61,005 nucleotides of DNA from contig BJGL01000004.1 in the NCBI GenBank assembly GCA_014190475.1, positions 1 to 61,005 on the forward strand, in the 5' to 3' direction. The DNA is from Bacteroidota bacterium. GTDB taxonomy: Bacteria; Bacteroidota; Bacteroidia; Chitinophagales; Chitinophagaceae. Under the pieces are notes generated by a model, which worked only from the letters and a program-made list of their open reading frames with translations, was not told the DNA's origin and made no database searches. This document shows, piece after piece, positions 1 through 61,005 of the stretch; the first letter of the stretch is position 1, and the number at the start of each line of letters is the position of its first letter. The position numbers and the translations under genes are program-made.

Positions 1-96
1 TCCAATCCGCCAGAAATCCGTGTAATCTCTTAGGTAAATTGATAAACGGCTATTTGGTTCTGAGTAACTTAGCGACCTTTATAACTAACCCGCTGC

Positions 97-3000
97 ATGA
101 GTCGATTTTTTAAAATAATATTTTCTGCCTTATTCATAGTGGTTCATTTTGGACTGCGGGCACAAGACTTTTCAAATAAGGGTAAGGAGTTCTGGATTCC
201 ATACTCTTATCATGTGGGTATGAGTGGGGGTGTAGGGAGCAATGTGGCCATGACACTTTACATCACCTCTGATGTTACAACTACCTATACTGTTGAAATT
301 TTTGGTGGAGCCAATTTACAAGCTGGGACCATTAATGCAGGACAGGTTGTAACCTGTGTTGTCCCCAATACTAACTTCATAAGTGGAGCTGGACTTTTTA
401 CTAATAAAACAGTTCGTGTCACTGCTGAGAAGCCTGTGGTGGTATATTCTTACATTACTCAAAGTGCTGTTAGTGGTGCCACTGTTTGTTTGCCCACTAA
501 CGTATTGGGTAACGAGTATTATTCCATGAATTACACGCAGGTGTCCAATTCTGCGAATGCCAATTCATATTTTACGATTATTGCAGTTGAAGATAATACT
601 ACTATTGAAATAACTCCGGCTGCGGCCACTACAAATGGTTGGACAGCGGGTAGTGTGAATACCATTACGCTTAATAAGGGACAGATTTACCAAGTGCTTG
701 GTACCGTTAATAATACTCCTTCTGGTGGTTTGTATAATGGTGTTGATTTAACAGGATCAAAAATTCGTTCGGTATCAACCGGAACTTCTTCCTGTAAGCG
801 TATTGCGGTTTTTTCAGGAGCTGGTAAGATGAAAATTGGTACAGCTTGTTCCAGTGGAGCTAGTAGTTCCGATAACTTATATCAGCAATTATACCCAGCA
901 GGCTCTTGGGGGAGAGACTATCTAACTGTACCTAGCTATAACAGGCCAATCAATTTTTACAGGGTCATGAAGAAAGATCCTGACACCAACGTTTACCTAA
1001 ACGGAACATTAATTCCTGCTGCTAGTTTTGTTAATAATAGGTACTATGAGTTCACCGGAAACGTACCAAACCGTATCACTGCGGATCAACCTGTTTCTGT
1101 TGCTCAGTATTTTACTACTGCAAATTGTTCATCCAATCCCAACCCATATGATCCGGATATGATCGTACTAAATCCGGTTGAGCAAAACATATCTAAAGTA
1201 ACCCTAGTTAGCTCTAATCTAGTTGCTGCAAGCCCTCAGCATCATATTCATGTTGTAATGCCTACTGGTGGTACCGGTATTTCATCTTTCAGAATCGATA
1301 ATAATCCTATACCGGCCTCCTCTTGGGTGGTTCATCCGCAAAACCCTGCCTATGCGTATGCATACCTCGCCAACGTTACACAAGGCTATCATACTTTAAA
1401 ATCAGATTCAGGTTTTAACGCTATGGCTTATGGCTATGCAAATGCTGAGTCTTATGGTTATTCTGCCGGGGCCAACGTAAAGGATTTGTATCAGTACATC
1501 TCTCTGGAGACGCCAAATTCCTCCGTGAATTTTCCGGCTACCTGTGCTAATACTCCGTTTTATTTGTCAATGACATTTCCTTATCAGCCGACTACCATCA
1601 ATTGGATATTTGGCGCTGCATTAAATGCATTAGGTATTGCAGATGTCAGCTTGACTAATCCAACCCCAACTTCCACTGTTGTTGTTAATGGAAGAACCCT
1701 TTATGTGTATAGACTTCCAAATCAGTACACGGTAACCGCTTCCAATATTTATCCCATTAAAGTATTAGCTACCAACCCAACTCCAGATGGTTGTGGGGGC
1801 GAACAAGAAATTAATTTTGACATGGAAGTGTTGAACCGACCTACAGCTGGTTTTACCTTTTCTGGTATTTGTGCTAATACTATTACTCAATTTACTGATG
1901 CCTCCAATACCGGTACAAGACCTATTAGCTCAGTAAGCTGGGCATTTGGTACATTAGGAACTTCAACACAGCTTAATCCAACTTATTCTTTTCCGGCTGC
2001 TGGCACTTACCCCGTTACCTATTCATTGATTACGGATATCGGATGCAGATCTGATACCATCACTCAAAACGTTACCATCAATCCACTGCCAACCGCAGCC
2101 ATCACGGGCACCATCACCACCTGTATTAATTCGCCACAACCTACCTTAACTTTTACGGGTGCCGGTGCTACTCCTCCTTATACTTTTACATATAACATTA
2201 ACGGTGGTGCTTCACAAACCATCTCCACGACGGGTACGTCTAGCTCGGTAACCATTCAAGCACCCACCAATGTGTTGGGTACTTTTGTTTATAATTTGAT
2301 AAACGTTTCGGAATCAAGCACCGGCCTTTGTTCGCAAAACCAAACTGGTTCCGCTACAGTAACTATCAATACTAATCCTACAGCCACTATTGCTGGCACT
2401 TTATCTGTTTGTAAAGACGCTACACCTCCACAAATCACTTTTACGGGTGGAGATGGCACAGCACCCTATACTTTTACTTATAATATCAATGGTGGCGCTT
2501 CACAAACGGTGAGCACAGTAGCTCCTTCTAACCTCGCTACTGTTGATGTTCCAACAGGAACCGTCGGCACATTTACCTATAATTTAGTTGGGGTAGTGGA
2601 TGTAAACAATACGGTTTGCAGTGGTAGTCCAACGGGAAGCGCATCTGTTACAGTGAATCCACTTCCTACTGCAACAATTGCTGGAACTGATTCAGTTTGT
2701 CTCAATTCATCTCCGGCACCCGTTACTTTTACAGGGGCCAACGGAACAGCACCTTATACCTTCAATTACAAAATCAATGGAGGCGCCTTACAGTCGGTAA
2801 CTACCTCAACAGGTAATTCAGTGGTGGTTAATGCGCCTACTTCAACTGTTGGTGTTTTTGTTTATGAACTGATAAGTGTTACGGATGCTAGTTCCACCAC
2901 TTGTACACAATCTCAAAATGGTACGGCTACTATCACCGTTTTTCCAACGCCCTCCGCTACCATTAATGGAACCACAGCTGTTTGTGTTAATTCCACAGGA

Positions 3001-5910
3001 CCGCAATTAACTTTTACCGGAGCAGATGGGGATGCTGCCTTTACTTTTACTTATACCATTAACGGGGGAGCCACTCAAAGTATCACTACCACTTCGGGTA
3101 ATAGTATCACTGTAACAGCCCCCACAACAACAGCTGGAACATATTCCTATTCTTTGCTTACTGTAACTGACGCAAATGGCGCAACCTGTACACAGAATGT
3201 AACAGGTACAGCTGTCATTACAGTTAACCCACTTCCGACAGCGACTATAGCCGGTACAACTAGTGTTTGTTTAAATGCTACTCAACCACAAATTACTTTT
3301 ACAGGTGGGAATGCAACGGCTCCTTATACTTTTTCATACAAGATCAATGGAGGAGCAGTGCAGAATATTACTACTACAACAGGTAATAGTGTAACGGTGA
3401 ATGTACCAACTTCTGCGGCAGGCACATTTACCTATACACTTCTTAGTGTGACTGATGCCAGCAGCACTACTTGTTCGCAGCTACAAACAGGAGCTGCGGC
3501 TGTTACCGTTTGGCCTTTACCCACGGCTGCCTACACTACCAATAGTCCAGTTTGTCAGGAAGGTGTCATCAACTTTAATGATCAGTCAGTACCTAATGTG
3601 GGTACATTGACTTCTTGGCAATGGAATTTCAATGATCCCTTAAGTGGGGGCTTGAATACTTCTACGCAACAAAACCCATCACATTTTTTCTCTACGGCAG
3701 GTACATTCAATGTGACGTTAACTGTTACCACTTCCAATGGTTGCGTAAGTACTAATACAATTCCTGGATTAGTAGTTCATCCAAAACCCAATGCCGGTTT
3801 CATTATTCCTGAAGTTTGTCTCAATGATACTTATGCACAGTTTACTGATACCAGCAGTATCGCAACTCCTTCTACTATAACAGCTTGGTTATGGAACTTT
3901 GGTGATGCCAATGCAACGCCACCCAATAATGCTAATACATCTACGCTGCAAAATCCTCCACATAGTTACACAGCAGTGGGAAGTTATACCGTTTCTTTAA
4001 TTGTTACGAGTAACCAGTCTTGTCGTGACACTATTGTGCAACAATTAGTAGTAAATGGAAGTTTTCCTGTTGCAAATTTCAGTGTGAACCAACCTGCAAA
4101 CCTATGTGCAAATGATTCGGTTCGTATCACTGACGCCTCTACAGTTTTCCCTGGTTTGATTACCAAGGTTGAAATCTGGTGGGATAATATTGGAAGTCCA
4201 GCTACTGTATACACGGATAACAACCCTGTTTTTGGACGTATTTATAGCCACCGATATCCCAATTTCCAGAGTCCGTTAACCAGAACGTATCAGATTCGAT
4301 ATAGAGCTTATTCGGGTGGTGTTTGTATGAATGAGAAGTTGACCACCATTACGGTCAATGCTGCGCCAGCTGTGCAGTTTACTACTGTTCCCAATATCTG
4401 TTTTGATGCACCTGCCTATCAAATTACGCAAGCCACCGAAACGGGAAGTGTACCAGGTACTTTTGCATTTACCGGGCCTGGAGTAAATACGGCTGGTTTA
4501 TTCACTCCCTCGTTAGCCGGAGTAGGCATACACACGATTAAGTATGTGTATACGTCTGCAACAGGCAGCTGTAAGGATAGTGCTACGCAAACAATAAAGG
4601 TTTGGGAACGCGCCATTGCAGATTTCTCCGTTACCACCAGCCCCGTTTGTGAGAAACAGCCTGTAACTTTTACTGATAATTCTACTTCTACAGAAGGCAC
4701 GATAACAGAATGGAGGTGGAATTTTGCAGACGGCACTCCAGTTCAGGTGAATACAACCAATGCGCCATTTACACATACTTTCAATACCTATGGCACATTC
4801 AATGTCAAATTGAATGTAGTTACTTCCAACGGATGTGTAAGTGCGGATAAAATAATCCCTGTAACTGTAAATCCATTAGCAAGACCAAACTTTAATTTTC
4901 CTGCCATCAGTTGTTTGCCGAATGCTTCAGTCCAGTTTACCAACCTTTCTACCGTTCCCAACGGAACCCCAGCCAGTTTAACGTATTTATGGGATTTTGG
5001 CGACCCCGGAAGTGGTACTGTCAATAATTCAACAGCCACTGACCCCGCGCACGTTTATATTAGTCTGGGCCCCTATAATGTGAATCTGGAAGTTACAACT
5101 GCAGCGGGATGTATTCATGATACCACTATCGTATTAAATACCATTCATCCACAGCCACAAGCATCATTTACAACTGATTTTATTGATGTTTGCATTGGAA
5201 GCCCCTTCTTGTTCACCAGCACTAGTAATGGCGCTGATGGCACAATCTTGCAATATCATTGGAATATGGGGGATGCATCCATTCGCACACTCAGCAGCTT
5301 CTCCTATACCTATGCCGATACGGGTACTTACACAATTAGCCATTATATCATTAATAGTTTTGGCTGTAGTAGTAATGTAGCTACAAAAACAGTTTTCGTA
5401 AATGGTTATCCGGATGCTGATGCAGGACCTGATAAATTGATGTTGGAGGGCGGACAAGTGCAAATCACTCCTCCGAATAACTATCCCATGCCGGTAACTT
5501 TTGCGTGGACTCCTCCAACTTACTTGGATGATCCCACGCGTTTGGATCCTATTGCAAGGCCACCCGATGATATTACTTACTTGCTTACAGTTACAACAAA
5601 TAAGGGCTGCAGTGATACCAGTTCCATGTTTATCAAAGTGCTGAAAGATCCTCCTGTTCCTAATATTTTCTCTCCAAATGGTGATGGGATTCATGATACC
5701 TGGGTTATTCCTTATTTGGATAGCTATCCAGGATGTACAGTAGAGGTGGTAAATCGATATGGATACCTAATATTCCGTTCGGTTGGTTATGCTACGCCAT
5801 GGGATGGTAAAATCAATGGTCAAAATGTTCCTGTTGGTACCTATTATTATGTGATTGACCCCAAGAATGGACGTAAAAAGAAAGCGGGTTACGTAGATAT
5901 TATCAGATAA
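97..5910 (+). CDS. Giant secreted PKD-repeat protein with T9SS type B (gliding-type) C-terminal domain
   Basis: 1937 aa. An N-terminal signal peptide (basic MSRFFK, hydrophobic core, cleavage likely after AQ near residue 23) is followed by a region resembling the IgGFc-binding N-domain of Bacteroidota adhesins. Next come a PKD-like domain (about 580-660), five tandem units of about 95 residues (665-1141), and at least five further PKD-like domains, each with a W-x-(F/W)-(N/D)-F-x-D type core and a closing GC. The last 80 residues start with NIFSPNGDG (about 1856) and end in KKAGYVDIIR, the gliding-motility-associated C-terminal domain used as a type B sorting signal by the type IX secretion system. 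Inferred role: surface-attached or secreted adhesin. The next gene, one base downstream, encodes a PorP/SprF protein, the usual outer-membrane partner of such substrates. The exact ligand is unknown. Confidence 0.88.
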   Translation: MSRFFKIIFSALFIVVHFGLRAQDFSNKGKEFWIPYSYHVGMSGGVGSNVAMTLYITSDVTTTYTVEIFGGANLQAGTINAGQVVTCVVPNTNFISGAGLFTNKTVRVTAEKPVVVYSYITQSAVSGATVCLPTNVLGNEYYSMNYTQVSNSANANSYFTIIAVEDNTTIEITPAAATTNGWTAGSVNTITLNKGQIYQVLGTVNNTPSGGLYNGVDLTGSKIRSVSTGTSSCKRIAVFSGAGKMKIGTACSSGASSSDNLYQQLYPAGSWGRDYLTVPSYNRPINFYRVMKKDPDTNVYLNGTLIPAASFVNNRYYEFTGNVPNRITADQPVSVAQYFTTANCSSNPNPYDPDMIVLNPVEQNISKVTLVSSNLVAASPQHHIHVVMPTGGTGISSFRIDNNPIPASSWVVHPQNPAYAYAYLANVTQGYHTLKSDSGFNAMAYGYANAESYGYSAGANVKDLYQYISLETPNSSVNFPATCANTPFYLSMTFPYQPTTINWIFGAALNALGIADVSLTNPTPTSTVVVNGRTLYVYRLPNQYTVTASNIYPIKVLATNPTPDGCGGEQEINFDMEVLNRPTAGFTFSGICANTITQFTDASNTGTRPISSVSWAFGTLGTSTQLNPTYSFPAAGTYPVTYSLITDIGCRSDTITQNVTINPLPTAAITGTITTCINSPQPTLTFTGAGATPPYTFTYNINGGASQTISTTGTSSSVTIQAPTNVLGTFVYNLINVSESSTGLCSQNQTGSATVTINTNPTATIAGTLSVCKDATPPQITFTGGDGTAPYTFTYNINGGASQTVSTVAPSNLATVDVPTGTVGTFTYNLVGVVDVNNTVCSGSPTGSASVTVNPLPTATIAGTDSVCLNSSPAPVTFTGANGTAPYTFNYKINGGALQSVTTSTGNSVVVNAPTSTVGVFVYELISVTDASSTTCTQSQNGTATITVFPTPSATINGTTAVCVNSTGPQLTFTGADGDAAFTFTYTINGGATQSITTTSGNSITVTAPTTTAGTYSYSLLTVTDANGATCTQNVTGTAVITVNPLPTATIAGTTSVCLNATQPQITFTGGNATAPYTFSYKINGGAVQNITTTTGNSVTVNVPTSAAGTFTYTLLSVTDASSTTCSQLQTGAAAVTVWPLPTAAYTTNSPVCQEGVINFNDQSVPNVGTLTSWQWNFNDPLSGGLNTSTQQNPSHFFSTAGTFNVTLTVTTSNGCVSTNTIPGLVVHPKPNAGFIIPEVCLNDTYAQFTDTSSIATPSTITAWLWNFGDANATPPNNANTSTLQNPPHSYTAVGSYTVSLIVTSNQSCRDTIVQQLVVNGSFPVANFSVNQPANLCANDSVRITDASTVFPGLITKVEIWWDNIGSPATVYTDNNPVFGRIYSHRYPNFQSPLTRTYQIRYRAYSGGVCMNEKLTTITVNAAPAVQFTTVPNICFDAPAYQITQATETGSVPGTFAFTGPGVNTAGLFTPSLAGVGIHTIKYVYTSATGSCKDSATQTIKVWERAIADFSVTTSPVCEKQPVTFTDNSTSTEGTITEWRWNFADGTPVQVNTTNAPFTHTFNTYGTFNVKLNVVTSNGCVSADKIIPVTVNPLARPNFNFPAISCLPNASVQFTNLSTVPNGTPASLTYLWDFGDPGSGTVNNSTATDPAHVYISLGPYNVNLEVTTAAGCIHDTTIVLNTIHPQPQASFTTDFIDVCIGSPFLFTSTSNGADGTILQYHWNMGDASIRTLSSFSYTYADTGTYTISHYIINSFGCSSNVATKTVFVNGYPDADAGPDKLMLEGGQVQITPPNNYPMPVTFAWTPPTYLDDPTRLDPIARPPDDITYLLTVTTNKGCSDTSSMFIKVLKDPPVPNIFSPNGDGIHDTWVIPYLDSYPGCTVEVVNRYGYLIFRSVGYATPWDGKINGQNVPVGTYYYVIDPKNGRKKKAGYVDIIR
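2089..3519 (+). repeat. Five tandem ~95-aa repeats inside the adhesin gene
   Basis: Five in-frame units begin at about 2089, 2377, 2665, 2950 and 3235 (288, 288, 285, 285 and 285 bp). Each starts with a P-(T/S)-A-(T/A)-I-x-GT motif, then a conserved Cys, a TFTG motif, a YxINGGA core and a final T-x-C near the unit end. The units are diverged at DNA level, so this is an old domain duplication and not a fresh slippage product. The even number of Cys per unit suggests one disulfide per domain after export (inference). Confidence 0.85.
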
Positions 5911-5911
5911 A

Positions 5912-6985
5912 ATGAGAGTTAAACTATTCATAGTATTATTTTTTGTGTTGGTATCCTTTCATACGGACGCACAACAACGTCCGCATTATACTCAATACGT
6001 TATCAATCCCTTTATTATCAATCCAGCTATTGCAGGAATCGATAATTATGGTGACCTTAAAGTTTCCGCAAGAGATCAATGGGTAGGCTTAAAAGGGGCG
6101 CCTCGCACTACTTATTTCACTTTACATGCCCCTTTGGGTAAAAACGATTATCGACTTAGCTCTACTTCTTTTGCTGTACCTGGTAATAATCCTCGTGGTA
6201 AGGCATATTGGGAGAATTATACTGCTGCCGAACCGCACCATGGAGTAGGAGTGAGTGTAATTAATGATAGAACTGGAAGTTTCAATTTCTTATCTGCATC
6301 CGCATCCTATGCCTATCATCTTGGGTTGAATCCAACCACTAATATTTCGGCTGGCTTGTCTGCTGGATTAACAACCATCCGCATTGATAGAACTAATCAT
6401 GATTTTTCAGGCTTTGGAGACCCTTCAGATCCTGCTTTTGGCTCGGTTGTGACTGGTGAATTAAGAAAGATTCGTCCTCAGATGGCAGCTGGAATTTGGT
6501 TGTATGCGCGTAGTTATTTTGTTGGCTTCTCTGCTCAGCAGATTATTCCACAAACCGTCAGTTTTGTGAATAATGATCCGGCCATACTTACTAAAAGTAA
6601 ATTGATCCCACACCTTTTTTTAACAGCGGGATATCGTTTTATGCTTGGAGAAGATTTTAATGTGATTCCTTCGGTGATGGCGAAATATATCAAAGGAAGT
6701 AGTCGTAATGGGTTACAGCCTGAGTTTAATGCCAAATTACAATACCGAGATGTGTTATGGATTGGGGGGAGTTATCGATACAGGGATAGTTATGCAGGTA
6801 TGTTGGGTTTAAACATGGGTAATCGAATTACAGTCAGTTATTCTTACGATCTTCCGATCAGCGGTGATCTTATCAGAAACAATGGTGCTAATATTCTATC
6901 GCCATTTCACAATGGAACACATGAGTTGGTCATTGGCTTCTTGCTGGGTAATAAATTCAGCGAAGCATGTCCACGCTGCTATTAA
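5912..6985 (+). CDS. PorP/SprF family type IX secretion outer-membrane protein
   Basis: 357 aa with a signal peptide ending near TDAQ and the family hallmark right after it: HYTQYVINPFIINPAIAG, followed by a DQWVGLKGAP motif. PorP/SprF proteins are 14-strand-type outer-membrane beta-barrels that attach or retain type B T9SS substrates at the cell surface. The start lies one base after the stop of the giant PKD protein, so the two are almost certainly co-transcribed and work as a substrate/partner pair (inference from the family). The length is near the family norm of 300-350. The 3' end faces the BlaI-type gene with only 3 bases between stops. Confidence 0.92.
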   Translation: MRVKLFIVLFFVLVSFHTDAQQRPHYTQYVINPFIINPAIAGIDNYGDLKVSARDQWVGLKGAPRTTYFTLHAPLGKNDYRLSSTSFAVPGNNPRGKAYWENYTAAEPHHGVGVSVINDRTGSFNFLSASASYAYHLGLNPTTNISAGLSAGLTTIRIDRTNHDFSGFGDPSDPAFGSVVTGELRKIRPQMAAGIWLYARSYFVGFSAQQIIPQTVSFVNNDPAILTKSKLIPHLFLTAGYRFMLGEDFNVIPSVMAKYIKGSSRNGLQPEFNAKLQYRDVLWIGGSYRYRDSYAGMLGLNMGNRITVSYSYDLPISGDLIRNNGANILSPFHNGTHELVIGFLLGNKFSEACPRCY

Positions 6986-6988
6986 TTT

Positions 6989-7387
6989 CTATTGGCTAAT
7001 TTTTTGATCGACTAAGGCTTGCAGTTTGATCAAGTCTTCCTTGCTACATTCAAAAGTAGATGATTGTATAGCAGTAATTGCTAACTGCGCTGGCGAGCCA
7101 TTAAATAAATACCCAATTAATCGCTCGGTGAGTCCTATAGACAAATTATTTTTATCTACTATTGGCCAATACGTATGCTTTCTTCCTATTTCTTTTCGAT
7201 TAACCAAGCCTTTAAATAACATGAGTTGCAGTAGCTTCAGGGTTGTTGTATAACCTGTTTTTTTATAGGCCGAAAGTAAAGTGTGCACCTCGGCTACGGT
7301 AGCTTCTCCTTTCTCCCAAAGAATTGAAAGAATTTCTAATTCGCTCTCGGTAGGCTTAATTGTATTCAATGGAGGTTGCATACGCAT
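6989..7387 (-). CDS. BlaI/MecI/CopY-family transcriptional repressor
   Basis: 132 aa from the ATG at 7387. The open frame extends further upstream, but that part lies over the hppA terminator hairpin and has no family similarity, and a second ATG lies two codons downstream at 7381. The N-terminal winged helix matches BlaI/MecI: TESELEILSILWEKGEATVAEVH, then KxTGYTTTLKLLQLMxxKGLV. In the classical system BlaI represses beta-lactamase or efflux genes and is cleaved after signalling by the BlaR1 membrane protease. No BlaR1 (M56) gene lies beside it here, so the sensor is either distant or absent. A near-consensus -7 box (TAGCTTTA on the minus strand, 7397-7404) sits 9 bases before the ATG. Confidence 0.83.
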   Translation of the reverse strand: MRMQPPLNTIKPTESELEILSILWEKGEATVAEVHTLLSAYKKTGYTTTLKLLQLMLFKGLVNRKEIGRKHTYWPIVDKNNLSIGLTERLIGYLFNGSPAQLAITAIQSSTFECSKEDLIKLQALVDQKISQ

Positions 7388-7420
7388 GATGGTTATTAAA
7401 GCTACGATATGATAAGCGCC

Positions 7421-7450
7421 AAAAAAAAGCCCCACTGTAGAAACAGTAGG
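7421..7450 (-). terminator. Rho-independent terminator after hppA
   Basis: On the minus strand an 8-bp stem (CCTACTGT / ACAGTGGG, one G-T wobble) with a TTCT loop is followed by GC and eight T. It lies 28 bases past the hppA stop and separates hppA from the BlaI-type gene. Confidence 0.85.
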
Positions 7451-7477
7451 ACTTCTGTAATGGTTATGATTAGATTC

Positions 7478-9718
7478 TTAACAATTATCGTTTTTCTTTA
7501 CTTCAATAAAGATATGTAAAGGATCGTATTGAAACAATTTTCCAGCAGGTTGTGAAACGGGAGGAGGGGGAGGAGGTAGCTCCTTTTTCTCATTTAATTG
7601 TGCAAGGGTAGGCGCAATTACGAGCGACACAATGGACATTAGTTTGATCAAAATATTCATTGATGGGCCAGAAGTATCCTTAAAGGGATCACCTACAGTG
7701 TCTCCCGTAACAGAGGCTTTATGCGGCTCCGATTTTTTATAAAATGTTTCACCGTTGATTTCAACACCTTTTTCAAAAGATTTTTTGGCATTATCCCAAG
7801 CACCCCCGGCATTATTTTGGAACATTCCCATTAAAACGCCACTGACGGTTGCACCAGCCAGAAAACCGCCCAAAGCCTCGGGGCCTAACAAGAAACCAAC
7901 TAATAAAGGGGATACGATTGTAATGGCACCTGGAAGCATCATTTTTTTAATGGACGCTTCCGTAGAGATGGCTACACATTTGTCATACTCAGGTTTCCCA
8001 GTGCCTTCCATAATTCCGGGTATAGTTCTGAATTGTCTGCGAACTTCTTCTACCATACTCATAGCAGCCTCTCCAACAGCGCGAATGGCAAGCGAGGAGA
8101 ATAATAGCGGGATCATTCCACCAACAAATAGAGAAGCTAGTACATCTGCCTTGTAGATATCAATATGTTGGTTGTTGGGCATTGCCACACCAACAAAAGC
8201 AGCAAACAGGGCTAAAGCAGTTAATGCAGCCGAAGCAATTGCAAATCCTTTACCGGTAGCAGCTGTAGTGTTACCTACTGCATCCAAAACATCCGTTTTC
8301 TCACGTACCTCTTTGGGTAGCTCACTCATCTCAGCGATACCACCCGCATTGTCAGCAATTGGGCCAAACGCATCAATCGCTAATTGCATGGCTGTAGTAG
8401 CCATCATACCCGCAGCAGCGATAGCAACGCCGTACAAACCAGCAAAAAGATAGGATCCGTAAATACCACCTGCCAAAACAAGAATTGGTAAGAAAGTTGA
8501 TTCCATTCCTACCGCTAATCCACCAATCACATTGGTGGCATGCCCAGTAGAAGATTGACGAATTATAGAAAGCACAGGACGCTTTCCCATGGCTGTATAA
8601 TATTCCGTAATAATACTCATTAAGGCTCCCACCAATAAGCCAACACCAATTGCTCCCAATACTCCCCATTTGGTAAAAATGAATCCGCGAAGCTCCATTG
8701 CTTCAGGAAGAACAAAGTATACTAAACCAGCAGAGGCAATGGCAGTTAATACGATAGAACCCCAATTTCCCATGTTAAGGGCCTTTTGTACGTTGTCTGT
8801 ATTAATTCCTGCAGCATCACTTACGCGAACAAACCATGTACCAATAATTGAGAAAAGAATACCAACGCCGGCAATCAGCATGGGAAGAACAATAGGGGAG
8901 TAGCCTCCTAATAAATCAGTACCAAATACAACAACAGTCTGTTGACCCAGAACAATCGTTGCTAATACTGTTGCCACGTAAGAGCCAAATAAGTCAGCTC
9001 CCATACCTGCAACGTCACCCACATTATCGCCAACGTTATCAGCAATAGTAGCTGGATTTCTTGGATCATCTTCAGGAATACCTGCTTCAACTTTACCCAC
9101 TAAATCCGCTCCAACATCCGCAGCTTTTGTATAAATACCACCTCCTACACGTGCAAACAAGGCGATGGACTCAGCACCCAATGAGAAGCCGGTAAGAACC
9201 TCGATGGTGCGAATCATTTCGTCCGAGCCAACTGCAACGTCAGCAGCAAAAATTTGTTTTAAAATGATGTATAAACCACCTAAACCAAGTACAGCCAAAC
9301 CAGAAACGCCCAGTCCCATTACAGCACCTCCTGTGAAGGAAACACGTAAGGCCTTGCTTAAACTTGTTCTGGCAGCCTGGGCCGTGCGTACGTTGGCTTT
9401 AGTAGCCACTTTCATACCAATATAACCAGCCGTAGCACTAAAAACAGCACCCACTATGAATGCAATTGAAATTGACCAATGTGAATGAGGATTCGTGCTG
9501 GCCATTAGGGCAAGCAGCATCGCTACGATAACAACAAAATAGCCGAGTATTTTCCACTCCGCCTTCAAAAAAGCCATCGCACCTTCAGCAATATAATTGC
9601 TGATTTCTTTCATGCGGTCAGTACCCGCATCTTGTTTAGATACCCAGTTGAACTTAACAAGGGTGTACATCAGTCCGATTAGACCCGTTAATGGCACCAA
9701 ATAAATCAGTTTTTCCAT
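7478..9718 (-). CDS. hppA: K+-dependent membrane-bound ion-translocating pyrophosphatase
   Basis: 746 aa from the ATG at 9718 ([10 protein letters not shown]). The longer open frame upstream runs through the promoter and is discarded. It is a multi-span membrane protein that hydrolyses pyrophosphate and pumps H+ and/or Na+. The pyrophosphate/Mg site is intact: [16 protein letters not shown], then the double DNVGDNVGD motif. At the diagnostic position the sequence reads [10 protein letters not shown] (Ala, not Lys), the pattern of K+-stimulated enzymes. Whether it moves Na+ or H+ cannot be settled by eye. Odd feature: after the usual last helix ([11 protein letters not shown]) there is an extra tail of about 40 residues with six consecutive prolines, ending KKNDNC. 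Transcribed alone, from the -7 box at 9803-9810 to the terminator at 7421-7450. Confidence 0.95.
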
Positions 9719-9802
9719 ACAAAAAATTTCTGCAGTTCGGTTTAATGTGTTCTGATTAAAATATTGGTAAAGAGGGGAAAATGACCCCTTTTCACCGGCC
9801 GG

Positions 9803-9810
9803 CAAAGATA
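9803..9810 (-). promoter_or_regulatory. -7 promoter box for hppA
   Basis: TATCTTTG on the minus strand, an exact match to the Bacteroidota TAnnTTTG box, 84 bases before the hppA ATG. The implied leader of about 75-80 nt contains a small GGGG/CCCC hairpin (9774-9790). No TTG at the -33 spacing was seen. Confidence 0.55.
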
Positions 9811-9879
9811 GGTATCGGGTTGGTAAAAATCAGCATTTTACGGGGGTAATTTCCATTCTTTTGGAACTGTTTGTTTAAG

Positions 9880-11394
9880 CTATTCACTATAAATCAACTC
9901 TTTCCAAGCCACTCCTAGGGAATCGATTAAATCGCTGGAGCTCATTCCAAAACTGGTATACTTTTCAGCTGCAAGATCACCCGCTTTGCCATGTATAAAT
10001 ACTCCTAAAATTGAGGCCTCTATCGAAGAATACCCCTGCGCCAACAACGCAAGGATGATTCCTGTTAGTGCATCTCCAGTTCCACCTTTTGCCATTCCAG
10101 GGTTTCCGGTAGTGTTAAAGTAGTAAGGGGCTTGGGGAGATACAACCAATGTATGATGACCCTTTAAAACTATTACCACTTTTAATGTTGAGGCCATTTT
10201 AATAGCTAGGTCTATTCTTTCAAAATCATTCTTACTTTCCCCAAATAGCCTTTTGAACTCTCCAGGATGTGGGGTGAGAATACTTCCTGGAGGAATTTTT
10301 TCCAATAGGGAAACATTGTTAGAGAGTACAGTCAAGGCATCTGCATCAATGACCAAAGGTTTCCTGTAATTGTTAAATAATTGCTCCAACAATGATTCCT
10401 GTTCCGGTCCAGTCCCAAACCCAGGCCCGATGGCTACTGCATGAAAGTGGAGGCTTGTAGCATTTGAATAAAAAAAATCAAGATGCATTTTTTCTGTTAT
10501 TGTCATGGCTTCCGGGACGGCTACTTGCATAATTAAATTTTCTGAAACAGGCACATAACAAGAGAGTAATCCAACCCCTGAACGAATTGCACTTCTTGCT
10601 GCTAATACGCCAGCTCCCATTTTACCGGTATTTCCAGCAATGAGAAGAGCATGACCATAATTTCCTTTGTGTGAATAGAGTGGTCTAGGCTTTATATAAC
10701 GTAAAGAGAGTTGTCTTGTAATTAATTCAAATCTTGCTTCGGTTTCTTTTAAGAAATTAGGCGCCAGTCCAATATTCATTATATGGACATCGCCAATACG
10801 AGCTTTGTTTTCCGGAAGATAGAATGACAATTTGGGAGAAAAGCTTAATGTGTGTGTGGCTTGTATCACCTCGCATTCCATGGAGGATTGATCACAAAAA
10901 AGCCCACTGGGCACATCAATAGCTATCACAGGATTATGACATTGATTAATGAAGGATACTACCGCTTTGCTCAATCCCTCCAACGGACGATTTAGACCCG
11001 ATCCAACTAATGCATCTACAACAATTGAATCGGGTTTAATCGGATAAAGGTGATTCAATTCCTGTATGTAGTGAATCTGTATCGTAGGAAATTGATGCAC
11101 CCTAGCCAAATTTTGTTGAAAGTCCAACGTGCCTGGATATCCGAATTCTAGAATATGTAGTTGAACAGTTTTGCCAGCCGTAGCCAGTAATCGTGCAAGC
11201 GCCAAGCCATCACCGCCATTGTTGCCTTTACCACAATAAATTGTAAAAAAAATAGAAGCGGAGTAATTGTTCAGGATCCATTCCAAGCAAGCTTGTGAAG
11301 CACGTTCCATCAATTGAATGGATGGAATGGGTTCATGTAGGATTGTGTATTGATCCCAGTCTTTTAGTTGAGGTGCAGAAAATATTTTCACCAC
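9880..11394 (-). CDS. nnr: Bifunctional NAD(P)H-hydrate epimerase / ADP-dependent dehydratase
   Basis: 504 aa, the usual size of the fused enzyme. It repairs hydrated NAD(P)H: the N-terminal YjeF_N half (about 1-215, NNGGDG at 58-63, VDALVGSGLNRPL) epimerises R- and S-NAD(P)HX, and the C-terminal ribokinase-like half dehydrates the S form using ADP. C-terminal motifs are GNTGKMGAG, TPHPGEF, VLKGHHT and the MAKGGTGDALTG nucleotide/active-site loop. The start is one of two adjacent GTG codons (11394 or 11391); no ATG fits. It lies 32 bases downstream of the serine hydrolase gene on the same strand, probably in the same transcript. Cytosolic housekeeping enzyme. Confidence 0.93.
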   Translation of the reverse strand: MVKIFSAPQLKDWDQYTILHEPIPSIQLMERASQACLEWILNNYSASIFFTIYCGKGNNGGDGLALARLLATAGKTVQLHILEFGYPGTLDFQQNLARVHQFPTIQIHYIQELNHLYPIKPDSIVVDALVGSGLNRPLEGLSKAVVSFINQCHNPVIAIDVPSGLFCDQSSMECEVIQATHTLSFSPKLSFYLPENKARIGDVHIMNIGLAPNFLKETEARFELITRQLSLRYIKPRPLYSHKGNYGHALLIAGNTGKMGAGVLAARSAIRSGVGLLSCYVPVSENLIMQVAVPEAMTITEKMHLDFFYSNATSLHFHAVAIGPGFGTGPEQESLLEQLFNNYRKPLVIDADALTVLSNNVSLLEKIPPGSILTPHPGEFKRLFGESKNDFERIDLAIKMASTLKVVIVLKGHHTLVVSPQAPYYFNTTGNPGMAKGGTGDALTGIILALLAQGYSSIEASILGVFIHGKAGDLAAEKYTSFGMSSSDLIDSLGVAWKELIYSE

Positions 11395-11426
11395 GCTAAG
11401 TTCTGCAGAAATTGATAAGTCGGGGG

Positions 11427-12605
11427 CTATTCTTCGTCACGTTGAGGTTCACCACCATAGGGCCCAAATAAGGAATAAGATCGGCTGGCAGCCGTATAAA
11501 TCTGACGGTTGAATTTATTGCCTAAGATTATAACAGTTACCTGTTCGTCCGTTAATCTAGTAAAAGCCGCATTGTTGCCATGCCAACGTCCAAAATGATA
11601 AATAACCTTTTTTTGGTTGGGTAAGAGCTTTAGTCGAAATCCCAATCCATAGTTATTTTGACCTGGTCTTTCAAAGCTGTAAGGCGTAAAAGCCAGTGAT
11701 AATAGAGAATCACCAACTAGTTGTTGTGTATATAAGGCCTGATCCCATTTCAAGAGATCACGTGGCGTGCTGTAAATATTTTTATCGCCATATGTGTAGT
11801 CAAGATGATCCAATGGCCAGGCACGGCTTGTAGTTGCATAGGAGGGCGTTGCTTTTATGGAATCGGCGGGTTGAAAAACAAACGTATGCTTCATCTCTAA
11901 AAATTCAAAAATGGAACGATGAAGAAATTCAGGATAACTATATCCAGAAATTTTTTCAATCAGTGAAGCCAGTAACAGATAATTGGTATTACAATACTCG
12001 AAACGGGTGTCGGGTCGGGCCTGCATGGCAGGTTGATGCTCGATCATCCAATCAATCACTTCTTTGTTAGTGAAAGCAGTTTTAGAAGAATTATTAGCCT
12101 CCATGAAATAGACATAATTAGGCAAGCCGCTGCGATGCGTAAGCAATTGTTTAACGGTTACTCCAGGGTAAGGCCATTTTTTAAAATAAGAGGAGAGACT
12201 GTCGTCAAGTGATAATTTTTGTTGTTCAACTAATTGAAGAATAGCAATTGCTGTAAATGTCTTACTGGTAGAAGCGATGTGTAGGGGTGTATCTTCTTGC
12301 AGGGGGGTTATTTTAGATGGATAATCTACATAGCCCGCATAGTGTTCAAAAAGAATATTCCCGCCTTTTGCTACTAGAATTCCTCCACTAAATAGACCTT
12401 CAAATCGCAACAAGGATTCTTTAAAATAAGTAGCTACACGTGTACTCAATTCTTGTTTTTCTTTAGCACTAATGGATAGAAGTGGAGGAGCAAGGTAGGG
12501 GAGAGGATGAGAGGCCACATCCTCTTTCCAGACACAGGAGTTTAACGTACTGATCAGTAGCCAACACAGTACAAAAATCAAGCTGTAGTAGGGTTTGTTT
12601 TTCAA
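11427..12605 (-). CDS. Serine hydrolase lipoprotein (beta-lactamase/DD-peptidase fold)
   Basis: 392 aa when started at the TTG at 12605, which gives a textbook lipoprotein signal: MKNKPYY, a hydrophobic core, lipobox LNSC with Cys24. The frame has no ATG in this region, and the TTG lies 6 bases after an exact TACCTTTG -7 box, so the longer open frame to 12662 is rejected. Class C beta-lactamase/esterase motifs: S-T-S-K (Ser112, Lys115), Y-C-N, and a late FGRWHGN segment in place of KTG. Members act as esterases, DD-peptidases or D-amino-acid hydrolases; the substrate cannot be predicted. Expected anchored in a membrane facing the periplasm. Followed by nnr. Confidence 0.85.
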   Translation of the reverse strand: MKNKPYYSLIFVLCWLLISTLNSCVWKEDVASHPLPYLAPPLLSISAKEKQELSTRVATYFKESLLRFEGLFSGGILVAKGGNILFEHYAGYVDYPSKITPLQEDTPLHIASTSKTFTAIAILQLVEQQKLSLDDSLSSYFKKWPYPGVTVKQLLTHRSGLPNYVYFMEANNSSKTAFTNKEVIDWMIEHQPAMQARPDTRFEYCNTNYLLLASLIEKISGYSYPEFLHRSIFEFLEMKHTFVFQPADSIKATPSYATTSRAWPLDHLDYTYGDKNIYSTPRDLLKWDQALYTQQLVGDSLLSLAFTPYSFERPGQNNYGLGFRLKLLPNQKKVIYHFGRWHGNNAAFTRLTDEQVTVIILGNKFNRQIYTAASRSYSLFGPYGGEPQRDEE

Positions 12606-12611
12606 GCGGGT

Positions 12612-12619
12612 CAAAGGTA
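12612..12619 (-). promoter_or_regulatory. -7 promoter box for the serine hydrolase
   Basis: TACCTTTG on the minus strand, exact TAnnTTTG, ending 6 bases before the TTG start at 12605. The spacing predicts a leaderless or nearly leaderless mRNA and supports that start codon. Confidence 0.55.
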
Positions 12620-12640
12620 GGGACTCCTGTTTTTTATAGG

Positions 12641-12648
12641 TATATTTG
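12641..12648 (+). promoter_or_regulatory. -7 promoter box for serA
   Basis: TATATTTG, exact TAnnTTTG, with 7 bases between its last G and the serA ATG at 12656. It is divergent from the box at 12612-12619. A near-leaderless transcript is implied; no clear -33 TTG. Confidence 0.55.
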
Positions 12649-12655
12649 TTGAAGT

Positions 12656-13888
12656 ATGACAACTTTGACCAGTTATCCTAAAGAGAAAATAAAGATTTTA
12701 TTCCTGGAGAACATCAGCGAAACAGCGGTTCGAAATTTTAAGCAACAAGGTTATGTGCAAACAGAGCGAATCAGTAAAGCGCTGTCTGAACAACAACTCA
12801 TCGAGGCCATACGAGATGTTCATATTTTAGGAATACGTTCCAAAACCAAAATCACTAAACCCGTACTGGAAGCGGCCCAAAAGTTGCAAGCAATTGGTTG
12901 CTTTTGTATTGGTGTTAACCAAGTTGATATAGCAGCAGCAACCAGTCGGGGAGTTGCTGTGTTTAATGCGCCTTATTCAAACACAAGATCGGTAGCCGAA
13001 TTAGTGATTGGTGCCTCGATTATGCTGATTCGGAGAATTCCCGAAAAAAATAAAGCTGCTCATGCAGGCCTTTGGTATAAAGACGCTAAAAATAGTTACG
13101 AACTAAGAGGAAAAACCTTGGGTATAATCGGCTATGGGAATATTGGAAGTCAGGTAAGTGTATTAGCCGAAGCGTTAGGGATGCGTGTAATATATTATGA
13201 TATAGAGAAGAAGTTACCATTGGGCAATGCCGTTGAAAAAAGAAGTCTTCGCGAGTTGGTAGGACAAGCTGATATAGTAACACTCCATATTCCTGCTACA
13301 CGTCAAACTGAGCAACTTATCAATAAAACACTTTTAAAGAGTTTTAAAAAAGGCGCAATCCTGATCAATTTTGCCCGTGGCGAAGTAGTGGATTTAGTAG
13401 CCGTGGAAAAAGCATTGCGTGAAGAACATCTTGGTGGAGCCGCTATTGATGTATTTCCGGATGAACCTGAAAAGAATGGCGATTATTTCAAAAGCCCATT
13501 ACAGGAGTTGCCAAATGTTCTTCTTACACCGCATATTGGTGGAAGTACAGAAGAGGCTCAACAAAATATTGGGGAGGATGTCAGTAATAAGCTTTTCAAT
13601 TATCTAGAAAAAGGTATCAGTTTTGGTTCGCACACAGTGCCAGCCCTGGCTTTGCCACCACAGGAAGGTGCTCATCGAGTTTTACATATACACCGCAACA
13701 CCCCCGGCGTGTTATCCGCAATCAATACTGCCCTTTCAAGTAATAATATAAATATAGTTGGTCAGTATTTGAAAACCAATGATTTAATAGGATACGTAGT
13801 GCTAGATATTGAACGTAAATTATCTTCAAAGGCGCAATCCTTACTCCGGCAGGTCCCTGGCACAATCAAATCAAGGCTCCTTTACTAG
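12656..13888 (+). CDS. serA: D-3-phosphoglycerate dehydrogenase
   Basis: 410 aa, the same length class as E. coli SerA. It oxidises 3-phosphoglycerate with NAD in the first step of serine synthesis. Visible are the Rossmann motif LGIIGYGNIGSQ (about 153-164) with an acidic residue after the second strand (YYDIE), the catalytic Arg region INFARGEVVD, the Glu region AIDVFPDEPE and the catalytic His in TPHIGGSTEEAQ. The C-terminal 75 residues (HRVLHIHRNTPGVLSAIN...) form an ACT domain, the serine-binding feedback site in this family. Divergent from the serine hydrolase gene, alone on its strand, ending before a bidirectional terminator. Confidence 0.95.
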   Translation: MTTLTSYPKEKIKILFLENISETAVRNFKQQGYVQTERISKALSEQQLIEAIRDVHILGIRSKTKITKPVLEAAQKLQAIGCFCIGVNQVDIAAATSRGVAVFNAPYSNTRSVAELVIGASIMLIRRIPEKNKAAHAGLWYKDAKNSYELRGKTLGIIGYGNIGSQVSVLAEALGMRVIYYDIEKKLPLGNAVEKRSLRELVGQADIVTLHIPATRQTEQLINKTLLKSFKKGAILINFARGEVVDLVAVEKALREEHLGGAAIDVFPDEPEKNGDYFKSPLQELPNVLLTPHIGGSTEEAQQNIGEDVSNKLFNYLEKGISFGSHTVPALALPPQEGAHRVLHIHRNTPGVLSAINTALSSNNINIVGQYLKTNDLIGYVVLDIERKLSSKAQSLLRQVPGTIKSRLLY

Positions 13889-13934
13889 TCAATATATTCT
13901 TATAATTTATATTATGTTAAATAGGTGATACAAA

Positions 13935-13964
13935 AGAAAACCACCCTTGATTGGGTGGCTTTAC
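13935..13964. terminator. Bidirectional terminator between serA and the TPR/gyrA transcript
   Basis: Stem CCACCC / GGGTGG (13941-13946 and 13953-13958) with a TTGATT loop. On the minus strand it is followed by TTTTCTTTTG, on the plus strand by CTTTACT, so it is stronger for the minus-strand transcript. Confidence 0.75.
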
Positions 13965-13969
13965 TCGTA

Positions 13970-15325
13970 TTAGTTCTTTATCGATTCGTATCGCTCGTTC
14001 CATTTCTTCTCTTCGGCCTCCCACTTTGCTTTATCGGCTAAATTCTTCGCCTTATTAGCCATCACCTTTTTGAGACCATAGATTTCAGAGAGATAACTGG
14101 TTACTTTCTTGTATTGCTGCTTGTCGCGTGTTTCAAGATCTCCTTTTGTAGCCCGATCCGCAAAAATGCCTGCGGCGGCTAAATACGGGTCCTTCGCTCC
14201 TTCCATGGTATCGCCGTACTCTTTATCCAAGGCATCACGCTTGGCTACATCTTCTTTTGAAGCCATGGTTCCTGGCTTGGTCCGTGCTTTCATCTCCTGT
14301 GCATGCTTATTACGTTTCTCTTCTACGCGAGTAGCTTTATTGATATAATGGTCTCCAATGTATAACAAAGGGATTTCGTAGTCAGGACGGGCTTTAGATG
14401 AGCGTGTAAAGGCATCAATCATTTTTTTCTCTAGCTCATTATAATTCGCTGGCAAAACCATTCCTTCCTCATCACGAGGATTTAGGGTATCAAAAATTAT
14501 TTCACCGAGTACCTGATTTGCTTTAAAGTTTGTGGGATCACTTGCCAATACTTCATCAATAGCTGCTAGTTTTTCAGTAAATGTATTGACCAAGCCAACC
14601 GCAAAGTCAACTTTATCAAAATCAAAGTAGTCGCTTTTTGGAAAAACCTCTTTGCCAAGTTTTTTATACTTCTCGAAGGCTTCCATGTTTTTCTTTCCAA
14701 AATGATAGGTAACCAAGTAACGGTAAACACCTTCGTACCCTTCGCCACCTACTTTAGCATCGGCAAGTTTTGTATAATAGTCAGCCGCTTGATCTTTATA
14801 CCCTCCAGTTTCAGCAGTGATGGCAGCCAGAATTAATACATTCGTGTCCAATGATGAGGTTAAAACTTTTTGCTTGATCAATAAATCTGAGTACAGTATT
14901 GCTTTTTTAAGTTTCTCAAGCGCTTTATCATAGGATTTATTATTGTAGTCGCTGTATCCGAAGGTATAGTAGTTAGAATACAGCATAATGATGCCATTTT
15001 GATAAATAGGCTCACTGATCAAGGAAAGTGCAGGATCTAACTCCCGATATTTTGTAAAAGCAGCATCAGCTTCTTCAACTAACTGTACAGCAGCTGGAGT
15101 ATCCTTTTTTCCATCCATCATGGATACACTGGCATAAACAGCTGTTTTTAAAATGTAGGCTTCTGGTTTTGCCGTGTATTTTGCATTAGTAAATGATTTA
15201 TCCAGGTCAGTTTTTGCTTTTTCAAGCTGATTAATCATCACCAAGGTTTTGACCGGATCATAATTTTGCGACCATCCTGCAAAGGACAAGAATATGGTCA
15301 GGCTAAATAGCAAGCTTTTTTTCAT
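13970..15325 (-). CDS. Secreted TPR-repeat protein of unknown function
   Basis: 451 aa with a signal peptide (MKKSLLFSLTIFLSFAGWSQ) and helical repeats typical of tetratricopeptide proteins, for example KSYDKALEKLKKAILYS and QAADYYTKLADAKVG, plus a charged, lysine-rich C-terminus (KWEAEEKKWNERYESIKN). It is expected in the periplasm. No catalytic motif is seen. It starts 26 bases after the gyrA stop, so it is the second gene of the gyrA transcript and ends at the terminator at 13935-13964. The function is not known; a scaffold role is only what TPR folds suggest in general. Confidence 0.8.
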   Translation of the reverse strand: MKKSLLFSLTIFLSFAGWSQNYDPVKTLVMINQLEKAKTDLDKSFTNAKYTAKPEAYILKTAVYASVSMMDGKKDTPAAVQLVEEADAAFTKYRELDPALSLISEPIYQNGIIMLYSNYYTFGYSDYNNKSYDKALEKLKKAILYSDLLIKQKVLTSSLDTNVLILAAITAETGGYKDQAADYYTKLADAKVGGEGYEGVYRYLVTYHFGKKNMEAFEKYKKLGKEVFPKSDYFDFDKVDFAVGLVNTFTEKLAAIDEVLASDPTNFKANQVLGEIIFDTLNPRDEEGMVLPANYNELEKKMIDAFTRSSKARPDYEIPLLYIGDHYINKATRVEEKRNKHAQEMKARTKPGTMASKEDVAKRDALDKEYGDTMEGAKDPYLAAAGIFADRATKGDLETRDKQQYKKVTSYLSEIYGLKKVMANKAKNLADKAKWEAEEKKWNERYESIKN

Positions 15326-15351
15326 ACAAGTAGGTTGAATATAAAATTACA

Positions 15352-17904
15352 TTAATTGTTTGTTTCTGCAGTTCCTTCGTCAGTAGCGGGGTTCTCAGGA
15401 GTAATCTCATCGCCCTGAACTTCTTGATCATCCAGGTTGGTGATTGCAGCAATCTCATCCCCTTCATCCAGACGAATTAACTTAACACCTTGCGTGGCTC
15501 TCCCTTGCTCACTAATGCCACTAACGGGCATCCGTATTGTTACGCCACTTTTACAGGTAATCATTAGATCCTCCGTGGGTGACACATCAAGAATTCCTAC
15601 CACTCCACCTGTTTTATCAGTTACATTGATCGTTTTGACCCCTTTCCCGCCCCGGTTGGTGAATCGGTATTCGTCCATGGGTGTTCTCTTACCAAATCCT
15701 TTATCACTCACCACTAAAATGGTTCTTTCGTTTTGAAGAGTTGGATTCACGCAGATCATACCTACCACTTCGTCTTGTTCATCCTCCACTTCAATTCCCG
15801 CTACACCGATAGCACCACGACCGGTTGGTCTTACTTTTTCCTCGGAGAAGCGAATGGCACGTCCACTTTTTACAGCCATCATGATTTCACTTTGGCCATC
15901 AGTCATGCGTGCCTGGATCAATTCATCGCCCTCAACAATGGTGATGGCATTTACTCCAGTTTGTCGAGGTCTGCTAAAGTCTTCCAAAGCAGTTTTTTTA
16001 ATCACCCCTTTTTTAGTACAGAGGATTATGTAATGCGCGTTTACGAATGCCTCGTCTTTCAAGTCTTTTACATCTAAAATCGCTCTTACTTTGTCATCAG
16101 GGGGGATTTGCATCAAATTTTGAATGGCTCTACCCTTGCCCGTTTTTTCACCCTCTGGTATCTCGTATACATTCAACCAATACACCCTGCCCTTTTCAGT
16201 AAAAAATAGCATGGTATGATGCGTGGAAGCCACAAATAAATGTTCGATATAATCCTCTTCTCGGGTTCGTCCACCAATTACTCCTCGACCTCCTCTTCGT
16301 TGAGAACGATATTCTTCTGCAGGTGTGCGTTTGATATAGCCTAAGTGAGAAATAGTAATTACGACGTCTTCCTCTTTGATGAGATCTTTGATTTTTACCT
16401 CATCATCCAAATAGGTGATTTCGGTTTTACGCGCATCCGCATATTTTTCTTTGATCTCTAATAACTCCTGTTTGATCAATGCAAATCGTTTGGCCTCATC
16501 GTTCAATAACTCCTCCAGGGATTGGATCAATTTCATCAATTCTTCAAACTCCTCTTTTATTTTATCCCGCTCCATTCCGGTCAATCGTTGCAAACGCATT
16601 TCCAGAATAGCTTTTGCTTGTATCTCATCCAATCCCCACCCTGCATTCACCAATTTATCTTTGGCAATATCAGGCGTAGCAGCACTTCTGATCAATGCAA
16701 TTACTTCATCCAAATGATCCAGGGCAATTAAATAGCCTTTTAAAAGATGGGCTCTTTTTTGCGCTTCCCCTAATTCAAACTTTGCTCTTCGTACTACTAC
16801 CTCGTGTCTGAATTCAACAAACTCTTGTATTAAATCTTTAAGATTAAGTGTTCTTGGTCTTCCTCGTACAATCGCTACATTGTTAATTCCGTAAGAAGTT
16901 TGTAGATCAGTGTGCTTATAAAGTTGATTGATAATTACGTTAGCTATTGCATCTTTTCTTAATTCAATAACAACTCGGGTACCTTCCTTCTGGTTGGATT
17001 CGTTGTTTACGTGCGTGATGCCCTCGATTACTTTCTCATTGACTAATTCCCCAATTCTATTGGTCAGCGCATCTCTGTTTACCTGATAGGGAACCTCTGT
17101 AATAATTAGCTGCTCTTTTCCTCCTGACTTTGTTTCAACTGTTATTTTTCCGCGTACCACCACACGACCTCTTCCAAAATGCATAGCAGCTTTCACACCC
17201 TCCATGCCGTATATGACACCCCCCGTTGGGAAATCGGGTGCTTTAACATACTGCATCAAGTCATCCACCGTACAATCACGATTATCAATGTAGGCGATAC
17301 AACCCTCAATGACTTCTCCCAAATTGTGCGGCATCATATTGGTAGCCATTCCCACAGCAATTCCACTGGAGCCATTTACCAATAGCTGAGGGATACGAGT
17401 AGGAAGCACAGTAGGTTCCTCTTCAGAGTCGTCAAAGTTTAATTGGAAATCTACGGTCTCTTTCTCGATATCATCGAGCATGTGTTCAGCTAGTTTTTCA
17501 AGCCTAGCTTCTGTGTAACGCATGGCTGCAGGGCCATCTCCATCCTGATTACCATAGTTACCTTGCCCGTCAACTAATGTGTAACGCATACTCCACTCTT
17601 GCGCCATACGAACCATTGCGTCATACACGGAGGAATCTCCATGTGGGTGATATTTACCAAGCACCTCTCCCACAATACGAGCTGATTTTTTATAGGCCTT
17701 GTTGTGACTGAGACCTAATTCATTCATGGCATATAAAACACGCCGATGTACAGGCTTTAAACCATCCCTTACATCAGGAAGTGCACGACCCACAATTACC
17801 GACATCGAATAGTCGATATATGCGGTTTTCATTTGCTCCTCAATATTTACAGGAATGATCCGATTGTGATCGTTTGTTTCCTGTGGTTGCTGCAATTCTT
17901 CCAT
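15352..17904 (-). CDS. gyrA: DNA gyrase subunit A
   Basis: 850 aa. The breakage-reunion domain is intact: [16 protein letters not shown], the [11 protein letters not shown] quinolone region and the catalytic Tyr130 in [10 protein letters not shown]. Numbering runs 8 ahead of E. coli, so Ser91 and Asp95 equal Ser83 and Asp87: both wild-type residues, predicting no target-site quinolone resistance here. The C-terminal beta-pinwheel carries the GyrA box QRRGGRG (about residue 535), which separates GyrA from ParC. The protein ends in an acidic tail (DEGTAETNN). Cytosolic A2B2 complex with GyrB, which is not in this window. Transcribed from the -7 box at 17955-17962, together with the TPR gene. 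Confidence 0.97.
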
Positions 17905-17954
17905 GTTAAATTTTACTGTTTTCAGCTTGCTTTACTCATTGAAAACAAGGTCTG

Positions 17955-17962
17955 CAAATCTA
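17955..17962 (-). promoter_or_regulatory. -7 promoter box for gyrA
   Basis: TAGATTTG on the minus strand, exact TAnnTTTG, 50 bases before the gyrA ATG. The leader would be about 45 nt. Confidence 0.5.
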
Positions 17963-18054
17963 CCTTTTTAAACCCTTATTTCCCAGTAAAATGAGGGGTC
18001 TTTTCCCCCCTATTTTATCCACTGCTGTTAATTAAAAAGGGGGATATTTGGGCT

Positions 18055-19383
18055 ATGAAAATCATCCTCTTATTTGGGGCTGGAAAGAGCGCCACGGTAT
18101 TGATCAAATACTTGCTGGGAAAGGCCCCAAAAATGGATTGGAAATTAGTGGTTGCGGATGCTGATGAGACATTAGTCAACCAAAAGCTGGCTGGGCATCC
18201 AAAAGGCACTGCACTAGGCTTAGATGTCAAAAACGAGGTGGCTAGACAAGAAGCCATCGCCCAAGCAAATCTGGTAATTTCATTGCTACCCCCCCATTTG
18301 CACATACTGGTTGCCAAAGACTGTTTAAAATGCCATAAACACCTTTTTACGGCCTCCTATTTGGATAAGGAGGTGGAATTGCTTCAACAAGAAATCCAAA
18401 ATAAAGGCCTTCTTTTTCTTTATGAAATGGGGTTAGATCCAGGTATAGATCATATGAGTGCAATGGCCCTATTGGACAGAATAGGAAGCCGTGGTGGTAA
18501 AGTAAAATCTTTTATATCGCATTGCGGAGGTTTAGTAGCGCCCCAAAGTGACAATAATCCCTGGCACTATAAAATAAGTTGGAATCCTGCTAATGTAGTG
18601 GCGGCAGGAAAACAAGGGGCCATTTATAAACAACAGAATCAAATTGTGGAGCTGCCCTATGAACAAGTATTTGGTCAAGAACGAACTGTAGCGATTGACA
18701 ATGCAGGAATTTTAGCTTGGTATCCAAACCGAAATTCAATCCCCTATATCTCCCTTTACCAATTAGAGGAAACCAGCACATTTATTCGAACTACGCTACG
18801 ACATCCAGCTTTTATCAGTGGATGGAAAAAATTAATTGAGTTGGGTCTTACACAAGATGAACCAGTTACTTCATTTTCAACAACATCTTCCTCCGAGATA
18901 TTAGTAAAACTATTAGCGTCCAGCAAGCAAAATGAGGTTTTCCAAAAATGGATGCTTCATGATTCACTCTTTGCAATACAAGCTAGCGCAATTGGGCTCA
19001 CCAATAATTCTTATCAAATGAAAAGGAGGGACTACTCACCTGCTACTTTCTTACAGGAATTATTGGAGCAATATTTGGTGATGAAGGAACTCGATCAGGA
19101 TCGCGTTATTATGCAACATGAAATCATTTATCATTTAATGAATAAAGAGTACTCGTTGATCAGCACACTGGTACTGGATGGTAAAAACGCAACAGAAACT
19201 GCGATGGCAAAAACAGTGGGTCTACCATTGGCAATTGCGGCTGAACTTTTCTTGGAGAATAAAATTGAATTAATTGGATTACATCGTCCGCTATCCCCAC
19301 TTTTCTATCAGCAAATACTTCCTGCACTGGAAAATGAAGGAGTTTGTTTCAGCGAAAAAGAGACAACAATCTCTACTAATTAA
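18055..19383 (+). CDS. Saccharopine dehydrogenase-like (Lys9-type) oxidoreductase
   Basis: 442 aa. The N-terminal Rossmann motif ILLFGAGKSATVLIKYL and VVADADETL match the saccharopine dehydrogenase/reductase family, as do VISLLPPHLH, the Tyr-Leu-Asp region SYLDKEV and the EMGLDPGIDHMSAM segment. Family members interconvert saccharopine and aminoadipate semialdehyde plus glutamate (lysine degradation), or catalyse carboxynorspermidine-type reactions; the exact substrate is open. The ATG at 18055 is preceded at 18043-18050 by GATATTTG, one base off the -7 consensus. Divergent from gyrA. The stop overlaps that of the EVE gene by 4 bases (19380-19383). No lysine-pathway partner lies nearby. Confidence 0.85.
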   Translation: MKIILLFGAGKSATVLIKYLLGKAPKMDWKLVVADADETLVNQKLAGHPKGTALGLDVKNEVARQEAIAQANLVISLLPPHLHILVAKDCLKCHKHLFTASYLDKEVELLQQEIQNKGLLFLYEMGLDPGIDHMSAMALLDRIGSRGGKVKSFISHCGGLVAPQSDNNPWHYKISWNPANVVAAGKQGAIYKQQNQIVELPYEQVFGQERTVAIDNAGILAWYPNRNSIPYISLYQLEETSTFIRTTLRHPAFISGWKKLIELGLTQDEPVTSFSTTSSSEILVKLLASSKQNEVFQKWMLHDSLFAIQASAIGLTNNSYQMKRRDYSPATFLQELLEQYLVMKELDQDRVIMQHEIIYHLMNKEYSLISTLVLDGKNATETAMAKTVGLPLAIAAELFLENKIELIGLHRPLSPLFYQQILPALENEGVCFSEKETTISTN

Positions 19384-19784
19384 CCGGCAAGTTCCAAAAT
19401 TATATTCCACTCCTCCGTCGTTACAGGCTGTACGGATAAGCGACTCAATTTGACCAATGCAATATTTTGTAACTTCTTGTTGGCCTTAATTTGCGCAAGC
19501 GTTACTTCCTGTTTTAATTTTTTTACAGGTGCTACATCCACAGCAACCCAGGCTTCCTCCTCCGTGGTGGGATCTTGGTAGGCTTCCTTTACGATTTTTA
19601 CTATTCCAACAATTGCCAACCCCTCGTTACTATGGTAAAAAAAAGCGAGATCCCCTTTTTTCATGGCCCGGAGATTATTGCGGGCCGCATAATTTCTAAC
19701 CCCGTCCCAAAAGGTTTTCTTGTCCTTCTCTAGTTGCTCCCAGGAATACTTAAAAGGTTCCGATTTTAGTAACCAATAGGCCAT
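19380..19784 (-). CDS. EVE-domain protein
   Basis: 134 aa from the ATG at 19784 (MAYWLLKSEPFKYSWEQL). The longer frame to 19817 runs into the preceding gene and is rejected. The sequence matches the EVE (PUA-like) family: WLLKSEP start, WDGVRNYAARNNLRAMKKGD, FFYHSNEG, then VAVDVAPVKKL. EVE folds form a pocket for modified bases, for example 5-methylcytosine readers and the thymocyte nuclear protein 1 family; the ligand here is unknown. It is the last gene of the pdhA-TPR-LutA-EVE series, 10 bases after the LutA-like gene, with its 3' end overlapping the convergent dehydrogenase gene. Confidence 0.88.
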   Translation of the reverse strand: MAYWLLKSEPFKYSWEQLEKDKKTFWDGVRNYAARNNLRAMKKGDLAFFYHSNEGLAIVGIVKIVKEAYQDPTTEEEAWVAVDVAPVKKLKQEVTLAQIKANKKLQNIALVKLSRLSVQPVTTEEWNIILELAG

Positions 19785-19794
19785 ACGTAAAAAT

Positions 19795-20514
19795 TTACCA
19801 TCCAGCCGCCAACACATCCGCCAGATGCATTGTTTTTAAATTGTAATTTTTCTGTTGGATGTACCCCTGTAAATGCATGAGGCAGGATAGATCTGTGGAA
19901 ATTAAATAAGTGGCTCCAGTAGCCAATGCGTGTTCAACTTTTTGCTCTCCCATCGCCATGGATATGGATTCAAACTTAACAGCAAAAGTTCCTCCAAAAC
20001 CACAGCATGTTTCTGTTTCGTTCATCTCTACCAGCTCTAATCCTTCAACTTGTTTTAATAAGAGGCGAGGTTCTTCCTTTATACCGCATTCGCGTAAAGC
20101 CGCACATGAATCATGATAGGTAGCTTTCCCCTTCAATCGCGCACCAAAATTGGTTATTCCAAGATCTTGACAAAGAAAGCTCGAAAACTCAACGACGCGT
20201 TGCTTTAACTCCTGTACTTCATGATGCAAAGAGGAGTTATCAAATAAACGAGCGTAATAATTTTTCACGAATCCCCCACAAGAGGCACTGGGTACCACAA
20301 TGGGGTCATTCCCTTTAAAATCGGTAATAAATTTTTGACAAACTTCTTTAGCTTCTTCCCAATAACCGGCATTAAAGGCAGCCTGACCGCAACAGGTTTG
20401 TCTAGGATTATAGGAGACGGTGCATCCCGCCTTTTCAAGAACTTTGATCATACTGAAAGCTGTATCAGGATACAGCTGATCAATGAAACAGGGTATGAAA
20501 AGCTGAACGTTCAA
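19795..20514 (-). CDS. (Fe-S)-binding CCG-domain protein, LutA/YkgE type
   Basis: 239 aa. Two cysteine-rich CCG domains are present: RQTCCGQAAFNAGY with VPSASCGGFVKNY, and ETETCCGFGGTFAVKF preceded by YHDSCAALRECG. This is the LutA layout. LutA works with LutB and LutC in L-lactate oxidation, but no LutB or LutC gene is here. The start is TTG at 20514: the protein then begins MNVQLFIPCFIDQLYP, which fits the family N-terminus. Gene spacing (10 bases to the genes on both sides) implies an operon with the TPR and EVE genes. The related GlcF and HdrB families also use CCG domains, so a substrate assignment is unsafe. Confidence 0.85.
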   Translation of the reverse strand: MNVQLFIPCFIDQLYPDTAFSMIKVLEKAGCTVSYNPRQTCCGQAAFNAGYWEEAKEVCQKFITDFKGNDPIVVPSASCGGFVKNYYARLFDNSSLHHEVQELKQRVVEFSSFLCQDLGITNFGARLKGKATYHDSCAALRECGIKEEPRLLLKQVEGLELVEMNETETCCGFGGTFAVKFESISMAMGEQKVEHALATGATYLISTDLSCLMHLQGYIQQKNYNLKTMHLADVLAAGW

Positions 20515-20524
20515 CGTTCTTGAT

Positions 20525-21187
20525 TTAATCTTTACTGGAATAAACGCCTAAACGGGCCAGATTTTTTTCTGCATCAAAGGATTGTTGACTACGAGGATAT
20601 TTAGAACGAACTTCCTCATAAAGTGCAATGGCCTCTGTGTTGTTCTTCATAATTTGATCAGCAAAATAAGCAGCCATGAACAAGTATTCAGGGGAATTGA
20701 TCTCATCCTTTTCAAAATGATTCCCCGCTTTTTTATAATAGGCGAGCGCCTCCTTGTTATTTCCACTGTCTGCATAAGCATCACCCAACAATTTGTAAGC
20801 ACGCGCTTGTGTAAGCGCAGAGCCGCTGGAGAACTTTTCGAGGTAAGTTATTGCTTTGGCATTATCTCCTAATTTCAGGTAACAACTTCCTGCATAAAAG
20901 CAAGCTAGATTAGCCGCCTGTGTACCCTTGTGTTTATCTATAAACTTTATAAACCCCAGATTTTGTCCGTCTCCATTGAGCGCTAATGCAACCGAATCTT
21001 TACGATAGTACTCTTCTGCGCGGAAAAGAGCCTCTGTTGCTTTTTTCTCTTTGGGCAGTTGATAAAACTCCTGGTAGGCATACCATGCTCCTACTACAGC
21101 TATAACAACCAATGCTGCTAGGCTAAGTTGCTTACTGTACTGATTCCAGAAATTTGTTACTGCATTTGGCGATTGCGTTGTTTCCAT
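20525..21187 (-). CDS. Membrane-anchored TPR protein
   Basis: 220 aa from the ATG at 21187 (METTQSPNAV). A TTG-started extension would overlap the pdhA stop. One N-terminal transmembrane segment (about 20-40, SLAALVVIAVVGAWYAY) is followed by TPR-like helices (YAGSCYLKLGDNAKAITYLE, YKLLGDAYADSGNNKEALAYY). The layout resembles the YfgM/ancillary periplasmic-chaperone type: cytosolic tail, one helix, periplasmic TPR domain. The function is not established. It lies 7 bases after pdhA and 10 bases before the LutA-like gene, so it is co-transcribed with both. Confidence 0.82.
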   Translation of the reverse strand: METTQSPNAVTNFWNQYSKQLSLAALVVIAVVGAWYAYQEFYQLPKEKKATEALFRAEEYYRKDSVALALNGDGQNLGFIKFIDKHKGTQAANLACFYAGSCYLKLGDNAKAITYLEKFSSGSALTQARAYKLLGDAYADSGNNKEALAYYKKAGNHFEKDEINSPEYLFMAAYFADQIMKNNTEAIALYEEVRSKYPRSQQSFDAEKNLARLGVYSSKD

Positions 21188-21194
21188 ATCGATT

Positions 21195-22190
21195 TTAATC
21201 AATTATAAAAGGATAATTAGCGTCAACATAAACATCTTTCAGTACCTCGCTGTCATCTGGCCAAGGACTCTCTTCAGCAAATTGAACAGAAGCTGTTACC
21301 ATTTCGTCCACTCTTTTATTAATACTGTCCAGGAATTCCTGGGTAGCATGCCCTTCGGTTAGTATAGTTTGCACAATCTGCTGGATGGGATCTTTACCAC
21401 GATATTCGTCCACTTCATCTTTGCTACGGTACTTCTGAGGGTCACTGATTGAATGACCTTTGTAACGATAGGTTTTTATCTCCAGTAAGGTAGGTCCTCC
21501 TTTTTCACGTGCCCGATTGACCGCACGACTGACGCCGTTGTGAACAGCCTCAGCACTCATACCATCAATGATATCTGCCGGCATTTCATAGGCATCCGCT
21601 AATTTGTAGATATCAATTACATTAGAAGTACGTTGAATAGAGGTGCCCATCGCGTAGTTGTTGTTCTCACAAATAAAAACAACAGGAAGCTTCCATAACA
21701 TTGCCAGGTTGAATGTTTCATGCAACATTCCTTGACGGGCAGCGCCATCCCCAAAAAAAGCAAGTACTACGTTATCGGTGTTTCGATATTGCTCCGCAAA
21801 TGCCAACCCAGCACCTGTTCCAATTTGTGCTCCTACTATTCCATGCCCCCCATAAAAATTATTTGCTTTGCTAAAAAAGTGCATACTTCCGCCCTTGCCT
21901 TTAGCACACCCGGTGGCTTTTCCGTAAAGCTCAGCCATACAGCTGTTCACCGACACTCCTTTGGCAATTGCTAAACCATGATCACGGTATGCAGTAATAA
22001 ATAAATCTGAAGGAAGAGTAGCGGTCATACAGCCTGCAGCGATTGCTTCCTGCCCCACATACGCGTGGAAAAAACCTCTTATTTTACCCTCCATTTTATA
22101 CTTTTCCTCTGCCATCAACTCAAATTGACGGATTAGCTGCATCAGCTCATACCAGTAGAGGTAAGTTTCCTTGGAAAATTTGCTGGTCAC
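21195..22190 (-). CDS. pdhA: Pyruvate dehydrogenase E1 component, alpha subunit
   Basis: 331 aa when started at the GTG at 22190 (MTSKFSKETYLYWYELM), which fits the family N-terminus and lies 19 bases after an exact -7 box. The longer frame to 22283 would run over the recF start and has no family similarity. It is the thiamine-diphosphate enzyme decarboxylating pyruvate for the E2 lipoyl domain. Motifs: FFHAYVGQEAIAAG, KGKGGSMHFF, the ThDP motif starting FFGDGAARQG (GDG about 147-149) and ending in ENNNYA, and the YRYKGHSISDP phosphorylation-loop region. The beta subunit (PdhB) and E2 are not in this window. First gene of a four-gene operon. Confidence 0.94.
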   Translation of the reverse strand: MTSKFSKETYLYWYELMQLIRQFELMAEEKYKMEGKIRGFFHAYVGQEAIAAGCMTATLPSDLFITAYRDHGLAIAKGVSVNSCMAELYGKATGCAKGKGGSMHFFSKANNFYGGHGIVGAQIGTGAGLAFAEQYRNTDNVVLAFFGDGAARQGMLHETFNLAMLWKLPVVFICENNNYAMGTSIQRTSNVIDIYKLADAYEMPADIIDGMSAEAVHNGVSRAVNRAREKGGPTLLEIKTYRYKGHSISDPQKYRSKDEVDEYRGKDPIQQIVQTILTEGHATQEFLDSINKRVDEMVTASVQFAEESPWPDDSEVLKDVYVDANYPFIID

Positions 22191-22209
22191 CGGGTACAAT
22201 TTTGAGTCG

Positions 22210-22217
22210 CAAAAATA
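22210..22217 (-). promoter_or_regulatory. -7 promoter box for the pdhA operon
   Basis: TATTTTTG on the minus strand, exact TAnnTTTG, with 19 bases between it and the GTG start at 22190. It is the only good promoter signal in the 64-base gap to recF. Confidence 0.5.
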
Positions 22218-22254
22218 AGGGAAAGGCCCCACATTAGGTAAATTGCAACCCTGT

Positions 22255-23349
22255 ATGCCCCAGCTTACCCAATTGACCCTCACTCAATTTAAAAATTACA
22301 CCTCCAGGCAGTTTTCTTTTCAAGAAAGGATTATTGGAATTACAGGATATAACGGAGTAGGCAAAACAAACTTATTGGACGCTATTCACTTTCTCTGCCT
22401 TACTAAAAGCTATTTTACCAGGACAGATCAGTCCGCTATCAAACAAGGGGAAATGGGCTTCAGGCTGGAGGGTATTTTTGATCGCTACTCAACACTGGAA
22501 AGTGTAACCTGCATTTTGCGGGAGAATGGTAAAAAAGAAATAGCTGTTGACGGTATACCGGTTTTTAAGCAAGCCAATCACATAGGAAATTACCCCCTGA
22601 TATTTATTGCCCCGGACGACACCCTATTAATTACGGGGGAAAGTAAAGAGCGACGCTCTTATCTTGATCAGTTGATCGCGCAACTGAATCCAGACTACTT
22701 ACGAAATTTAATCATTTATAATAAGTTGCTTCAGCAGCGCAATGCCCTGTTAAAGGAAATGGCTGAAAAAAGGATAAACAATTCAACTGTTTTGGAGGCG
22801 ATAGATCAACAACTTGTTCCTGCTGGTACTTTTTTACAGGAAGCGCGGCATAAAACCATACATGATTTAAAACCACAAATTGGGTTGCTGTATGCGAATA
22901 TTGCAAAAACACTGGATAGGCCTACGGAGGAGGTTTCCATTCAATATAAAAGCCAACTAGACGATTGTCCCTTTGATCATTTACTAGCAGCCAATATTAA
23001 AAAAGATATTCTGTTACAACGAACATCACAGGGCGTTCATCGCGACGATATATTATTTACCATGCAGGAACACAACTTCAAAACTGTTGCCTCACAAGGC
23101 CAACGAAAAAGTTTGCTTTTTGCATTAAAATTAGCAGCCCTGCATATTCTAGAAACTAAAAATGATAGTCCTCCCCTACTTCTGTTAGACGATTTATTTG
23201 AAAAACTGGATGAGGTTCGTGTGCAGAATTTGATACAATTGGTTTGCCAACAAACTGTATCGCAAGTCTTTATTTCAGATACCTCAGCTACTCGTTTAGA
23301 GTCAAACCTTCAACGACTAAATCTCCCTTACCAAATCTGTTGCGTATAA
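22255..23349 (+). CDS. recF: DNA replication/repair protein RecF
   Basis: 364 aa from the ATG at 22255 (MPQLTQLTLTQFKNY); a TTG four codons upstream is less likely. SMC-like ATPase that loads RecA at gaps together with RecO and RecR. Walker A GYNGVGKTN (about 31-39), the ABC-type signature around SQGQRKSLLFALKLAAL, and Walker B LLLLDDLFEKLDE are all present; the length is the family norm. It is followed after 18 bases by the DUF721 gene, an arrangement often seen in Bacteroidota. Divergent from the pdhA operon. Confidence 0.95.
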   Translation: MPQLTQLTLTQFKNYTSRQFSFQERIIGITGYNGVGKTNLLDAIHFLCLTKSYFTRTDQSAIKQGEMGFRLEGIFDRYSTLESVTCILRENGKKEIAVDGIPVFKQANHIGNYPLIFIAPDDTLLITGESKERRSYLDQLIAQLNPDYLRNLIIYNKLLQQRNALLKEMAEKRINNSTVLEAIDQQLVPAGTFLQEARHKTIHDLKPQIGLLYANIAKTLDRPTEEVSIQYKSQLDDCPFDHLLAANIKKDILLQRTSQGVHRDDILFTMQEHNFKTVASQGQRKSLLFALKLAALHILETKNDSPPLLLLDDLFEKLDEVRVQNLIQLVCQQTVSQVFISDTSATRLESNLQRLNLPYQICCV

Positions 23350-23355
23350 ACCTTG

Positions 23356-23363
23356 TATTTTTG
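23356..23363 (+). promoter_or_regulatory. -7 promoter box for the DUF721 gene
   Basis: TATTTTTG, exact TAnnTTTG, 7 bases past the recF stop and only 4 bases before the ATG at 23368. It predicts a leaderless transcript separate from recF. Confidence 0.45.
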
Positions 23364-23367
23364 TATA

Positions 23368-23649
23368 ATGTCTACCTATTCACTGGCACAAGCACTTCAA
23401 TTATACTTAAAGGAAAGTCGTGTAGGTGATCAACTACAGGCTTTTCAAATCCAAGATGCCTGGGAGACGTTAGTCGGTAAAACCATTGCTCGATACACGG
23501 ATAGTGTCCGGCTGCAAGGAGATAAACTCTTTATACATACTCAAGTGGGCCCTCTTCGCAATGAATTACAATTTCAACGATCCACTATCATGCAAAAGGT
23601 GAATGAATGGTTGGGTTCTCCGCTGGTACGCGAAGTAATCATTCAATAG
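23368..23649 (+). CDS. DUF721 (DciA-like) protein
   Basis: 93 aa from the ATG at 23368 (MSTYSLAQALQLYLKES); a TTG five codons upstream is inside the promoter box region. DUF721 signature: helical N-terminus, then IQDAWETLVGKTIARYT, LFIHTQVGPLRNELQFQRSTIM and a final LVREVIIQ. DciA-family proteins load or stimulate the replicative helicase DnaB in bacteria lacking DnaC. The position after recF and the KH-like core support a replication role; the exact function in Bacteroidota is inference. Convergent with the DoxX/BT_3928-type gene, 8 bases between stops. Confidence 0.85.
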   Translation: MSTYSLAQALQLYLKESRVGDQLQAFQIQDAWETLVGKTIARYTDSVRLQGDKLFIHTQVGPLRNELQFQRSTIMQKVNEWLGSPLVREVIIQ

Positions 23650-23657
23650 AAGTATAG

Positions 23658-24746
23658 TTAATAATCGGAGGCCGCTTTTTTCCTTATCACAATTCCCTTC
23701 TCTAAATAATAAATGGTGGGATTGACACGAGCAGCTGTTTGTATTGCTTTTAAATCACAAGTAAATACAGGCCAACCGCTAAATTTAGTTTTTGAAAGAA
23801 GTTGTTTTACGGATGCAGGTTGTGAAGTAATAATATAAACCGGAATCCTGTTATATTCGGTTTTAGCAGGAAGCTTTTCAAGCGATGGAAGGCTTTTTTC
23901 CAATTCGTTTGTCCGCTCAACGATGATGAGTAGCACAGCTGGTAATTGTAAAACATAGTTGGTGGAGTCTATGCCAGTTTCGCCCGACAATACAAATCCT
24001 TTGATGGGAGGATCCATGTCTTTTCCTGGACGAATCAATTTATCCTCCCGCCCAACAAACTGATAGGTTTGAGAAGAAAAATCGGCTGGAAAGTCCGTAG
24101 CCGGGAATTGAACTATTTGATTATTTTTTCTATAGGTAAAATAAATTACGGTGCTATCCGGAACAGCCGTGGTTGGAATTTTTCGGTTTAAATTCAGATC
24201 GGCTCCTACTTTATAGGGTAAGCAATCAATGATTGGCAAATGATTTAAAGTATAATATTGAAATCCAATTCCTAAAAAAATACTGAGTAGGCTATTAAAC
24301 CCCGCATACTTGAGCTGATTACCATTTTTATTCAAGTGTGAAAAATACATTAGAAAACAGAGCATGAGTAGTAAGATCAGATCTTTGATAAAGGACTGAA
24401 GTGAACTAAGTGGTAAACAATCCCCAAAACAGCCGCAGTTTTTTGGAAAACCAGTTAAGTAAGTATAGCCCGTCAGCCCAGTAAAGAATAGGAGTAACGC
24501 AAGCAGTAACGTATGCGTTAATTTTACTCTCCAATTCAGTATGAGCGCCACCCCTAGCCCAATTTCTGCTGTATTCAATAAAACTGCAATGGGTAACGTG
24601 ATAGAATTGAGCAGGTGCAGATTACCGATTTCAAGAAATTCTTGAATCTTATAGCTGAGACCCAGTGGATCGTTCGCCTTTATCAAGCCGGAAAATATAA
24701 ATAATAGGCCTACAAAAAGACGAATGATAAAGTATATCCAACTCAT
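23658..24746 (-). CDS. DoxX/MauE-like (BT_3928-type) membrane protein with extracytoplasmic C-domain
   Basis: 362 aa. About four transmembrane helices fill the first 150 residues (YFIIRLFVGLLFIFSGLIKAND is the DoxX hallmark), with a conserved cysteine cluster KNCGCFGDC between helices, as in MauE/DoxX-type thiol or quinone-linked proteins. The C-terminal 200 residues are soluble, look periplasmic and end in a thioredoxin-like TIYYLEKGIVIRKKA strand pattern. This resembles the BT_3928 family found beside DUF1599 and folP in many Bacteroidota. A redox or disulfide-handling role is an inference. The ATG overlaps the DUF1599 stop by 4 bases (24743-24746), indicating translational coupling. Confidence 0.82.
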   Translation of the reverse strand: MSWIYFIIRLFVGLLFIFSGLIKANDPLGLSYKIQEFLEIGNLHLLNSITLPIAVLLNTAEIGLGVALILNWRVKLTHTLLLALLLFFTGLTGYTYLTGFPKNCGCFGDCLPLSSLQSFIKDLILLLMLCFLMYFSHLNKNGNQLKYAGFNSLLSIFLGIGFQYYTLNHLPIIDCLPYKVGADLNLNRKIPTTAVPDSTVIYFTYRKNNQIVQFPATDFPADFSSQTYQFVGREDKLIRPGKDMDPPIKGFVLSGETGIDSTNYVLQLPAVLLIIVERTNELEKSLPSLEKLPAKTEYNRIPVYIITSQPASVKQLLSKTKFSGWPVFTCDLKAIQTAARVNPTIYYLEKGIVIRKKAASDY

Positions 24747-25273
24747 AAAAGAATCAAAGCAAAAACCGCATAATTGATGATGTCTAGATAATTCGCATCA
24801 ATGCCTTCGCTGATGAGTGTACGGCCATCATTAGCTAGTATTTGCTTGATACGTTGCAATTTCACTAAAATCAGATCTACAAAACTTTCCTGGCTCATTT
24901 CCCGCCATGCCTCACCATAATCATGGTTTTTGTCTAACATTAGTTTTTTTGCAGTATTTACTTGTTGATTGTACAGCCTCGTTAATTCATCCATTGGAAT
25001 CTCCTCTCTTTCTGAAAGGGGAAGTTGGAGCTGAATCAATCCTATTACGCCGTAATTTATGATGCCTTTAAATTCTGCCGCAATATTGTCTTCAATACGT
25101 TGTGTGCCTTTTTGCTGAATGGTACGTATGCGTTGTGCTTTTATAAAAAGCTGATCAACTACTGAAATGGTACGAAGCACACGCCAGGAAGTTCCATAGT
25201 CAGCTGACTTTTTTAGAAAGATATCTTTACACGATTCAATAATCGTATCATATTGTTTGGATGTATCCTGCAT
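24743..25273 (-). CDS. DUF1599 protein (nucleotide modification associated domain 1), duplicated domain
   Basis: 176 aa, made of two copies of one helical unit: (1) KSADYGTSWR, then a conserved KAQRIRTIQ and INYGVIGLIQL; (2) KNHDYGEAWR, then VKLQRIKQIL and INYAVFALILL. DUF1599 was grouped with nucleotide-modification systems by comparative genomics, but the stand-alone Bacteroidota form is a conserved gene of unknown role. It pairs with the DoxX gene (4-base overlap) and is divergent from folP. Promoter at 25299-25306. Confidence 0.85.
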   Translation of the reverse strand: MQDTSKQYDTIIESCKDIFLKKSADYGTSWRVLRTISVVDQLFIKAQRIRTIQQKGTQRIEDNIAAEFKGIINYGVIGLIQLQLPLSEREEIPMDELTRLYNQQVNTAKKLMLDKNHDYGEAWREMSQESFVDLILVKLQRIKQILANDGRTLISEGIDANYLDIINYAVFALILL

Positions 25274-25298
25274 AGCTTTCTGACTTTCGTACCTTTAT

Positions 25299-25306
25299 CA
25301 AAATTA
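25299..25306 (-). promoter_or_regulatory. -7 promoter box for DUF1599, overlapping the folP promoter region
   Basis: TAATTTTG on the minus strand, exact TAnnTTTG, 25 bases before the DUF1599 ATG. A plus-strand near-match TACCTTTA lies at 25290-25297 for folP, so the two start regions face through each other. Confidence 0.45.
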
Positions 25307-25320
25307 AACAACAAGCTGGA

Positions 25321-26154
25321 ATGTATTCGCTACAGAGTAAGAATCGAACCTTAGTTGTGGATAAACCCATTGTTATGGGGATATTGAATGTTACCCCCGA
25401 CTCCTTTTATGCATCAAGTCGAGTGGCTGTTTTGGACGATCTGTTGCAAAAAGCAGAAGAAATGCTTCGTGCTGGTGCCACCATATTGGATATTGGCGGC
25501 CAAAGTACCAGACCAGGCAGCCACCGACTAACAGCGGAGGAAGAATGTTCACGAATTGTTTTACCTGTGGAGCGATTAGCAAAAGAATTTCCAGAGGCCT
25601 TTTTATCAATAGATACGTATCATGCTTCGGTGGCGGAAGCGGCCATCCAAGCAGGTGCTCATATGATAAATGATATTAGTGCAGGTCAACTTGATGATAA
25701 AATGCTTGACACGGTATCCCGCTTGAAAGTTCCCTATGTAATTATGCACATGAGAGGTGAGCCACAAACCATGCAAGCTAATACAGATTATAAAAATGTG
25801 GTGACTGAAGTACTGGATTACTTACTTGAACGAAAAAAAACTTGTCAAGCTAACGGTATCCAACAAATAATCATTGACCCAGGAATTGGTTTTTCCAAAA
25901 CGATTAGTCAAAACTTTGCATTAATGGCTAATCTGGAAGTTTTTCAAAAGGTTGATTCTCCCCTCTTATTAGGTGTATCCAGAAAATCATTCATCTACAA
26001 AACTCTTAACACAGACCCCGCTGGGGCTTTAAACGGAAGCACCTTTTTGCATGCCATTGGCCTACAAAAAGGTGCAACTATTTTACGGGTTCACGATGTT
26101 CAAGAAGCCGTTGAAGGCGTGCGATTATTCAACGCACTCTTTCCTAATTTGTAG
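25321..26154 (+). CDS. folP: Dihydropteroate synthase
   Basis: 277 aa, the normal length. It joins p-aminobenzoate to dihydropterin pyrophosphate in folate synthesis; the target of sulfonamides. Signatures: VMGILNVTPDSFYASS, GATILDIGGQSTRPGS, LSIDTYHA, MINDISAGQ, IMHMRGEP, IIIDPGIGFSKT and LLGVSRKSFI. All pterin- and phosphate-binding motifs are in place. Divergent from DUF1599. Its 3' end overlaps that of the FKBP gene by 11 bases (26144-26154), so the two transcripts are antisense to each other at their ends. Confidence 0.96.
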   Translation: MYSLQSKNRTLVVDKPIVMGILNVTPDSFYASSRVAVLDDLLQKAEEMLRAGATILDIGGQSTRPGSHRLTAEEECSRIVLPVERLAKEFPEAFLSIDTYHASVAEAAIQAGAHMINDISAGQLDDKMLDTVSRLKVPYVIMHMRGEPQTMQANTDYKNVVTEVLDYLLERKKTCQANGIQQIIIDPGIGFSKTISQNFALMANLEVFQKVDSPLLLGVSRKSFIYKTLNTDPAGALNGSTFLHAIGLQKGATILRVHDVQEAVEGVRLFNALFPNL

Positions 26155-27034
26155 TAGGTGCTTTTGCTTGAACGTCGGTTACCTCTACTTCAAAGATTAA
26201 GTGATCGTAAGGCTTGATGGGACCGCCGGGAGGTGGGGCTGCACCATATCCTAATAAAGAGGGAATGTAGATTTTACCCTTTGCTCCTTTTCTCAAATAC
26301 GGCATGGCCTCGTCAAATCCTTTGATCATTTGCCCTACCCCTACAGAAAACTTAAGTGGCTCAACGTGTTTAAATGTAGTATCGGTGTTACTGTCAAAAA
26401 CTTTTCCCTCAAATGTTTTACCCGTATAGTTTACCGAAACATAATCTCCCTTTTTAATCATTTCTCCAGTTCCGGCAGATAAAACCTCTACATAGGCTCC
26501 GGCAGGCGTGCGTTGCACTGAACCGAGCTTTGAGCCCAAAAAGCTTTCTACTTCGGATTTTTCACGAATACTGTATGCTTTACTTTCATTTTGCTCATCT
26601 AATGTTTTTAAACTATCAGAACTGAAAATGCCGAGTACTTTGATGTAAGTGATAATTCGGTCACCCTTTTTGAATTCGGGAGGTAGATTTCCAGCGGGAA
26701 GTCTTTTCAAGAAAGTATCCATCATCTGAGTAGCAATGACAGAGTCACCACGATGCAAGGTGGTCCAAAGTTCCGATATATCATAAGGCTGTGACTGGGG
26801 CGGAACCGGAATGTAAATAGGGAGTCTGTTTCCCGTTGTAAAATAAACGCTGTCATTGATTTTTTGAGTTAACGTTAACTTGATGTAACTACCAATACGC
26901 GCTTGTTGGGTGTCCTTGCTTCTGATTAATTGATAGGGCATGCCACCCGGTGTTTTTTGATAGGAAGGTCCTGAGCAACTAACAACAGTGGCTGTCAAAA
27001 AAGTAAGTACTAAAATTTTAAAAGATGCGTGCAT
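26144..27034 (-). CDS. FKBP-type peptidyl-prolyl isomerase lipoprotein
   Basis: 296 aa. The signal peptide ends in a lipobox (VVSC, Cys20), so it should be a lipoprotein. The C-terminal FKBP domain is complete: DYVSVNYTGKTFEGKVFDSN, FSVGVGQMIKGFDEAMPYLRKG, IPSLLGYG and YDHLIFEVEVTDV. The middle region (about 40-170) also resembles an FKBP-like domain but without a clear active site. It helps fold exported proteins in the envelope (family role). It lies 9 bases after the DHH phosphoesterase gene and shares its promoter. Confidence 0.9.
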   Translation of the reverse strand: MHASFKILVLTFLTATVVSCSGPSYQKTPGGMPYQLIRSKDTQQARIGSYIKLTLTQKINDSVYFTTGNRLPIYIPVPPQSQPYDISELWTTLHRGDSVIATQMMDTFLKRLPAGNLPPEFKKGDRIITYIKVLGIFSSDSLKTLDEQNESKAYSIREKSEVESFLGSKLGSVQRTPAGAYVEVLSAGTGEMIKKGDYVSVNYTGKTFEGKVFDSNTDTTFKHVEPLKFSVGVGQMIKGFDEAMPYLRKGAKGKIYIPSLLGYGAAPPPGGPIKPYDHLIFEVEVTDVQAKAPTTN

Positions 27035-27043
27035 AATTACGGA

Positions 27044-28048
27044 TTAAATGAGTGATGGTTGTGTTTTTATAACTTCTTTAAATCGGGCTACCGTTTTATC
27101 GAGCGAATCACCGCTTCTACCACCCGCTGCATTAAAATGGCCTCCCCCTTCAAAATAGGTTCGGGCAAATGTATTGCAATCGAATGAACCTTTACTCCTG
27201 AAGCTCCATTTTCTTTCTTCATCTCGATCTATAACCAGGGCTACCATTTTAATGCCTTGTATGGATTGTGGATAGTTTACAAGCCCCTCGGTATCACCAG
27301 TTTTAATTTGAAATTTCAACAAATCTGATTTTGGAATAGCTATTAAGGCTGTGTTGTACTCATAAAATATTTCCATTCGGTGAAGTAGCACATGCCCAAT
27401 GAAGCGAAGGCGATTCTCTAAAAAATTATCATATAAGCCTTCATGTATTTTACCGTGGTCTAAACCACGTGTTTTGAGATCCGCTACAATTGCATGCACT
27501 CCCGCATGGGCGGAGGCAAATCGAAAAGATCCCGTATCTCCTACCAAACCCGCATAAATACACTCAGAAATTGGCACATCGATTAACACAAGATCTCCAG
27601 CAGCTTTTATAAAATCATAAACCATCTCACAGGTAGAGCTTTTTGTGGTATCGCTAATACCAAAATGAAAGGAAGAATTATCAGGCTCTTGATGATGATC
27701 GATCAGTACTTTGATGCAGGTAAGATTAGCCAGTTTATCTGCCATCGATTTAGTGCGGTGAAACGCATTGAAATCCAAACAGAAAAGCAAATCTGCTTTT
27801 TCTAAAATAGCATCTGATTTTTCTTGCTGCTTTTCATAATTAAGTACATCCATGGTTCCCTGCATCCAATTTACCCAACCTGCCCAATTGGTGGGCGAAA
27901 TAACAGTTACTTCATGGCCTTTTTTTGTCAGGTATTGAGAAAGTGCAAGTGAGGATCCCATTGCATCTGCATCAGGCTTTTGATGCGTAGTAATCACCAC
28001 TTTTTGTGGGGTTTGCAGCTTGGGAAATAATGCTGAAATTGGATTCAT
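27044..28048 (-). CDS. nrnA: DHH/DHHA1 phosphoesterase, NrnA (oligoribonuclease / pAp phosphatase) type
   Basis: 334 aa. Manganese-site motifs: [30 protein letters not shown] and the next Asp in GLVGDTGSF. The C-terminal DHHA1 substrate motif is GGHFNAAGG. NrnA enzymes degrade 2-5 nt RNAs and dephosphorylate pAp, and replace Orn in Bacteroidota. The start is the ATG at 28048, only 7 bases from an exact -7 box, so the message is near leaderless. First gene of a pair with the FKBP lipoprotein. Divergent from ndk across a 57-base gap. Confidence 0.9.
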
Positions 28049-28055
28049 GAGCTTT

Positions 28056-28063
28056 CAAAGGTA
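28056..28063 (-). promoter_or_regulatory. -7 promoter box for the nrnA-FKBP pair
   Basis: TACCTTTG on the minus strand, exact TAnnTTTG, 7 bases from the ATG at 28048. Confidence 0.55.
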
Positions 28064-28077
28064 TGGAAAGATAGTTG

Positions 28078-28085
28078 TAACTTTG
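28078..28085 (+). promoter_or_regulatory. -7 promoter box for ndk
   Basis: TAACTTTG, exact TAnnTTTG, 20 bases before the ndk ATG at 28106; back to back with the nrnA box. Confidence 0.55.
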
Positions 28086-28105
28086 CGGCGCTAAACACAC
28101 TACCA

Positions 28106-28522
28106 ATGAGTAACCGAACTTTTACCATGATTAAGCCAGATGCCTTCCGCAAAGGCCACAGTGGCGCAATTTTAGACAGAATAATCAAAGAAGGATTTTC
28201 CATCAAAGCCATGAAGATGTTACACCTCTCCAAGGATAAGGCAGGAGAATTCTATGCGATTCATCGTGAGCGTCCTTTTTATGGCGAACTTGTAGAATTC
28301 ATGAGTAGCGGCCCTATTATCGCCGCCATTCTAGAAAAGGATAATGCGGTAGAAAGCTTTAGAAAATTAATTGGAGCTACTAACCCTGCTGCTGCCGAGG
28401 AGGGAACAATTCGAAAATTATTTGCTAGCTCCGTTGGAGAGAACGCGATACATGGAAGTGATAGCGATGCTAATGCTGCTATTGAAGCTGCCTTCTTCTT
28501 CTCTGGATTGGAACAATGCTAA
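28106..28522 (+). CDS. ndk: Nucleoside diphosphate kinase
   Basis: 138 aa, family length. It transfers the terminal phosphate between nucleoside di- and triphosphates through a phosphohistidine. Motifs: [14 protein letters not shown] at the start, [29 protein letters not shown], and the active-site His in NAIHGSDS. Single gene with its own promoter (28078-28085) and terminator (28545-28573). Confidence 0.97.
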
Positions 28523-28544
28523 ACATGATTCAGCTAAATTGATT

Positions 28545-28573
28545 TAAAAAAACCGCCACCAGGCGGTTTTTTT
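28545..28573. terminator. Bidirectional terminator between ndk and DUF2141
   Basis: Perfect GC core CCGCC / GGCGG with an ACCA loop, flanked by A-tract and T-tract that extend the stem and serve as the U-run on both strands. It serves ndk (plus) and the DUF2141 gene (minus), whose stop touches it. Confidence 0.88.
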
Positions 28574-29039
28574 AATACTTGACCTTTATTGTAATTGTGG
28601 TGCCGTTTGAAGGAACAGAAAAGGAAGCTTTATGAAAACTGGGTGGGCCTGTTAAGCCCATCACATTATTCGAAAAACCATACCCCTCTTTTGGTAATCC
28701 AAACATTGATGTTAACATCTTTCCATTTTCATCTTCGTCATGCAGCAACGCAATCGCATAATTGCCAGGCTTTAAATTCTTTACAATAAAAGGAAGCTGT
28801 AGCTGTTTCACTATAATCCTGTATTTTAAATAAGCCTTATTGACATCAGCTGGATAACCTGTTGCCGTTGAAAAAATACTCAACAGAACCACTCCCCTGT
28901 TATTTCTAAGTCCTTGAAAATATATTCTTAGATCGCCTCCTGATGGCGTGACAGAATCAACTTGACCAGCAAGTTGCAACTGAAAAAAAAGCAGGACAAG
29001 ACTTATTGTAATTTTAGTGAACCACAGCTTCTTCCCCAT
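28572..29039 (-). CDS. DUF2141 secreted protein
   Basis: 155 aa with a signal peptide ending near LAGQ. DUF2141 pattern: LRIYFQGLRNNRGVVLLSIF, then FIVKNLKPGNYAIALLHDEDENGKM, MFGLPKEGYGFSNN, and a beta-rich end. These proteins are small periplasmic beta-sandwiches of unknown function. The ATG at 29039 lies 26 bases inside the end of the UbiD-family gene, in a different frame, so translation is probably coupled. Last gene of the malQ-epimerase-ubiD-DUF2141 run. Confidence 0.87.
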   Translation of the reverse strand: MGKKLWFTKITISLVLLFFQLQLAGQVDSVTPSGGDLRIYFQGLRNNRGVVLLSIFSTATGYPADVNKAYLKYRIIVKQLQLPFIVKNLKPGNYAIALLHDEDENGKMLTSMFGLPKEGYGFSNNVMGLTGPPSFHKASFSVPSNGTTITIKVKY

Positions 29040-30930
29040 AAAGTTGATCTTTATATTTTAGTGAGGGGGAAGGCATAAAAGCCCCTAATCCCAGTTGATC
29101 CCATTTTTTATCAACTTTTTCAATAGTTTCTTGATCAGCAACAATGATATTTGGCCAATCTCGTTGAAAATTATCCAGCTCCTTTGTTTTTCTTGTCCCA
29201 TCTAGCCCCATACAAGCCGTGTAAGGGAAGCCCGTCGACTTGAAGAGAAAGCCATCCCTTTTGGGATCTAAATTATTACAGAATCGCCACAGACTGGTAG
29301 CAAGATCATTTGGATTCACGGTGTGTTCTACATAGAGAATCATTTTGATACTTGCCATGGGTGGCAAGGATGCAATAGATTGATGTAATTCTCGAATATG
29401 ACCCGGCTTGTTTTTTTCAACGGCAATTAAAACACAAGGAATATCTAATTCAAGAAGTTTTGTATTTGCATCACGTATAGCTGATGAATGATTGAGCAGT
29501 AAATCTTTGAGAGCTGATGAACTAATGTTCAGCGGCGGACAGGAGTAATCTTCTTCTTTTTCCTCATCCATTTTACTCGTTCCATCAATACACATTTTTC
29601 CTCCAAATCCTAATTTGCTGCAACTATGGTCCAGTACATCCATTGGGCCGGTGGAAAAAGAAATATCAGTGGCGGGGTTAAGGTTTGCAAAAACATATTT
29701 AGCCAACTCCTGATAGGCTTGAATAGTGATACCCTGATCTGCAAGTACTAAGATTTTATTGAACATCATTTGACCAGCACCCCACATTGCATTCATTACT
29801 TTTTGCCCCTGCCCTGCGTATTCTTTATTGATCTTTGTAATCACAAGATTATGAAAGACACCTTCCACGGGCATATCCATATCCATAATCTCAGGAACCA
29901 TGGTCATTTTGATTGGTGCCAAAAAAATCCGCTCTGTTGCTTTCCCTAGCCAAGCATCTTCCTGGGGAGGAATGCCAACTATGGTAGCCGGATAGACCGC
30001 ATTTTTTCGATGAGTAATGGCGGTTACATGAAAACGAGGATACCAGTCCGGAAGGGAGTAATAGCCAGTATGATCTCCAAAAGGGCCTTCCCAAATTAAT
30101 TCTTCTGCAGGATCCACATACCCTTCGATAATAATATCTGCATCAGCAGGCACTTCTATGGCTGGTTGTGTTATGCAGCGAACCAGTTCCACCTTTTTTT
30201 TACGAAGAAAACCTGCTAACATATACTCGTCAACATTTTCAGGTAACGGCGCAGTTGCACTGTAAGCATAAACAGGATCTCCACCTAACGAAACAGCAAC
30301 GGGCATTTTCAATCCTGCTTTTTTATAAGCATTGAAGTGTTTGGCGCTGACCTTATGTTTATGCCAGTGCATCCCCGTTAATGTGGGCCCGAAAACTTGC
30401 ATACGATACATTCCAACGTTTCGGCTATTATTTTCAGGGTCTTTGGTATGAATAACTGGTAAAGTAATAAAGGGTCCGCCATCTTTAGGCCAACATGTCA
30501 ATACTGGGATTTTATTGAGATCCGGATTCAGCAACACAGATTCCTGACAAGCTCCTCTCCCATTAATAATTTTAGGCATCCAACTTGCAAATTGACCAAG
30601 TTTTGGAAGTAACCGCAGCTTGTCCAATATGTTTTCTTTAGGAGAAGAGAGAAGTTTAAACAAGTCCTCAATTTCACGCGCAATCTCATCCAGCGATTCA
30701 ACTCCCAAAGCCATACACATTCTCCTCTCACTTCCATACGCGTTCATTAGAACCGGGAAATCCGTGCCTGTATTCTCAAACAAAAGCGCTTTTCCACCTC
30801 CTCCAGATTTACTAATGCGGTCGGTAATTTCGGCAATTTCCAAATGTGGATTTACGTAAGCAGAAATCCGAACTAATTCTCCATTTTTTTCTAAAGCTTC
30901 AATAAAAGCTTGTTGATCTCTCCAGGCCAT
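29014..30930 (-). CDS. UbiD-family prenyl-FMN decarboxylase, probably menaquinone synthesis
   Basis: 638 aa, longer than E. coli UbiD (about 500) and in the size range of the SCO4490-like menaquinone decarboxylases. Conserved: MAWRDQQAFIEALEKNGELVR start, MYRMQVFGPTLTGMHWH, and the prFMN/active-site block with EGPFGDHTGYYS, WLGKATERIF. A UbiX-type flavin prenyltransferase is needed and is not in this window. Assignment to the futalosine-route menaquinone pathway (an MqnL-like step) is an inference from length and lineage; another aromatic acid could be the substrate. A TACTTTTA near-box lies 10 bases before the ATG (30941-30948). Overlaps DUF2141 by 26 bases. Confidence 0.85.
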   Translation of the reverse strand: MAWRDQQAFIEALEKNGELVRISAYVNPHLEIAEITDRISKSGGGGKALLFENTGTDFPVLMNAYGSERRMCMALGVESLDEIAREIEDLFKLLSSPKENILDKLRLLPKLGQFASWMPKIINGRGACQESVLLNPDLNKIPVLTCWPKDGGPFITLPVIHTKDPENNSRNVGMYRMQVFGPTLTGMHWHKHKVSAKHFNAYKKAGLKMPVAVSLGGDPVYAYSATAPLPENVDEYMLAGFLRKKKVELVRCITQPAIEVPADADIIIEGYVDPAEELIWEGPFGDHTGYYSLPDWYPRFHVTAITHRKNAVYPATIVGIPPQEDAWLGKATERIFLAPIKMTMVPEIMDMDMPVEGVFHNLVITKINKEYAGQGQKVMNAMWGAGQMMFNKILVLADQGITIQAYQELAKYVFANLNPATDISFSTGPMDVLDHSCSKLGFGGKMCIDGTSKMDEEKEEDYSCPPLNISSSALKDLLLNHSSAIRDANTKLLELDIPCVLIAVEKNKPGHIRELHQSIASLPPMASIKMILYVEHTVNPNDLATSLWRFCNNLDPKRDGFLFKSTGFPYTACMGLDGTRKTKELDNFQRDWPNIIVADQETIEKVDKKWDQLGLGAFMPSPSLKYKDQLYGEEAVVH

Positions 30931-30971
30931 ACTGCTTATTTAAAAGTAATTCTACAACAATTGTAATACCC

Positions 30972-32003
30972 CTATTGTTCATTTTTTTGTAGTCCAGCAT
31001 AAATAACACCTAACCCAGCTTGACTCGGTAATTTAACAATGCCCTCCTGATAGGAAATACCACTGGAGAGGTCCTCCGCCAACAACAAGGGCCCATCCAT
31101 ATCTAAAAAATCAACCCACTCCTTCAAATGACCAATCGCAGCCGACCCAATAGTGGATTCATTCATACTTCCTAACATAATCTTTAATCCTAGCGCACGC
31201 GCTTGTTTTATCATACGTCGAGCTGGGGTGATGCCCCCACATTTCGTGAGCTTAATATTGATGCCATCAAAACAAGAAGCACAGGTCGCTACATCTTTTT
31301 CAAAAACGCATGATTCGTCTGCAAAAAGAGGCAAGCATGAAATCGATTTCAACCGCTCCATCTCCTCCCAATTTTCTTTAGCCAAGGGTTGTTCAACCAG
31401 CTCAACACCCAGTGCTGACAGCTTGGGAATTAGTTGAACAGCGGTTTCAAAATCCCAACCTGCGTTCGCATCAACTCTAAATGGCACCGTCGTATGCGCT
31501 CGAAGTTTTTCCAGCATGCTGATATCTTCAGGAGATCCGACTTTTATTTTATAAACAGGCCAAGGTCTTTCCTGCATTTTAAAAAGCATTCGCTCGGGCG
31601 TATCCATTCCAATGGTAAAATCAGTAAGAGGTCCTGTATTACCAGTACCTCCCCATGCTTGATAGAGGGGTATTCCTTTCCTTTTTGCATATAAATCCCA
31701 ACCTGCCATGTCGAGTGCACATATCAAAAAGGGATTTCCTGGAATTAAATGGTGTAAAAAATGCCAAAATCGTTCTGGATCAGTGAATGCGAAACGTTCA
31801 ATAGCAGCCCGATTTTTTTCCAACGTTTCGACTAAATTTTCCAGGGTTACTTGGTAATATGAAATAGCCGGTGCTTCTCCGTAACCACGCCAATTTCCAA
31901 TTTCAAGCTCAACAACCAATGTAGGCTGATGCGTTTTAGTACCCTTTGAAATGGTAAAGGGATGACGAAATTGTAACTCATGAGCCCAATAACGAACCTG
32001 CAT
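30972..32003 (-). CDS. Dipeptide epimerase (L-Ala-D/L-Glu type), enolase superfamily
   Basis: 343 aa from the ATG at 32003 (MQVRYWAHELQFRHPF). The enolase-superfamily muconate-lactonising subgroup is clear: catalytic Lys pair in YKIKVG, metal ligands Asp in RVDANAGW, Glu in LVEQPL, Asp in LFADES, and the second catalytic Lys in NIKLTKCGG. Members of this set epimerise the L-Ala-D-Glu dipeptide from murein turnover, though several Bacteroidota relatives prefer other dipeptides. Lies 22 bases after malQ and 41 bases before the UbiD gene, so likely in the same transcript. Confidence 0.9.
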   Translation of the reverse strand: MQVRYWAHELQFRHPFTISKGTKTHQPTLVVELEIGNWRGYGEAPAISYYQVTLENLVETLEKNRAAIERFAFTDPERFWHFLHHLIPGNPFLICALDMAGWDLYAKRKGIPLYQAWGGTGNTGPLTDFTIGMDTPERMLFKMQERPWPVYKIKVGSPEDISMLEKLRAHTTVPFRVDANAGWDFETAVQLIPKLSALGVELVEQPLAKENWEEMERLKSISCLPLFADESCVFEKDVATCASCFDGINIKLTKCGGITPARRMIKQARALGLKIMLGSMNESTIGSAAIGHLKEWVDFLDMDGPLLLAEDLSSGISYQEGIVKLPSQAGLGVIYAGLQKNEQ

Positions 32004-32025
32004 ATACAACTTTACGCGAAGATAG

Positions 32026-34722
32026 CTACTGGACTCTACCGGCGTCTGTGATTGCCTGACGTACTAATGCAGTAAATTCTCGATTACTTATTAAATCCTC
32101 CAGATTCATGTGAAGCCGGTACTGCCAATAGTGCTTAGGATTGGCCGGGTCATTAATGCGCTCCTCACGAGGATCTAGCCTACGGACAGACTCACTCATA
32201 CCGAGCAAATCCTGTAATTGAAATATACTCCACATTGCAGGCGAACGAAGATGCTGAACAACGATGGCTCGATTAATCCAGGCCTCACAAAATTGTGGGG
32301 CATCTCCCCATTGCTCCATAACCTGGTTGTAGAATTGCTGCGTACGGGTACGGTTTTCTTCCCACCAACCACGAATAGTGCTCATGTCATGCGTGGAAGG
32401 TGTGACCACCGATAAATAAGGAGCTTGAGCAGGATTAAAAAAGGACTGGGAAGGATCTTTTGGCATACGTTGAATTTCCAAACTCAATATTCCTGTTTGT
32501 TTCATAACATCAGGGACACAATGAGGAACCATCCCCAAATCTTCGCCACAAATCAACATATTCGTAGCTTCCTTCAGGAACGGCAGCTTCTGCATCGCTT
32601 CCTGGTACCAAAAATGATCTTGCCTCCTGTAGAAATAATCATGATATAATTCAAGCAACTTTCCCCTTACACTTGAATCCAGCTGCCGAAAAGACCAGGT
32701 TTTTTCAATGCCTATTCGAAAATGAAATCTACTTCCATTGGAGAATGGTTCTTCAAAAAGCAAAATGTTGGCCTGTAGCTCTAATAAACCTGCTTTCAGT
32801 CGATCAGCTGCAGGATTTTTTTGAATAGCTTCAAAGTATTGCTCGATCTTGAGTTGCGAATCGTATAACGGGGAAAATATCCATGCTCCATGGGTATCTT
32901 TTATTAAAAATTGTTCTTTTACTTGAAACTGTTGTTGACCAAATAGCTCCAACAGTACCTCCTCATTGATATAGGGCTTGCAATAGCGGTTATGATCAAT
33001 ATAAATCCCATGACGCTGAAATTCCTCTTTTGTAATAGGAAGACAAGGCACAAATCTTCCTAAAACACCTTGAACTGCATCAGTAGGGATACTCCAAATT
33101 CTAAAAAAACCCAAGATGTGATCAATTCGAAAAGTGTCAAAATAATAACTCATTTGTTCAAACCGCTGTTTCCACCAGGCAAATCCATCCTGCTGCATTT
33201 TTTTCCAGTTATAGGTTGGAAAGCCCCAGTTCTGACCAATGGCCGTAAAATCATCGGGTGGAGCACCTGCCTGCCAATCCATATTATAGAGACTTGGATC
33301 CACCCAAGCATCAACTCCATATCGATAGATGCCTATGGGAATATCACCTTTTAATACTAATCCCTTTTTATGCGTATAAGCAACTGCTTCCTTTAACTGT
33401 AGATCTAAATGGAATTGCACAAAAGCATAAAATAAAACCTTGGTTCGGGTAGCCCCGCTTTTAAAAAGTTGATCCGTATCTGAAGCAGTGTAGATGGAAG
33501 CGGTTGGCCAATTTTTAAATTGAGTAGTTCCAAACTGATCTCGGTAATAGCAAAAGGCCGCATAGGGTTTTAACCAATGTTTATTTTGTTGAAAAAAAGT
33601 CTTGAAAGCTGGATCAGCCATCGTGTCTTCACCCTGCACTTCAAATAGTTTTCGCAATGTGTCCAGTTTGACCCGGATCACGGCTTCATAATCTATTGCC
33701 TTTTTGTTGTTGAGTTGCTCCTGAACTTTACGCAAAGGTCTTAATAGAACTGCATGTTTAGTGCCCGCTACTTGGGCTAGATTAATATAGATAGGGTGTA
33801 AGGCAAATGCAGATATTGCTGCGTAAGGATAGGAGTCTTGCCAGGTTTGTGTGGCAATTGTATCATTAATAGGAAGAAGTTGTATTAAGCGCAAACCAGC
33901 TGCTTGTGACCAATCTGCTAATTTTTTTATATCCGTAAACTCTCCAATTCCAAAACTTTGTTGTGTTCTTAAACTAAATACTGGAATAGAAACCCCGGAA
34001 CCTCGCCAGCTTGTGTTGGGTAATTTTATAAACCCGTCATGCAAAAAATAGCAACTGTTTGGTTGTTTTAAAAATGTAGGTAGTATTCTATTTTCACCTT
34101 CTTCAAACTGAATGAATCGCTTTTGAGCTGTATCCCACACGCCGTACTTATAGAAGACTGGAAACGGTTGGTCTTTCAAATCCAATGCGATCTCCCACCA
34201 ATTTTTTTTCTTTTGCAATAAAAGGGGTTGGTCAGTTGACCAATGATGCAACGGCTCCACATTACCCAGCAAACAAACCTGGTGGTGTGCTTGTAGTAAG
34301 GGGGCCTTCACCCGAAATATATGTGATCCAGTAGCCGTTCTTTTTGTAGCTCCCTTACGTTTAGGCAAAAGCACTTCTTGAAAGGGAGTGGTGAAAAAAG
34401 CATTCTCAAAATCACCAGCATGATTCCAGGTGTCATAAGAAACTATGGTTGCGTTTGAATTTTCAAGGGAGATGACACGATCATTCCCCCACTCCGCCCA
34501 TAAAGTTCCATCCTGGTTTTTGAGCAAATATTTGTACTGTAGTTGCGCGGTTTTTCCACGCAGAGGAATCTCAATGTTTAATTGCCAAGTGTCTTCATCC
34601 AAAAACACCATGGGGACGGCTGCCTCTTGCTTTAATAGTCCCAAAGCAGAATTGTTCCCCATAACCAGGAGTTCCTGCCCATATTGGGTGCGGAATCTTA
34701 TATTGAATTGCAGGCGGGGCAC
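32026..34722 (-). CDS. malQ: 4-alpha-glucanotransferase, DPE2-like with two N-terminal starch-binding (CBM20) domains
   Basis: 898 aa, much longer than E. coli MalQ (about 690). Two CBM20-type domains come first (about 1-115 and 130-245), then a GH77 barrel. Catalytic region: RIDHILGFFR nucleophile Asp (about 532), CGEDLGMVP acid/base Glu (about 725), STHDMSTIRGWW transition-state Asp (about 778). This is the plant DPE2/bacterial DPE2-like layout, which moves glucose between maltose and branched glucans. No signal peptide, so cytosolic. The start is GTG at 34722: an in-frame stop lies three codons upstream and no ATG fits. An 8-bp inverted repeat (34743-34765) sits just upstream as a candidate operator. 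Confidence 0.93.
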   Translation of the reverse strand: MPRLQFNIRFRTQYGQELLVMGNNSALGLLKQEAAVPMVFLDEDTWQLNIEIPLRGKTAQLQYKYLLKNQDGTLWAEWGNDRVISLENSNATIVSYDTWNHAGDFENAFFTTPFQEVLLPKRKGATKRTATGSHIFRVKAPLLQAHHQVCLLGNVEPLHHWSTDQPLLLQKKKNWWEIALDLKDQPFPVFYKYGVWDTAQKRFIQFEEGENRILPTFLKQPNSCYFLHDGFIKLPNTSWRGSGVSIPVFSLRTQQSFGIGEFTDIKKLADWSQAAGLRLIQLLPINDTIATQTWQDSYPYAAISAFALHPIYINLAQVAGTKHAVLLRPLRKVQEQLNNKKAIDYEAVIRVKLDTLRKLFEVQGEDTMADPAFKTFFQQNKHWLKPYAAFCYYRDQFGTTQFKNWPTASIYTASDTDQLFKSGATRTKVLFYAFVQFHLDLQLKEAVAYTHKKGLVLKGDIPIGIYRYGVDAWVDPSLYNMDWQAGAPPDDFTAIGQNWGFPTYNWKKMQQDGFAWWKQRFEQMSYYFDTFRIDHILGFFRIWSIPTDAVQGVLGRFVPCLPITKEEFQRHGIYIDHNRYCKPYINEEVLLELFGQQQFQVKEQFLIKDTHGAWIFSPLYDSQLKIEQYFEAIQKNPAADRLKAGLLELQANILLFEEPFSNGSRFHFRIGIEKTWSFRQLDSSVRGKLLELYHDYFYRRQDHFWYQEAMQKLPFLKEATNMLICGEDLGMVPHCVPDVMKQTGILSLEIQRMPKDPSQSFFNPAQAPYLSVVTPSTHDMSTIRGWWEENRTRTQQFYNQVMEQWGDAPQFCEAWINRAIVVQHLRSPAMWSIFQLQDLLGMSESVRRLDPREERINDPANPKHYWQYRLHMNLEDLISNREFTALVRQAITDAGRVQ

Positions 34723-34742
34723 AATCGTTTAGGCAATCACGC

Positions 34743-34765
34743 TAATGTGTGTACGAAACACATTA
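34743..34765. promoter_or_regulatory. Inverted repeat upstream of malQ (candidate operator)
   Basis: Perfect 8-bp arms TAATGTGT and ACACATTA with a 7-bp spacer, 21 bases upstream of the malQ GTG. It directly adjoins, on the malQ side, a -7-like box TATTTTCG (minus strand, 34766-34773, one mismatch). Position just after a promoter suggests a repressor site, or alternatively a hairpin in the malQ leader. Confidence 0.4.
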
Positions 34766-34836
34766 CGAAAATAATGAAAATCAACAATTCAAGTACAGTT
34801 TTTCAGCTTTGATTTTAGTAATTCAATGAGACGCTA

Positions 34837-34844
34837 TAATTTTG
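34837..34844 (+). promoter_or_regulatory. -7 promoter box for the two small membrane-protein genes
   Basis: TAATTTTG, exact TAnnTTTG, 14 bases before the ATG at 34859. It lies inside the longer open frame that begins at 34826, which argues for the later start. Confidence 0.5.
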
Positions 34845-34858
34845 CACAAAATCAAAAA

Positions 34859-35014
34859 ATGGAACAAACTAAAAAGAATAAAGGGATTTGGTGGTTAGTT
34901 TTCTTTGCCTCTACCGCAGCCTTAATTTGGGCGATAGCAGCCCATTGGGAATGGCTAACACTTATTCTACCCTTCCAGACCACTGCGTTTGTTAAGGCAA
35001 TGGATATCATGTGA
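34859..35014 (+). CDS. Small single-span membrane protein, unknown function
   Basis: 51 aa from the ATG at 34859: a lysine-rich start (MEQTKKNKG), one hydrophobic span (IWWLVFFASTAALIWAIAAHW) and a mixed tail. I do not recognise a family. The reading frame is supported by the promoter box just upstream and by a 1-base stop/start overlap (TGATG, 35012-35016) with the next gene, which also encodes a small membrane protein. An alternative ATG at 34826 would place the start before the promoter box. Confidence 0.6.
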   Translation: MEQTKKNKGIWWLVFFASTAALIWAIAAHWEWLTLILPFQTTAFVKAMDIM

Positions 35015-35391
35015 TGCTCAAGTTGCATTTTTTATTTTTTTGTTTTCTGATTGTATGTTCTACAACCGGGTCTTACGCCTCGCATCCAGTTCAATTACCT
35101 GTTTCCATGCTTAGGGGAAAAGATAATTCCCAGCTTAAAACCTCTTCCAGTAAAGTCCAGATAATAGATCTTAGAGCAATTAGGCGGTTAATTCACAAAC
35201 AAATTGAGACAGAAAAAACTGAATTGGCCCTTTTATTGATTCTGTCTGTTTTGGTTCCTCCCCTTGCTGTATTTTTAAAAGAAAGGCAAATCAACAGCCG
35301 ATTCTGGCTAAGCTTATTACTGACACTTTTATTTTGGCTTCCCGGTGTCATTTACTCCATTTTAGTTATACTAGCTCCCAATCAAGCATAA
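35014..35391 (+). CDS. Pmp3/YqaE-like membrane protein with signal peptide
   Basis: 125 aa from the ATG at 35014, which shares its A with the preceding TGA stop. N-terminal signal sequence (MLKLHFLFFCFLIVCSTTGSYA), a polar linker of about 45 residues, then a Pmp3/UPF0057-type double-span module: LLILSVLVPPLAVFLKE, a short turn, and LLLTLLFWLPGVIYSILVIL. Pmp3-type proteins are usually about 50 residues and consist of that module only. The signal peptide and linker make this a longer, exported or membrane-inserted version, as in several Bacteroidota. Function unknown; stress-linked membrane potential roles are known for yeast Pmp3. Confidence 0.75.
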   Translation: MLKLHFLFFCFLIVCSTTGSYASHPVQLPVSMLRGKDNSQLKTSSSKVQIIDLRAIRRLIHKQIETEKTELALLLILSVLVPPLAVFLKERQINSRFWLSLLLTLLFWLPGVIYSILVILAPNQA

Positions 35392-35412
35392 AAAAAGGGC
35401 CATAAGGCCCTT
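35390..35412 (-). terminator. Terminator after rplT
   Basis: Stem AAGGGCC / GGCCCTT with an ATAA loop; on the minus strand it ends in a run of T (35390-35396 region), 24 bases past the rplT stop. It also overlaps the end of the convergent Pmp3-like gene. Confidence 0.82.
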
Positions 35413-35435
35413 GAATAGTAGAAAAAAATAATTTA

Positions 35436-35780
35436 CTATTTAACGGAATTGATTAATCCCTTAAAGGTTTCGGGATTGTTCATAGCCAGATCGGCAAGTA
35501 CTTTTCTGTCTAATTCAATTCCTTTCTCCTGAAGCTTTTTAATAAAAACAGAATAAGTCATTCCTTCTTCGCGCACGGCAGCGTTGATACGCGCAATCCA
35601 TAAAGAACGATATTCGCGCTTTTTCAATTTACGACCCACAAACATGTAGGTCATACCTTTTTCGACAACATTTTTAGCTACCGTTAAAACGTTTTTACGT
35701 TTGCCATAAAAACCTTTGGCTTGCTTTAATATTTTTTTACGTCTAGCTTTAGAAGCGACGGCATTTTTTGAACGTGGCAT
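35436..35780 (-). CDS. rplT: 50S ribosomal protein L20
   Basis: 114 aa, family length. Begins [30 protein letters not shown], and contains [19 protein letters not shown] and the globular end with [11 protein letters not shown]. Binds 23S rRNA early in 50S assembly and, in E. coli and Bacillus, represses its own operon by binding mRNA. Lies 33 bases after rpmI and before a strong terminator. Confidence 0.97.
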
Positions 35781-35813
35781 AATTCAGAAATTAAAGATGA
35801 TTAAAAGAGTGGT

Positions 35814-36011
35814 TTACTTAAGTCGCAATAAGCGTTTTACAAAATCAACATGAGATTTGGCAACAGTGCCATCTAATCGCATGTTACGCTTTCTTTTTTT
35901 GGACTTCTTAGTAAGAATGTGACGCTTGAAACTCTTTTGGTGCATAATCTTTCCAGTACCAGTCACTTTAAAGCGTTTTTTGGCACTAGAATTGGTTTTT
36001 ACCTTTGGCAT
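35814..36011 (-). CDS. rpmI: 50S ribosomal protein L35
   Basis: 65 aa, family length: [20 protein letters not shown] start, [20 protein letters not shown] basic stretch and VKRLLRL end. In most bacteria rpmI directly follows infC; here a 2.6-kb metalloprotease gene and a terminator lie between. It has its own -7 box (36090-36097) and a leader of about 70 nt with possible pseudoknot structure, then rplT follows. Confidence 0.96.
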
Positions 36012-36083
36012 CGGTAATAGTATTAATGTTTAACCCTTGAGGCATTCCCCACAGGGGGACCTTTTTCGAACCTCTTCGGCAAT
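36012..36083 (-). promoter_or_regulatory. Structured rpmI-rplT leader (candidate L20 autoregulatory site)
   Basis: Between the -7 box and the rpmI ATG the RNA can form a 4-bp hairpin CGAA / TTCG whose loop GAGG (plus-strand 36071-36074) is complementary to CCTC downstream (36039-36042), enclosing a second hairpin TCCCC / GGGGA (36046-36059). Together these give an H-type pseudoknot layout ending 28 bases before the ATG. E. coli L20 represses rpmI-rplT through a pseudoknot. This link is an inference; I could not fold the RNA. Confidence 0.4.
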
Positions 36084-36089
36084 GGGACG

Positions 36090-36097
36090 CAAAGTTA
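36090..36097 (-). promoter_or_regulatory. -7 promoter box for rpmI-rplT
   Basis: TAACTTTG on the minus strand, exact TAnnTTTG, between the metalloprotease terminator and rpmI. It indicates independent transcription of the L35-L20 pair. Confidence 0.55.
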
Positions 36098-36120
36098 AGC
36101 TAAACTTTATTATGAAAAAC

Positions 36121-36155
36121 AAAAAACCAGGCTCTTTTGAATAAAGCCTGGTTTT
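36121..36155 (-). terminator. Strong terminator after the metalloprotease gene
   Basis: Perfect 11-bp stem AAAACCAGGCT / AGCCTGGTTTT (36123-36133 and 36145-36155) with a T-run on the minus strand, 24 bases past the metalloprotease stop. It separates thrS-infC-metalloprotease from rpmI-rplT. Confidence 0.9.
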
Positions 36156-36178
36156 AATATTTAGATAAACCTAAATAA

Positions 36179-38743
36179 TTACTTAGGATCTAATGCTTTA
36201 GCGATTCTGTCGCTAATATCTTGAAGGTGAATTTTACTCATGGTGTCCGTGTAAATAGCTGCGGCACTGCCCGCTTCAGCTTTCAAACGCTGCAAATGCG
36301 CCTTTACAACGGTTCTAACATCAGATTTTTCAGCACTAACAAGACTGGGGGCAGCAGGACCAAAACCACCACCAAATGATGCAGTTGCAGCTGCTGGTGG
36401 ATTTAAAATATTGATCAACGTGTTCACATAGGTCTTTTGGAGATTTCTACGATATACGTCAATGGGTTTTTTAGTGGTAAGCTCAGCCCATACTCCAGCT
36501 TTTACATCTCCCATGTATTCCAAAATACCGTATGCTTTTTTACCCGCTGCAGCCTCAGCCTCTACTAATTTAGTAAGCGTACGGCTACTCATGATTCTGT
36601 TCAGAATATTGTCTTGAACAGCTCCTACAATAGTTAACCCACTCTGCCCTGTCTTATCAAAAATTTGCTGATCTAATAACCAAGTAGGAGTATTAAATAA
36701 TTGTTTTTGCAAGAAATCAAGGGCTTCTTTTTGCTTTGCTTTACTCACTAGTTCATACACTGGCCCTGTTTGCTCCTGCGTTTTAGGGGTTTCCATGATA
36801 CCACCAATGTATTTCGCTACATGACCATTATAGCGGGCAAACTGAGACACCACTTCCTGGTAAATGGTTTTCATTCCTTCAAAATCCTCATTAGCCTCAC
36901 GAGTCCAACTCTGAATATTAGGAACTATTCTCTGCAAATTTTTAATCCCATAGAAGCTGCCTTTCATAGCATCATCTCCTACCTGTTCACTTTGAGAACG
37001 AGGATCGTCCGGATTTGTTTCTGTTCCAAACCAAAGCCGATTATCTTTTAATTTTTCTATTACCCAGCCATTCAATTTTGATTGCTCAGCTTCCGGACTT
37101 TTGAATTCAGGAAATAAACGGTATCCCCAATCAATAGCCCATTTATCATAATCGCCAATGCGTGGAAAGAGACCAGCCGTACTGATATTATCCTCGGGCT
37201 GGGCTACATAATTAAAACGAGCATAATCCATAATGGATGGTGTATGTCCGTTGGCCTCAACCCATGCTTTATTACGCAAATTTTCTACAGGCACACTAGA
37301 GCTGGAACCATAATTATGACGGAGACCTAACGTGTGTCCTACTTCATGGGAGGAAACAAATCGGATTAACTCTCCCATCAGTGAATCTGGAAACTGGAGT
37401 TGACGTGCCCTGGAGTCATTGGGAGCACATTGGATCATATACCAATTACGAAGTAATTGCATTACATTATGATACCAGTTGATATGGCTTTCCATGATCT
37501 CCCCGCTACGTGGATCTGAAATACTGGGTCCACTGGCATTTGGAATATCAGAGGGCTTATAAACAATTGCAGAATTTCTGGCATCATCAAGACTCCAGGT
37601 GCTATCTTCTGATTTTGTAGGGGCTCTTTTCCCGATGATTGCATTCTTAAAACCTGCTTTTTCAAAAGCTACCTGCCAGTCATTAACTCCTTGAATTAAA
37701 TAAGGAACCCACTTTTCAGGAGTAGCCGGATCTATATAAAAAATGATTGGCTTTGCAGGTTCAACGAGTTCGCCCTTCTTATATTTTTCTATATCGGCAG
37801 GCTTGGGCTCCAATCTCCAGCGTTTAACAAGGGAAATATTTTTTACCCCCTGTGGATTAGCATCAAAATCAGTGTATCCAACTGCAAAGAATCCTACACG
37901 AGGGTCAAAATAACGTGCCTGCATAGGAGTTTTAGGAAGAATGACGATGGAACTGTTTAATTCCATAGTCATGTTTCCGCCACCACCACCTTGCATCATT
38001 CCTCCACCAGGACCTGATGGTATGGCTGGACCTCTGCCGTACGTTTTGATAGCTTTGATCTCTACATTAATGGGATAAGCTTTTACGGCAACCACATAGG
38101 ATTTATCAGCTTGTAAAGCTGCAATACGTAGGGAAGACTTTAGCGATGAACTAAAATGTAACACATCATTGTCCCCACTGATAAAATCAGTAATGTCAAT
38201 AACCGAGCTGGAAGAATCCTTGCCAAATGCTTTTACGTCAAAAGACTGTACAATGGGTTGTACGTTAGATTTTGAAACCGTGGTAAACATAGGAGAAGTA
38301 GAATCTTTTGCATATTCCGCATAAGAAATAGTGCGAAGAAAAATTCGGTTGCGTGGTCCTTTTTCAAAACGAACAACATTTTGTCCAATTTGATCGCCCG
38401 CGTAACCAAAAAAACTTCCTCCACTTCTCAACCCAGCCGGAGCTTGAGAAATTCTATTCACCACTAACATATCACGTTGTAACAAGGTATCCGGAATTTC
38501 AAAGTAAAAACGGTCCTCTACTTTATGAACCCAAAATATTCCTTTACTTGTTTCTGCCTTTGCTGTGATTACCTCCTTGTAAGGCTTGGGTGCCGTTGAT
38601 AAAGCAGGGGGCATTCCAGGTGCCCGACGTGAGGTATCAGGACGTTGCGCGTTAGCCGGTGAAGGGACAGGTTGCTGGGCATGCACGGAGAGTAAAAAGA
38701 AACTGCATACACAGAGCAATAACTGTGTTTTTAGATTTCGCAT
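36179..38743 (-). CDS. Secreted zinc-dependent metalloprotease (DUF5117/DUF5118 metzincin)
   Basis: 854 aa with a signal peptide ending near VHAQQ. N-terminal DUF5118/DUF5117-type regions (GIFWVHKVEDRFYFEIPDTLL, then RDMLVVNRISQAPAG) precede a catalytic domain with the extended zinc motif HEVGHTLGLRH (His466, Glu467, His470, His476) and a Met-turn SIMDYARFNY, as in metzincins. Likely periplasmic or outer-membrane peptidase of unknown substrate. Position is odd: it starts 11 bases after infC and interrupts the usual infC-rpmI order, then ends in a strong terminator. It is therefore probably co-transcribed with thrS-infC. Confidence 0.9.
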   Translation of the reverse strand: MRNLKTQLLLCVCSFFLLSVHAQQPVPSPANAQRPDTSRRAPGMPPALSTAPKPYKEVITAKAETSKGIFWVHKVEDRFYFEIPDTLLQRDMLVVNRISQAPAGLRSGGSFFGYAGDQIGQNVVRFEKGPRNRIFLRTISYAEYAKDSTSPMFTTVSKSNVQPIVQSFDVKAFGKDSSSSVIDITDFISGDNDVLHFSSSLKSSLRIAALQADKSYVVAVKAYPINVEIKAIKTYGRGPAIPSGPGGGMMQGGGGGNMTMELNSSIVILPKTPMQARYFDPRVGFFAVGYTDFDANPQGVKNISLVKRWRLEPKPADIEKYKKGELVEPAKPIIFYIDPATPEKWVPYLIQGVNDWQVAFEKAGFKNAIIGKRAPTKSEDSTWSLDDARNSAIVYKPSDIPNASGPSISDPRSGEIMESHINWYHNVMQLLRNWYMIQCAPNDSRARQLQFPDSLMGELIRFVSSHEVGHTLGLRHNYGSSSSVPVENLRNKAWVEANGHTPSIMDYARFNYVAQPEDNISTAGLFPRIGDYDKWAIDWGYRLFPEFKSPEAEQSKLNGWVIEKLKDNRLWFGTETNPDDPRSQSEQVGDDAMKGSFYGIKNLQRIVPNIQSWTREANEDFEGMKTIYQEVVSQFARYNGHVAKYIGGIMETPKTQEQTGPVYELVSKAKQKEALDFLQKQLFNTPTWLLDQQIFDKTGQSGLTIVGAVQDNILNRIMSSRTLTKLVEAEAAAGKKAYGILEYMGDVKAGVWAELTTKKPIDVYRRNLQKTYVNTLINILNPPAAATASFGGGFGPAAPSLVSAEKSDVRTVVKAHLQRLKAEAGSAAAIYTDTMSKIHLQDISDRIAKALDPK

Positions 38744-38754
38744 ATGGGTTGATT

Positions 38755-39381
38755 TTATTTTTTCTTTCCTTTTGGGGCAAACATGGCAAGCATGCGTCGA
38801 CCTTCCATCTTTGGCATATTTTCCAATACACCAATTTCTGCAAGACGTTCTGCAAACTTTAATAAGAGCAACTGTCCGCGGTCCTGGAATTGAATAGAAC
38901 GGCCTTTAAACTGAACGTAGGCCTTCACTTTGTTTCCTTCTTTTAAAAACTCGATGGCATGTTTAGCTTTGAAATCAAAATCGTGATCGTCTGTATTTGG
39001 TGTAAATCGAATTTCCTTCACCTCGGAGGCCTTGCTTTTGGCCTTCATCTCTTTTTCTTTTTTCTTTTTATCGTAGAGAAATTTATTGTAGTCGATGATC
39101 TTGCAAACGGGTGGGTCAACATTGGGAGAAATTTCTACCAGATCTAACCCTTGTTCTTGTGATTGACGTAATGCATCTTGTAGGGAATAAATACCTACTT
39201 CAACATTATCCCCTACTAATCTGACTTGTTGTGCTCTTATAAAATGATTGATTCGATGTTCTGCTTCTTTTCTGGGAGGCATTTTACCTCTGAATCGATT
39301 TCCTCCCGGTCCTTGAAATGGTCTTGGACCGCTTCCGGGTGGGCGATTAAATCCGCCTCCGGGTTTCTGTGGTGCTGTCAT
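38755..39381 (-). CDS. infC: Translation initiation factor IF-3
   Basis: 208 aa, longer than E. coli IF-3 (180) because of an N-terminal extension of about 37 residues rich in Pro, Gly, Phe and Arg (PGGGFNRPPGSGPRPFQGPGG). The core is normal: EHRINHFIRAQQVRLVG, DLVEISPNVDPPVCKIIDYNKF, KEIRFTPNTDDHDFDFK, VKAYVQFKGR. It starts with ATG, not the ATT used in E. coli autoregulation. It binds the 30S subunit and proofreads initiator tRNA. Follows thrS by 31 bases; the metalloprotease follows after 11. Confidence 0.96.
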   Translation of the reverse strand: MTAPQKPGGGFNRPPGSGPRPFQGPGGNRFRGKMPPRKEAEHRINHFIRAQQVRLVGDNVEVGIYSLQDALRQSQEQGLDLVEISPNVDPPVCKIIDYNKFLYDKKKKEKEMKAKSKASEVKEIRFTPNTDDHDFDFKAKHAIEFLKEGNKVKAYVQFKGRSIQFQDRGQLLLLKFAERLAEIGVLENMPKMEGRRMLAMFAPKGKKK

Positions 39382-39412
39382 TGAAGGGTTTTAGGTGACT
39401 AAATTATAATTT

Positions 39413-41344
39413 TTAACCTTTCCGGGACTGAATTTCGTCCCTAATTTGATTTTTGAAATTTTCAAGTGTTTGTATTCCCTGATCCCCCATACCCTGCCGG
39501 CGAACGGATACGCTATGTTCCATCATTTCTTTCTCCCCAACAACCAGCATAAAGGGCGTTCTTGAAAGCTCAGTATCCCTGATTTTTTTACCGATTTTTT
39601 CATTCCGATCATCCACCTCAACACGTACACCCATTTCCTTCAATTGCTGTTCTATTTGATTGGCATAAGGCATAAACTTGTCGCTGATTGGCAACACTTT
39701 AACCTGTAATGGAGATAGCCAGAGTGGGAAACGACCCGCGTAATGCTCTAGTAAAAAGCCAATAAAACGTTCATGGGTACCTAAGGGGGCTCTATGGATA
39801 ATTAAAGGAACTTCTGACTCATTATTACTGTTGGTATACGATAATTTGAATTTAAGTCCTGAATTGAAATCAACTTGGTTTGTTGCCAACGTAAATTCAC
39901 GGCCTATTGTGCTCCAAATTTGCACATCGATTTTAGGGCCATAGAAAGCAGCTTCGTCCTGCACTTCAACAAAAGGTGTACCGGTGTCAATCAGGACTTT
40001 TCTAACCATTGCCTCTGTTTCTTGCCAAAGTGCGGGTTCGTTTACATATTTCTGCCCTAATTTGGAAGGATCATGTAAACTCAAACGCATCACATACTTC
40101 TGAATGCCGAAAATTTGAAAATACTTAAGATACATTTCATTTACCGCACGAAATTCATCAAAGAATTGATCTCTGCTGCAATAAATATGGGCATCGTTCA
40201 TATGTAAGCAACGAACACGCATCAGCCCAAATAATTCTCCACTCTGCTCGTATCGATAACAAGTGCCATACTCTGCAATACGAAATGGAAGATCTTTATA
40301 GCTTTTGGGTTCTGCATCAAAAATTTTATGATGATGCGGGCAATTCATTGCTTTGAGATAATATCTTTCGCCATCCATTTCCATGGGGGGAAACATGCTA
40401 TCCGCATAATAAGGAAGATGACCACTGGTCAGGTACATGCTTTCCTTTGCAATATGTGGTGTAACTACTCGCTTGTAACCGGCTGCCTGTTCAGTTTCCT
40501 TTGCTAATTTTTCTAATTCCTCGATAACAATAGTTCCATTGGGTAACCATAAAGGCAAGCCTGGCCCAACATCATCATCCATCGTGTAAATTCCCAACTC
40601 TTTTCCCAACTTGCGATGATCCCTTTTTTTAGCTTCTTCAAGCATCGCTAAATACTCATCTAATTCTTTTTGAGAAGGAAAAGTGATACCATAAACACGC
40701 GTGAGCATTTTGTTCTTCTCGTTTCCTTTCCAATAGGCGCCCGCAATACTGGTAAGCTTTATTGCTTTAATGAAAGAGGTATTGGGAATATGAGGGCCTC
40801 TGCACAAGTCTGTAAATTCTCCCTGTGTGTAAAAAGTAATTTCTCCATCTTGCAAACCTTCCAGCAGGTCTAATTTATACTCATCTCCTTTTTCACTGAA
40901 ATATTGTATCGCATCCGCTTTCGCTATTTTTTTTCGGATAAACGCGCTATTCTTCTTAGCCAATTCATTCATCTTCTTTTCCAGAGAAAGCAGGTCTTCT
41001 TCTGACATTTTTCGGTCACCAAGATCCATGTCGTAGTAAAATCCATTTTCAACAGCGGGCCCGACCCAAAATTTGACACCTGGAAAAATTGATTCAACCG
41101 CTTCGGCCATTAGGTGCGCAGAGGAATGCCAAAAAGTTGATTTTCCTGCCGAATCATTCCAAGTTAATAGTTGTAGGGCGGCATCTTCCTCAATTGGATA
41201 ATTCGCATCGGTGACCAACCCATTGACCTGGGCAGCTAATACCTTTTTAGAAAGCCCCTCTGCTATACTGCGGGCAATTTCAAATGGGGTCACTCCCTTA
41301 TCGTAGGTTCGAACGGCACCGTCTGGAAAAGTTATTTTAATCAT
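39413..41344 (-). CDS. thrS: Threonyl-tRNA synthetase
   Basis: 643 aa, full length. TGS domain at the N-terminus (MIKITFPDGAVRTYDKGV), editing domain with the HSSAHLMAEAVE motif, class II catalytic core with the zinc Cys in MNCPHHHKIF, motif 2 GTCYRYEQSGELFGLMRVR, and the anticodon-binding domain ending LQVKVLPISDKF onward. First gene of thrS-infC, with an exact -7 box (41368-41375) 23 bases before the ATG. No T-box or other long leader fits in that space. Confidence 0.97.
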   Translation of the reverse strand: MIKITFPDGAVRTYDKGVTPFEIARSIAEGLSKKVLAAQVNGLVTDANYPIEEDAALQLLTWNDSAGKSTFWHSSAHLMAEAVESIFPGVKFWVGPAVENGFYYDMDLGDRKMSEEDLLSLEKKMNELAKKNSAFIRKKIAKADAIQYFSEKGDEYKLDLLEGLQDGEITFYTQGEFTDLCRGPHIPNTSFIKAIKLTSIAGAYWKGNEKNKMLTRVYGITFPSQKELDEYLAMLEEAKKRDHRKLGKELGIYTMDDDVGPGLPLWLPNGTIVIEELEKLAKETEQAAGYKRVVTPHIAKESMYLTSGHLPYYADSMFPPMEMDGERYYLKAMNCPHHHKIFDAEPKSYKDLPFRIAEYGTCYRYEQSGELFGLMRVRCLHMNDAHIYCSRDQFFDEFRAVNEMYLKYFQIFGIQKYVMRLSLHDPSKLGQKYVNEPALWQETEAMVRKVLIDTGTPFVEVQDEAAFYGPKIDVQIWSTIGREFTLATNQVDFNSGLKFKLSYTNSNNESEVPLIIHRAPLGTHERFIGFLLEHYAGRFPLWLSPLQVKVLPISDKFMPYANQIEQQLKEMGVRVEVDDRNEKIGKKIRDTELSRTPFMLVVGEKEMMEHSVSVRRQGMGDQGIQTLENFKNQIRDEIQSRKG

Positions 41345-41367
41345 TGTTTAGTACGAAAAAAAGAAAA

Positions 41368-41375
41368 CAAAAATA
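41368..41375 (-). promoter_or_regulatory. -7 promoter box for thrS-infC
   Basis: TATTTTTG on the minus strand, exact TAnnTTTG, 23 bases before the thrS ATG. Confidence 0.5.
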
Positions 41376-41464
41376 GCACATTTTAGGGGTAAACCACCGG
41401 GTAAAATGGGATGTTAAAATTAACCCGGGAAAGGCCGCCGGGCCCGAGGGAAGCCGCCAAATTT

Positions 41465-41472
41465 TATATTTG
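41465..41472 (+). promoter_or_regulatory. -7 promoter box for the first tandem paralog
   Basis: TATATTTG, exact TAnnTTTG, 9 bases before the ATG at 41482. The longer open frame beginning at 41470 starts inside this box and is rejected. Confidence 0.55.
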
Positions 41473-41481
41473 CACTCTCCT

Positions 41482-42489
41482 ATGTTGCCTAAAAACACTA
41501 CAATTTTAATTCTTGTGGCTTTCCTGTTGTCTCGAGCTGTTGCTGGGCAGGACCTGACTGGAATTTGGAAAGGGTATTTTGTAACAAAGGATTTTAGCCA
41601 GTACAAAGTGGAGTTTCAAATCAAGCAAACCGGTAAAACCGTATCAGGAGTTTCTTACTCGTATTTGACTACGGTTTATTACGGTAAAGCTACGATGAGC
41701 GGACGTTGGGAGGAGGAAAATCAGTCTCTCCAAATTCAAGAGTTAAAAACAGTAGAAGTAAAGACCTCAGAAGGCTCAGTCAATTGTCTGATGAACTACA
41801 AACTTGGTTATTCTAAATCCGGTCGTGAAGAGTACCTGGAAGGAAGCTTTACCAGTAAATATGAATTTAATTCTGACGGAATCCAGAAAGGAGATGACTG
41901 CGGTGGTGGAAAAGTATATTTACGACGTGTAAGTTCCTCTGATTTTTATCCAGAACCTTTTTTGCAAAAAACGGCTGCTAAAAAAATAATTGTCAACGAA
42001 GCACCCATTGCTCGTAAAACCCAATCTTCCCCTACTTCTGCCCCTCTTCAGGAGAACGTAATTATAACTGATCCTGAACGCAAGGCTGTATCAAAGAAGG
42101 ATACAATAACTCAACAAAAAACCTATACCATCCCCCCTGTTAATAACAATCGTTTTAATGATTTGATTCAGGTCATTACTGTGAAAAACCCCCAAGTACA
42201 GGTTTTTCTTTTTGATAACGGCGAGATCGATGGGGATACCATTACGGTTTATCTGAATAATAAACTTGCCTTGTCAAAACGAAGATTATCTACTACCCCT
42301 CTTACACTGACCTTGGAGATGGACGGTAAAAATGATATACAGGAATTAACCATGGTTGCAGAGAATTTGGGTAAAATACCCCCCAACACTGCACTTATGA
42401 TTGTAGAAGCCGGAAGCCAGCGCTTCCGTGTTCAGCTTACCTCAACGGAACAAAAAAACGCCGTAGTTCGTTTTCGGTATGAAAATTAG
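41482..42489 (+). CDS. Secreted protein of unknown function, tandem paralog 1
   Basis: 335 aa from the ATG at 41482, with a signal peptide ending near AVAGQ. The N-terminal half (DLTGIWKGYF..., about 22-150) looks like a small lipocalin-like or beta-sandwich domain with YKVEFQIKQTGKTVSG. A low-complexity linker rich in Ser, Thr, Pro and Gln follows. The last 90 residues form a domain with DNGEIDGDTITVYLNN (about 244) and ENLGKIPPNTALMI, ending NAVVRFRYE. The same two-domain plan, in shorter form, occurs in the next gene. I do not recognise a named family. No catalytic motif is visible; the function is unknown. Confidence 0.75.
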   Translation: MLPKNTTILILVAFLLSRAVAGQDLTGIWKGYFVTKDFSQYKVEFQIKQTGKTVSGVSYSYLTTVYYGKATMSGRWEEENQSLQIQELKTVEVKTSEGSVNCLMNYKLGYSKSGREEYLEGSFTSKYEFNSDGIQKGDDCGGGKVYLRRVSSSDFYPEPFLQKTAAKKIIVNEAPIARKTQSSPTSAPLQENVIITDPERKAVSKKDTITQQKTYTIPPVNNNRFNDLIQVITVKNPQVQVFLFDNGEIDGDTITVYLNNKLALSKRRLSTTPLTLTLEMDGKNDIQELTMVAENLGKIPPNTALMIVEAGSQRFRVQLTSTEQKNAVVRFRYEN

Positions 42490-42524
42490 TAGTCAGTTTT
42501 ATTAAGCCTTACCTTCGGCAACTG

Positions 42525-43364
42525 ATGATCATGCGTTTACTTATTCTAAGCTTGCTTCCCCTCTTTACAGCTGGGCAAGATTTGAATGGAAAATGGGCCG
42601 GCCGTCTGGTGATGGCTCCCAGTGGGTGTTTTCCAACTTACACGATCCAATTTGAACTATTTGATTCATCAGGAATCATTACTGGCACTGCCCTTCATAT
42701 TTCAGATTCGTTTAATTATGTAAAAAAATCCATAGCTGGATCTTTTATAAAAGACAGTAACCGACTAATCCTGGAAGAAGGAGCCATACTGGATTTTAAA
42801 ATTAAGCAGGACTGTGTTCCCTGTCGAAAAAAATATACGTTGACTTACCACCGTGGAGGAAACGCCATTGCAGATGAACAAATTCGGGGCGCCTGGGTAT
42901 CTCCTGCAGACAAGGCTGCTGATGGAAAAACTACGTGCGACCCCGGCACGATCGTACTCAATCGATTAACCAAAATAGAAAAGAAGAATAGCACAACGCC
43001 AATTACACAAAACAAAACGAATATTTTGGTGCGTGAGATTAAATTAGATAGTTGTACAGCTGAAATCGAATTTTTTGATAATGGCCAAATTGATGGGGAC
43101 ACGATTTCTGTTTATGTAAATAATCGCCCTATCGTATATCGACAAATGTTGAAGGCCCAAGCCATCTCGATTCGATTACCTATCGATACAAAAAGAAATA
43201 TCCAAGAAGTAGTAATGGTGGGAGAGAATTTAGGAACGATACCTCCCAACACCGCATTAATGATTATTAATGCGGGTAAAGAAAGGTTTCAGCTATACCT
43301 TACGGCCGATGAAAAACGAAATGCGATGGTTCGGTTTATTTATGCGCCGTCGCTGAAGCTATAA
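42525..43364 (+). CDS. Secreted protein of unknown function, tandem paralog 2
   Basis: 279 aa (ATG at 42525, or the second ATG at 42531). Signal peptide ends near FTAGQ, followed by DLNGKWAGRLVMAP, the same opening as paralog 1. A C-P-x-C pair (CVPCRKKY) is seen in the middle. The C-terminal domain matches paralog 1: DNGQIDGDTISVYVNN (about 185) and ENLGTIPPNTALMI, then NAMVRFIY. A near-box TACCTTCG lies 7 bases before the first ATG. The 3' end overlaps that of the convergent TonB-dependent receptor by 6 bases. Function unknown; a duplication of paralog 1 is clear from domain order. Confidence 0.75.
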   Translation: MIMRLLILSLLPLFTAGQDLNGKWAGRLVMAPSGCFPTYTIQFELFDSSGIITGTALHISDSFNYVKKSIAGSFIKDSNRLILEEGAILDFKIKQDCVPCRKKYTLTYHRGGNAIADEQIRGAWVSPADKAADGKTTCDPGTIVLNRLTKIEKKNSTTPITQNKTNILVREIKLDSCTAEIEFFDNGQIDGDTISVYVNNRPIVYRQMLKAQAISIRLPIDTKRNIQEVVMVGENLGTIPPNTALMIINAGKERFQLYLTADEKRNAMVRFIYAPSLKL

Positions 43365-45713
43365 TTTATAATTCCAGGTTACCGCTGGAATGATCGGAAA
43401 GAGAGAAACTTGTTTTGCGGTAATATTCAAATTTCCATTTTGCAGACTACCCTCCTGGTCGTAGTAAATAAAGTAGGGATTGAGGCGACTGTACACGTTA
43501 TAGATACTAAATACCCATTGGCTTTTTAATTTACGCCCCGTTTGATCAACGGGTTGATAGGTGAACGAGAGATCCAACCGATGATAGGACTTCATCCTGT
43601 ATTGATTAATTCGGCTGAACTCTTGTGTTAACACACCATTCATAACATAAAAACGTTCAGGCAACGTCATTGCATTTCCAGTTCCAAATACAAAAACACT
43701 TCCTACTTGCCAATTTTTAGACAATATCCGATTCAATACAAAAGAAAAGTCATGTCTTCTATCAAATCGTGCAGGATAACGTAATCCTTGATTTATGGCA
43801 GGGAATTTTCTCCAAGTCCAAGAAAGTGTATACCCAAGCCATCCCGTTGTTTGTCCTCTTACTTTATTAATAAAAAATTCTGCCCCATAACTCCAGCCTT
43901 TACCAAAAACAAATTCCTTTTCTGGATCTGACAAAGAAGGAGTGTATCCTTCTCGGTATTCAATTTGTTGCTGCATGTTTTTGTAGTATAACTCAACAGA
44001 AGTTTCAAATTGATTGTCTGCAAAATTTCTGAATAAACCAATAGTGGCCAGCCAACTTATTTGAGGTTTAACTAAATAGGTGCTGGGCACCCACAAATCA
44101 GTTGGCAAAGTTGAGCCGGCGTTAGAAACCAGGTGGATATATTGCATGTTTCTGGATAAAGAGCTTTTCAACGAAAAGTTATCAGAAAACAAGTAGCGAG
44201 CGGATAATCGGGGTTCAAACCCGTTGTACGCAACCACCCTTTTATTTTTAGTATAAACGACGCTGTCTATCCGGTTTCCATTTAAATCAGTACGATACTT
44301 AGTGAAGGGACCCAATTGTGTGAATTGGCTCCAACGTAAGCCGAGATGAATTTGCAGTTTAGAGGAAACTTGCCAATCATCCTGGACATAGAGCGCCTTC
44401 TCTAATGCATATTTTTCATTTGGCCCATTTGGCTTGAATTGAACCGAATCTTGACTACCTGAAAAAACATTAGGTAAAAACCGATGATGTGTAATCAAGA
44501 ACCCTGTTTTAATCCGATGATTTGCTGTTGGATAGTAATCGAAGTCGGATTTAATACCCAAGTCGCGTATTCCGGAGCGCAAGGACAAGTTAAATCTCTC
44601 TTGTGTAGCATTGAATTGAAACCGATAGTCATTCAGCACAAGTGTAGTATTGGCAAATAAACGGGGCCCAAATACATGATTCCACCGTATTGAACCCGTT
44701 GCATTTCCCCAAGGTACATTCGTACTAAATGAACGTTTAGCGTTCGCAAAATCAAAAACATCTCTTCCAAAATAGCTACTGATAAATAGTCTGTCTTTTT
44801 TCGAAAAACGATGATTAAACTTTGCATTTAAGTCATAGAAATAATAGCCAGATCCATAGAAGCTACTTTCTTTTGAAACAAAAGGCTTTAACAATGCATC
44901 GATATAGGTACGTCTGCCCGATACCATAAAAGAGGATATTCCTTTTTTTATAGGGCCCTCCGCAGAAAAACGTGAGGCAATCAATCCTATCCCCCCCTCA
45001 AATTGGTATTTATAAAGATTGCCCTCTTTCATAGATATATCCAGCACAGCGGAAAGTCGACCTCCATATTGTGCAGGCATCCCTCCTTTAATCAGCGTTG
45101 CATTTCGAATTGCATCCCCATTGAAAACTGAGAAAAAGCCAAATAAATGCCCGGTATTATATACAATCGCATCATCTAATAAAATTAGATTTTGATCAGG
45201 CCCCCCTCCTCTCACATAAAAACCAGTGTTTCCTTCACCGGCATTTCGAACACCGGGCATGAGTTGGAAAGTTTTTAAAATATCAACCTCACCAAAAATT
45301 GCAGGTACTTTTTTGATTTGTTGGATGGATAAGTCAATACGCCCTGATTGGCTTGAGCGAATGTGTTGATCTCTTCGTTTACTAAAAATGACCACTTCTT
45401 GCATACCCGCACTTCTTGGAGATAATAGAATGGTAAACGAAGATTCTTTATCTAATAACAGCGAAAAGGTTCGGGTGGTATACGAGACATGAGAAACAGA
45501 AAAATCATACTGGCCGACTGGAAGCGTAATAGAATAGAATCCATATAAATTACTCAGCGTAGCCGCACTTGTACCATTTACTTTTAGACTAACGCCACTG
45601 ATTGACTCTCCCGTAGCAGAGTCGCGGACATATCCATTCAAGGTAAAGCGTTGCTGAGAAAACCCTAAAAAGGGTAAACTGCCAATTAAAAGAAGTAAGA
45701 GGACCCGAAACAT
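43359..45713 (-). CDS. TonB-dependent receptor with carboxypeptidase-regulatory-like N-domain
   Basis: 784 aa, signal peptide ending near FSQQ. An N-terminal CarboxypepD_reg-like domain (RFTLNGYVRDSATGESISGV...) is followed by a plug domain (ILKTFQLMPGVRNAGEGNTGFYVRGG, LLDDAIVYNTGHLFGFFSVF) and a beta-barrel of about 550 residues ending in an aromatic strand. There is no SusD-type lipoprotein beside it, so it is not a complete polysaccharide-utilisation pair; siderophore, vitamin or peptide uptake are options. The -7 box at 45725-45732 lies 11 bases before the ATG. Divergent from the ABC-F gene and convergent with paralog 2. Confidence 0.92.
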   Translation of the reverse strand: MFRVLLLLLIGSLPFLGFSQQRFTLNGYVRDSATGESISGVSLKVNGTSAATLSNLYGFYSITLPVGQYDFSVSHVSYTTRTFSLLLDKESSFTILLSPRSAGMQEVVIFSKRRDQHIRSSQSGRIDLSIQQIKKVPAIFGEVDILKTFQLMPGVRNAGEGNTGFYVRGGGPDQNLILLDDAIVYNTGHLFGFFSVFNGDAIRNATLIKGGMPAQYGGRLSAVLDISMKEGNLYKYQFEGGIGLIASRFSAEGPIKKGISSFMVSGRRTYIDALLKPFVSKESSFYGSGYYFYDLNAKFNHRFSKKDRLFISSYFGRDVFDFANAKRSFSTNVPWGNATGSIRWNHVFGPRLFANTTLVLNDYRFQFNATQERFNLSLRSGIRDLGIKSDFDYYPTANHRIKTGFLITHHRFLPNVFSGSQDSVQFKPNGPNEKYALEKALYVQDDWQVSSKLQIHLGLRWSQFTQLGPFTKYRTDLNGNRIDSVVYTKNKRVVAYNGFEPRLSARYLFSDNFSLKSSLSRNMQYIHLVSNAGSTLPTDLWVPSTYLVKPQISWLATIGLFRNFADNQFETSVELYYKNMQQQIEYREGYTPSLSDPEKEFVFGKGWSYGAEFFINKVRGQTTGWLGYTLSWTWRKFPAINQGLRYPARFDRRHDFSFVLNRILSKNWQVGSVFVFGTGNAMTLPERFYVMNGVLTQEFSRINQYRMKSYHRLDLSFTYQPVDQTGRKLKSQWVFSIYNVYSRLNPYFIYYDQEGSLQNGNLNITAKQVSLFPIIPAVTWNYKL

Positions 45714-45724
45714 AATTTAATCAA

Positions 45725-45732
45725 CAAAATTA
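45725..45732 (-). promoter_or_regulatory. -7 promoter box for the TonB-dependent receptor
   Basis: TAATTTTG on the minus strand, exact TAnnTTTG, 11 bases before the ATG at 45713. Confidence 0.5.
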
Positions 45733-45743
45733 GACCAAAATAG

Positions 45744-45772
45744 TTGCCTCCTTCTCTTAAATCATACATTTG
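45744..45772 (+). promoter_or_regulatory. Promoter (-33 TTG and -7 TACATTTG) for the ABC-F gene
   Basis: TTG at 45744-45746, 18-base spacer, exact TACATTTG at 45765-45772, then 9 bases to the ATG at 45782. This is the only promoter in the window where I see both elements at usual spacing. Confidence 0.6.
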
Positions 45773-45781
45773 CGCCGATTT

Positions 45782-47719
45782 ATGTTAGCAGGACTACAAC
45801 AAGTTACATTTGAATTTGGCGCGCGTTTAATAGTAGCTGATGCTACCTGGCATATCCAACCGGGTGAGCGAATAGGATTGATTGGGTATAATGGAACCGG
45901 AAAATCAACGTTGCTTAAATTATTGGTTGGAGACTACCAACCCACTTCAGGTAGTGTAGAGCGAAGCAGAAGCACCAGTATTGGTTATTTACACCAGGAT
46001 TTGCTCAGTTTCAATACAAAAGACAGTATACTACAAGTAGCGCTACTGGCTTTTGAAAATATTTTAAAATTAGAGCAGGAAATAGAGATACTGGGTAAAG
46101 AACTGGAACAAACGGGCGATGAAAAATTACTAGAGTCTTACACAGACAAACTGCACCAGCTGGAAACTGCTGACGGATATACCATTCATCATCGAACCGC
46201 GGAAGTTTTACAAGGGTTAGGATTCTCACCCACGGATCTGGATCGACCTTACCAGGAGTTTAGTGGAGGATGGAGAATGCGTGTGCTTCTAGCAAAAATG
46301 ATTTTAGCCAAACCTGACTTACTCTTGCTAGACGAACCCACCAACCATCTAGACCTGCCATCCATTGAATGGCTGGAAAAGTATTTATCACACTATGCTG
46401 GCGCCGTAGTTATCGTGAGCCATGATAAGTATTTTTTAAATCGAATGGTCACAAAGATCGTTGAACTCTACCAAGAGGAATTACACTTTTATACAGGGAA
46501 CTATGATTTTTACGAAAGGGAAAAATCAGTCCGGATGGAATTGCAGCAAAAAGCGTATGAGAATCAGCAAGATTATATTCGTCAGCAAGAAAGACTAGTA
46601 GAACGATTCCGAGCAAAGGCGAGTAAAGCAGCGATGGCGCAAAGCCTGATGAAAAAATTGGATAAACTCGAAAGAGTTGACCCAGCTCAACTTGTTCGTC
46701 CCAACTTAAGAATCAATTTTAGTTTAGATAAAACACCGGGTAAGATAATTGCCACGCTAAAGGATGTAAAAAAATCTTTTGGAGAGTTGGTAGTGATGAA
46801 GGAGGCCACAGCAGAAATAAATCGTGGCGACAAAATTGCGCTGATAGGAGCCAACGGAAAAGGGAAGTCAACGCTACTCCGAATTTTAGCGGGCACAGAA
46901 CCTTTTGAACAGGGTGAAAAAATTGATGGGCACAACGTTGTCCAAAGCTTTTATGCACAACATCAATTGGAATCGCTCACGCTTTCACATACATTACTGG
47001 AAGAAATGGCAAGCAGTGGCTGTCAGCTTACCGATCTTGAAATAAGATCTTTGTTGGGTTGTTTCTTATTTAGCGGCGATGACGTTGATAAAAAGATAAA
47101 AGTTTTGAGCGGTGGAGAAAAAGCAAGAGTGGCGCTAGCAAAAGTTATTACCAGCCGTGCTAATTTTTTATTACTGGATGAACCTACCAACCATCTAGAT
47201 CTTCACAGTTGCGAATTACTGATTGAAGCCCTTCAAAAATATGAGGGTACACTCATCTTAGTGAGCCATGACCGATATTTCATCTCCAAAACAGCAAATA
47301 AAATATGGGAAATAGAGGATGGTGTAGTCAAAGAGTTTAAAGGTGGTTACGAGGAGTGGGTAAGCTGGAAAGAACGTATGGAAAAGCAGCGGAGTACAGC
47401 AAGTAACAAATCTACAGCTACACTCAAAACAGCTACTCACACAGTCATACAAGCTGCCCCTCTTCAACAAGTATCAAAAGAAAAAAAGAAAGAATTTCAG
47501 CGTACACAAAAGCATTTTCAACAGGCTGAAAAAGAACTGGCTGCTGCTACTGCTTTACAAAAAGAGTTAGAAAAAAAATTATCAGATCCCCAACTTTATG
47601 CAAACCGGGAAGACTTTTTGAAACTAGAAACATCTTATCAAGCTTGTCTTAGTTCAATGAAACTCTTGACGGAGAACTACGAACGCCTTTTTGAAGAAAT
47701 GATGCGCCTAGAAGATTAA
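45782..47719 (+). CDS. ABC-F family ATP-binding protein (Uup/YheS-like)
   Basis: 645 aa from the ATG at 45782 (MLAGLQQVTFEFG). Two ABC cassettes in one chain with no membrane domain: Walker A GYNGTGKST and GANGKGKST, signatures FSGGWRMRVLLAK and LSGGEKARVALAK, Walker B LLLLDEPTNHLDL and FLLLDEPTNHLDL. The charged inter-domain linker (about 240-300) and a C-terminal coiled coil (about 560-645, EKKKEFQRTQKHFQ...) match housekeeping ABC-F translation factors that act at the ribosomal E site. A resistance role cannot be excluded but the coiled-coil tail favours the Uup/YheS groups. Divergent from the TonB receptor gene. Confidence 0.92.
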   Translation: MLAGLQQVTFEFGARLIVADATWHIQPGERIGLIGYNGTGKSTLLKLLVGDYQPTSGSVERSRSTSIGYLHQDLLSFNTKDSILQVALLAFENILKLEQEIEILGKELEQTGDEKLLESYTDKLHQLETADGYTIHHRTAEVLQGLGFSPTDLDRPYQEFSGGWRMRVLLAKMILAKPDLLLLDEPTNHLDLPSIEWLEKYLSHYAGAVVIVSHDKYFLNRMVTKIVELYQEELHFYTGNYDFYEREKSVRMELQQKAYENQQDYIRQQERLVERFRAKASKAAMAQSLMKKLDKLERVDPAQLVRPNLRINFSLDKTPGKIIATLKDVKKSFGELVVMKEATAEINRGDKIALIGANGKGKSTLLRILAGTEPFEQGEKIDGHNVVQSFYAQHQLESLTLSHTLLEEMASSGCQLTDLEIRSLLGCFLFSGDDVDKKIKVLSGGEKARVALAKVITSRANFLLLDEPTNHLDLHSCELLIEALQKYEGTLILVSHDRYFISKTANKIWEIEDGVVKEFKGGYEEWVSWKERMEKQRSTASNKSTATLKTATHTVIQAAPLQQVSKEKKKEFQRTQKHFQQAEKELAAATALQKELEKKLSDPQLYANREDFLKLETSYQACLSSMKLLTENYERLFEEMMRLED

Positions 47720-47725
47720 TTCTTA

Positions 47726-49408
47726 TTACTTTATTTTATTATTTACTATAGCCAAGATCTCTTGTTCTGCTTTTATCGCAGCCTGTTCAATTTGTTGTCC
47801 TTTTGCTAAGATCTGTTGTACATAGCTTGCATCCTCATAGCCTGCACAGTTAATTTTAACATTTAAAAAGGCCCCCAGGATAGCACTTCTGGCACAAAGG
47901 GCCCCCACGCCTGCATCGGAAACTGAATTGGGATTACCTGTTTCTGCCATTGATTTAATCAATTGTAGGCTCTCGAAACTTACGTTCATCACCTCCAATG
48001 GAATTTCTATAGCTTTTCGAGTAGCTTCCTGAATCGCCTTGGTGCGTGTAGCTTTTTCCGCTGGAGTAGCTTTTGGAAGTGAGAATGCGCTCATGATTGC
48101 ATTAAATGAATCCGTATCGGCATCAACCAGCTTGATTAATTTTTCCTTGAGCTGCTGCCCAGTTTCAGCCTGGTCACCAAATTCTTTCCATCGTTCGTCC
48201 CATCCTTTTTTGTGAGAGGAAAGGTTAGCAACCATGGTGGCGAGTGAAACACCCAATACGCCTAAATAGGCAGCCACCGAACCACCTCCAGGTGCCGGGG
48301 ACTCACTTGCTGTTATGTCTGCAAAATCACTTAATGTTTTATTTATTAACATTTTAGATTGATTATCTTCAAGCATATATTCAATTATTCGTTCATTCGG
48401 TATAAAGGGCGAAAGCTCATTCAACCCCATAGAACGAACTGCAATATCAATTAATTCTTTTTCAGAAACACCAGTAGATCGATTCTGTTTCAATAGAAAA
48501 TACTTTCCAGCATCAAGAATAGACTTCAAGGGGATCAGACCCACCAATTCGCTACCCGTAACGCGCAAGCCGCGCTCAGTGGCCTTTTTGCATGCTTCGT
48601 CAAAAGCAATATGAAGTGGGGTAATCGTAATATTGGTAAGATTCATTGAAATTTGTGCAATTCCATATTCCTCAATAAACCAACCAATAGCTTTTACCGC
48701 TTTCAAAGTGCCGGGTATTGAAACCGTATTACCAGATGCATCGACTACTTTTTTTCCATTTTCCATTTTCACACGCCCCGCTTCTCTAATGTCAAAAGCT
48801 ACTGCGTTAGCACGACGCGTTGAGGTTGTATTAAGATTTATATTATAAGCGATCAAAAAATCTCTAGCCCCAATTACTGTGGCACCTCGTTTAGGATCAA
48901 ACTCATCAGGTCCATAATCGGGTTTCCATTGCGGCTCTTTTATTTTTTTAAAAAATCCTTCGTACTCACCAGCTCGGATCAGGGATAAATTACTACGGCT
49001 CTTATCTGGCTGTGCCGCTTCATAGCAATAAATAGGAATTGACAACTCTTCTCCTACCCTTTTAGCTAATTGCTGCGCATATATAGCTGTTTCTTCCAAT
49101 GATATCCCCGCTATTGGTATAAAAGGACAAACATCAGTGGCGCCCATCCTTGGATGTTCTCCTTGATGGTGACGCATATCGATTAGCTCCCCGGCCTTTG
49201 CAATGGCTAGAAAGGCCGCTTCTACCACAGCGGTTGGAGTACCCACAAAGGTTACAACAGTACGGTTGGTTGCTTTTCCAGCATCTACATTTAATAAACG
49301 AACGCCCTCAACGGATTGTATAACCGCTGTGATTTGATTAATTACTGCCATATCACGGCCCTCGCTAAAATTTGGTACACACTCAATCAGTTGATGGTTG
49401 GTTCGCAT
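47726..49408 (-). CDS. ftcD: Bifunctional glutamate formimidoyltransferase / formimidoyltetrahydrofolate cyclodeaminase
   Basis: 560 aa. The N-terminal transferase (about 1-330: LIECVPNFSEGRD, MRHHQGEHPRMGATDVCPFIP) moves the formimino group of histidine-derived formiminoglutamate to tetrahydrofolate. The C-terminal cyclodeaminase (about 350-560: SPAPGGGSVAAYLGVLGVSLATMV) releases ammonia. The fused form is as in animals. It follows hutI by 16 bases in a thiolase-hutI-ftcD run. HutH and HutU, the earlier steps, are not in this window. The 3' end faces the ABC-F gene with 6 bases between. Confidence 0.95.
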   Translation of the reverse strand: MRTNHQLIECVPNFSEGRDMAVINQITAVIQSVEGVRLLNVDAGKATNRTVVTFVGTPTAVVEAAFLAIAKAGELIDMRHHQGEHPRMGATDVCPFIPIAGISLEETAIYAQQLAKRVGEELSIPIYCYEAAQPDKSRSNLSLIRAGEYEGFFKKIKEPQWKPDYGPDEFDPKRGATVIGARDFLIAYNINLNTTSTRRANAVAFDIREAGRVKMENGKKVVDASGNTVSIPGTLKAVKAIGWFIEEYGIAQISMNLTNITITPLHIAFDEACKKATERGLRVTGSELVGLIPLKSILDAGKYFLLKQNRSTGVSEKELIDIAVRSMGLNELSPFIPNERIIEYMLEDNQSKMLINKTLSDFADITASESPAPGGGSVAAYLGVLGVSLATMVANLSSHKKGWDERWKEFGDQAETGQQLKEKLIKLVDADTDSFNAIMSAFSLPKATPAEKATRTKAIQEATRKAIEIPLEVMNVSFESLQLIKSMAETGNPNSVSDAGVGALCARSAILGAFLNVKINCAGYEDASYVQQILAKGQQIEQAAIKAEQEILAIVNNKIK

Positions 49409-49424
49409 AATATCAAAATGAAGA

Positions 49425-50666
49425 TTACTGTATTTCCTTTCCTCTCAAAACTACCTTATTAATCAAATTAGAGCCAAACGCGTAGGGATAATAAGCAAGT
49501 GAAGGGATCGGCTTAGTAATAAAGAAGTTTGCAAATTTCCCAGCCTGCAAACTCCCGCATTTACTTTCCAATTCCAACGCACAAGCACCATTGATTGTAG
49601 CGGCATTGAAAGCCTCTTCCGGAAGCATTCGCATTCGTATACAGGCTTGTGCAATTACGCCATTCATATTACCAGAAGGAGCAGAACCCGGATTAAAATC
49701 CGATGCCAAGGCAATAATTGCACCAGCATCAATTAACTTTCTGGCGGGTGCATCTTGCATTCGAAGAAAGTAGGATGCATTTGGCAAAAGTGTACCAATA
49801 GTTGCTGAACAACCTAAAACACGAATTGATTCTTCATCCATTGCCTCGAGATGATCCACGCTGATTGCATGAAGTGATACTCCAACTTGAACTCCCCCTG
49901 AAACAGATAATTGGTTGGCATGAAGTCGAGGACGAAGCCCCACTTTTTTGCCTGCTTCACAAATAAGAACGGTTTGTTCGGGTGAAAAAAAACCTTTTTC
50001 ACAAAAAACGTCAATGTACTCCGCAAGCCCAGCTTTTGCAACAGCAGGAATCATTTCGGATAAAATCAGCTGAATATAACTATCTGGATTATCCCTGTAT
50101 TGATTAGGAAAAGCATGTGCTCCCAAAAACGTTGCGCGAATCAGGACGGGTGAGTTTTCCTTTAGCCTTTTGATAACCCGTAACATTTTTAGCTCTGCTT
50201 CCAAGGTTAAACCATATCCACTTTTTATTTCAATTGCACCGGTTCCTGCCTGTACTAATTCGCTGAGCCGCTCCGACGCCAGCTCATATAACTCTTGTTC
50301 ATCGGTTTGCTGCAATTTAGCTGCTGAATTAAGTATTCCACCCCCCTTAGCGGCAATTTCAGCGTAACTCAACCCTTTGATTTTATCTACAAATTCATGT
50401 TCACGACTACCGGCAAAAACCAAATGGGTATGACTATCGCACCAGGAGGGAAACAGCGCCCCTCCTGCTACATCAATCCGGTGAGCGGATGGATATTTCT
50501 CAAAGGGAAGTTCAAGCATACTCCCATACTCCAAAATGTAATCTTGCTGCGTAATTAAATATGCATTTTTCATGCAAGGAAAATCAGCAAGCGAGGCTCC
50601 GCGAAGCGGAGCGTTCGAGTTATGTAGGCCCCCTAATAAACCGATATTATAGTAAATACAAACCAT
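49425..50666 (-). CDS. hutI: Imidazolonepropionase
   Basis: 413 aa from the ATG at 50666 (MVCIYYNIGLLGGL); an upstream GTG would overlap the thiolase stop. Amidohydrolase of histidine degradation: metal-binding CDSHTHLVFAGSREHEF, GGGILNSA, GTGAIEIKSGYGLT, FLGAHAFP, the HANQLS zinc ligand, HLEAMDEESI and LASDFNPGS. Opens the imidazolone ring to formiminoglutamate, the substrate of FtcD encoded next. The coding sequence near 50597-50613 contains a GC-rich 7-bp hairpin (GCTCCGC / GCGGAGC) unlike the flanking DNA. Confidence 0.95.
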   Translation of the reverse strand: MVCIYYNIGLLGGLHNSNAPLRGASLADFPCMKNAYLITQQDYILEYGSMLELPFEKYPSAHRIDVAGGALFPSWCDSHTHLVFAGSREHEFVDKIKGLSYAEIAAKGGGILNSAAKLQQTDEQELYELASERLSELVQAGTGAIEIKSGYGLTLEAELKMLRVIKRLKENSPVLIRATFLGAHAFPNQYRDNPDSYIQLILSEMIPAVAKAGLAEYIDVFCEKGFFSPEQTVLICEAGKKVGLRPRLHANQLSVSGGVQVGVSLHAISVDHLEAMDEESIRVLGCSATIGTLLPNASYFLRMQDAPARKLIDAGAIIALASDFNPGSAPSGNMNGVIAQACIRMRMLPEEAFNAATINGACALELESKCGSLQAGKFANFFITKPIPSLAYYPYAFGSNLINKVVLRGKEIQ

Positions 50667-50671
50667 TCCTA

Positions 50672-51853
50672 CTAAATACACTGCTCAAGTACCATTGCAC
50701 TGGCCCCACCACCACCATTACAAATACCCGCAGCTCCATATCGCGCATTTTTTTGTTTTAAAATATGAATCAGGGTAACAATGATTCTTGCACCAGAACA
50801 CCCTAAGGGATGTCCAAGCGAAACGGCTCCACCGTTCACATTTAAAATCGAAGGATCTATGCCAAGCCTTTTTGCATTTTCAATTCCTACTACCGAAAAA
50901 GCTTCGTTTAGTTCCCAGTAATTGATTTCTTCTTTTTTTAAGCCCGCTCTTTTAAGTGCAATAGGTAATGCCACAGATGGACTGGTAGTAAACCAAAGTG
51001 GGGCTTGTTCTGCATCCGCATAACCACGGATAAAGGCAAGTGGTTTTAAACCAAGTGAATCAGCCTTTTCCTTTGTCATCAATAAAACGGCAGCAGCACC
51101 ATCATTCATGGTAGATGCGTTTGCAGCAGTGATTGTGCCCTCTTTGATAAAAGCAGGCGACAAATTGGGGATTTTGTCAAATTTTACAGCAAATGGTTCC
51201 TCATCTTTTGCAATAACTACAGGTTCCCCTTTTCGCTGTGGAATTTCCACAGGAATTACTTCTTCATTAAATGCCCCGCAATCCCAGGCTTGTTGTGATC
51301 GTTTATAACTCTCAATTGCAAAATCATCTTGCATACTTCTGGAAATCCCACATTCACTCGCACAGTGTTCCGCTGCAACTCCCATTGCTTTTCCATCATA
51401 GACGTCCGTGAGACCATCTTTCGCAAGCCCATCTATTAGTGTTGAATTTCCATATTTATTCCCCCAACGCATCGAATCCACATAAAAAGGAATATTGCTC
51501 ATGCTTTCCATGCCTCCAGCTACTACTACTTCGGCATCCCCTAATAAAATATGCTGTACGCCCATCGAAATTGCTTTCATTCCACTAGCACAAACTTTAT
51601 TAACGGTAGTACAGTTTACCTCATCAGCAAGTCCTGCATATTTTGCCGCTTGCCGGGCCGGGGCCTGTCCAAGATTAGCTTGTAGTACACAGCCCATAAA
51701 CACATCCGTTACTTGAGAGGCGTCTAGTTTTGATTTAGCGAGTAACCCCTTGATGACGATGGATCCTAATTGCGGAGCAGACAAACTTTTTAAACCGCCA
51801 CCAAAACTACCCATAGGAGTTCTTACAGCAGCAACTATTACAACTTCTTTCAT
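50672..51853 (-). CDS. Acetyl-CoA C-acyltransferase (thiolase)
   Basis: 393 aa, family length. Nucleophile Cys88 in NKVCASGMKAI, the His in SLGHPLGCSG (about 350) and the second Cys in GICNGGGGASA (about 380) are present. Degrades or forms acetoacetyl-CoA-type thioesters; biosynthetic and degradative thiolases cannot be told apart here. It is the first gene of a run with hutI and ftcD (5 and 16 bases spacing), from a -7 box at 51870-51877. Confidence 0.93.
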   Translation of the reverse strand: MKEVVIVAAVRTPMGSFGGGLKSLSAPQLGSIVIKGLLAKSKLDASQVTDVFMGCVLQANLGQAPARQAAKYAGLADEVNCTTVNKVCASGMKAISMGVQHILLGDAEVVVAGGMESMSNIPFYVDSMRWGNKYGNSTLIDGLAKDGLTDVYDGKAMGVAAEHCASECGISRSMQDDFAIESYKRSQQAWDCGAFNEEVIPVEIPQRKGEPVVIAKDEEPFAVKFDKIPNLSPAFIKEGTITAANASTMNDGAAAVLLMTKEKADSLGLKPLAFIRGYADAEQAPLWFTTSPSVALPIALKRAGLKKEEINYWELNEAFSVVGIENAKRLGIDPSILNVNGGAVSLGHPLGCSGARIIVTLIHILKQKNARYGAAGICNGGGGASAMVLEQCI

Positions 51854-51869
51854 GGCAAGGATTTGTGAT

Positions 51870-51877
51870 CAAAGATA
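51870..51877 (-). promoter_or_regulatory. -7 promoter box for thiolase-hutI-ftcD
   Basis: TATCTTTG on the minus strand, exact TAnnTTTG, 16 bases before the thiolase ATG. It lies in the 33-base gap after the gamma-glutamyltransferase stop, so the run can be transcribed separately. Confidence 0.5.
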
Positions 51878-51886
51878 CTATTGTTT

Positions 51887-53803
51887 TTACCAGGCAATGC
51901 CATAGTCCTCTCCATGGTTACTACTGCCACCCCATAAGGTTCGATGACGTTTATCAAAGAGAATAGCATTAATGGGTCCACTGGTTCTCTCCTCTGTTTT
52001 AATTTGATATCCCTTTTTTTTCAAGGCTTCGATTGTGGCAGCGGGAATACTTCTGTTAAGTAGCAATTGTCCTGGTCTAGGTTTTCTATCTTGCAGCGTT
52101 GTTCCTCCCAAGGAGAGCCAAAGTTGATTAGTGTTAAAATTAGGAGCTTCAGCAGCTTGCTGAACAGTCATGCCAAACTCTACAACATTCAGAAAAAACT
52201 GAACTAAATTTTGATCCTGCGTGTCTCCTCCTTGTACGCCAAATGCCATAAAAGGCTCACCATCTTTTATTGCGAGCGAGGGTGTTAATGTTACGCGTGG
52301 TCTTTTTCCGGGCTCAACAATATTAAAAGGATTTAATACACTGTCCAGTACAAAACTTTGCATCCGTTGACTAAGGCCCACTCCCGTGTTTCCTGCTATC
52401 ACGGCGGGTATCCAACCACCGCTGGGAGTAATAGAAATAAACCAGCCATCTTTATCAGCTGCCTCAACGGTTGTGGTTCCTCTCCAAAGTCGCTCCTGAT
52501 AGTCTTGTTCGTTCTGAATTGTTGCTTTATTTAATAAGGCAATACCTTGATCATGGGTGGGAGTTACCTGTCTAAAACTACCTGAGTCCTGGACAAATCT
52601 CAACTGTTCAATGAAGTGCTTATAAGGATTGACTTCCCCTTGATAAGGATAAGGGTCTCCAGGGCCTATGTTGGAAATATTTTTTAACGTATCTAATAAA
52701 GCAAGGCGATCTTTTGCATAGGCTTTACTGAGCAGACCTGCCATTGGTTCTATCGGTTGCTTGTAGGGATCGCCATAGTAAAAGTCGCGATCTGCAAAAG
52801 TCATATTCAAGACCTGATAAAGAGTGTGAATGTATTGAGGAGAATTATAGCCAAGCTTTTTTACATCAATTTCCTCCAACATGCGCAATGCTTGTAAAAA
52901 TGAAGGGCCTTGAGTCCATTGCGATAATTTATACACCTCAATTCCTTTATACTCTATTTTCAACGGTTCCTCTTCGAGGGGTCTCCAATTTTCCAGATCT
53001 TTCTTTGTAATTAATCCACCTTGCTCCTGCACTCCTCTTACAAATGCGTCAGCAATATCACCTTTGTAAAAACGGTCATAAGCTGCCATGATTGCCTCTT
53101 TTCTGGTTTTACCTGTTTGTAGGGCGAGTGTTTCTGCCTCGATCATTTTAGTAAGTGTATTTAACAAGTCTTCTTGCTTGAAGATCTCGCCGGGATAAGG
53201 CGCCTCTCTTTTTTCACCTAAATGGGGTAATAATACTTGCCGACTATATTTCCATTGCTTTATGCGTTCCTTGGCCCGCTCAATACTATTAGCTGTTTGT
53301 GCCTCGATGGGATAGCCTGCAGCCAGCTCCAGGGCAGGTGCTAAAACTTCCCTCAAACTCTTTGTTCCATAGTTTGCCAACAGGTAACATAACCCACCTG
53401 GAGTGCCAGGTGTAGTGGCGGCTAATGGTCCATATTCGGGCGGAAAGGTATACCCTCTTTCTTTGAAATAGGAAGCAGTGGCACCGGAGGGCGCTACCCC
53501 CATTGCATTGATTGCAATGACCTTTTTAAGCTTGGGATGATAAAGCAAAGCCTGCGTTTCACCACCCCAACTTAAAACATCCCACATGGTGCAGGTAGCC
53601 GCTAGCATTGCACATGCTGCATCTACGGCATTACCGCCCTGCTGAAACAATATAGATCCAGCCGTAGCAGCTAGAGGCTTACCAGTGATGGCCATCCAAT
53701 TCTTTCCATGTAAAGGAGGCTTTTGCGTGGGGGCATATTGTGCAAAAGAATAACGAATAAAAAGAACCGAAACAAAAAGAAAACAAGCTAAATAACGTCT
53801 CAT
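51887..53803 (-). CDS. ggt: Gamma-glutamyltransferase family protein (periplasmic)
   Basis: 638 aa, signal peptide ending near SFAQY. The family layout is clear: GKNWMAITGKPLAATAG near the N-terminus, GGNAVDAACAMLAATC, a WGGET region, and the autocatalytic cleavage Thr in GTTTVEAADKDGWF, whose small-subunit side continues FISITPSGGW. The C-terminal part has RMQSFVLDSVLNPFN and PRVTLTPSLAIKDGEP. Hydrolyses or transfers gamma-glutamyl groups, for example from glutathione; some relatives act on other amides. Own promoter not found. Confidence 0.87.
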   Translation of the reverse strand: MRRYLACFLFVSVLFIRYSFAQYAPTQKPPLHGKNWMAITGKPLAATAGSILFQQGGNAVDAACAMLAATCTMWDVLSWGGETQALLYHPKLKKVIAINAMGVAPSGATASYFKERGYTFPPEYGPLAATTPGTPGGLCYLLANYGTKSLREVLAPALELAAGYPIEAQTANSIERAKERIKQWKYSRQVLLPHLGEKREAPYPGEIFKQEDLLNTLTKMIEAETLALQTGKTRKEAIMAAYDRFYKGDIADAFVRGVQEQGGLITKKDLENWRPLEEEPLKIEYKGIEVYKLSQWTQGPSFLQALRMLEEIDVKKLGYNSPQYIHTLYQVLNMTFADRDFYYGDPYKQPIEPMAGLLSKAYAKDRLALLDTLKNISNIGPGDPYPYQGEVNPYKHFIEQLRFVQDSGSFRQVTPTHDQGIALLNKATIQNEQDYQERLWRGTTTVEAADKDGWFISITPSGGWIPAVIAGNTGVGLSQRMQSFVLDSVLNPFNIVEPGKRPRVTLTPSLAIKDGEPFMAFGVQGGDTQDQNLVQFFLNVVEFGMTVQQAAEAPNFNTNQLWLSLGGTTLQDRKPRPGQLLLNRSIPAATIEALKKKGYQIKTEERTSGPINAILFDKRHRTLWGGSSNHGEDYGIAW

Positions 53804-53929
53804 AGCATTGTGTTTAAATGATGTTGATTAAAATCATTGTTACAAAAAACTGTAAACAAAATCTTTACAAACAGATGACAACAACCGGTATTGCAATATC
53901 CTAATTTTACCACTCCTATAACGCGTATT

Positions 53930-54166
53930 ATGAAATTATTTGTAGCTGGCCTCCCCATAGATATGGATGAGGCAGAATTAGAAGAGTTTTTTGAGAAATA
54001 TGGCCCCGTGAAAACAGTCAGTATTGCAAGAGATCGTGCTACAAAACGTACAAAAGGTTTTGGGTTTGTAGAAATGGAAAACTCACTACATGCCAAAACT
54101 GCTATTCAAACGCTTAATGGCCTTGGTATTGGCCGAAAAAAACTTTTGGTAAAAGAGGCGCAATAA
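53930..54166 (+). CDS. RRM-type RNA-binding protein
   Basis: 78 aa from the ATG at 53930 (MKLFVAGLPIDMDEAELEEF); the longer frame from TTG 53891 lies in the intergenic region. One RRM domain, with RNP2 LFVAGL and RNP1 KGFGFVEM both intact. Small single-RRM proteins are common in Bacteroidota and cyanobacteria and bind RNA without a fixed target known here. A near-box TAATTTTA lies at 53902-53909. The stop is followed directly by the stop of the pullulanase gene on the other strand. Confidence 0.93.
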   Translation: MKLFVAGLPIDMDEAELEEFFEKYGPVKTVSIARDRATKRTKGFGFVEMENSLHAKTAIQTLNGLGIGRKKLLVKEAQ

Positions 54167-56164
54167 CTAGCGAGTTTTCACCAAAATGAGTGACTGGTGT
54201 GGAGCCAGTATTAAGTCAGATTTATCAGGCATTGATTTTAATTGATCGAAAAATTGGTAATCCTTCATCATTATTTTCCAGCCTTTTTCCTGGCTAAAAT
54301 TTGATAAGAAAATTGGAATATCCTGATCGGACGGATTTAACCAGATTTGCCATTGCTGGTAGGAATCGTTTGTTGTACGCGCATCAATAAAATACCCAAG
54401 CAAACCATTTGTACTGTTGGAATAAAATCTAATTTTTTCATTCCATTCCTTCAATTGAAAGGCAGGATGTTTCTTTTTTAATGCTGCCAATTGTTTCACA
54501 TACGAAAAAACATCTTGATGACGGAATTTATCATTCCAATCGATTGCATTAATGCTATCCGGGGATTCAAATGAATTTTCAACGCCCCTTTTTGTACGTA
54601 AAAACTCTGTTCCAGCCTGAAAGAAGGAAGGACTTTGTGATAATAAAACAGCAGTCATCACTTGTTTATGCATATCAATTCGAACCTGTTCAGGCAAGTT
54701 GGCATGGGACAAGCTCAAGCGATCCCATAACGTATGATTATCATGACAATCTGCATATGCAATTAATTGCTCGGGAGAAGTGGCAATCGGCGTTTTGCTA
54801 TAATTCACTTTTTGATACGCTATATCCTGATGCAGCACGCCTCCTACCAGACCAAATAAGACAGAATTTAGCTGTTCAACATTACCTCCTACCCAACCCT
54901 TTTCAGCTGGCGCAAATACACTCCCCTTTAGCCCGTCTCTGAATTCATCTCCAAATACTGCAATCCCAGAGAGTTTAGCCACATTATTTTTAATTGCACG
55001 CAGGCTGTCTGGCAAAGGGGAAGCGCCTGCGGTCCAGCCTTCTCCGTACAGCAGTAAGCCCGGGTTAATCTTTCGTAGCGTATCTGCTAGATAATTCATA
55101 GTGGCAATGTCATGTATTCCCATTAGATCAAATCGAAAGCCATCTATATGATATTCTCTAACCCAATGCAATAAGGATTGTAACATAAATTGTCGAAACA
55201 TCGGTTGTTCACTTGCTGTTTCATTGCCGCAGGCTGATGCATTTGAAAATGTACCATTCGTTCTTTTGCGATAATAGTATCCGGGCACAAGTTGCTCAAA
55301 GGATGAATTTTCGGTTTGTGCGGTGTGGTTGTACACTACATCCATTATAACCCGAATGCCAGATTGGTGAAATACCTGAATTAAATTTCGAAATTCGCGA
55401 ATTCGGGTTCCAGGATCTTGATTGTTGCTAGCAAAGGAACCCTCAGGTGTATTATAATGAAAGGGATCATATCCCCAGTTATAAGGAGGAATGCTATCCA
55501 TTTCATTACTGGACTTGAAGTCAAAAACAGGTAACAGGTGAACATGCGTTACGCCCAACTCAATAAGATGATCCAGGCCCGTAGTTTGTCCAAATGCATT
55601 GACTGTCCCCTTTTCAGTGAGCCCTACATATTTTCTTTTATTAACAACACCCGAACTGTAGTGAGCGGTGGCGTCACGGACTTGTAACTCATAAATAACA
55701 ATTCCTGAACCCTGTAGTGGTGGCATGGGTCGATCTAGATCCCAGCCACTGGGCTTTTCTTTTTTGAGATCAACGATTGCTGCATGAGTACCATTAGGGG
55801 AAACCGCTATGGCATAAGGATCACTGACCGGCTTACTCCAAAATGAAGCTAATCCTGACTTATTTTTTACAAGGTACTTATAGTACTGTACACCCAAGGA
55901 GGGATTAAGTTCTATAGACCAACTGCCCGCTAAACCCTGCTTTAAATCCTGGACTGCAATTGGAGTACTCAAATCTTTACCAAATAACTGTACCCTTACG
56001 CTATCGGCAAGCGGTGCCCAAACTTTCAAAACGGGTGTATCATTATTCCATTGTAAACCCAAATCATTTCCAGTATATACTGGTAAAAGATCATTTTTCT
56101 GCGTCAATCCTTTGCGTGGCAAAAGGCAACAAATCAAAAGAAAAATCTTAATAAATTTTAGCAT
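54167..56164 (-). CDS. pulA: Type I pullulanase (GH13)
   Basis: 665 aa from the ATG at 56164, with a signal peptide ending near KGLTQ, so it is exported. CBM48-like N-domain (about 40-130), then a GH13 barrel with the type I pullulanase motif YNWGYDP (about 230), nucleophile Asp in DGFRFDLMG (about 344), acid/base Glu in YGEGWTAG (about 374) and the third acid in DCHDNHTLWD (about 472). Cuts alpha-1,6 bonds in pullulan and branched glucans. Fits with the cytosolic MalQ 20 kb upstream. The -7 box at 56168-56175 lies only 3 bases before the ATG. Confidence 0.94.
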   Translation of the reverse strand: MLKFIKIFLLICCLLPRKGLTQKNDLLPVYTGNDLGLQWNNDTPVLKVWAPLADSVRVQLFGKDLSTPIAVQDLKQGLAGSWSIELNPSLGVQYYKYLVKNKSGLASFWSKPVSDPYAIAVSPNGTHAAIVDLKKEKPSGWDLDRPMPPLQGSGIVIYELQVRDATAHYSSGVVNKRKYVGLTEKGTVNAFGQTTGLDHLIELGVTHVHLLPVFDFKSSNEMDSIPPYNWGYDPFHYNTPEGSFASNNQDPGTRIREFRNLIQVFHQSGIRVIMDVVYNHTAQTENSSFEQLVPGYYYRKRTNGTFSNASACGNETASEQPMFRQFMLQSLLHWVREYHIDGFRFDLMGIHDIATMNYLADTLRKINPGLLLYGEGWTAGASPLPDSLRAIKNNVAKLSGIAVFGDEFRDGLKGSVFAPAEKGWVGGNVEQLNSVLFGLVGGVLHQDIAYQKVNYSKTPIATSPEQLIAYADCHDNHTLWDRLSLSHANLPEQVRIDMHKQVMTAVLLSQSPSFFQAGTEFLRTKRGVENSFESPDSINAIDWNDKFRHQDVFSYVKQLAALKKKHPAFQLKEWNEKIRFYSNSTNGLLGYFIDARTTNDSYQQWQIWLNPSDQDIPIFLSNFSQEKGWKIMMKDYQFFDQLKSMPDKSDLILAPHQSLILVKTR

Positions 56165-56167
56165 GGC

Positions 56168-56175
56168 CAAATATA
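56168..56175 (-). promoter_or_regulatory. -7 promoter box for pullulanase
   Basis: TATATTTG on the minus strand, exact TAnnTTTG, 3 bases before the ATG; overlaps the GMC box on the other strand by 2 bases. Confidence 0.5.
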
Positions 56176-56181
56176 CATTTG
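56174..56181 (+). promoter_or_regulatory. -7 promoter box for the GMC dehydrogenase pair
   Basis: TACATTTG, exact TAnnTTTG, 31 bases before the ATG at 56213; forms the palindrome CAAATATACATTTG with the opposite box. Confidence 0.5.
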
Positions 56182-56212
56182 AAGTATCTTGAACCCACCA
56201 ATTTAAAAATTC

Positions 56213-57961
56213 ATGGCGGATTTACAGGTTAAAAAAAGTCCAACTCTTTATGATGCAGTAATTGTGGGATCCGGTGCTGGCGGAGGCATGTCTGCTTATG
56301 TGCTTGCAAAAGCTGGACTCAAAGTGTGTTTATTGGAGGCGGGACATCATTATGATCCCCAAAAAAATATCACACAATTAAAAAATCCATGGGATTCCCC
56401 CAGACGTGGCGCTAGCACAGGTTACAGACCATTTGGAGATTTTGACGCCTGCTATGCAGGATGGTCTGTAGAAGGCGAACCCTTTAGCAAGGAGGAGGGC
56501 ACCGATTTCATGTGGTGGCGTGCCAGAATGTTGGGAGGACGCACCAACCACTGGGGCCGCATTTCACTTCGCTTTGGCCCAAAGGATTTTAAAAGAAGAA
56601 GTATTGATGGTTTGGGCGACGATTGGCCCATTGGCTATGAGGATATCAAACCTTACTACGATAAAATAGATCAACTCATTGGAGTTTTTGGTACCAACGA
56701 GGGCTTAGAAAATGATCCCGACGGATTCTTTCTACCTCCTCCCAAACCGCGTTTGCACGAATTAATGATTCGTAAAGGTGCTGAGCATAGCGGAGTAAAA
56801 GTAATTCCCTCTAGGCTTTCGATTCTTACAAAAGCCATCAAAAATGATGCGGGAAGAGGTGTTTGTTTTTATTGCGGACAGTGTAATCGTAATTGCAGTT
56901 ATGCTAAAGCGGACTTTTCTTCTACCAATGTTTTAATTTTTCCAGCTTTAGCTACAGGGAATGTGGACTTGATCACCAATGCGATGGTGCGAGAGGTCTT
57001 AACCAACAAAGAGGGGCTTGCCACTGGTGTTTCTTACGTCAATAAACTAGATTCAACTGAACATCAAGTACGTGGACGGGTAATAATTTTAGGGGCGAGT
57101 GCTTGCGAAAGTGCAAGATTACTTTTGAATTCGACCTCTGCTAGGCATCCAAATGGGCTAGCGAATAGTAGTAATGTAGTGGGTAAATATTTACATGACT
57201 CAACTGGTGCTGCCATGGGTGGTATCTTACCATCTCTTTTTGGAAGAAAGCGGTATAATGAAGACGGTGTAGGGGGTGCACATATTTACTCCCCATGGTG
57301 GCTTGATAATAAAAAACTGGACTTTCCACGCGGTTATCATATCGAATATTGGGGTGGAATGAGCCAACCTAGTTATGGTTTTAACTGGGGGATTGAAAGT
57401 CTCAATGGTAAATATTTAGTCAAGGGAGTAAAAAAAGAGGCAGGTGGATATGGTGCATCGCTTAAAGAGGACTACCGTTATTTCTATGGTTGTGGCGTTG
57501 GAATGGCTGGCCGTGGTGAGGCAATACCCCTTGAAACCAATTTTTGCGCCATAGACTCCCAGAAGGTGGATCGTTATGGAATTCCTGTCTTAAAGTTTCA
57601 TGTGAAATGGAGTGAACATGAGATCAATCAAGCCAAACACATGAAAGAAACTTTTAAAGAGATCATGCATAACATGGGCGCTGTTGTTACTTGGGGAGCA
57701 GATGATGGACCTCATAACAATTGGGGATTAAGTAAACCGGGCGAAATCATACATGAGGCAGGAACTGTGAGAATGGGAAATGACCCCAAACAATCCGTCT
57801 TGAACAAATGGAGCCAAGCGCATGATTGCAAAAATTTGTTTTGTGTAGATGGAGGGCAATTTGTATCACAAGCGGATAAGAATATAACATGGACTATTCT
57901 TGCTTTGTCGATGCGTGCATCCGAGTACATTATCGATCAACTTAAAAAAAATGAATTATAA
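56213..57961 (+). CDS. GMC-family FAD oxidoreductase with a Cys cluster, sugar dehydrogenase-like
   Basis: 582 aa. FAD-binding GxGxxG motif VIVGSGAGGGMSA (about 17-29), GGRTNHWGRISLRF, and the C-terminal catalytic block HEAGTVRMGNDP ... VDGGQFVSQADKNITWT. Four cysteines spaced C-x2-C-x2-C-x3-C (Cys218, 221, 224, 228) could hold an iron-sulfur cluster, as in the FAD-glucose dehydrogenase group. No signal peptide; export would be with subunit 3. Catalytic subunit of a periplasmic dehydrogenase for a sugar or glycoside (for example glucoside 3-dehydrogenase or gluconate 2-dehydrogenase relatives); the substrate is an inference. The stop overlaps the next start by one base. Confidence 0.87.
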   Translation: MADLQVKKSPTLYDAVIVGSGAGGGMSAYVLAKAGLKVCLLEAGHHYDPQKNITQLKNPWDSPRRGASTGYRPFGDFDACYAGWSVEGEPFSKEEGTDFMWWRARMLGGRTNHWGRISLRFGPKDFKRRSIDGLGDDWPIGYEDIKPYYDKIDQLIGVFGTNEGLENDPDGFFLPPPKPRLHELMIRKGAEHSGVKVIPSRLSILTKAIKNDAGRGVCFYCGQCNRNCSYAKADFSSTNVLIFPALATGNVDLITNAMVREVLTNKEGLATGVSYVNKLDSTEHQVRGRVIILGASACESARLLLNSTSARHPNGLANSSNVVGKYLHDSTGAAMGGILPSLFGRKRYNEDGVGGAHIYSPWWLDNKKLDFPRGYHIEYWGGMSQPSYGFNWGIESLNGKYLVKGVKKEAGGYGASLKEDYRYFYGCGVGMAGRGEAIPLETNFCAIDSQKVDRYGIPVLKFHVKWSEHEINQAKHMKETFKEIMHNMGAVVTWGADDGPHNNWGLSKPGEIIHEAGTVRMGNDPKQSVLNKWSQAHDCKNLFCVDGGQFVSQADKNITWTILALSMRASEYIIDQLKKNEL

Positions 57962-58626
57962 TGGATCGTAGAAAATCCTTAAAACTGATAGCTACAGGAG
58001 CCATTGCCTCTCCCCTCGTATTGGATAGCTGTAAAAATCCAACTGATTCCAATGAGAAGAGCAGCAACAGTGCTTTTAATCTAGACAGAAGCCCCGACGA
58101 GCTTTTACTAGAGAAAAAAATTCTGGAACAAGGTAATTTTTTTTCACAGCAGGAGATGGCTACGTTGACTGTACTTGTTGATATCATTATTCCTGCTGAT
58201 GAAATTAGCGAAAGTGCTAGCAAAGCAGGTGTTCCAGCTTTTTTAGATTTTATCGTAAGAGACATGCCAAGCCATCAGATTCCCATGCGAGGAGGTCTGC
58301 GTTGGTTAGATATGCATTGTATGAAACTATTTAATCAACCTTTTGTTGGATGCAGTTCAACGGAGCAGCTTTTAATCATTGATCAGATCGCTTATCCGGA
58401 AAAAGCAGCCAAATCCGTACAACAGGGTGTCAGCTTTTTTACTTTGTTAAGAAATTTAACCGCAACTGGCTTTTATACCTCACAGGTGGGCGTAAAAGAT
58501 CTGGGTTATGCAGGCAACCAACCCAATCAGTGGAATGGTGTTCCCGCGGAAATATTAAATTCCTATGGCTTAGCCTATAGTGAAAAGGACCAAAAAGAGT
58601 GTATCCGCTACGATAATCAAGCGTAG
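57961..58626 (+). CDS. Gluconate 2-dehydrogenase subunit 3 family protein (Tat signal)
   Basis: 221 aa. N-terminus MDRRKSLKLIATGAIASPLV with a twin-arginine motif (RRKSLK) and a lipobox LDSC (Cys24), so it is probably a Tat-exported lipoprotein. The body (about 55-215, FFSQQEMATLTVLVDIIIPAD..., AGVPAFLDFIVRDMP) matches the small third subunit of gluconate/FAD-glucose dehydrogenases, which escorts the folded flavoprotein across the membrane. The ATG overlaps the TAA of the GMC gene (TAATG). No cytochrome c subunit gene follows; the electron acceptor is unknown. Confidence 0.88.
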   Translation: MDRRKSLKLIATGAIASPLVLDSCKNPTDSNEKSSNSAFNLDRSPDELLLEKKILEQGNFFSQQEMATLTVLVDIIIPADEISESASKAGVPAFLDFIVRDMPSHQIPMRGGLRWLDMHCMKLFNQPFVGCSSTEQLLIIDQIAYPEKAAKSVQQGVSFFTLLRNLTATGFYTSQVGVKDLGYAGNQPNQWNGVPAEILNSYGLAYSEKDQKECIRYDNQA

Positions 58627-58645
58627 CCTGCGGTTTTATTTATTT
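58605..58645 (+). terminator. Weak possible terminator before dnaG
   Basis: Stem GCTACG / CGTAGC spanning the subunit-3 stop codon, 9-base loop, then CTGCGGTTTTATTTATTT. Short stem and interrupted T-run, so low confidence. Confidence 0.3.
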
Positions 58646-58656
58646 AACTTGCTCCC

Positions 58657-60687
58657 ATGATTTCTCCCGCTACCATCCAACAAATAATGGCGCGTGCTGA
58701 CATCACTGATGTGGTGGGTAGCTTTGTTAAATTAAAAAAGCGAGGAACCAATTTATTGGGACTTTGCCCCTTTCACAACGAAAAAACACCCTCATTTACC
58801 GTCTCACCCTCTAAAGAAATCTATAAATGTTTTGGGTGTGGGAAAAGTGGAAATGTAGTGAGCTTTGTGATGGAGCATGAAAAATACAGTTATCCAGAAA
58901 CATTAAAATGGCTGGCGCAACGTTACCAGATCGAAATTGAAGAAACCCAGTTAAATGACGATCAACGACAAGCTTTACAAGCTGCAGATAGTTTATTCGC
59001 TTTAAACCAATTTGCACAACAGTTTTTTTCTCAACAGCTTTTGGAGACGGAAGAAGGGAAAGCGATTGGGTTAAGTTATTTTGAAGAAAGAGGATTTAGC
59101 AGTGCTACCATTCAAAAATTTCAGTTAGGATATAGCCCTGAGGCAAAAGATGTTTTTACAAAAGCCGCTTTACAGCATCAATTCAATCCTGAATTGCTTC
59201 AAAAAGCAGGATTAGTTTCCAACCGTTACGATCAATTACAGGATAATTATCGGGGACGAGTAATTTTTCCGATCCATAACCACAGTGGCAAAGTGGTGGG
59301 ATTTGGAGCGAGAATATTAAAGACCACTGAAAAAGCTCCCAAGTATATCAACTCGCCAGAAAACGAGATCTACGTAAAGAGTAAGATTTTATACGGTTCT
59401 TTTTACGCAAAACAGTCAATTGACAAATTAAATGAATGTTTATTGGTGGAAGGGTATACGGATGTGCTTTCCCTACACCAGGCAGGCATTGAAAACGTAG
59501 TTGCCTCTGGAGGAACTGCGCTGACCATAGATCAATTACGTTCCATTAAGAAGTATACTAAAAACCTAACTATTGTTTATGACGGGGATCAAGCAGGTAT
59601 AAAAGCTGCCTTGCGTGGCCTTGATCTTGCCCTAGAGGAAGGAATGGCTGTTAAGCTTGTACTGATTCCTGACGGAGACGATCCGGATAGTTACGTAAAT
59701 AAAGTGGGGGCTGTCGCATTTCGTGAGTTTGTAAATAAAAACAAGAAAGATGTTATTCTATTCCAGTTAGAGGTAGCCTTGCAGGAAGCGGGCGCTGACA
59801 CGAGCCAAAAAGCAGCGGTGGTAAATAGGATTGCAGAATCGATTTCTAAGATCAATAAGGCAGAGGATTTTACTAAACAACAAGATTACATCAAAGAATG
59901 TGCTGCTATCTTAAAAATTGAAGAAGCTGGACTCCACCATTTGGTAAATAAATTCATTCGGGATCGCATCTCTCAGCAGGAAAAAAAGTTATCATTTGAA
60001 GAAGCAAAGCAATATGAAGAAAATGCCAAGCAATCTGCCGAAGCAGGGTTTGATGACGCCACCTATTCATTACTCTTTAAAGATGATCTACAAGAAAAAG
60101 AAGTAGCGAGAATATTACTAGAGTACGGTTTTCAGCCATGGGGAAACGGAATTTCTGTCGCTGACTATGTGTTTGAAGAAATAGACGAAAGCTTATTGGA
60201 AAATGAAAACGTAAAAAATTTATTTCAAACCTATCGAGCAGAGGTTCATAAAGGAAATCTTCCCAAAGGGCCACAACTATTTGTTCATCATTCCAATCAA
60301 GCCATCAGTGCTTTTGCTGTTTCACTTTTGAATTTTCCTCATGAAGAAAGCAGTCGCTGGCGACAAGACTTTAGTCTAACACAAGGCTACCAATCCAGCT
60401 TATTTAAAAAAGAATACGAGGAATTCATAGCCACACTAGCTCCGGAAAAGAAGGAAGAGCTGCTTAATTATTTGCAGTCAGAAGAGGATAAATCTCCTGA
60501 GGCGATACGCTCAGCCATTCATTATCTTAAACTGCGAAAAATAAAACGCATGCTGCTTGAAAATCAGCGGGATTTGGAAAATGAAAAAAACCAGCAGGAA
60601 ATAACTATCCTGTTACAAACCCACGAACACCTTAAAAAGGTTGAAAAAAGTTTGGCCGCTGCGGTTGGTTCAGTAATTATCCGTTAG
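58657..60687 (+). CDS. dnaG: DNA primase DnaG
   Basis: 676 aa. N-terminal CHC2 zinc ribbon: Cys37, His40, Cys58, Cys61 (CPFHNEKTPSF ... YKCFGCGKSGN). TOPRIM catalytic core with LLVEGYTDVLSLHQAG, ASGGTAL and VYDGDQAGIKAALRG, LIPDGDDPDSYV. The C-terminal helicase-interacting region (about 430-676) is charged and helical. Makes RNA primers for replication with DnaB. Starts 31 bases after subunit 3. The 3' end overlaps the convergent gene at the window edge by 11 bases (60677-60687). Confidence 0.97.
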   Translation: MISPATIQQIMARADITDVVGSFVKLKKRGTNLLGLCPFHNEKTPSFTVSPSKEIYKCFGCGKSGNVVSFVMEHEKYSYPETLKWLAQRYQIEIEETQLNDDQRQALQAADSLFALNQFAQQFFSQQLLETEEGKAIGLSYFEERGFSSATIQKFQLGYSPEAKDVFTKAALQHQFNPELLQKAGLVSNRYDQLQDNYRGRVIFPIHNHSGKVVGFGARILKTTEKAPKYINSPENEIYVKSKILYGSFYAKQSIDKLNECLLVEGYTDVLSLHQAGIENVVASGGTALTIDQLRSIKKYTKNLTIVYDGDQAGIKAALRGLDLALEEGMAVKLVLIPDGDDPDSYVNKVGAVAFREFVNKNKKDVILFQLEVALQEAGADTSQKAAVVNRIAESISKINKAEDFTKQQDYIKECAAILKIEEAGLHHLVNKFIRDRISQQEKKLSFEEAKQYEENAKQSAEAGFDDATYSLLFKDDLQEKEVARILLEYGFQPWGNGISVADYVFEEIDESLLENENVKNLFQTYRAEVHKGNLPKGPQLFVHHSNQAISAFAVSLLNFPHEESSRWRQDFSLTQGYQSSLFKKEYEEFIATLAPEKKEELLNYLQSEEDKSPEAIRSAIHYLKLRKIKRMLLENQRDLENEKNQQEITILLQTHEHLKKVEKSLAAAVGSVIIR

Positions 60688-61005
60688 CCACAATCGCCCC
60701 CACTTCGCAACGAGTAAAGCGAAGAGCGCTCCAAACATGATCTAATTCAATTCTGTCTATACTTTCATACCCCCCTCCCGTCAGTTGATTCCAACTAGAT
60801 TCCCGATTGAGGTCAGTTACGATTTTTGATGTGGTTTTTGGATAAGCGACCCAAAACTTGGAATTTTCCTTTAAAGATGGCATCACATCTCTAAGAATAC
60901 CATTTAGTTGCATTTCATTTACAGCAAAAATTAAAGCAAAATCATTTTTTCGACTTTTAAGCAATGGAGTCACATTCTTAGCAAATGAAAGCTTGCTGAA
61001 TTGTT
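60677..61005 (-). CDS. Partial small hypothetical protein, 5' end beyond the window
   Basis: Open frame of 109 codons running off the right edge: the reading frame continues upstream of 60973 to the last complete codon, so the GTG at 60973 is not a real start. Visible part: KNDFALIFAVNEMQLN, then WVAYPKTTSKIVTDLNRESSW, and WSALRFTRCE near the end. The pattern of a conserved F-W-V-A-Y-P-K and a late DHVWSALRF recalls a conserved small Bacteroidota family of unknown function that I remember but cannot name with confidence. Stop codon overlaps the end of dnaG. Confidence 0.7.
   Translation of the reverse strand, partial: QFSKLSFAKNVTPLLKSRKNDFALIFAVNEMQLNGILRDVMPSLKENSKFWVAYPKTTSKIVTDLNRESSWNQLTGGGYESIDRIELDHVWSALRFTRCEVGAIVANG

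Follow-up and report, generated by a model that had tools for sequence, protein, structure and literature searches.

The divergent hydrolase and serA promoter region

The window, which comprises the whole 61,005-nucleotide stretch analysed (positions 1 to 61,005 of contig BJGL01000004.1 from a Chitinophagaceae member of the Bacteroidota), contains two divergently oriented genes that encode a serine hydrolase lipoprotein and a phosphoglycerate dehydrogenase (SerA). Two Bacteroidota -7 promoter boxes lie head to head between these genes. The features of the region were as follows.

11427-12605, minus strand: serine hydrolase of the beta-lactamase family (PF00144, by Pfam), lipoprotein, 392 aa
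12534-12605, minus strand: lipoprotein signal peptide MKNKPYYSLIFVLCWLLISTLNS with the lipobox Cys at 12536-12534, read from the sequence
12603-12605, minus strand: TTG start codon of the hydrolase, from the start codons of 78 distinct loci
12606-12611, minus strand: six-base stretch ACCCGC between box and TTG, with the predicted transcript start at 12607 (G) or 12606
12612-12614, minus strand: alternative in-frame TTG within the promoter box
12612-12619, minus strand: -7 promoter box TACCTTTG of the hydrolase, exact match
12620-12640: 21 bp interval between both boxes, reading GGAGTCCC on the minus strand, with GGAACCC or similar in relatives
12624-12628, minus strand: Shine-Dalgarno (SD)-like AGGAG, a rival signal that precedes the in-box TTG by 9 nt and the TTG at 12605 by 18 nt
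12641-12648, plus strand: -7 promoter box TATATTTG of serA, exact match
12649-12655, plus strand: seven-base stretch TTGAAGT between box and ATG, with the predicted transcript start at 12653 or 12654
12656-13888, plus strand: serA, phosphoglycerate dehydrogenase, 410 aa (NCBIfam NF008759)

The initial annotation had placed an exact box six bases ahead of the hydrolase TTG and another seven bases ahead of the serA ATG, and both were confirmed: TACCTTTG (12619-12612) is followed by ACCCGC and the TTG at 12605-12603, while TATATTTG (12641-12648) is followed by TTGAAGT and the ATG at 12656. Both boxes also conform to TAHHTTTG (G being excluded from both middle positions), the revised -7 consensus reported for F. 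johnsoniae, in which the box of many promoters is separated from the transcript start by 4 or 5 nt (PMC6847099). Based on this published spacing, a leader of 1-2 nt is predicted for the hydrolase message and one of 2-3 nt for serA. A second head-to-head pair of boxes was observed in the region 28048-28106, with TACCTTTG at 28063-28056 on the minus strand, TAACTTTG at 28078-28085 on the plus strand and 14 bp between them; the minus-strand gene has its ATG 7 nt after the box and the plus-strand gene 20 nt after.

Pfam profile search assigned the hydrolase to PF00144 with an E value of 1.4e-54 (186 bits, cut-off 27), and its scores lay below the cut-offs of the class C beta-lactamase and D-aminopeptidase equivalog models, the best being NF009622 with 93 bits (cut-off 443), followed among those noted by bla_class_C with 50 (cut-off 415). 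Translation from the TTG at 12605 gives the positive n-region, hydrophobic core and lipobox Cys of a lipoprotein, as judged by eye and by a lipoprotein rule. The lipobox Cys is also present in hydrolase relatives, and the Asn at lipobox position -2 is, in our own reading, unusual. The claim that 12605 is the sole start giving a proper lipoprotein signal was not quite right, as the TTG codons at 12614-12612 and 12662 are also in frame.

SerA scored 609.9 bits against NF008759, above its equivalog cut-off of 404, and 285.7 bits against the longer TIGR01327 model, below its cut-off of 454. The best 80 SerA matches in named genomes were mostly metagenome-assembled genomes labelled Chitinophagaceae, Chitinophagales, Sphingobacteriales or Bacteroidetes, and named isolates among them included Terrimonas, Flavisolibacter and Sediminibacterium. 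Within the genus of the window, all 42 of 42 genomes had a SerA match, which reached at least 67% identity in 39 (partial in G007) and was distant only in G004, G008 and G012. Hydrolase matches accompanied serA at 96 of 110 serA loci (L051-L160, duplicates included), on the opposite strand in 96 of 96, and none was found at the remaining 14.

Start codon of the hydrolase in related loci

Start codons were assigned at 78 distinct loci (window included, duplicates removed) with a readable hydrolase N-terminus, where the assignment favours a start that precedes the lipobox Cys by about 16 codons and is followed directly by Lys or Arg. The assigned start was TTG at 52 loci, ATG at 21 and GTG at 5, it was followed by Lys in 47 of the 52 TTG loci, and it lay 14-17 codons ahead of the Cys in 62 of 78. 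Exactly 16 codons before the Cys, 32 loci have TTG, 10 ATG and 4 GTG, and such swapping of the three codons at one place is the behaviour expected of a true start codon. When mapped on the serA tree, the three start codons required 12 changes across all 78 rows, compared with an average of 23 for shuffled labels; after removal of eight doubtful or broken rows (L016, L027, L065, L108, L137, L153, L156 and L157), 10 codon changes and 2 changes between near and far spacing were counted. As the loci are related, Fisher values were treated as descriptive only. TTG was found in hydrolase copies down to about 44% identity, and it is an old start choice that is widely kept. With regard to the start region of the window, comparison among relatives favoured the TTG at 12605 through its conservation and spoke against a start at 12662 or further upstream, which is opposed by in-frame stops in L002, L003 and L005.

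Short box-to-start spacing in one clade

The assigned TTG lies 6 or 7 nt after the box at 11 loci (L001, which is the window, L002, L003, L005, L006, L027, L052, L054, L069, L071 and L079), and these together with L004 form one clade of 12 in the serA tree (SH-aLRT 97). Among the 78 distinct loci, an assigned start at 6-7 nt occurred in 11 of the 12 clade members and at 0 loci elsewhere, a restriction that depends on the start assignment since alternative, unassigned starts at spacings of 5-6 exist outside the clade in L012 (TTG at 5), L104 (ATG at 5) and L140 (TTG at 6). Further alternative starts were seen in L010 (ATG at 10) and L062 (TTG at 11). Outside the 6-7 nt group, wherever an exact box stood no more than 40 nt from the assigned start, the spacing was 14 or more, and no such box was present at 15 of the 52 TTG loci, 2 ATG loci and 1 GTG locus. 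L004 retains the box, but its TTG is replaced by TTC, and the gene starts at an ATG located 25 nt past the box. With the serA tree rooted only at its midpoint, the short hydrolase leader may have been gained in this clade, whose assemblies are about 1.5-2.1 Mb, or lost elsewhere.

All 12 clade members carry a hydrolase box, in the form TACCTTTG, TATCTTTG or TATATTTG, and the elements kept while the flanks vary were CAAATATA, an A-rich spacer, GGA..CCC-like bases, TA..TTTG and the TTG. This retention bears on the alternative that the box of the hydrolase matches by chance or marks a minor promoter, with the mRNA normally beginning elsewhere. Such a reading is consistent with the count of TANNTTTG on both strands of the window (47 occurrences vs 70.8 expected), which is no more than shuffles give, and with the lack of a clear -33 TTTG element by eye, an element that is described as weak in F. 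johnsoniae as well. However, the box is maintained in 12 of 12 members despite varying flanks, including L004 where the start codon has moved, and we regard this alternative as quite improbable. Using the same 47 occurrences, the chance of an exact box at a spacing of 3-8 from a given start was reckoned at about 0.2%.

Alternatively, the hydrolase message could be leadered, arising from a non-consensus promoter upstream and using AGGAG (12628-12624) as a Shine-Dalgarno sequence for initiation at the TTG at 12614, with a protein three residues longer as the outcome. AGGAG does lie 9 nt ahead of this codon, which is in frame in the window, L002, L003, L027, L052, L054 and L071, but L005, L006, L069 and L079 have it out of frame, and in-frame stops above it in L002, L003 and L052 speak against its use as the start. 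Moreover, the SD-like bases are changed to GGAA in a five-row subclade (L005, L069, L006, L071 and L079) and to GGCG in L027, Bacteroidota including Chitinophagia are reported to be mostly without SD use (PMC10783764), and no further exact minus-strand box was found between 12619 and 17955. A leadered message of this kind is unlikely.

The odd start could also reflect loss of function in a decaying gene, as is seen at one locus of the clade. L027 (G003:C2, 1223-1761) has a hydrolase orthologue that lacks a large internal part and has a broken frame, while both boxes, the TTG region and a serA match over at least 398 residues all remain. The window hydrolase, in contrast, is a full 392-aa frame with its PF00144 match intact, and the occurrence of TTG in copies of as little as about 44% identity argues against decay as well, which makes this explanation for the window highly improbable.

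Promoter spacing of serA

Among 87 distinct serA upstream sequences (one further sequence was left out as truncated), an exact box was located at a spacing of 3-8 in 50, and at a spacing of exactly 4 in 31, while 22 of the 37 others had a one-mismatch box at a spacing of 4-8. At eight control offsets further upstream, exact boxes appeared in 2 of 87 and one-mismatch boxes in 9 of 87. In the 12 clade loci the serA box stands 7 nt from the ATG in five, 4 nt in three, 6 nt in one and 31-39 nt in three (L005, L069 and L079), so that serA would be leadered in those three. Judged by these spacings, a leaderless-looking serA appears to be the usual layout in most relatives examined. On the serA strand, relatives such as L068, L087, L110 and L142 display CCCCA (often TTTTCCCC), an AT-rich TTAATA stretch, TATATTTG and the ATG in succession, and this layout hints at a conserved element, either an operator or an upstream promoter element, in the interval that separates serA from the hydrolase.

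Box-to-start spacing across genomes

Spacing from TAHHTTTG to potential starts was surveyed in five genomes of the genus (window, L031-L050 and L161-L198; 1.22 Mb), in which 911 genes were defined as the longest non-overlapping open frames of at least 120 codons rather than by a gene caller. ATG starts showed peaks of 21 at 4 nt and 13 at 5 nt over a background of 2.7 per position (Poisson P 1.4e-12 at spacing 4), and a second mode of 13 at 19 and 12 at 20, corresponding to a leader of about 15 nt, with fewer cases between the modes. GTG had 4 at spacing 4, and TTG showed no peak in these genomes, with 0, 1, 2 and 0 cases at 4, 5, 6 and 7 nt against a background of 1.75. The box-to-start distances at the locus, 6 for the hydrolase and 7 for serA, are outside the genus peak of 4-5, and both messages would thus be near-leaderless rather than exactly leaderless.

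Counts over the whole window genome followed the same trend, as box-N4-7-ATG occurred 113 times vs 68 for the reversed pattern, and box-N4-7-TTG was not enriched (48 vs 61). The first 30 of the 113 ATG matches included 25 distinct frames open for at least 80 codons, one of the five failures (L252) being near a contig end, and 4 of 30 checked TTG matches were open over that length. Near-leaderless ATG genes therefore look ordinary in the genus and in the window genome on the basis of these counts. The idea of near-leaderless TTG genes as a class found no support, given the missing spacing peak and the finding that, by eye, only the hydrolase looks like a real gene start among the 30 of 48 matches checked. 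The missing TTG enrichment near the box may mean that UUG works badly there.

Lipoprotein-like genes of the five genomes had a possible ATG in 67 of 70 cases, with 2 TTG-only genes (one being the hydrolase) and 1 GTG-only; any ATG 12 to 38 codons before the Cys was present at 26 of the 78 hydrolase loci, a count that does not need the Lys or Arg near the start that the rule for the 70-gene baseline does. The second TTG-only lipoprotein (L161:4706-5437, G039) was matched in 23 of 42 genus genomes, and its TTG is kept at the same place in 20 of 21 readable orthologues (L199-L219 and L221; L201 and L220, which do not reach the N-terminus, were left out), with ATG in L219. Since this unrelated family also keeps its TTG, both genes that were tried in the genus have stable TTG starts, and the hydrolase does not stand out through retention alone. 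Lipoproteins of this group may more widely retain TTG starts. A literature search on TTG starts of Bacteroidetes lipoproteins found no report.

Proposed transcripts and mechanism

The best explanation of the region is, in our judgement quite probably, a back-to-back pair of sigma-ABfr-type promoters whose predicted transcripts begin a few nucleotides from the start codons. RNA polymerase would occupy one of the two -7 boxes, and because the boxes are merely 21 bp apart, transcription of the hydrolase and of serA would probably compete, or exclude each other at any moment. For serA, translation would begin on an AUG message with almost no leader, the apparent layout in most of the relatives examined. 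The hydrolase message would read approximately 5'-GC-UUG-AAA..., beginning near 5'-GCUUGAAAAAC, with a UUG start that is common to leadered relatives; in the window clade the short spacer would place this UUG 1-3 nt from the 5' end, the leader length predicted from box spacing. In its minimum-energy fold, the predicted hydrolase mRNA shows no pairing over its first 36 nt, and no notable RNA structure was detected at the 5' end, where 195 and 189 of 200 shuffled sequences gave folds that were at least as good. Initiation at a UUG so close to the 5' end should be weak, and low output of this envelope hydrolase may be what is selected.

The initial annotation had described a TTG start on a leaderless message as unusual, which holds for a TTG with a near-absent leader and not for the short leader itself, an ordinary trait of serA in the relatives examined and of many ATG genes. 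The hydrolase TTG is likewise not tied to the short leader, as most leadered relatives also have TTG. The unusual part is only the meeting of TTG and near-absent leader, in one clade. Overall, the features first described proved real, and their reading was supported in part and in the main correct, with the weight shifted to this meeting.

Comparison with known systems

Among Bacteroidota, 5.5% of mapped mRNAs are reported as leaderless in F. psychrophilum (PMC9723704), 5' UTRs shorter than 10 nt make up about 3.7% in B. thetaiotaomicron (PMC7366714), and 87% of leaders exceed 10 nt in F. johnsoniae (PMC6847099). The short-leader and leaderless mRNAs of these species resemble those predicted here, in that TAnnTTTG lies 4-5 nt before the transcript start and a box near the start codon leaves little or no leader, but UUG starts are not described on them in the available text of these reports, whereas UUG is present at 11 loci of one clade here. 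Leaderless translation has been reported to require AUG in E. coli (PMC5622118, PMC4611024), and UUG accounts for 3% of leaderless genes in Propionibacterium acnes (PMC3848588). The P. acnes messages are alike in having UUG at or near the 5' end of native mRNAs; they differ in belonging to Actinobacteria, with no comparative conservation given in the accessible part of that report, while the present case lies in Bacteroidota and has a predicted leader of 1-3 nt. The leaderless and UUG-start literature covered, a body to which subscription journals contributed little, yielded no description of a conserved UUG start with a near-absent leader in Bacteroidota.

A conserved non-AUG start that is kept for low or regulated translation is known from the AUU of infC. 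Both cases share a rare start codon kept over long evolution, and they differ in that no autoregulation is suggested for the hydrolase and in that TTG is retained in another, unrelated lipoprotein as well.

In summary, the near-leaderless TTG of the hydrolase appears to be a real, conserved variant of moderate interest. It is conceivable, although we hold this view only tentatively, that Bacteroidota ribosomes are able to initiate, natively and under selection, on a UUG that has just 1-3 nt in front of it, of which E. coli ribosomes are reportedly incapable, and that the clade (11 loci) keeps such a message as a low-output setting opposite a short-leader or leaderless serA. The near-leaderless UUG message of this clade would offer a natural test case for start choice by the ribosomes of a mostly SD-free phylum. 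The serA set provides leaderless-looking genes whose box spacing is in many cases constant to the nucleotide, and it could be of use for correcting the annotation of starts and promoters in Chitinophagaceae.
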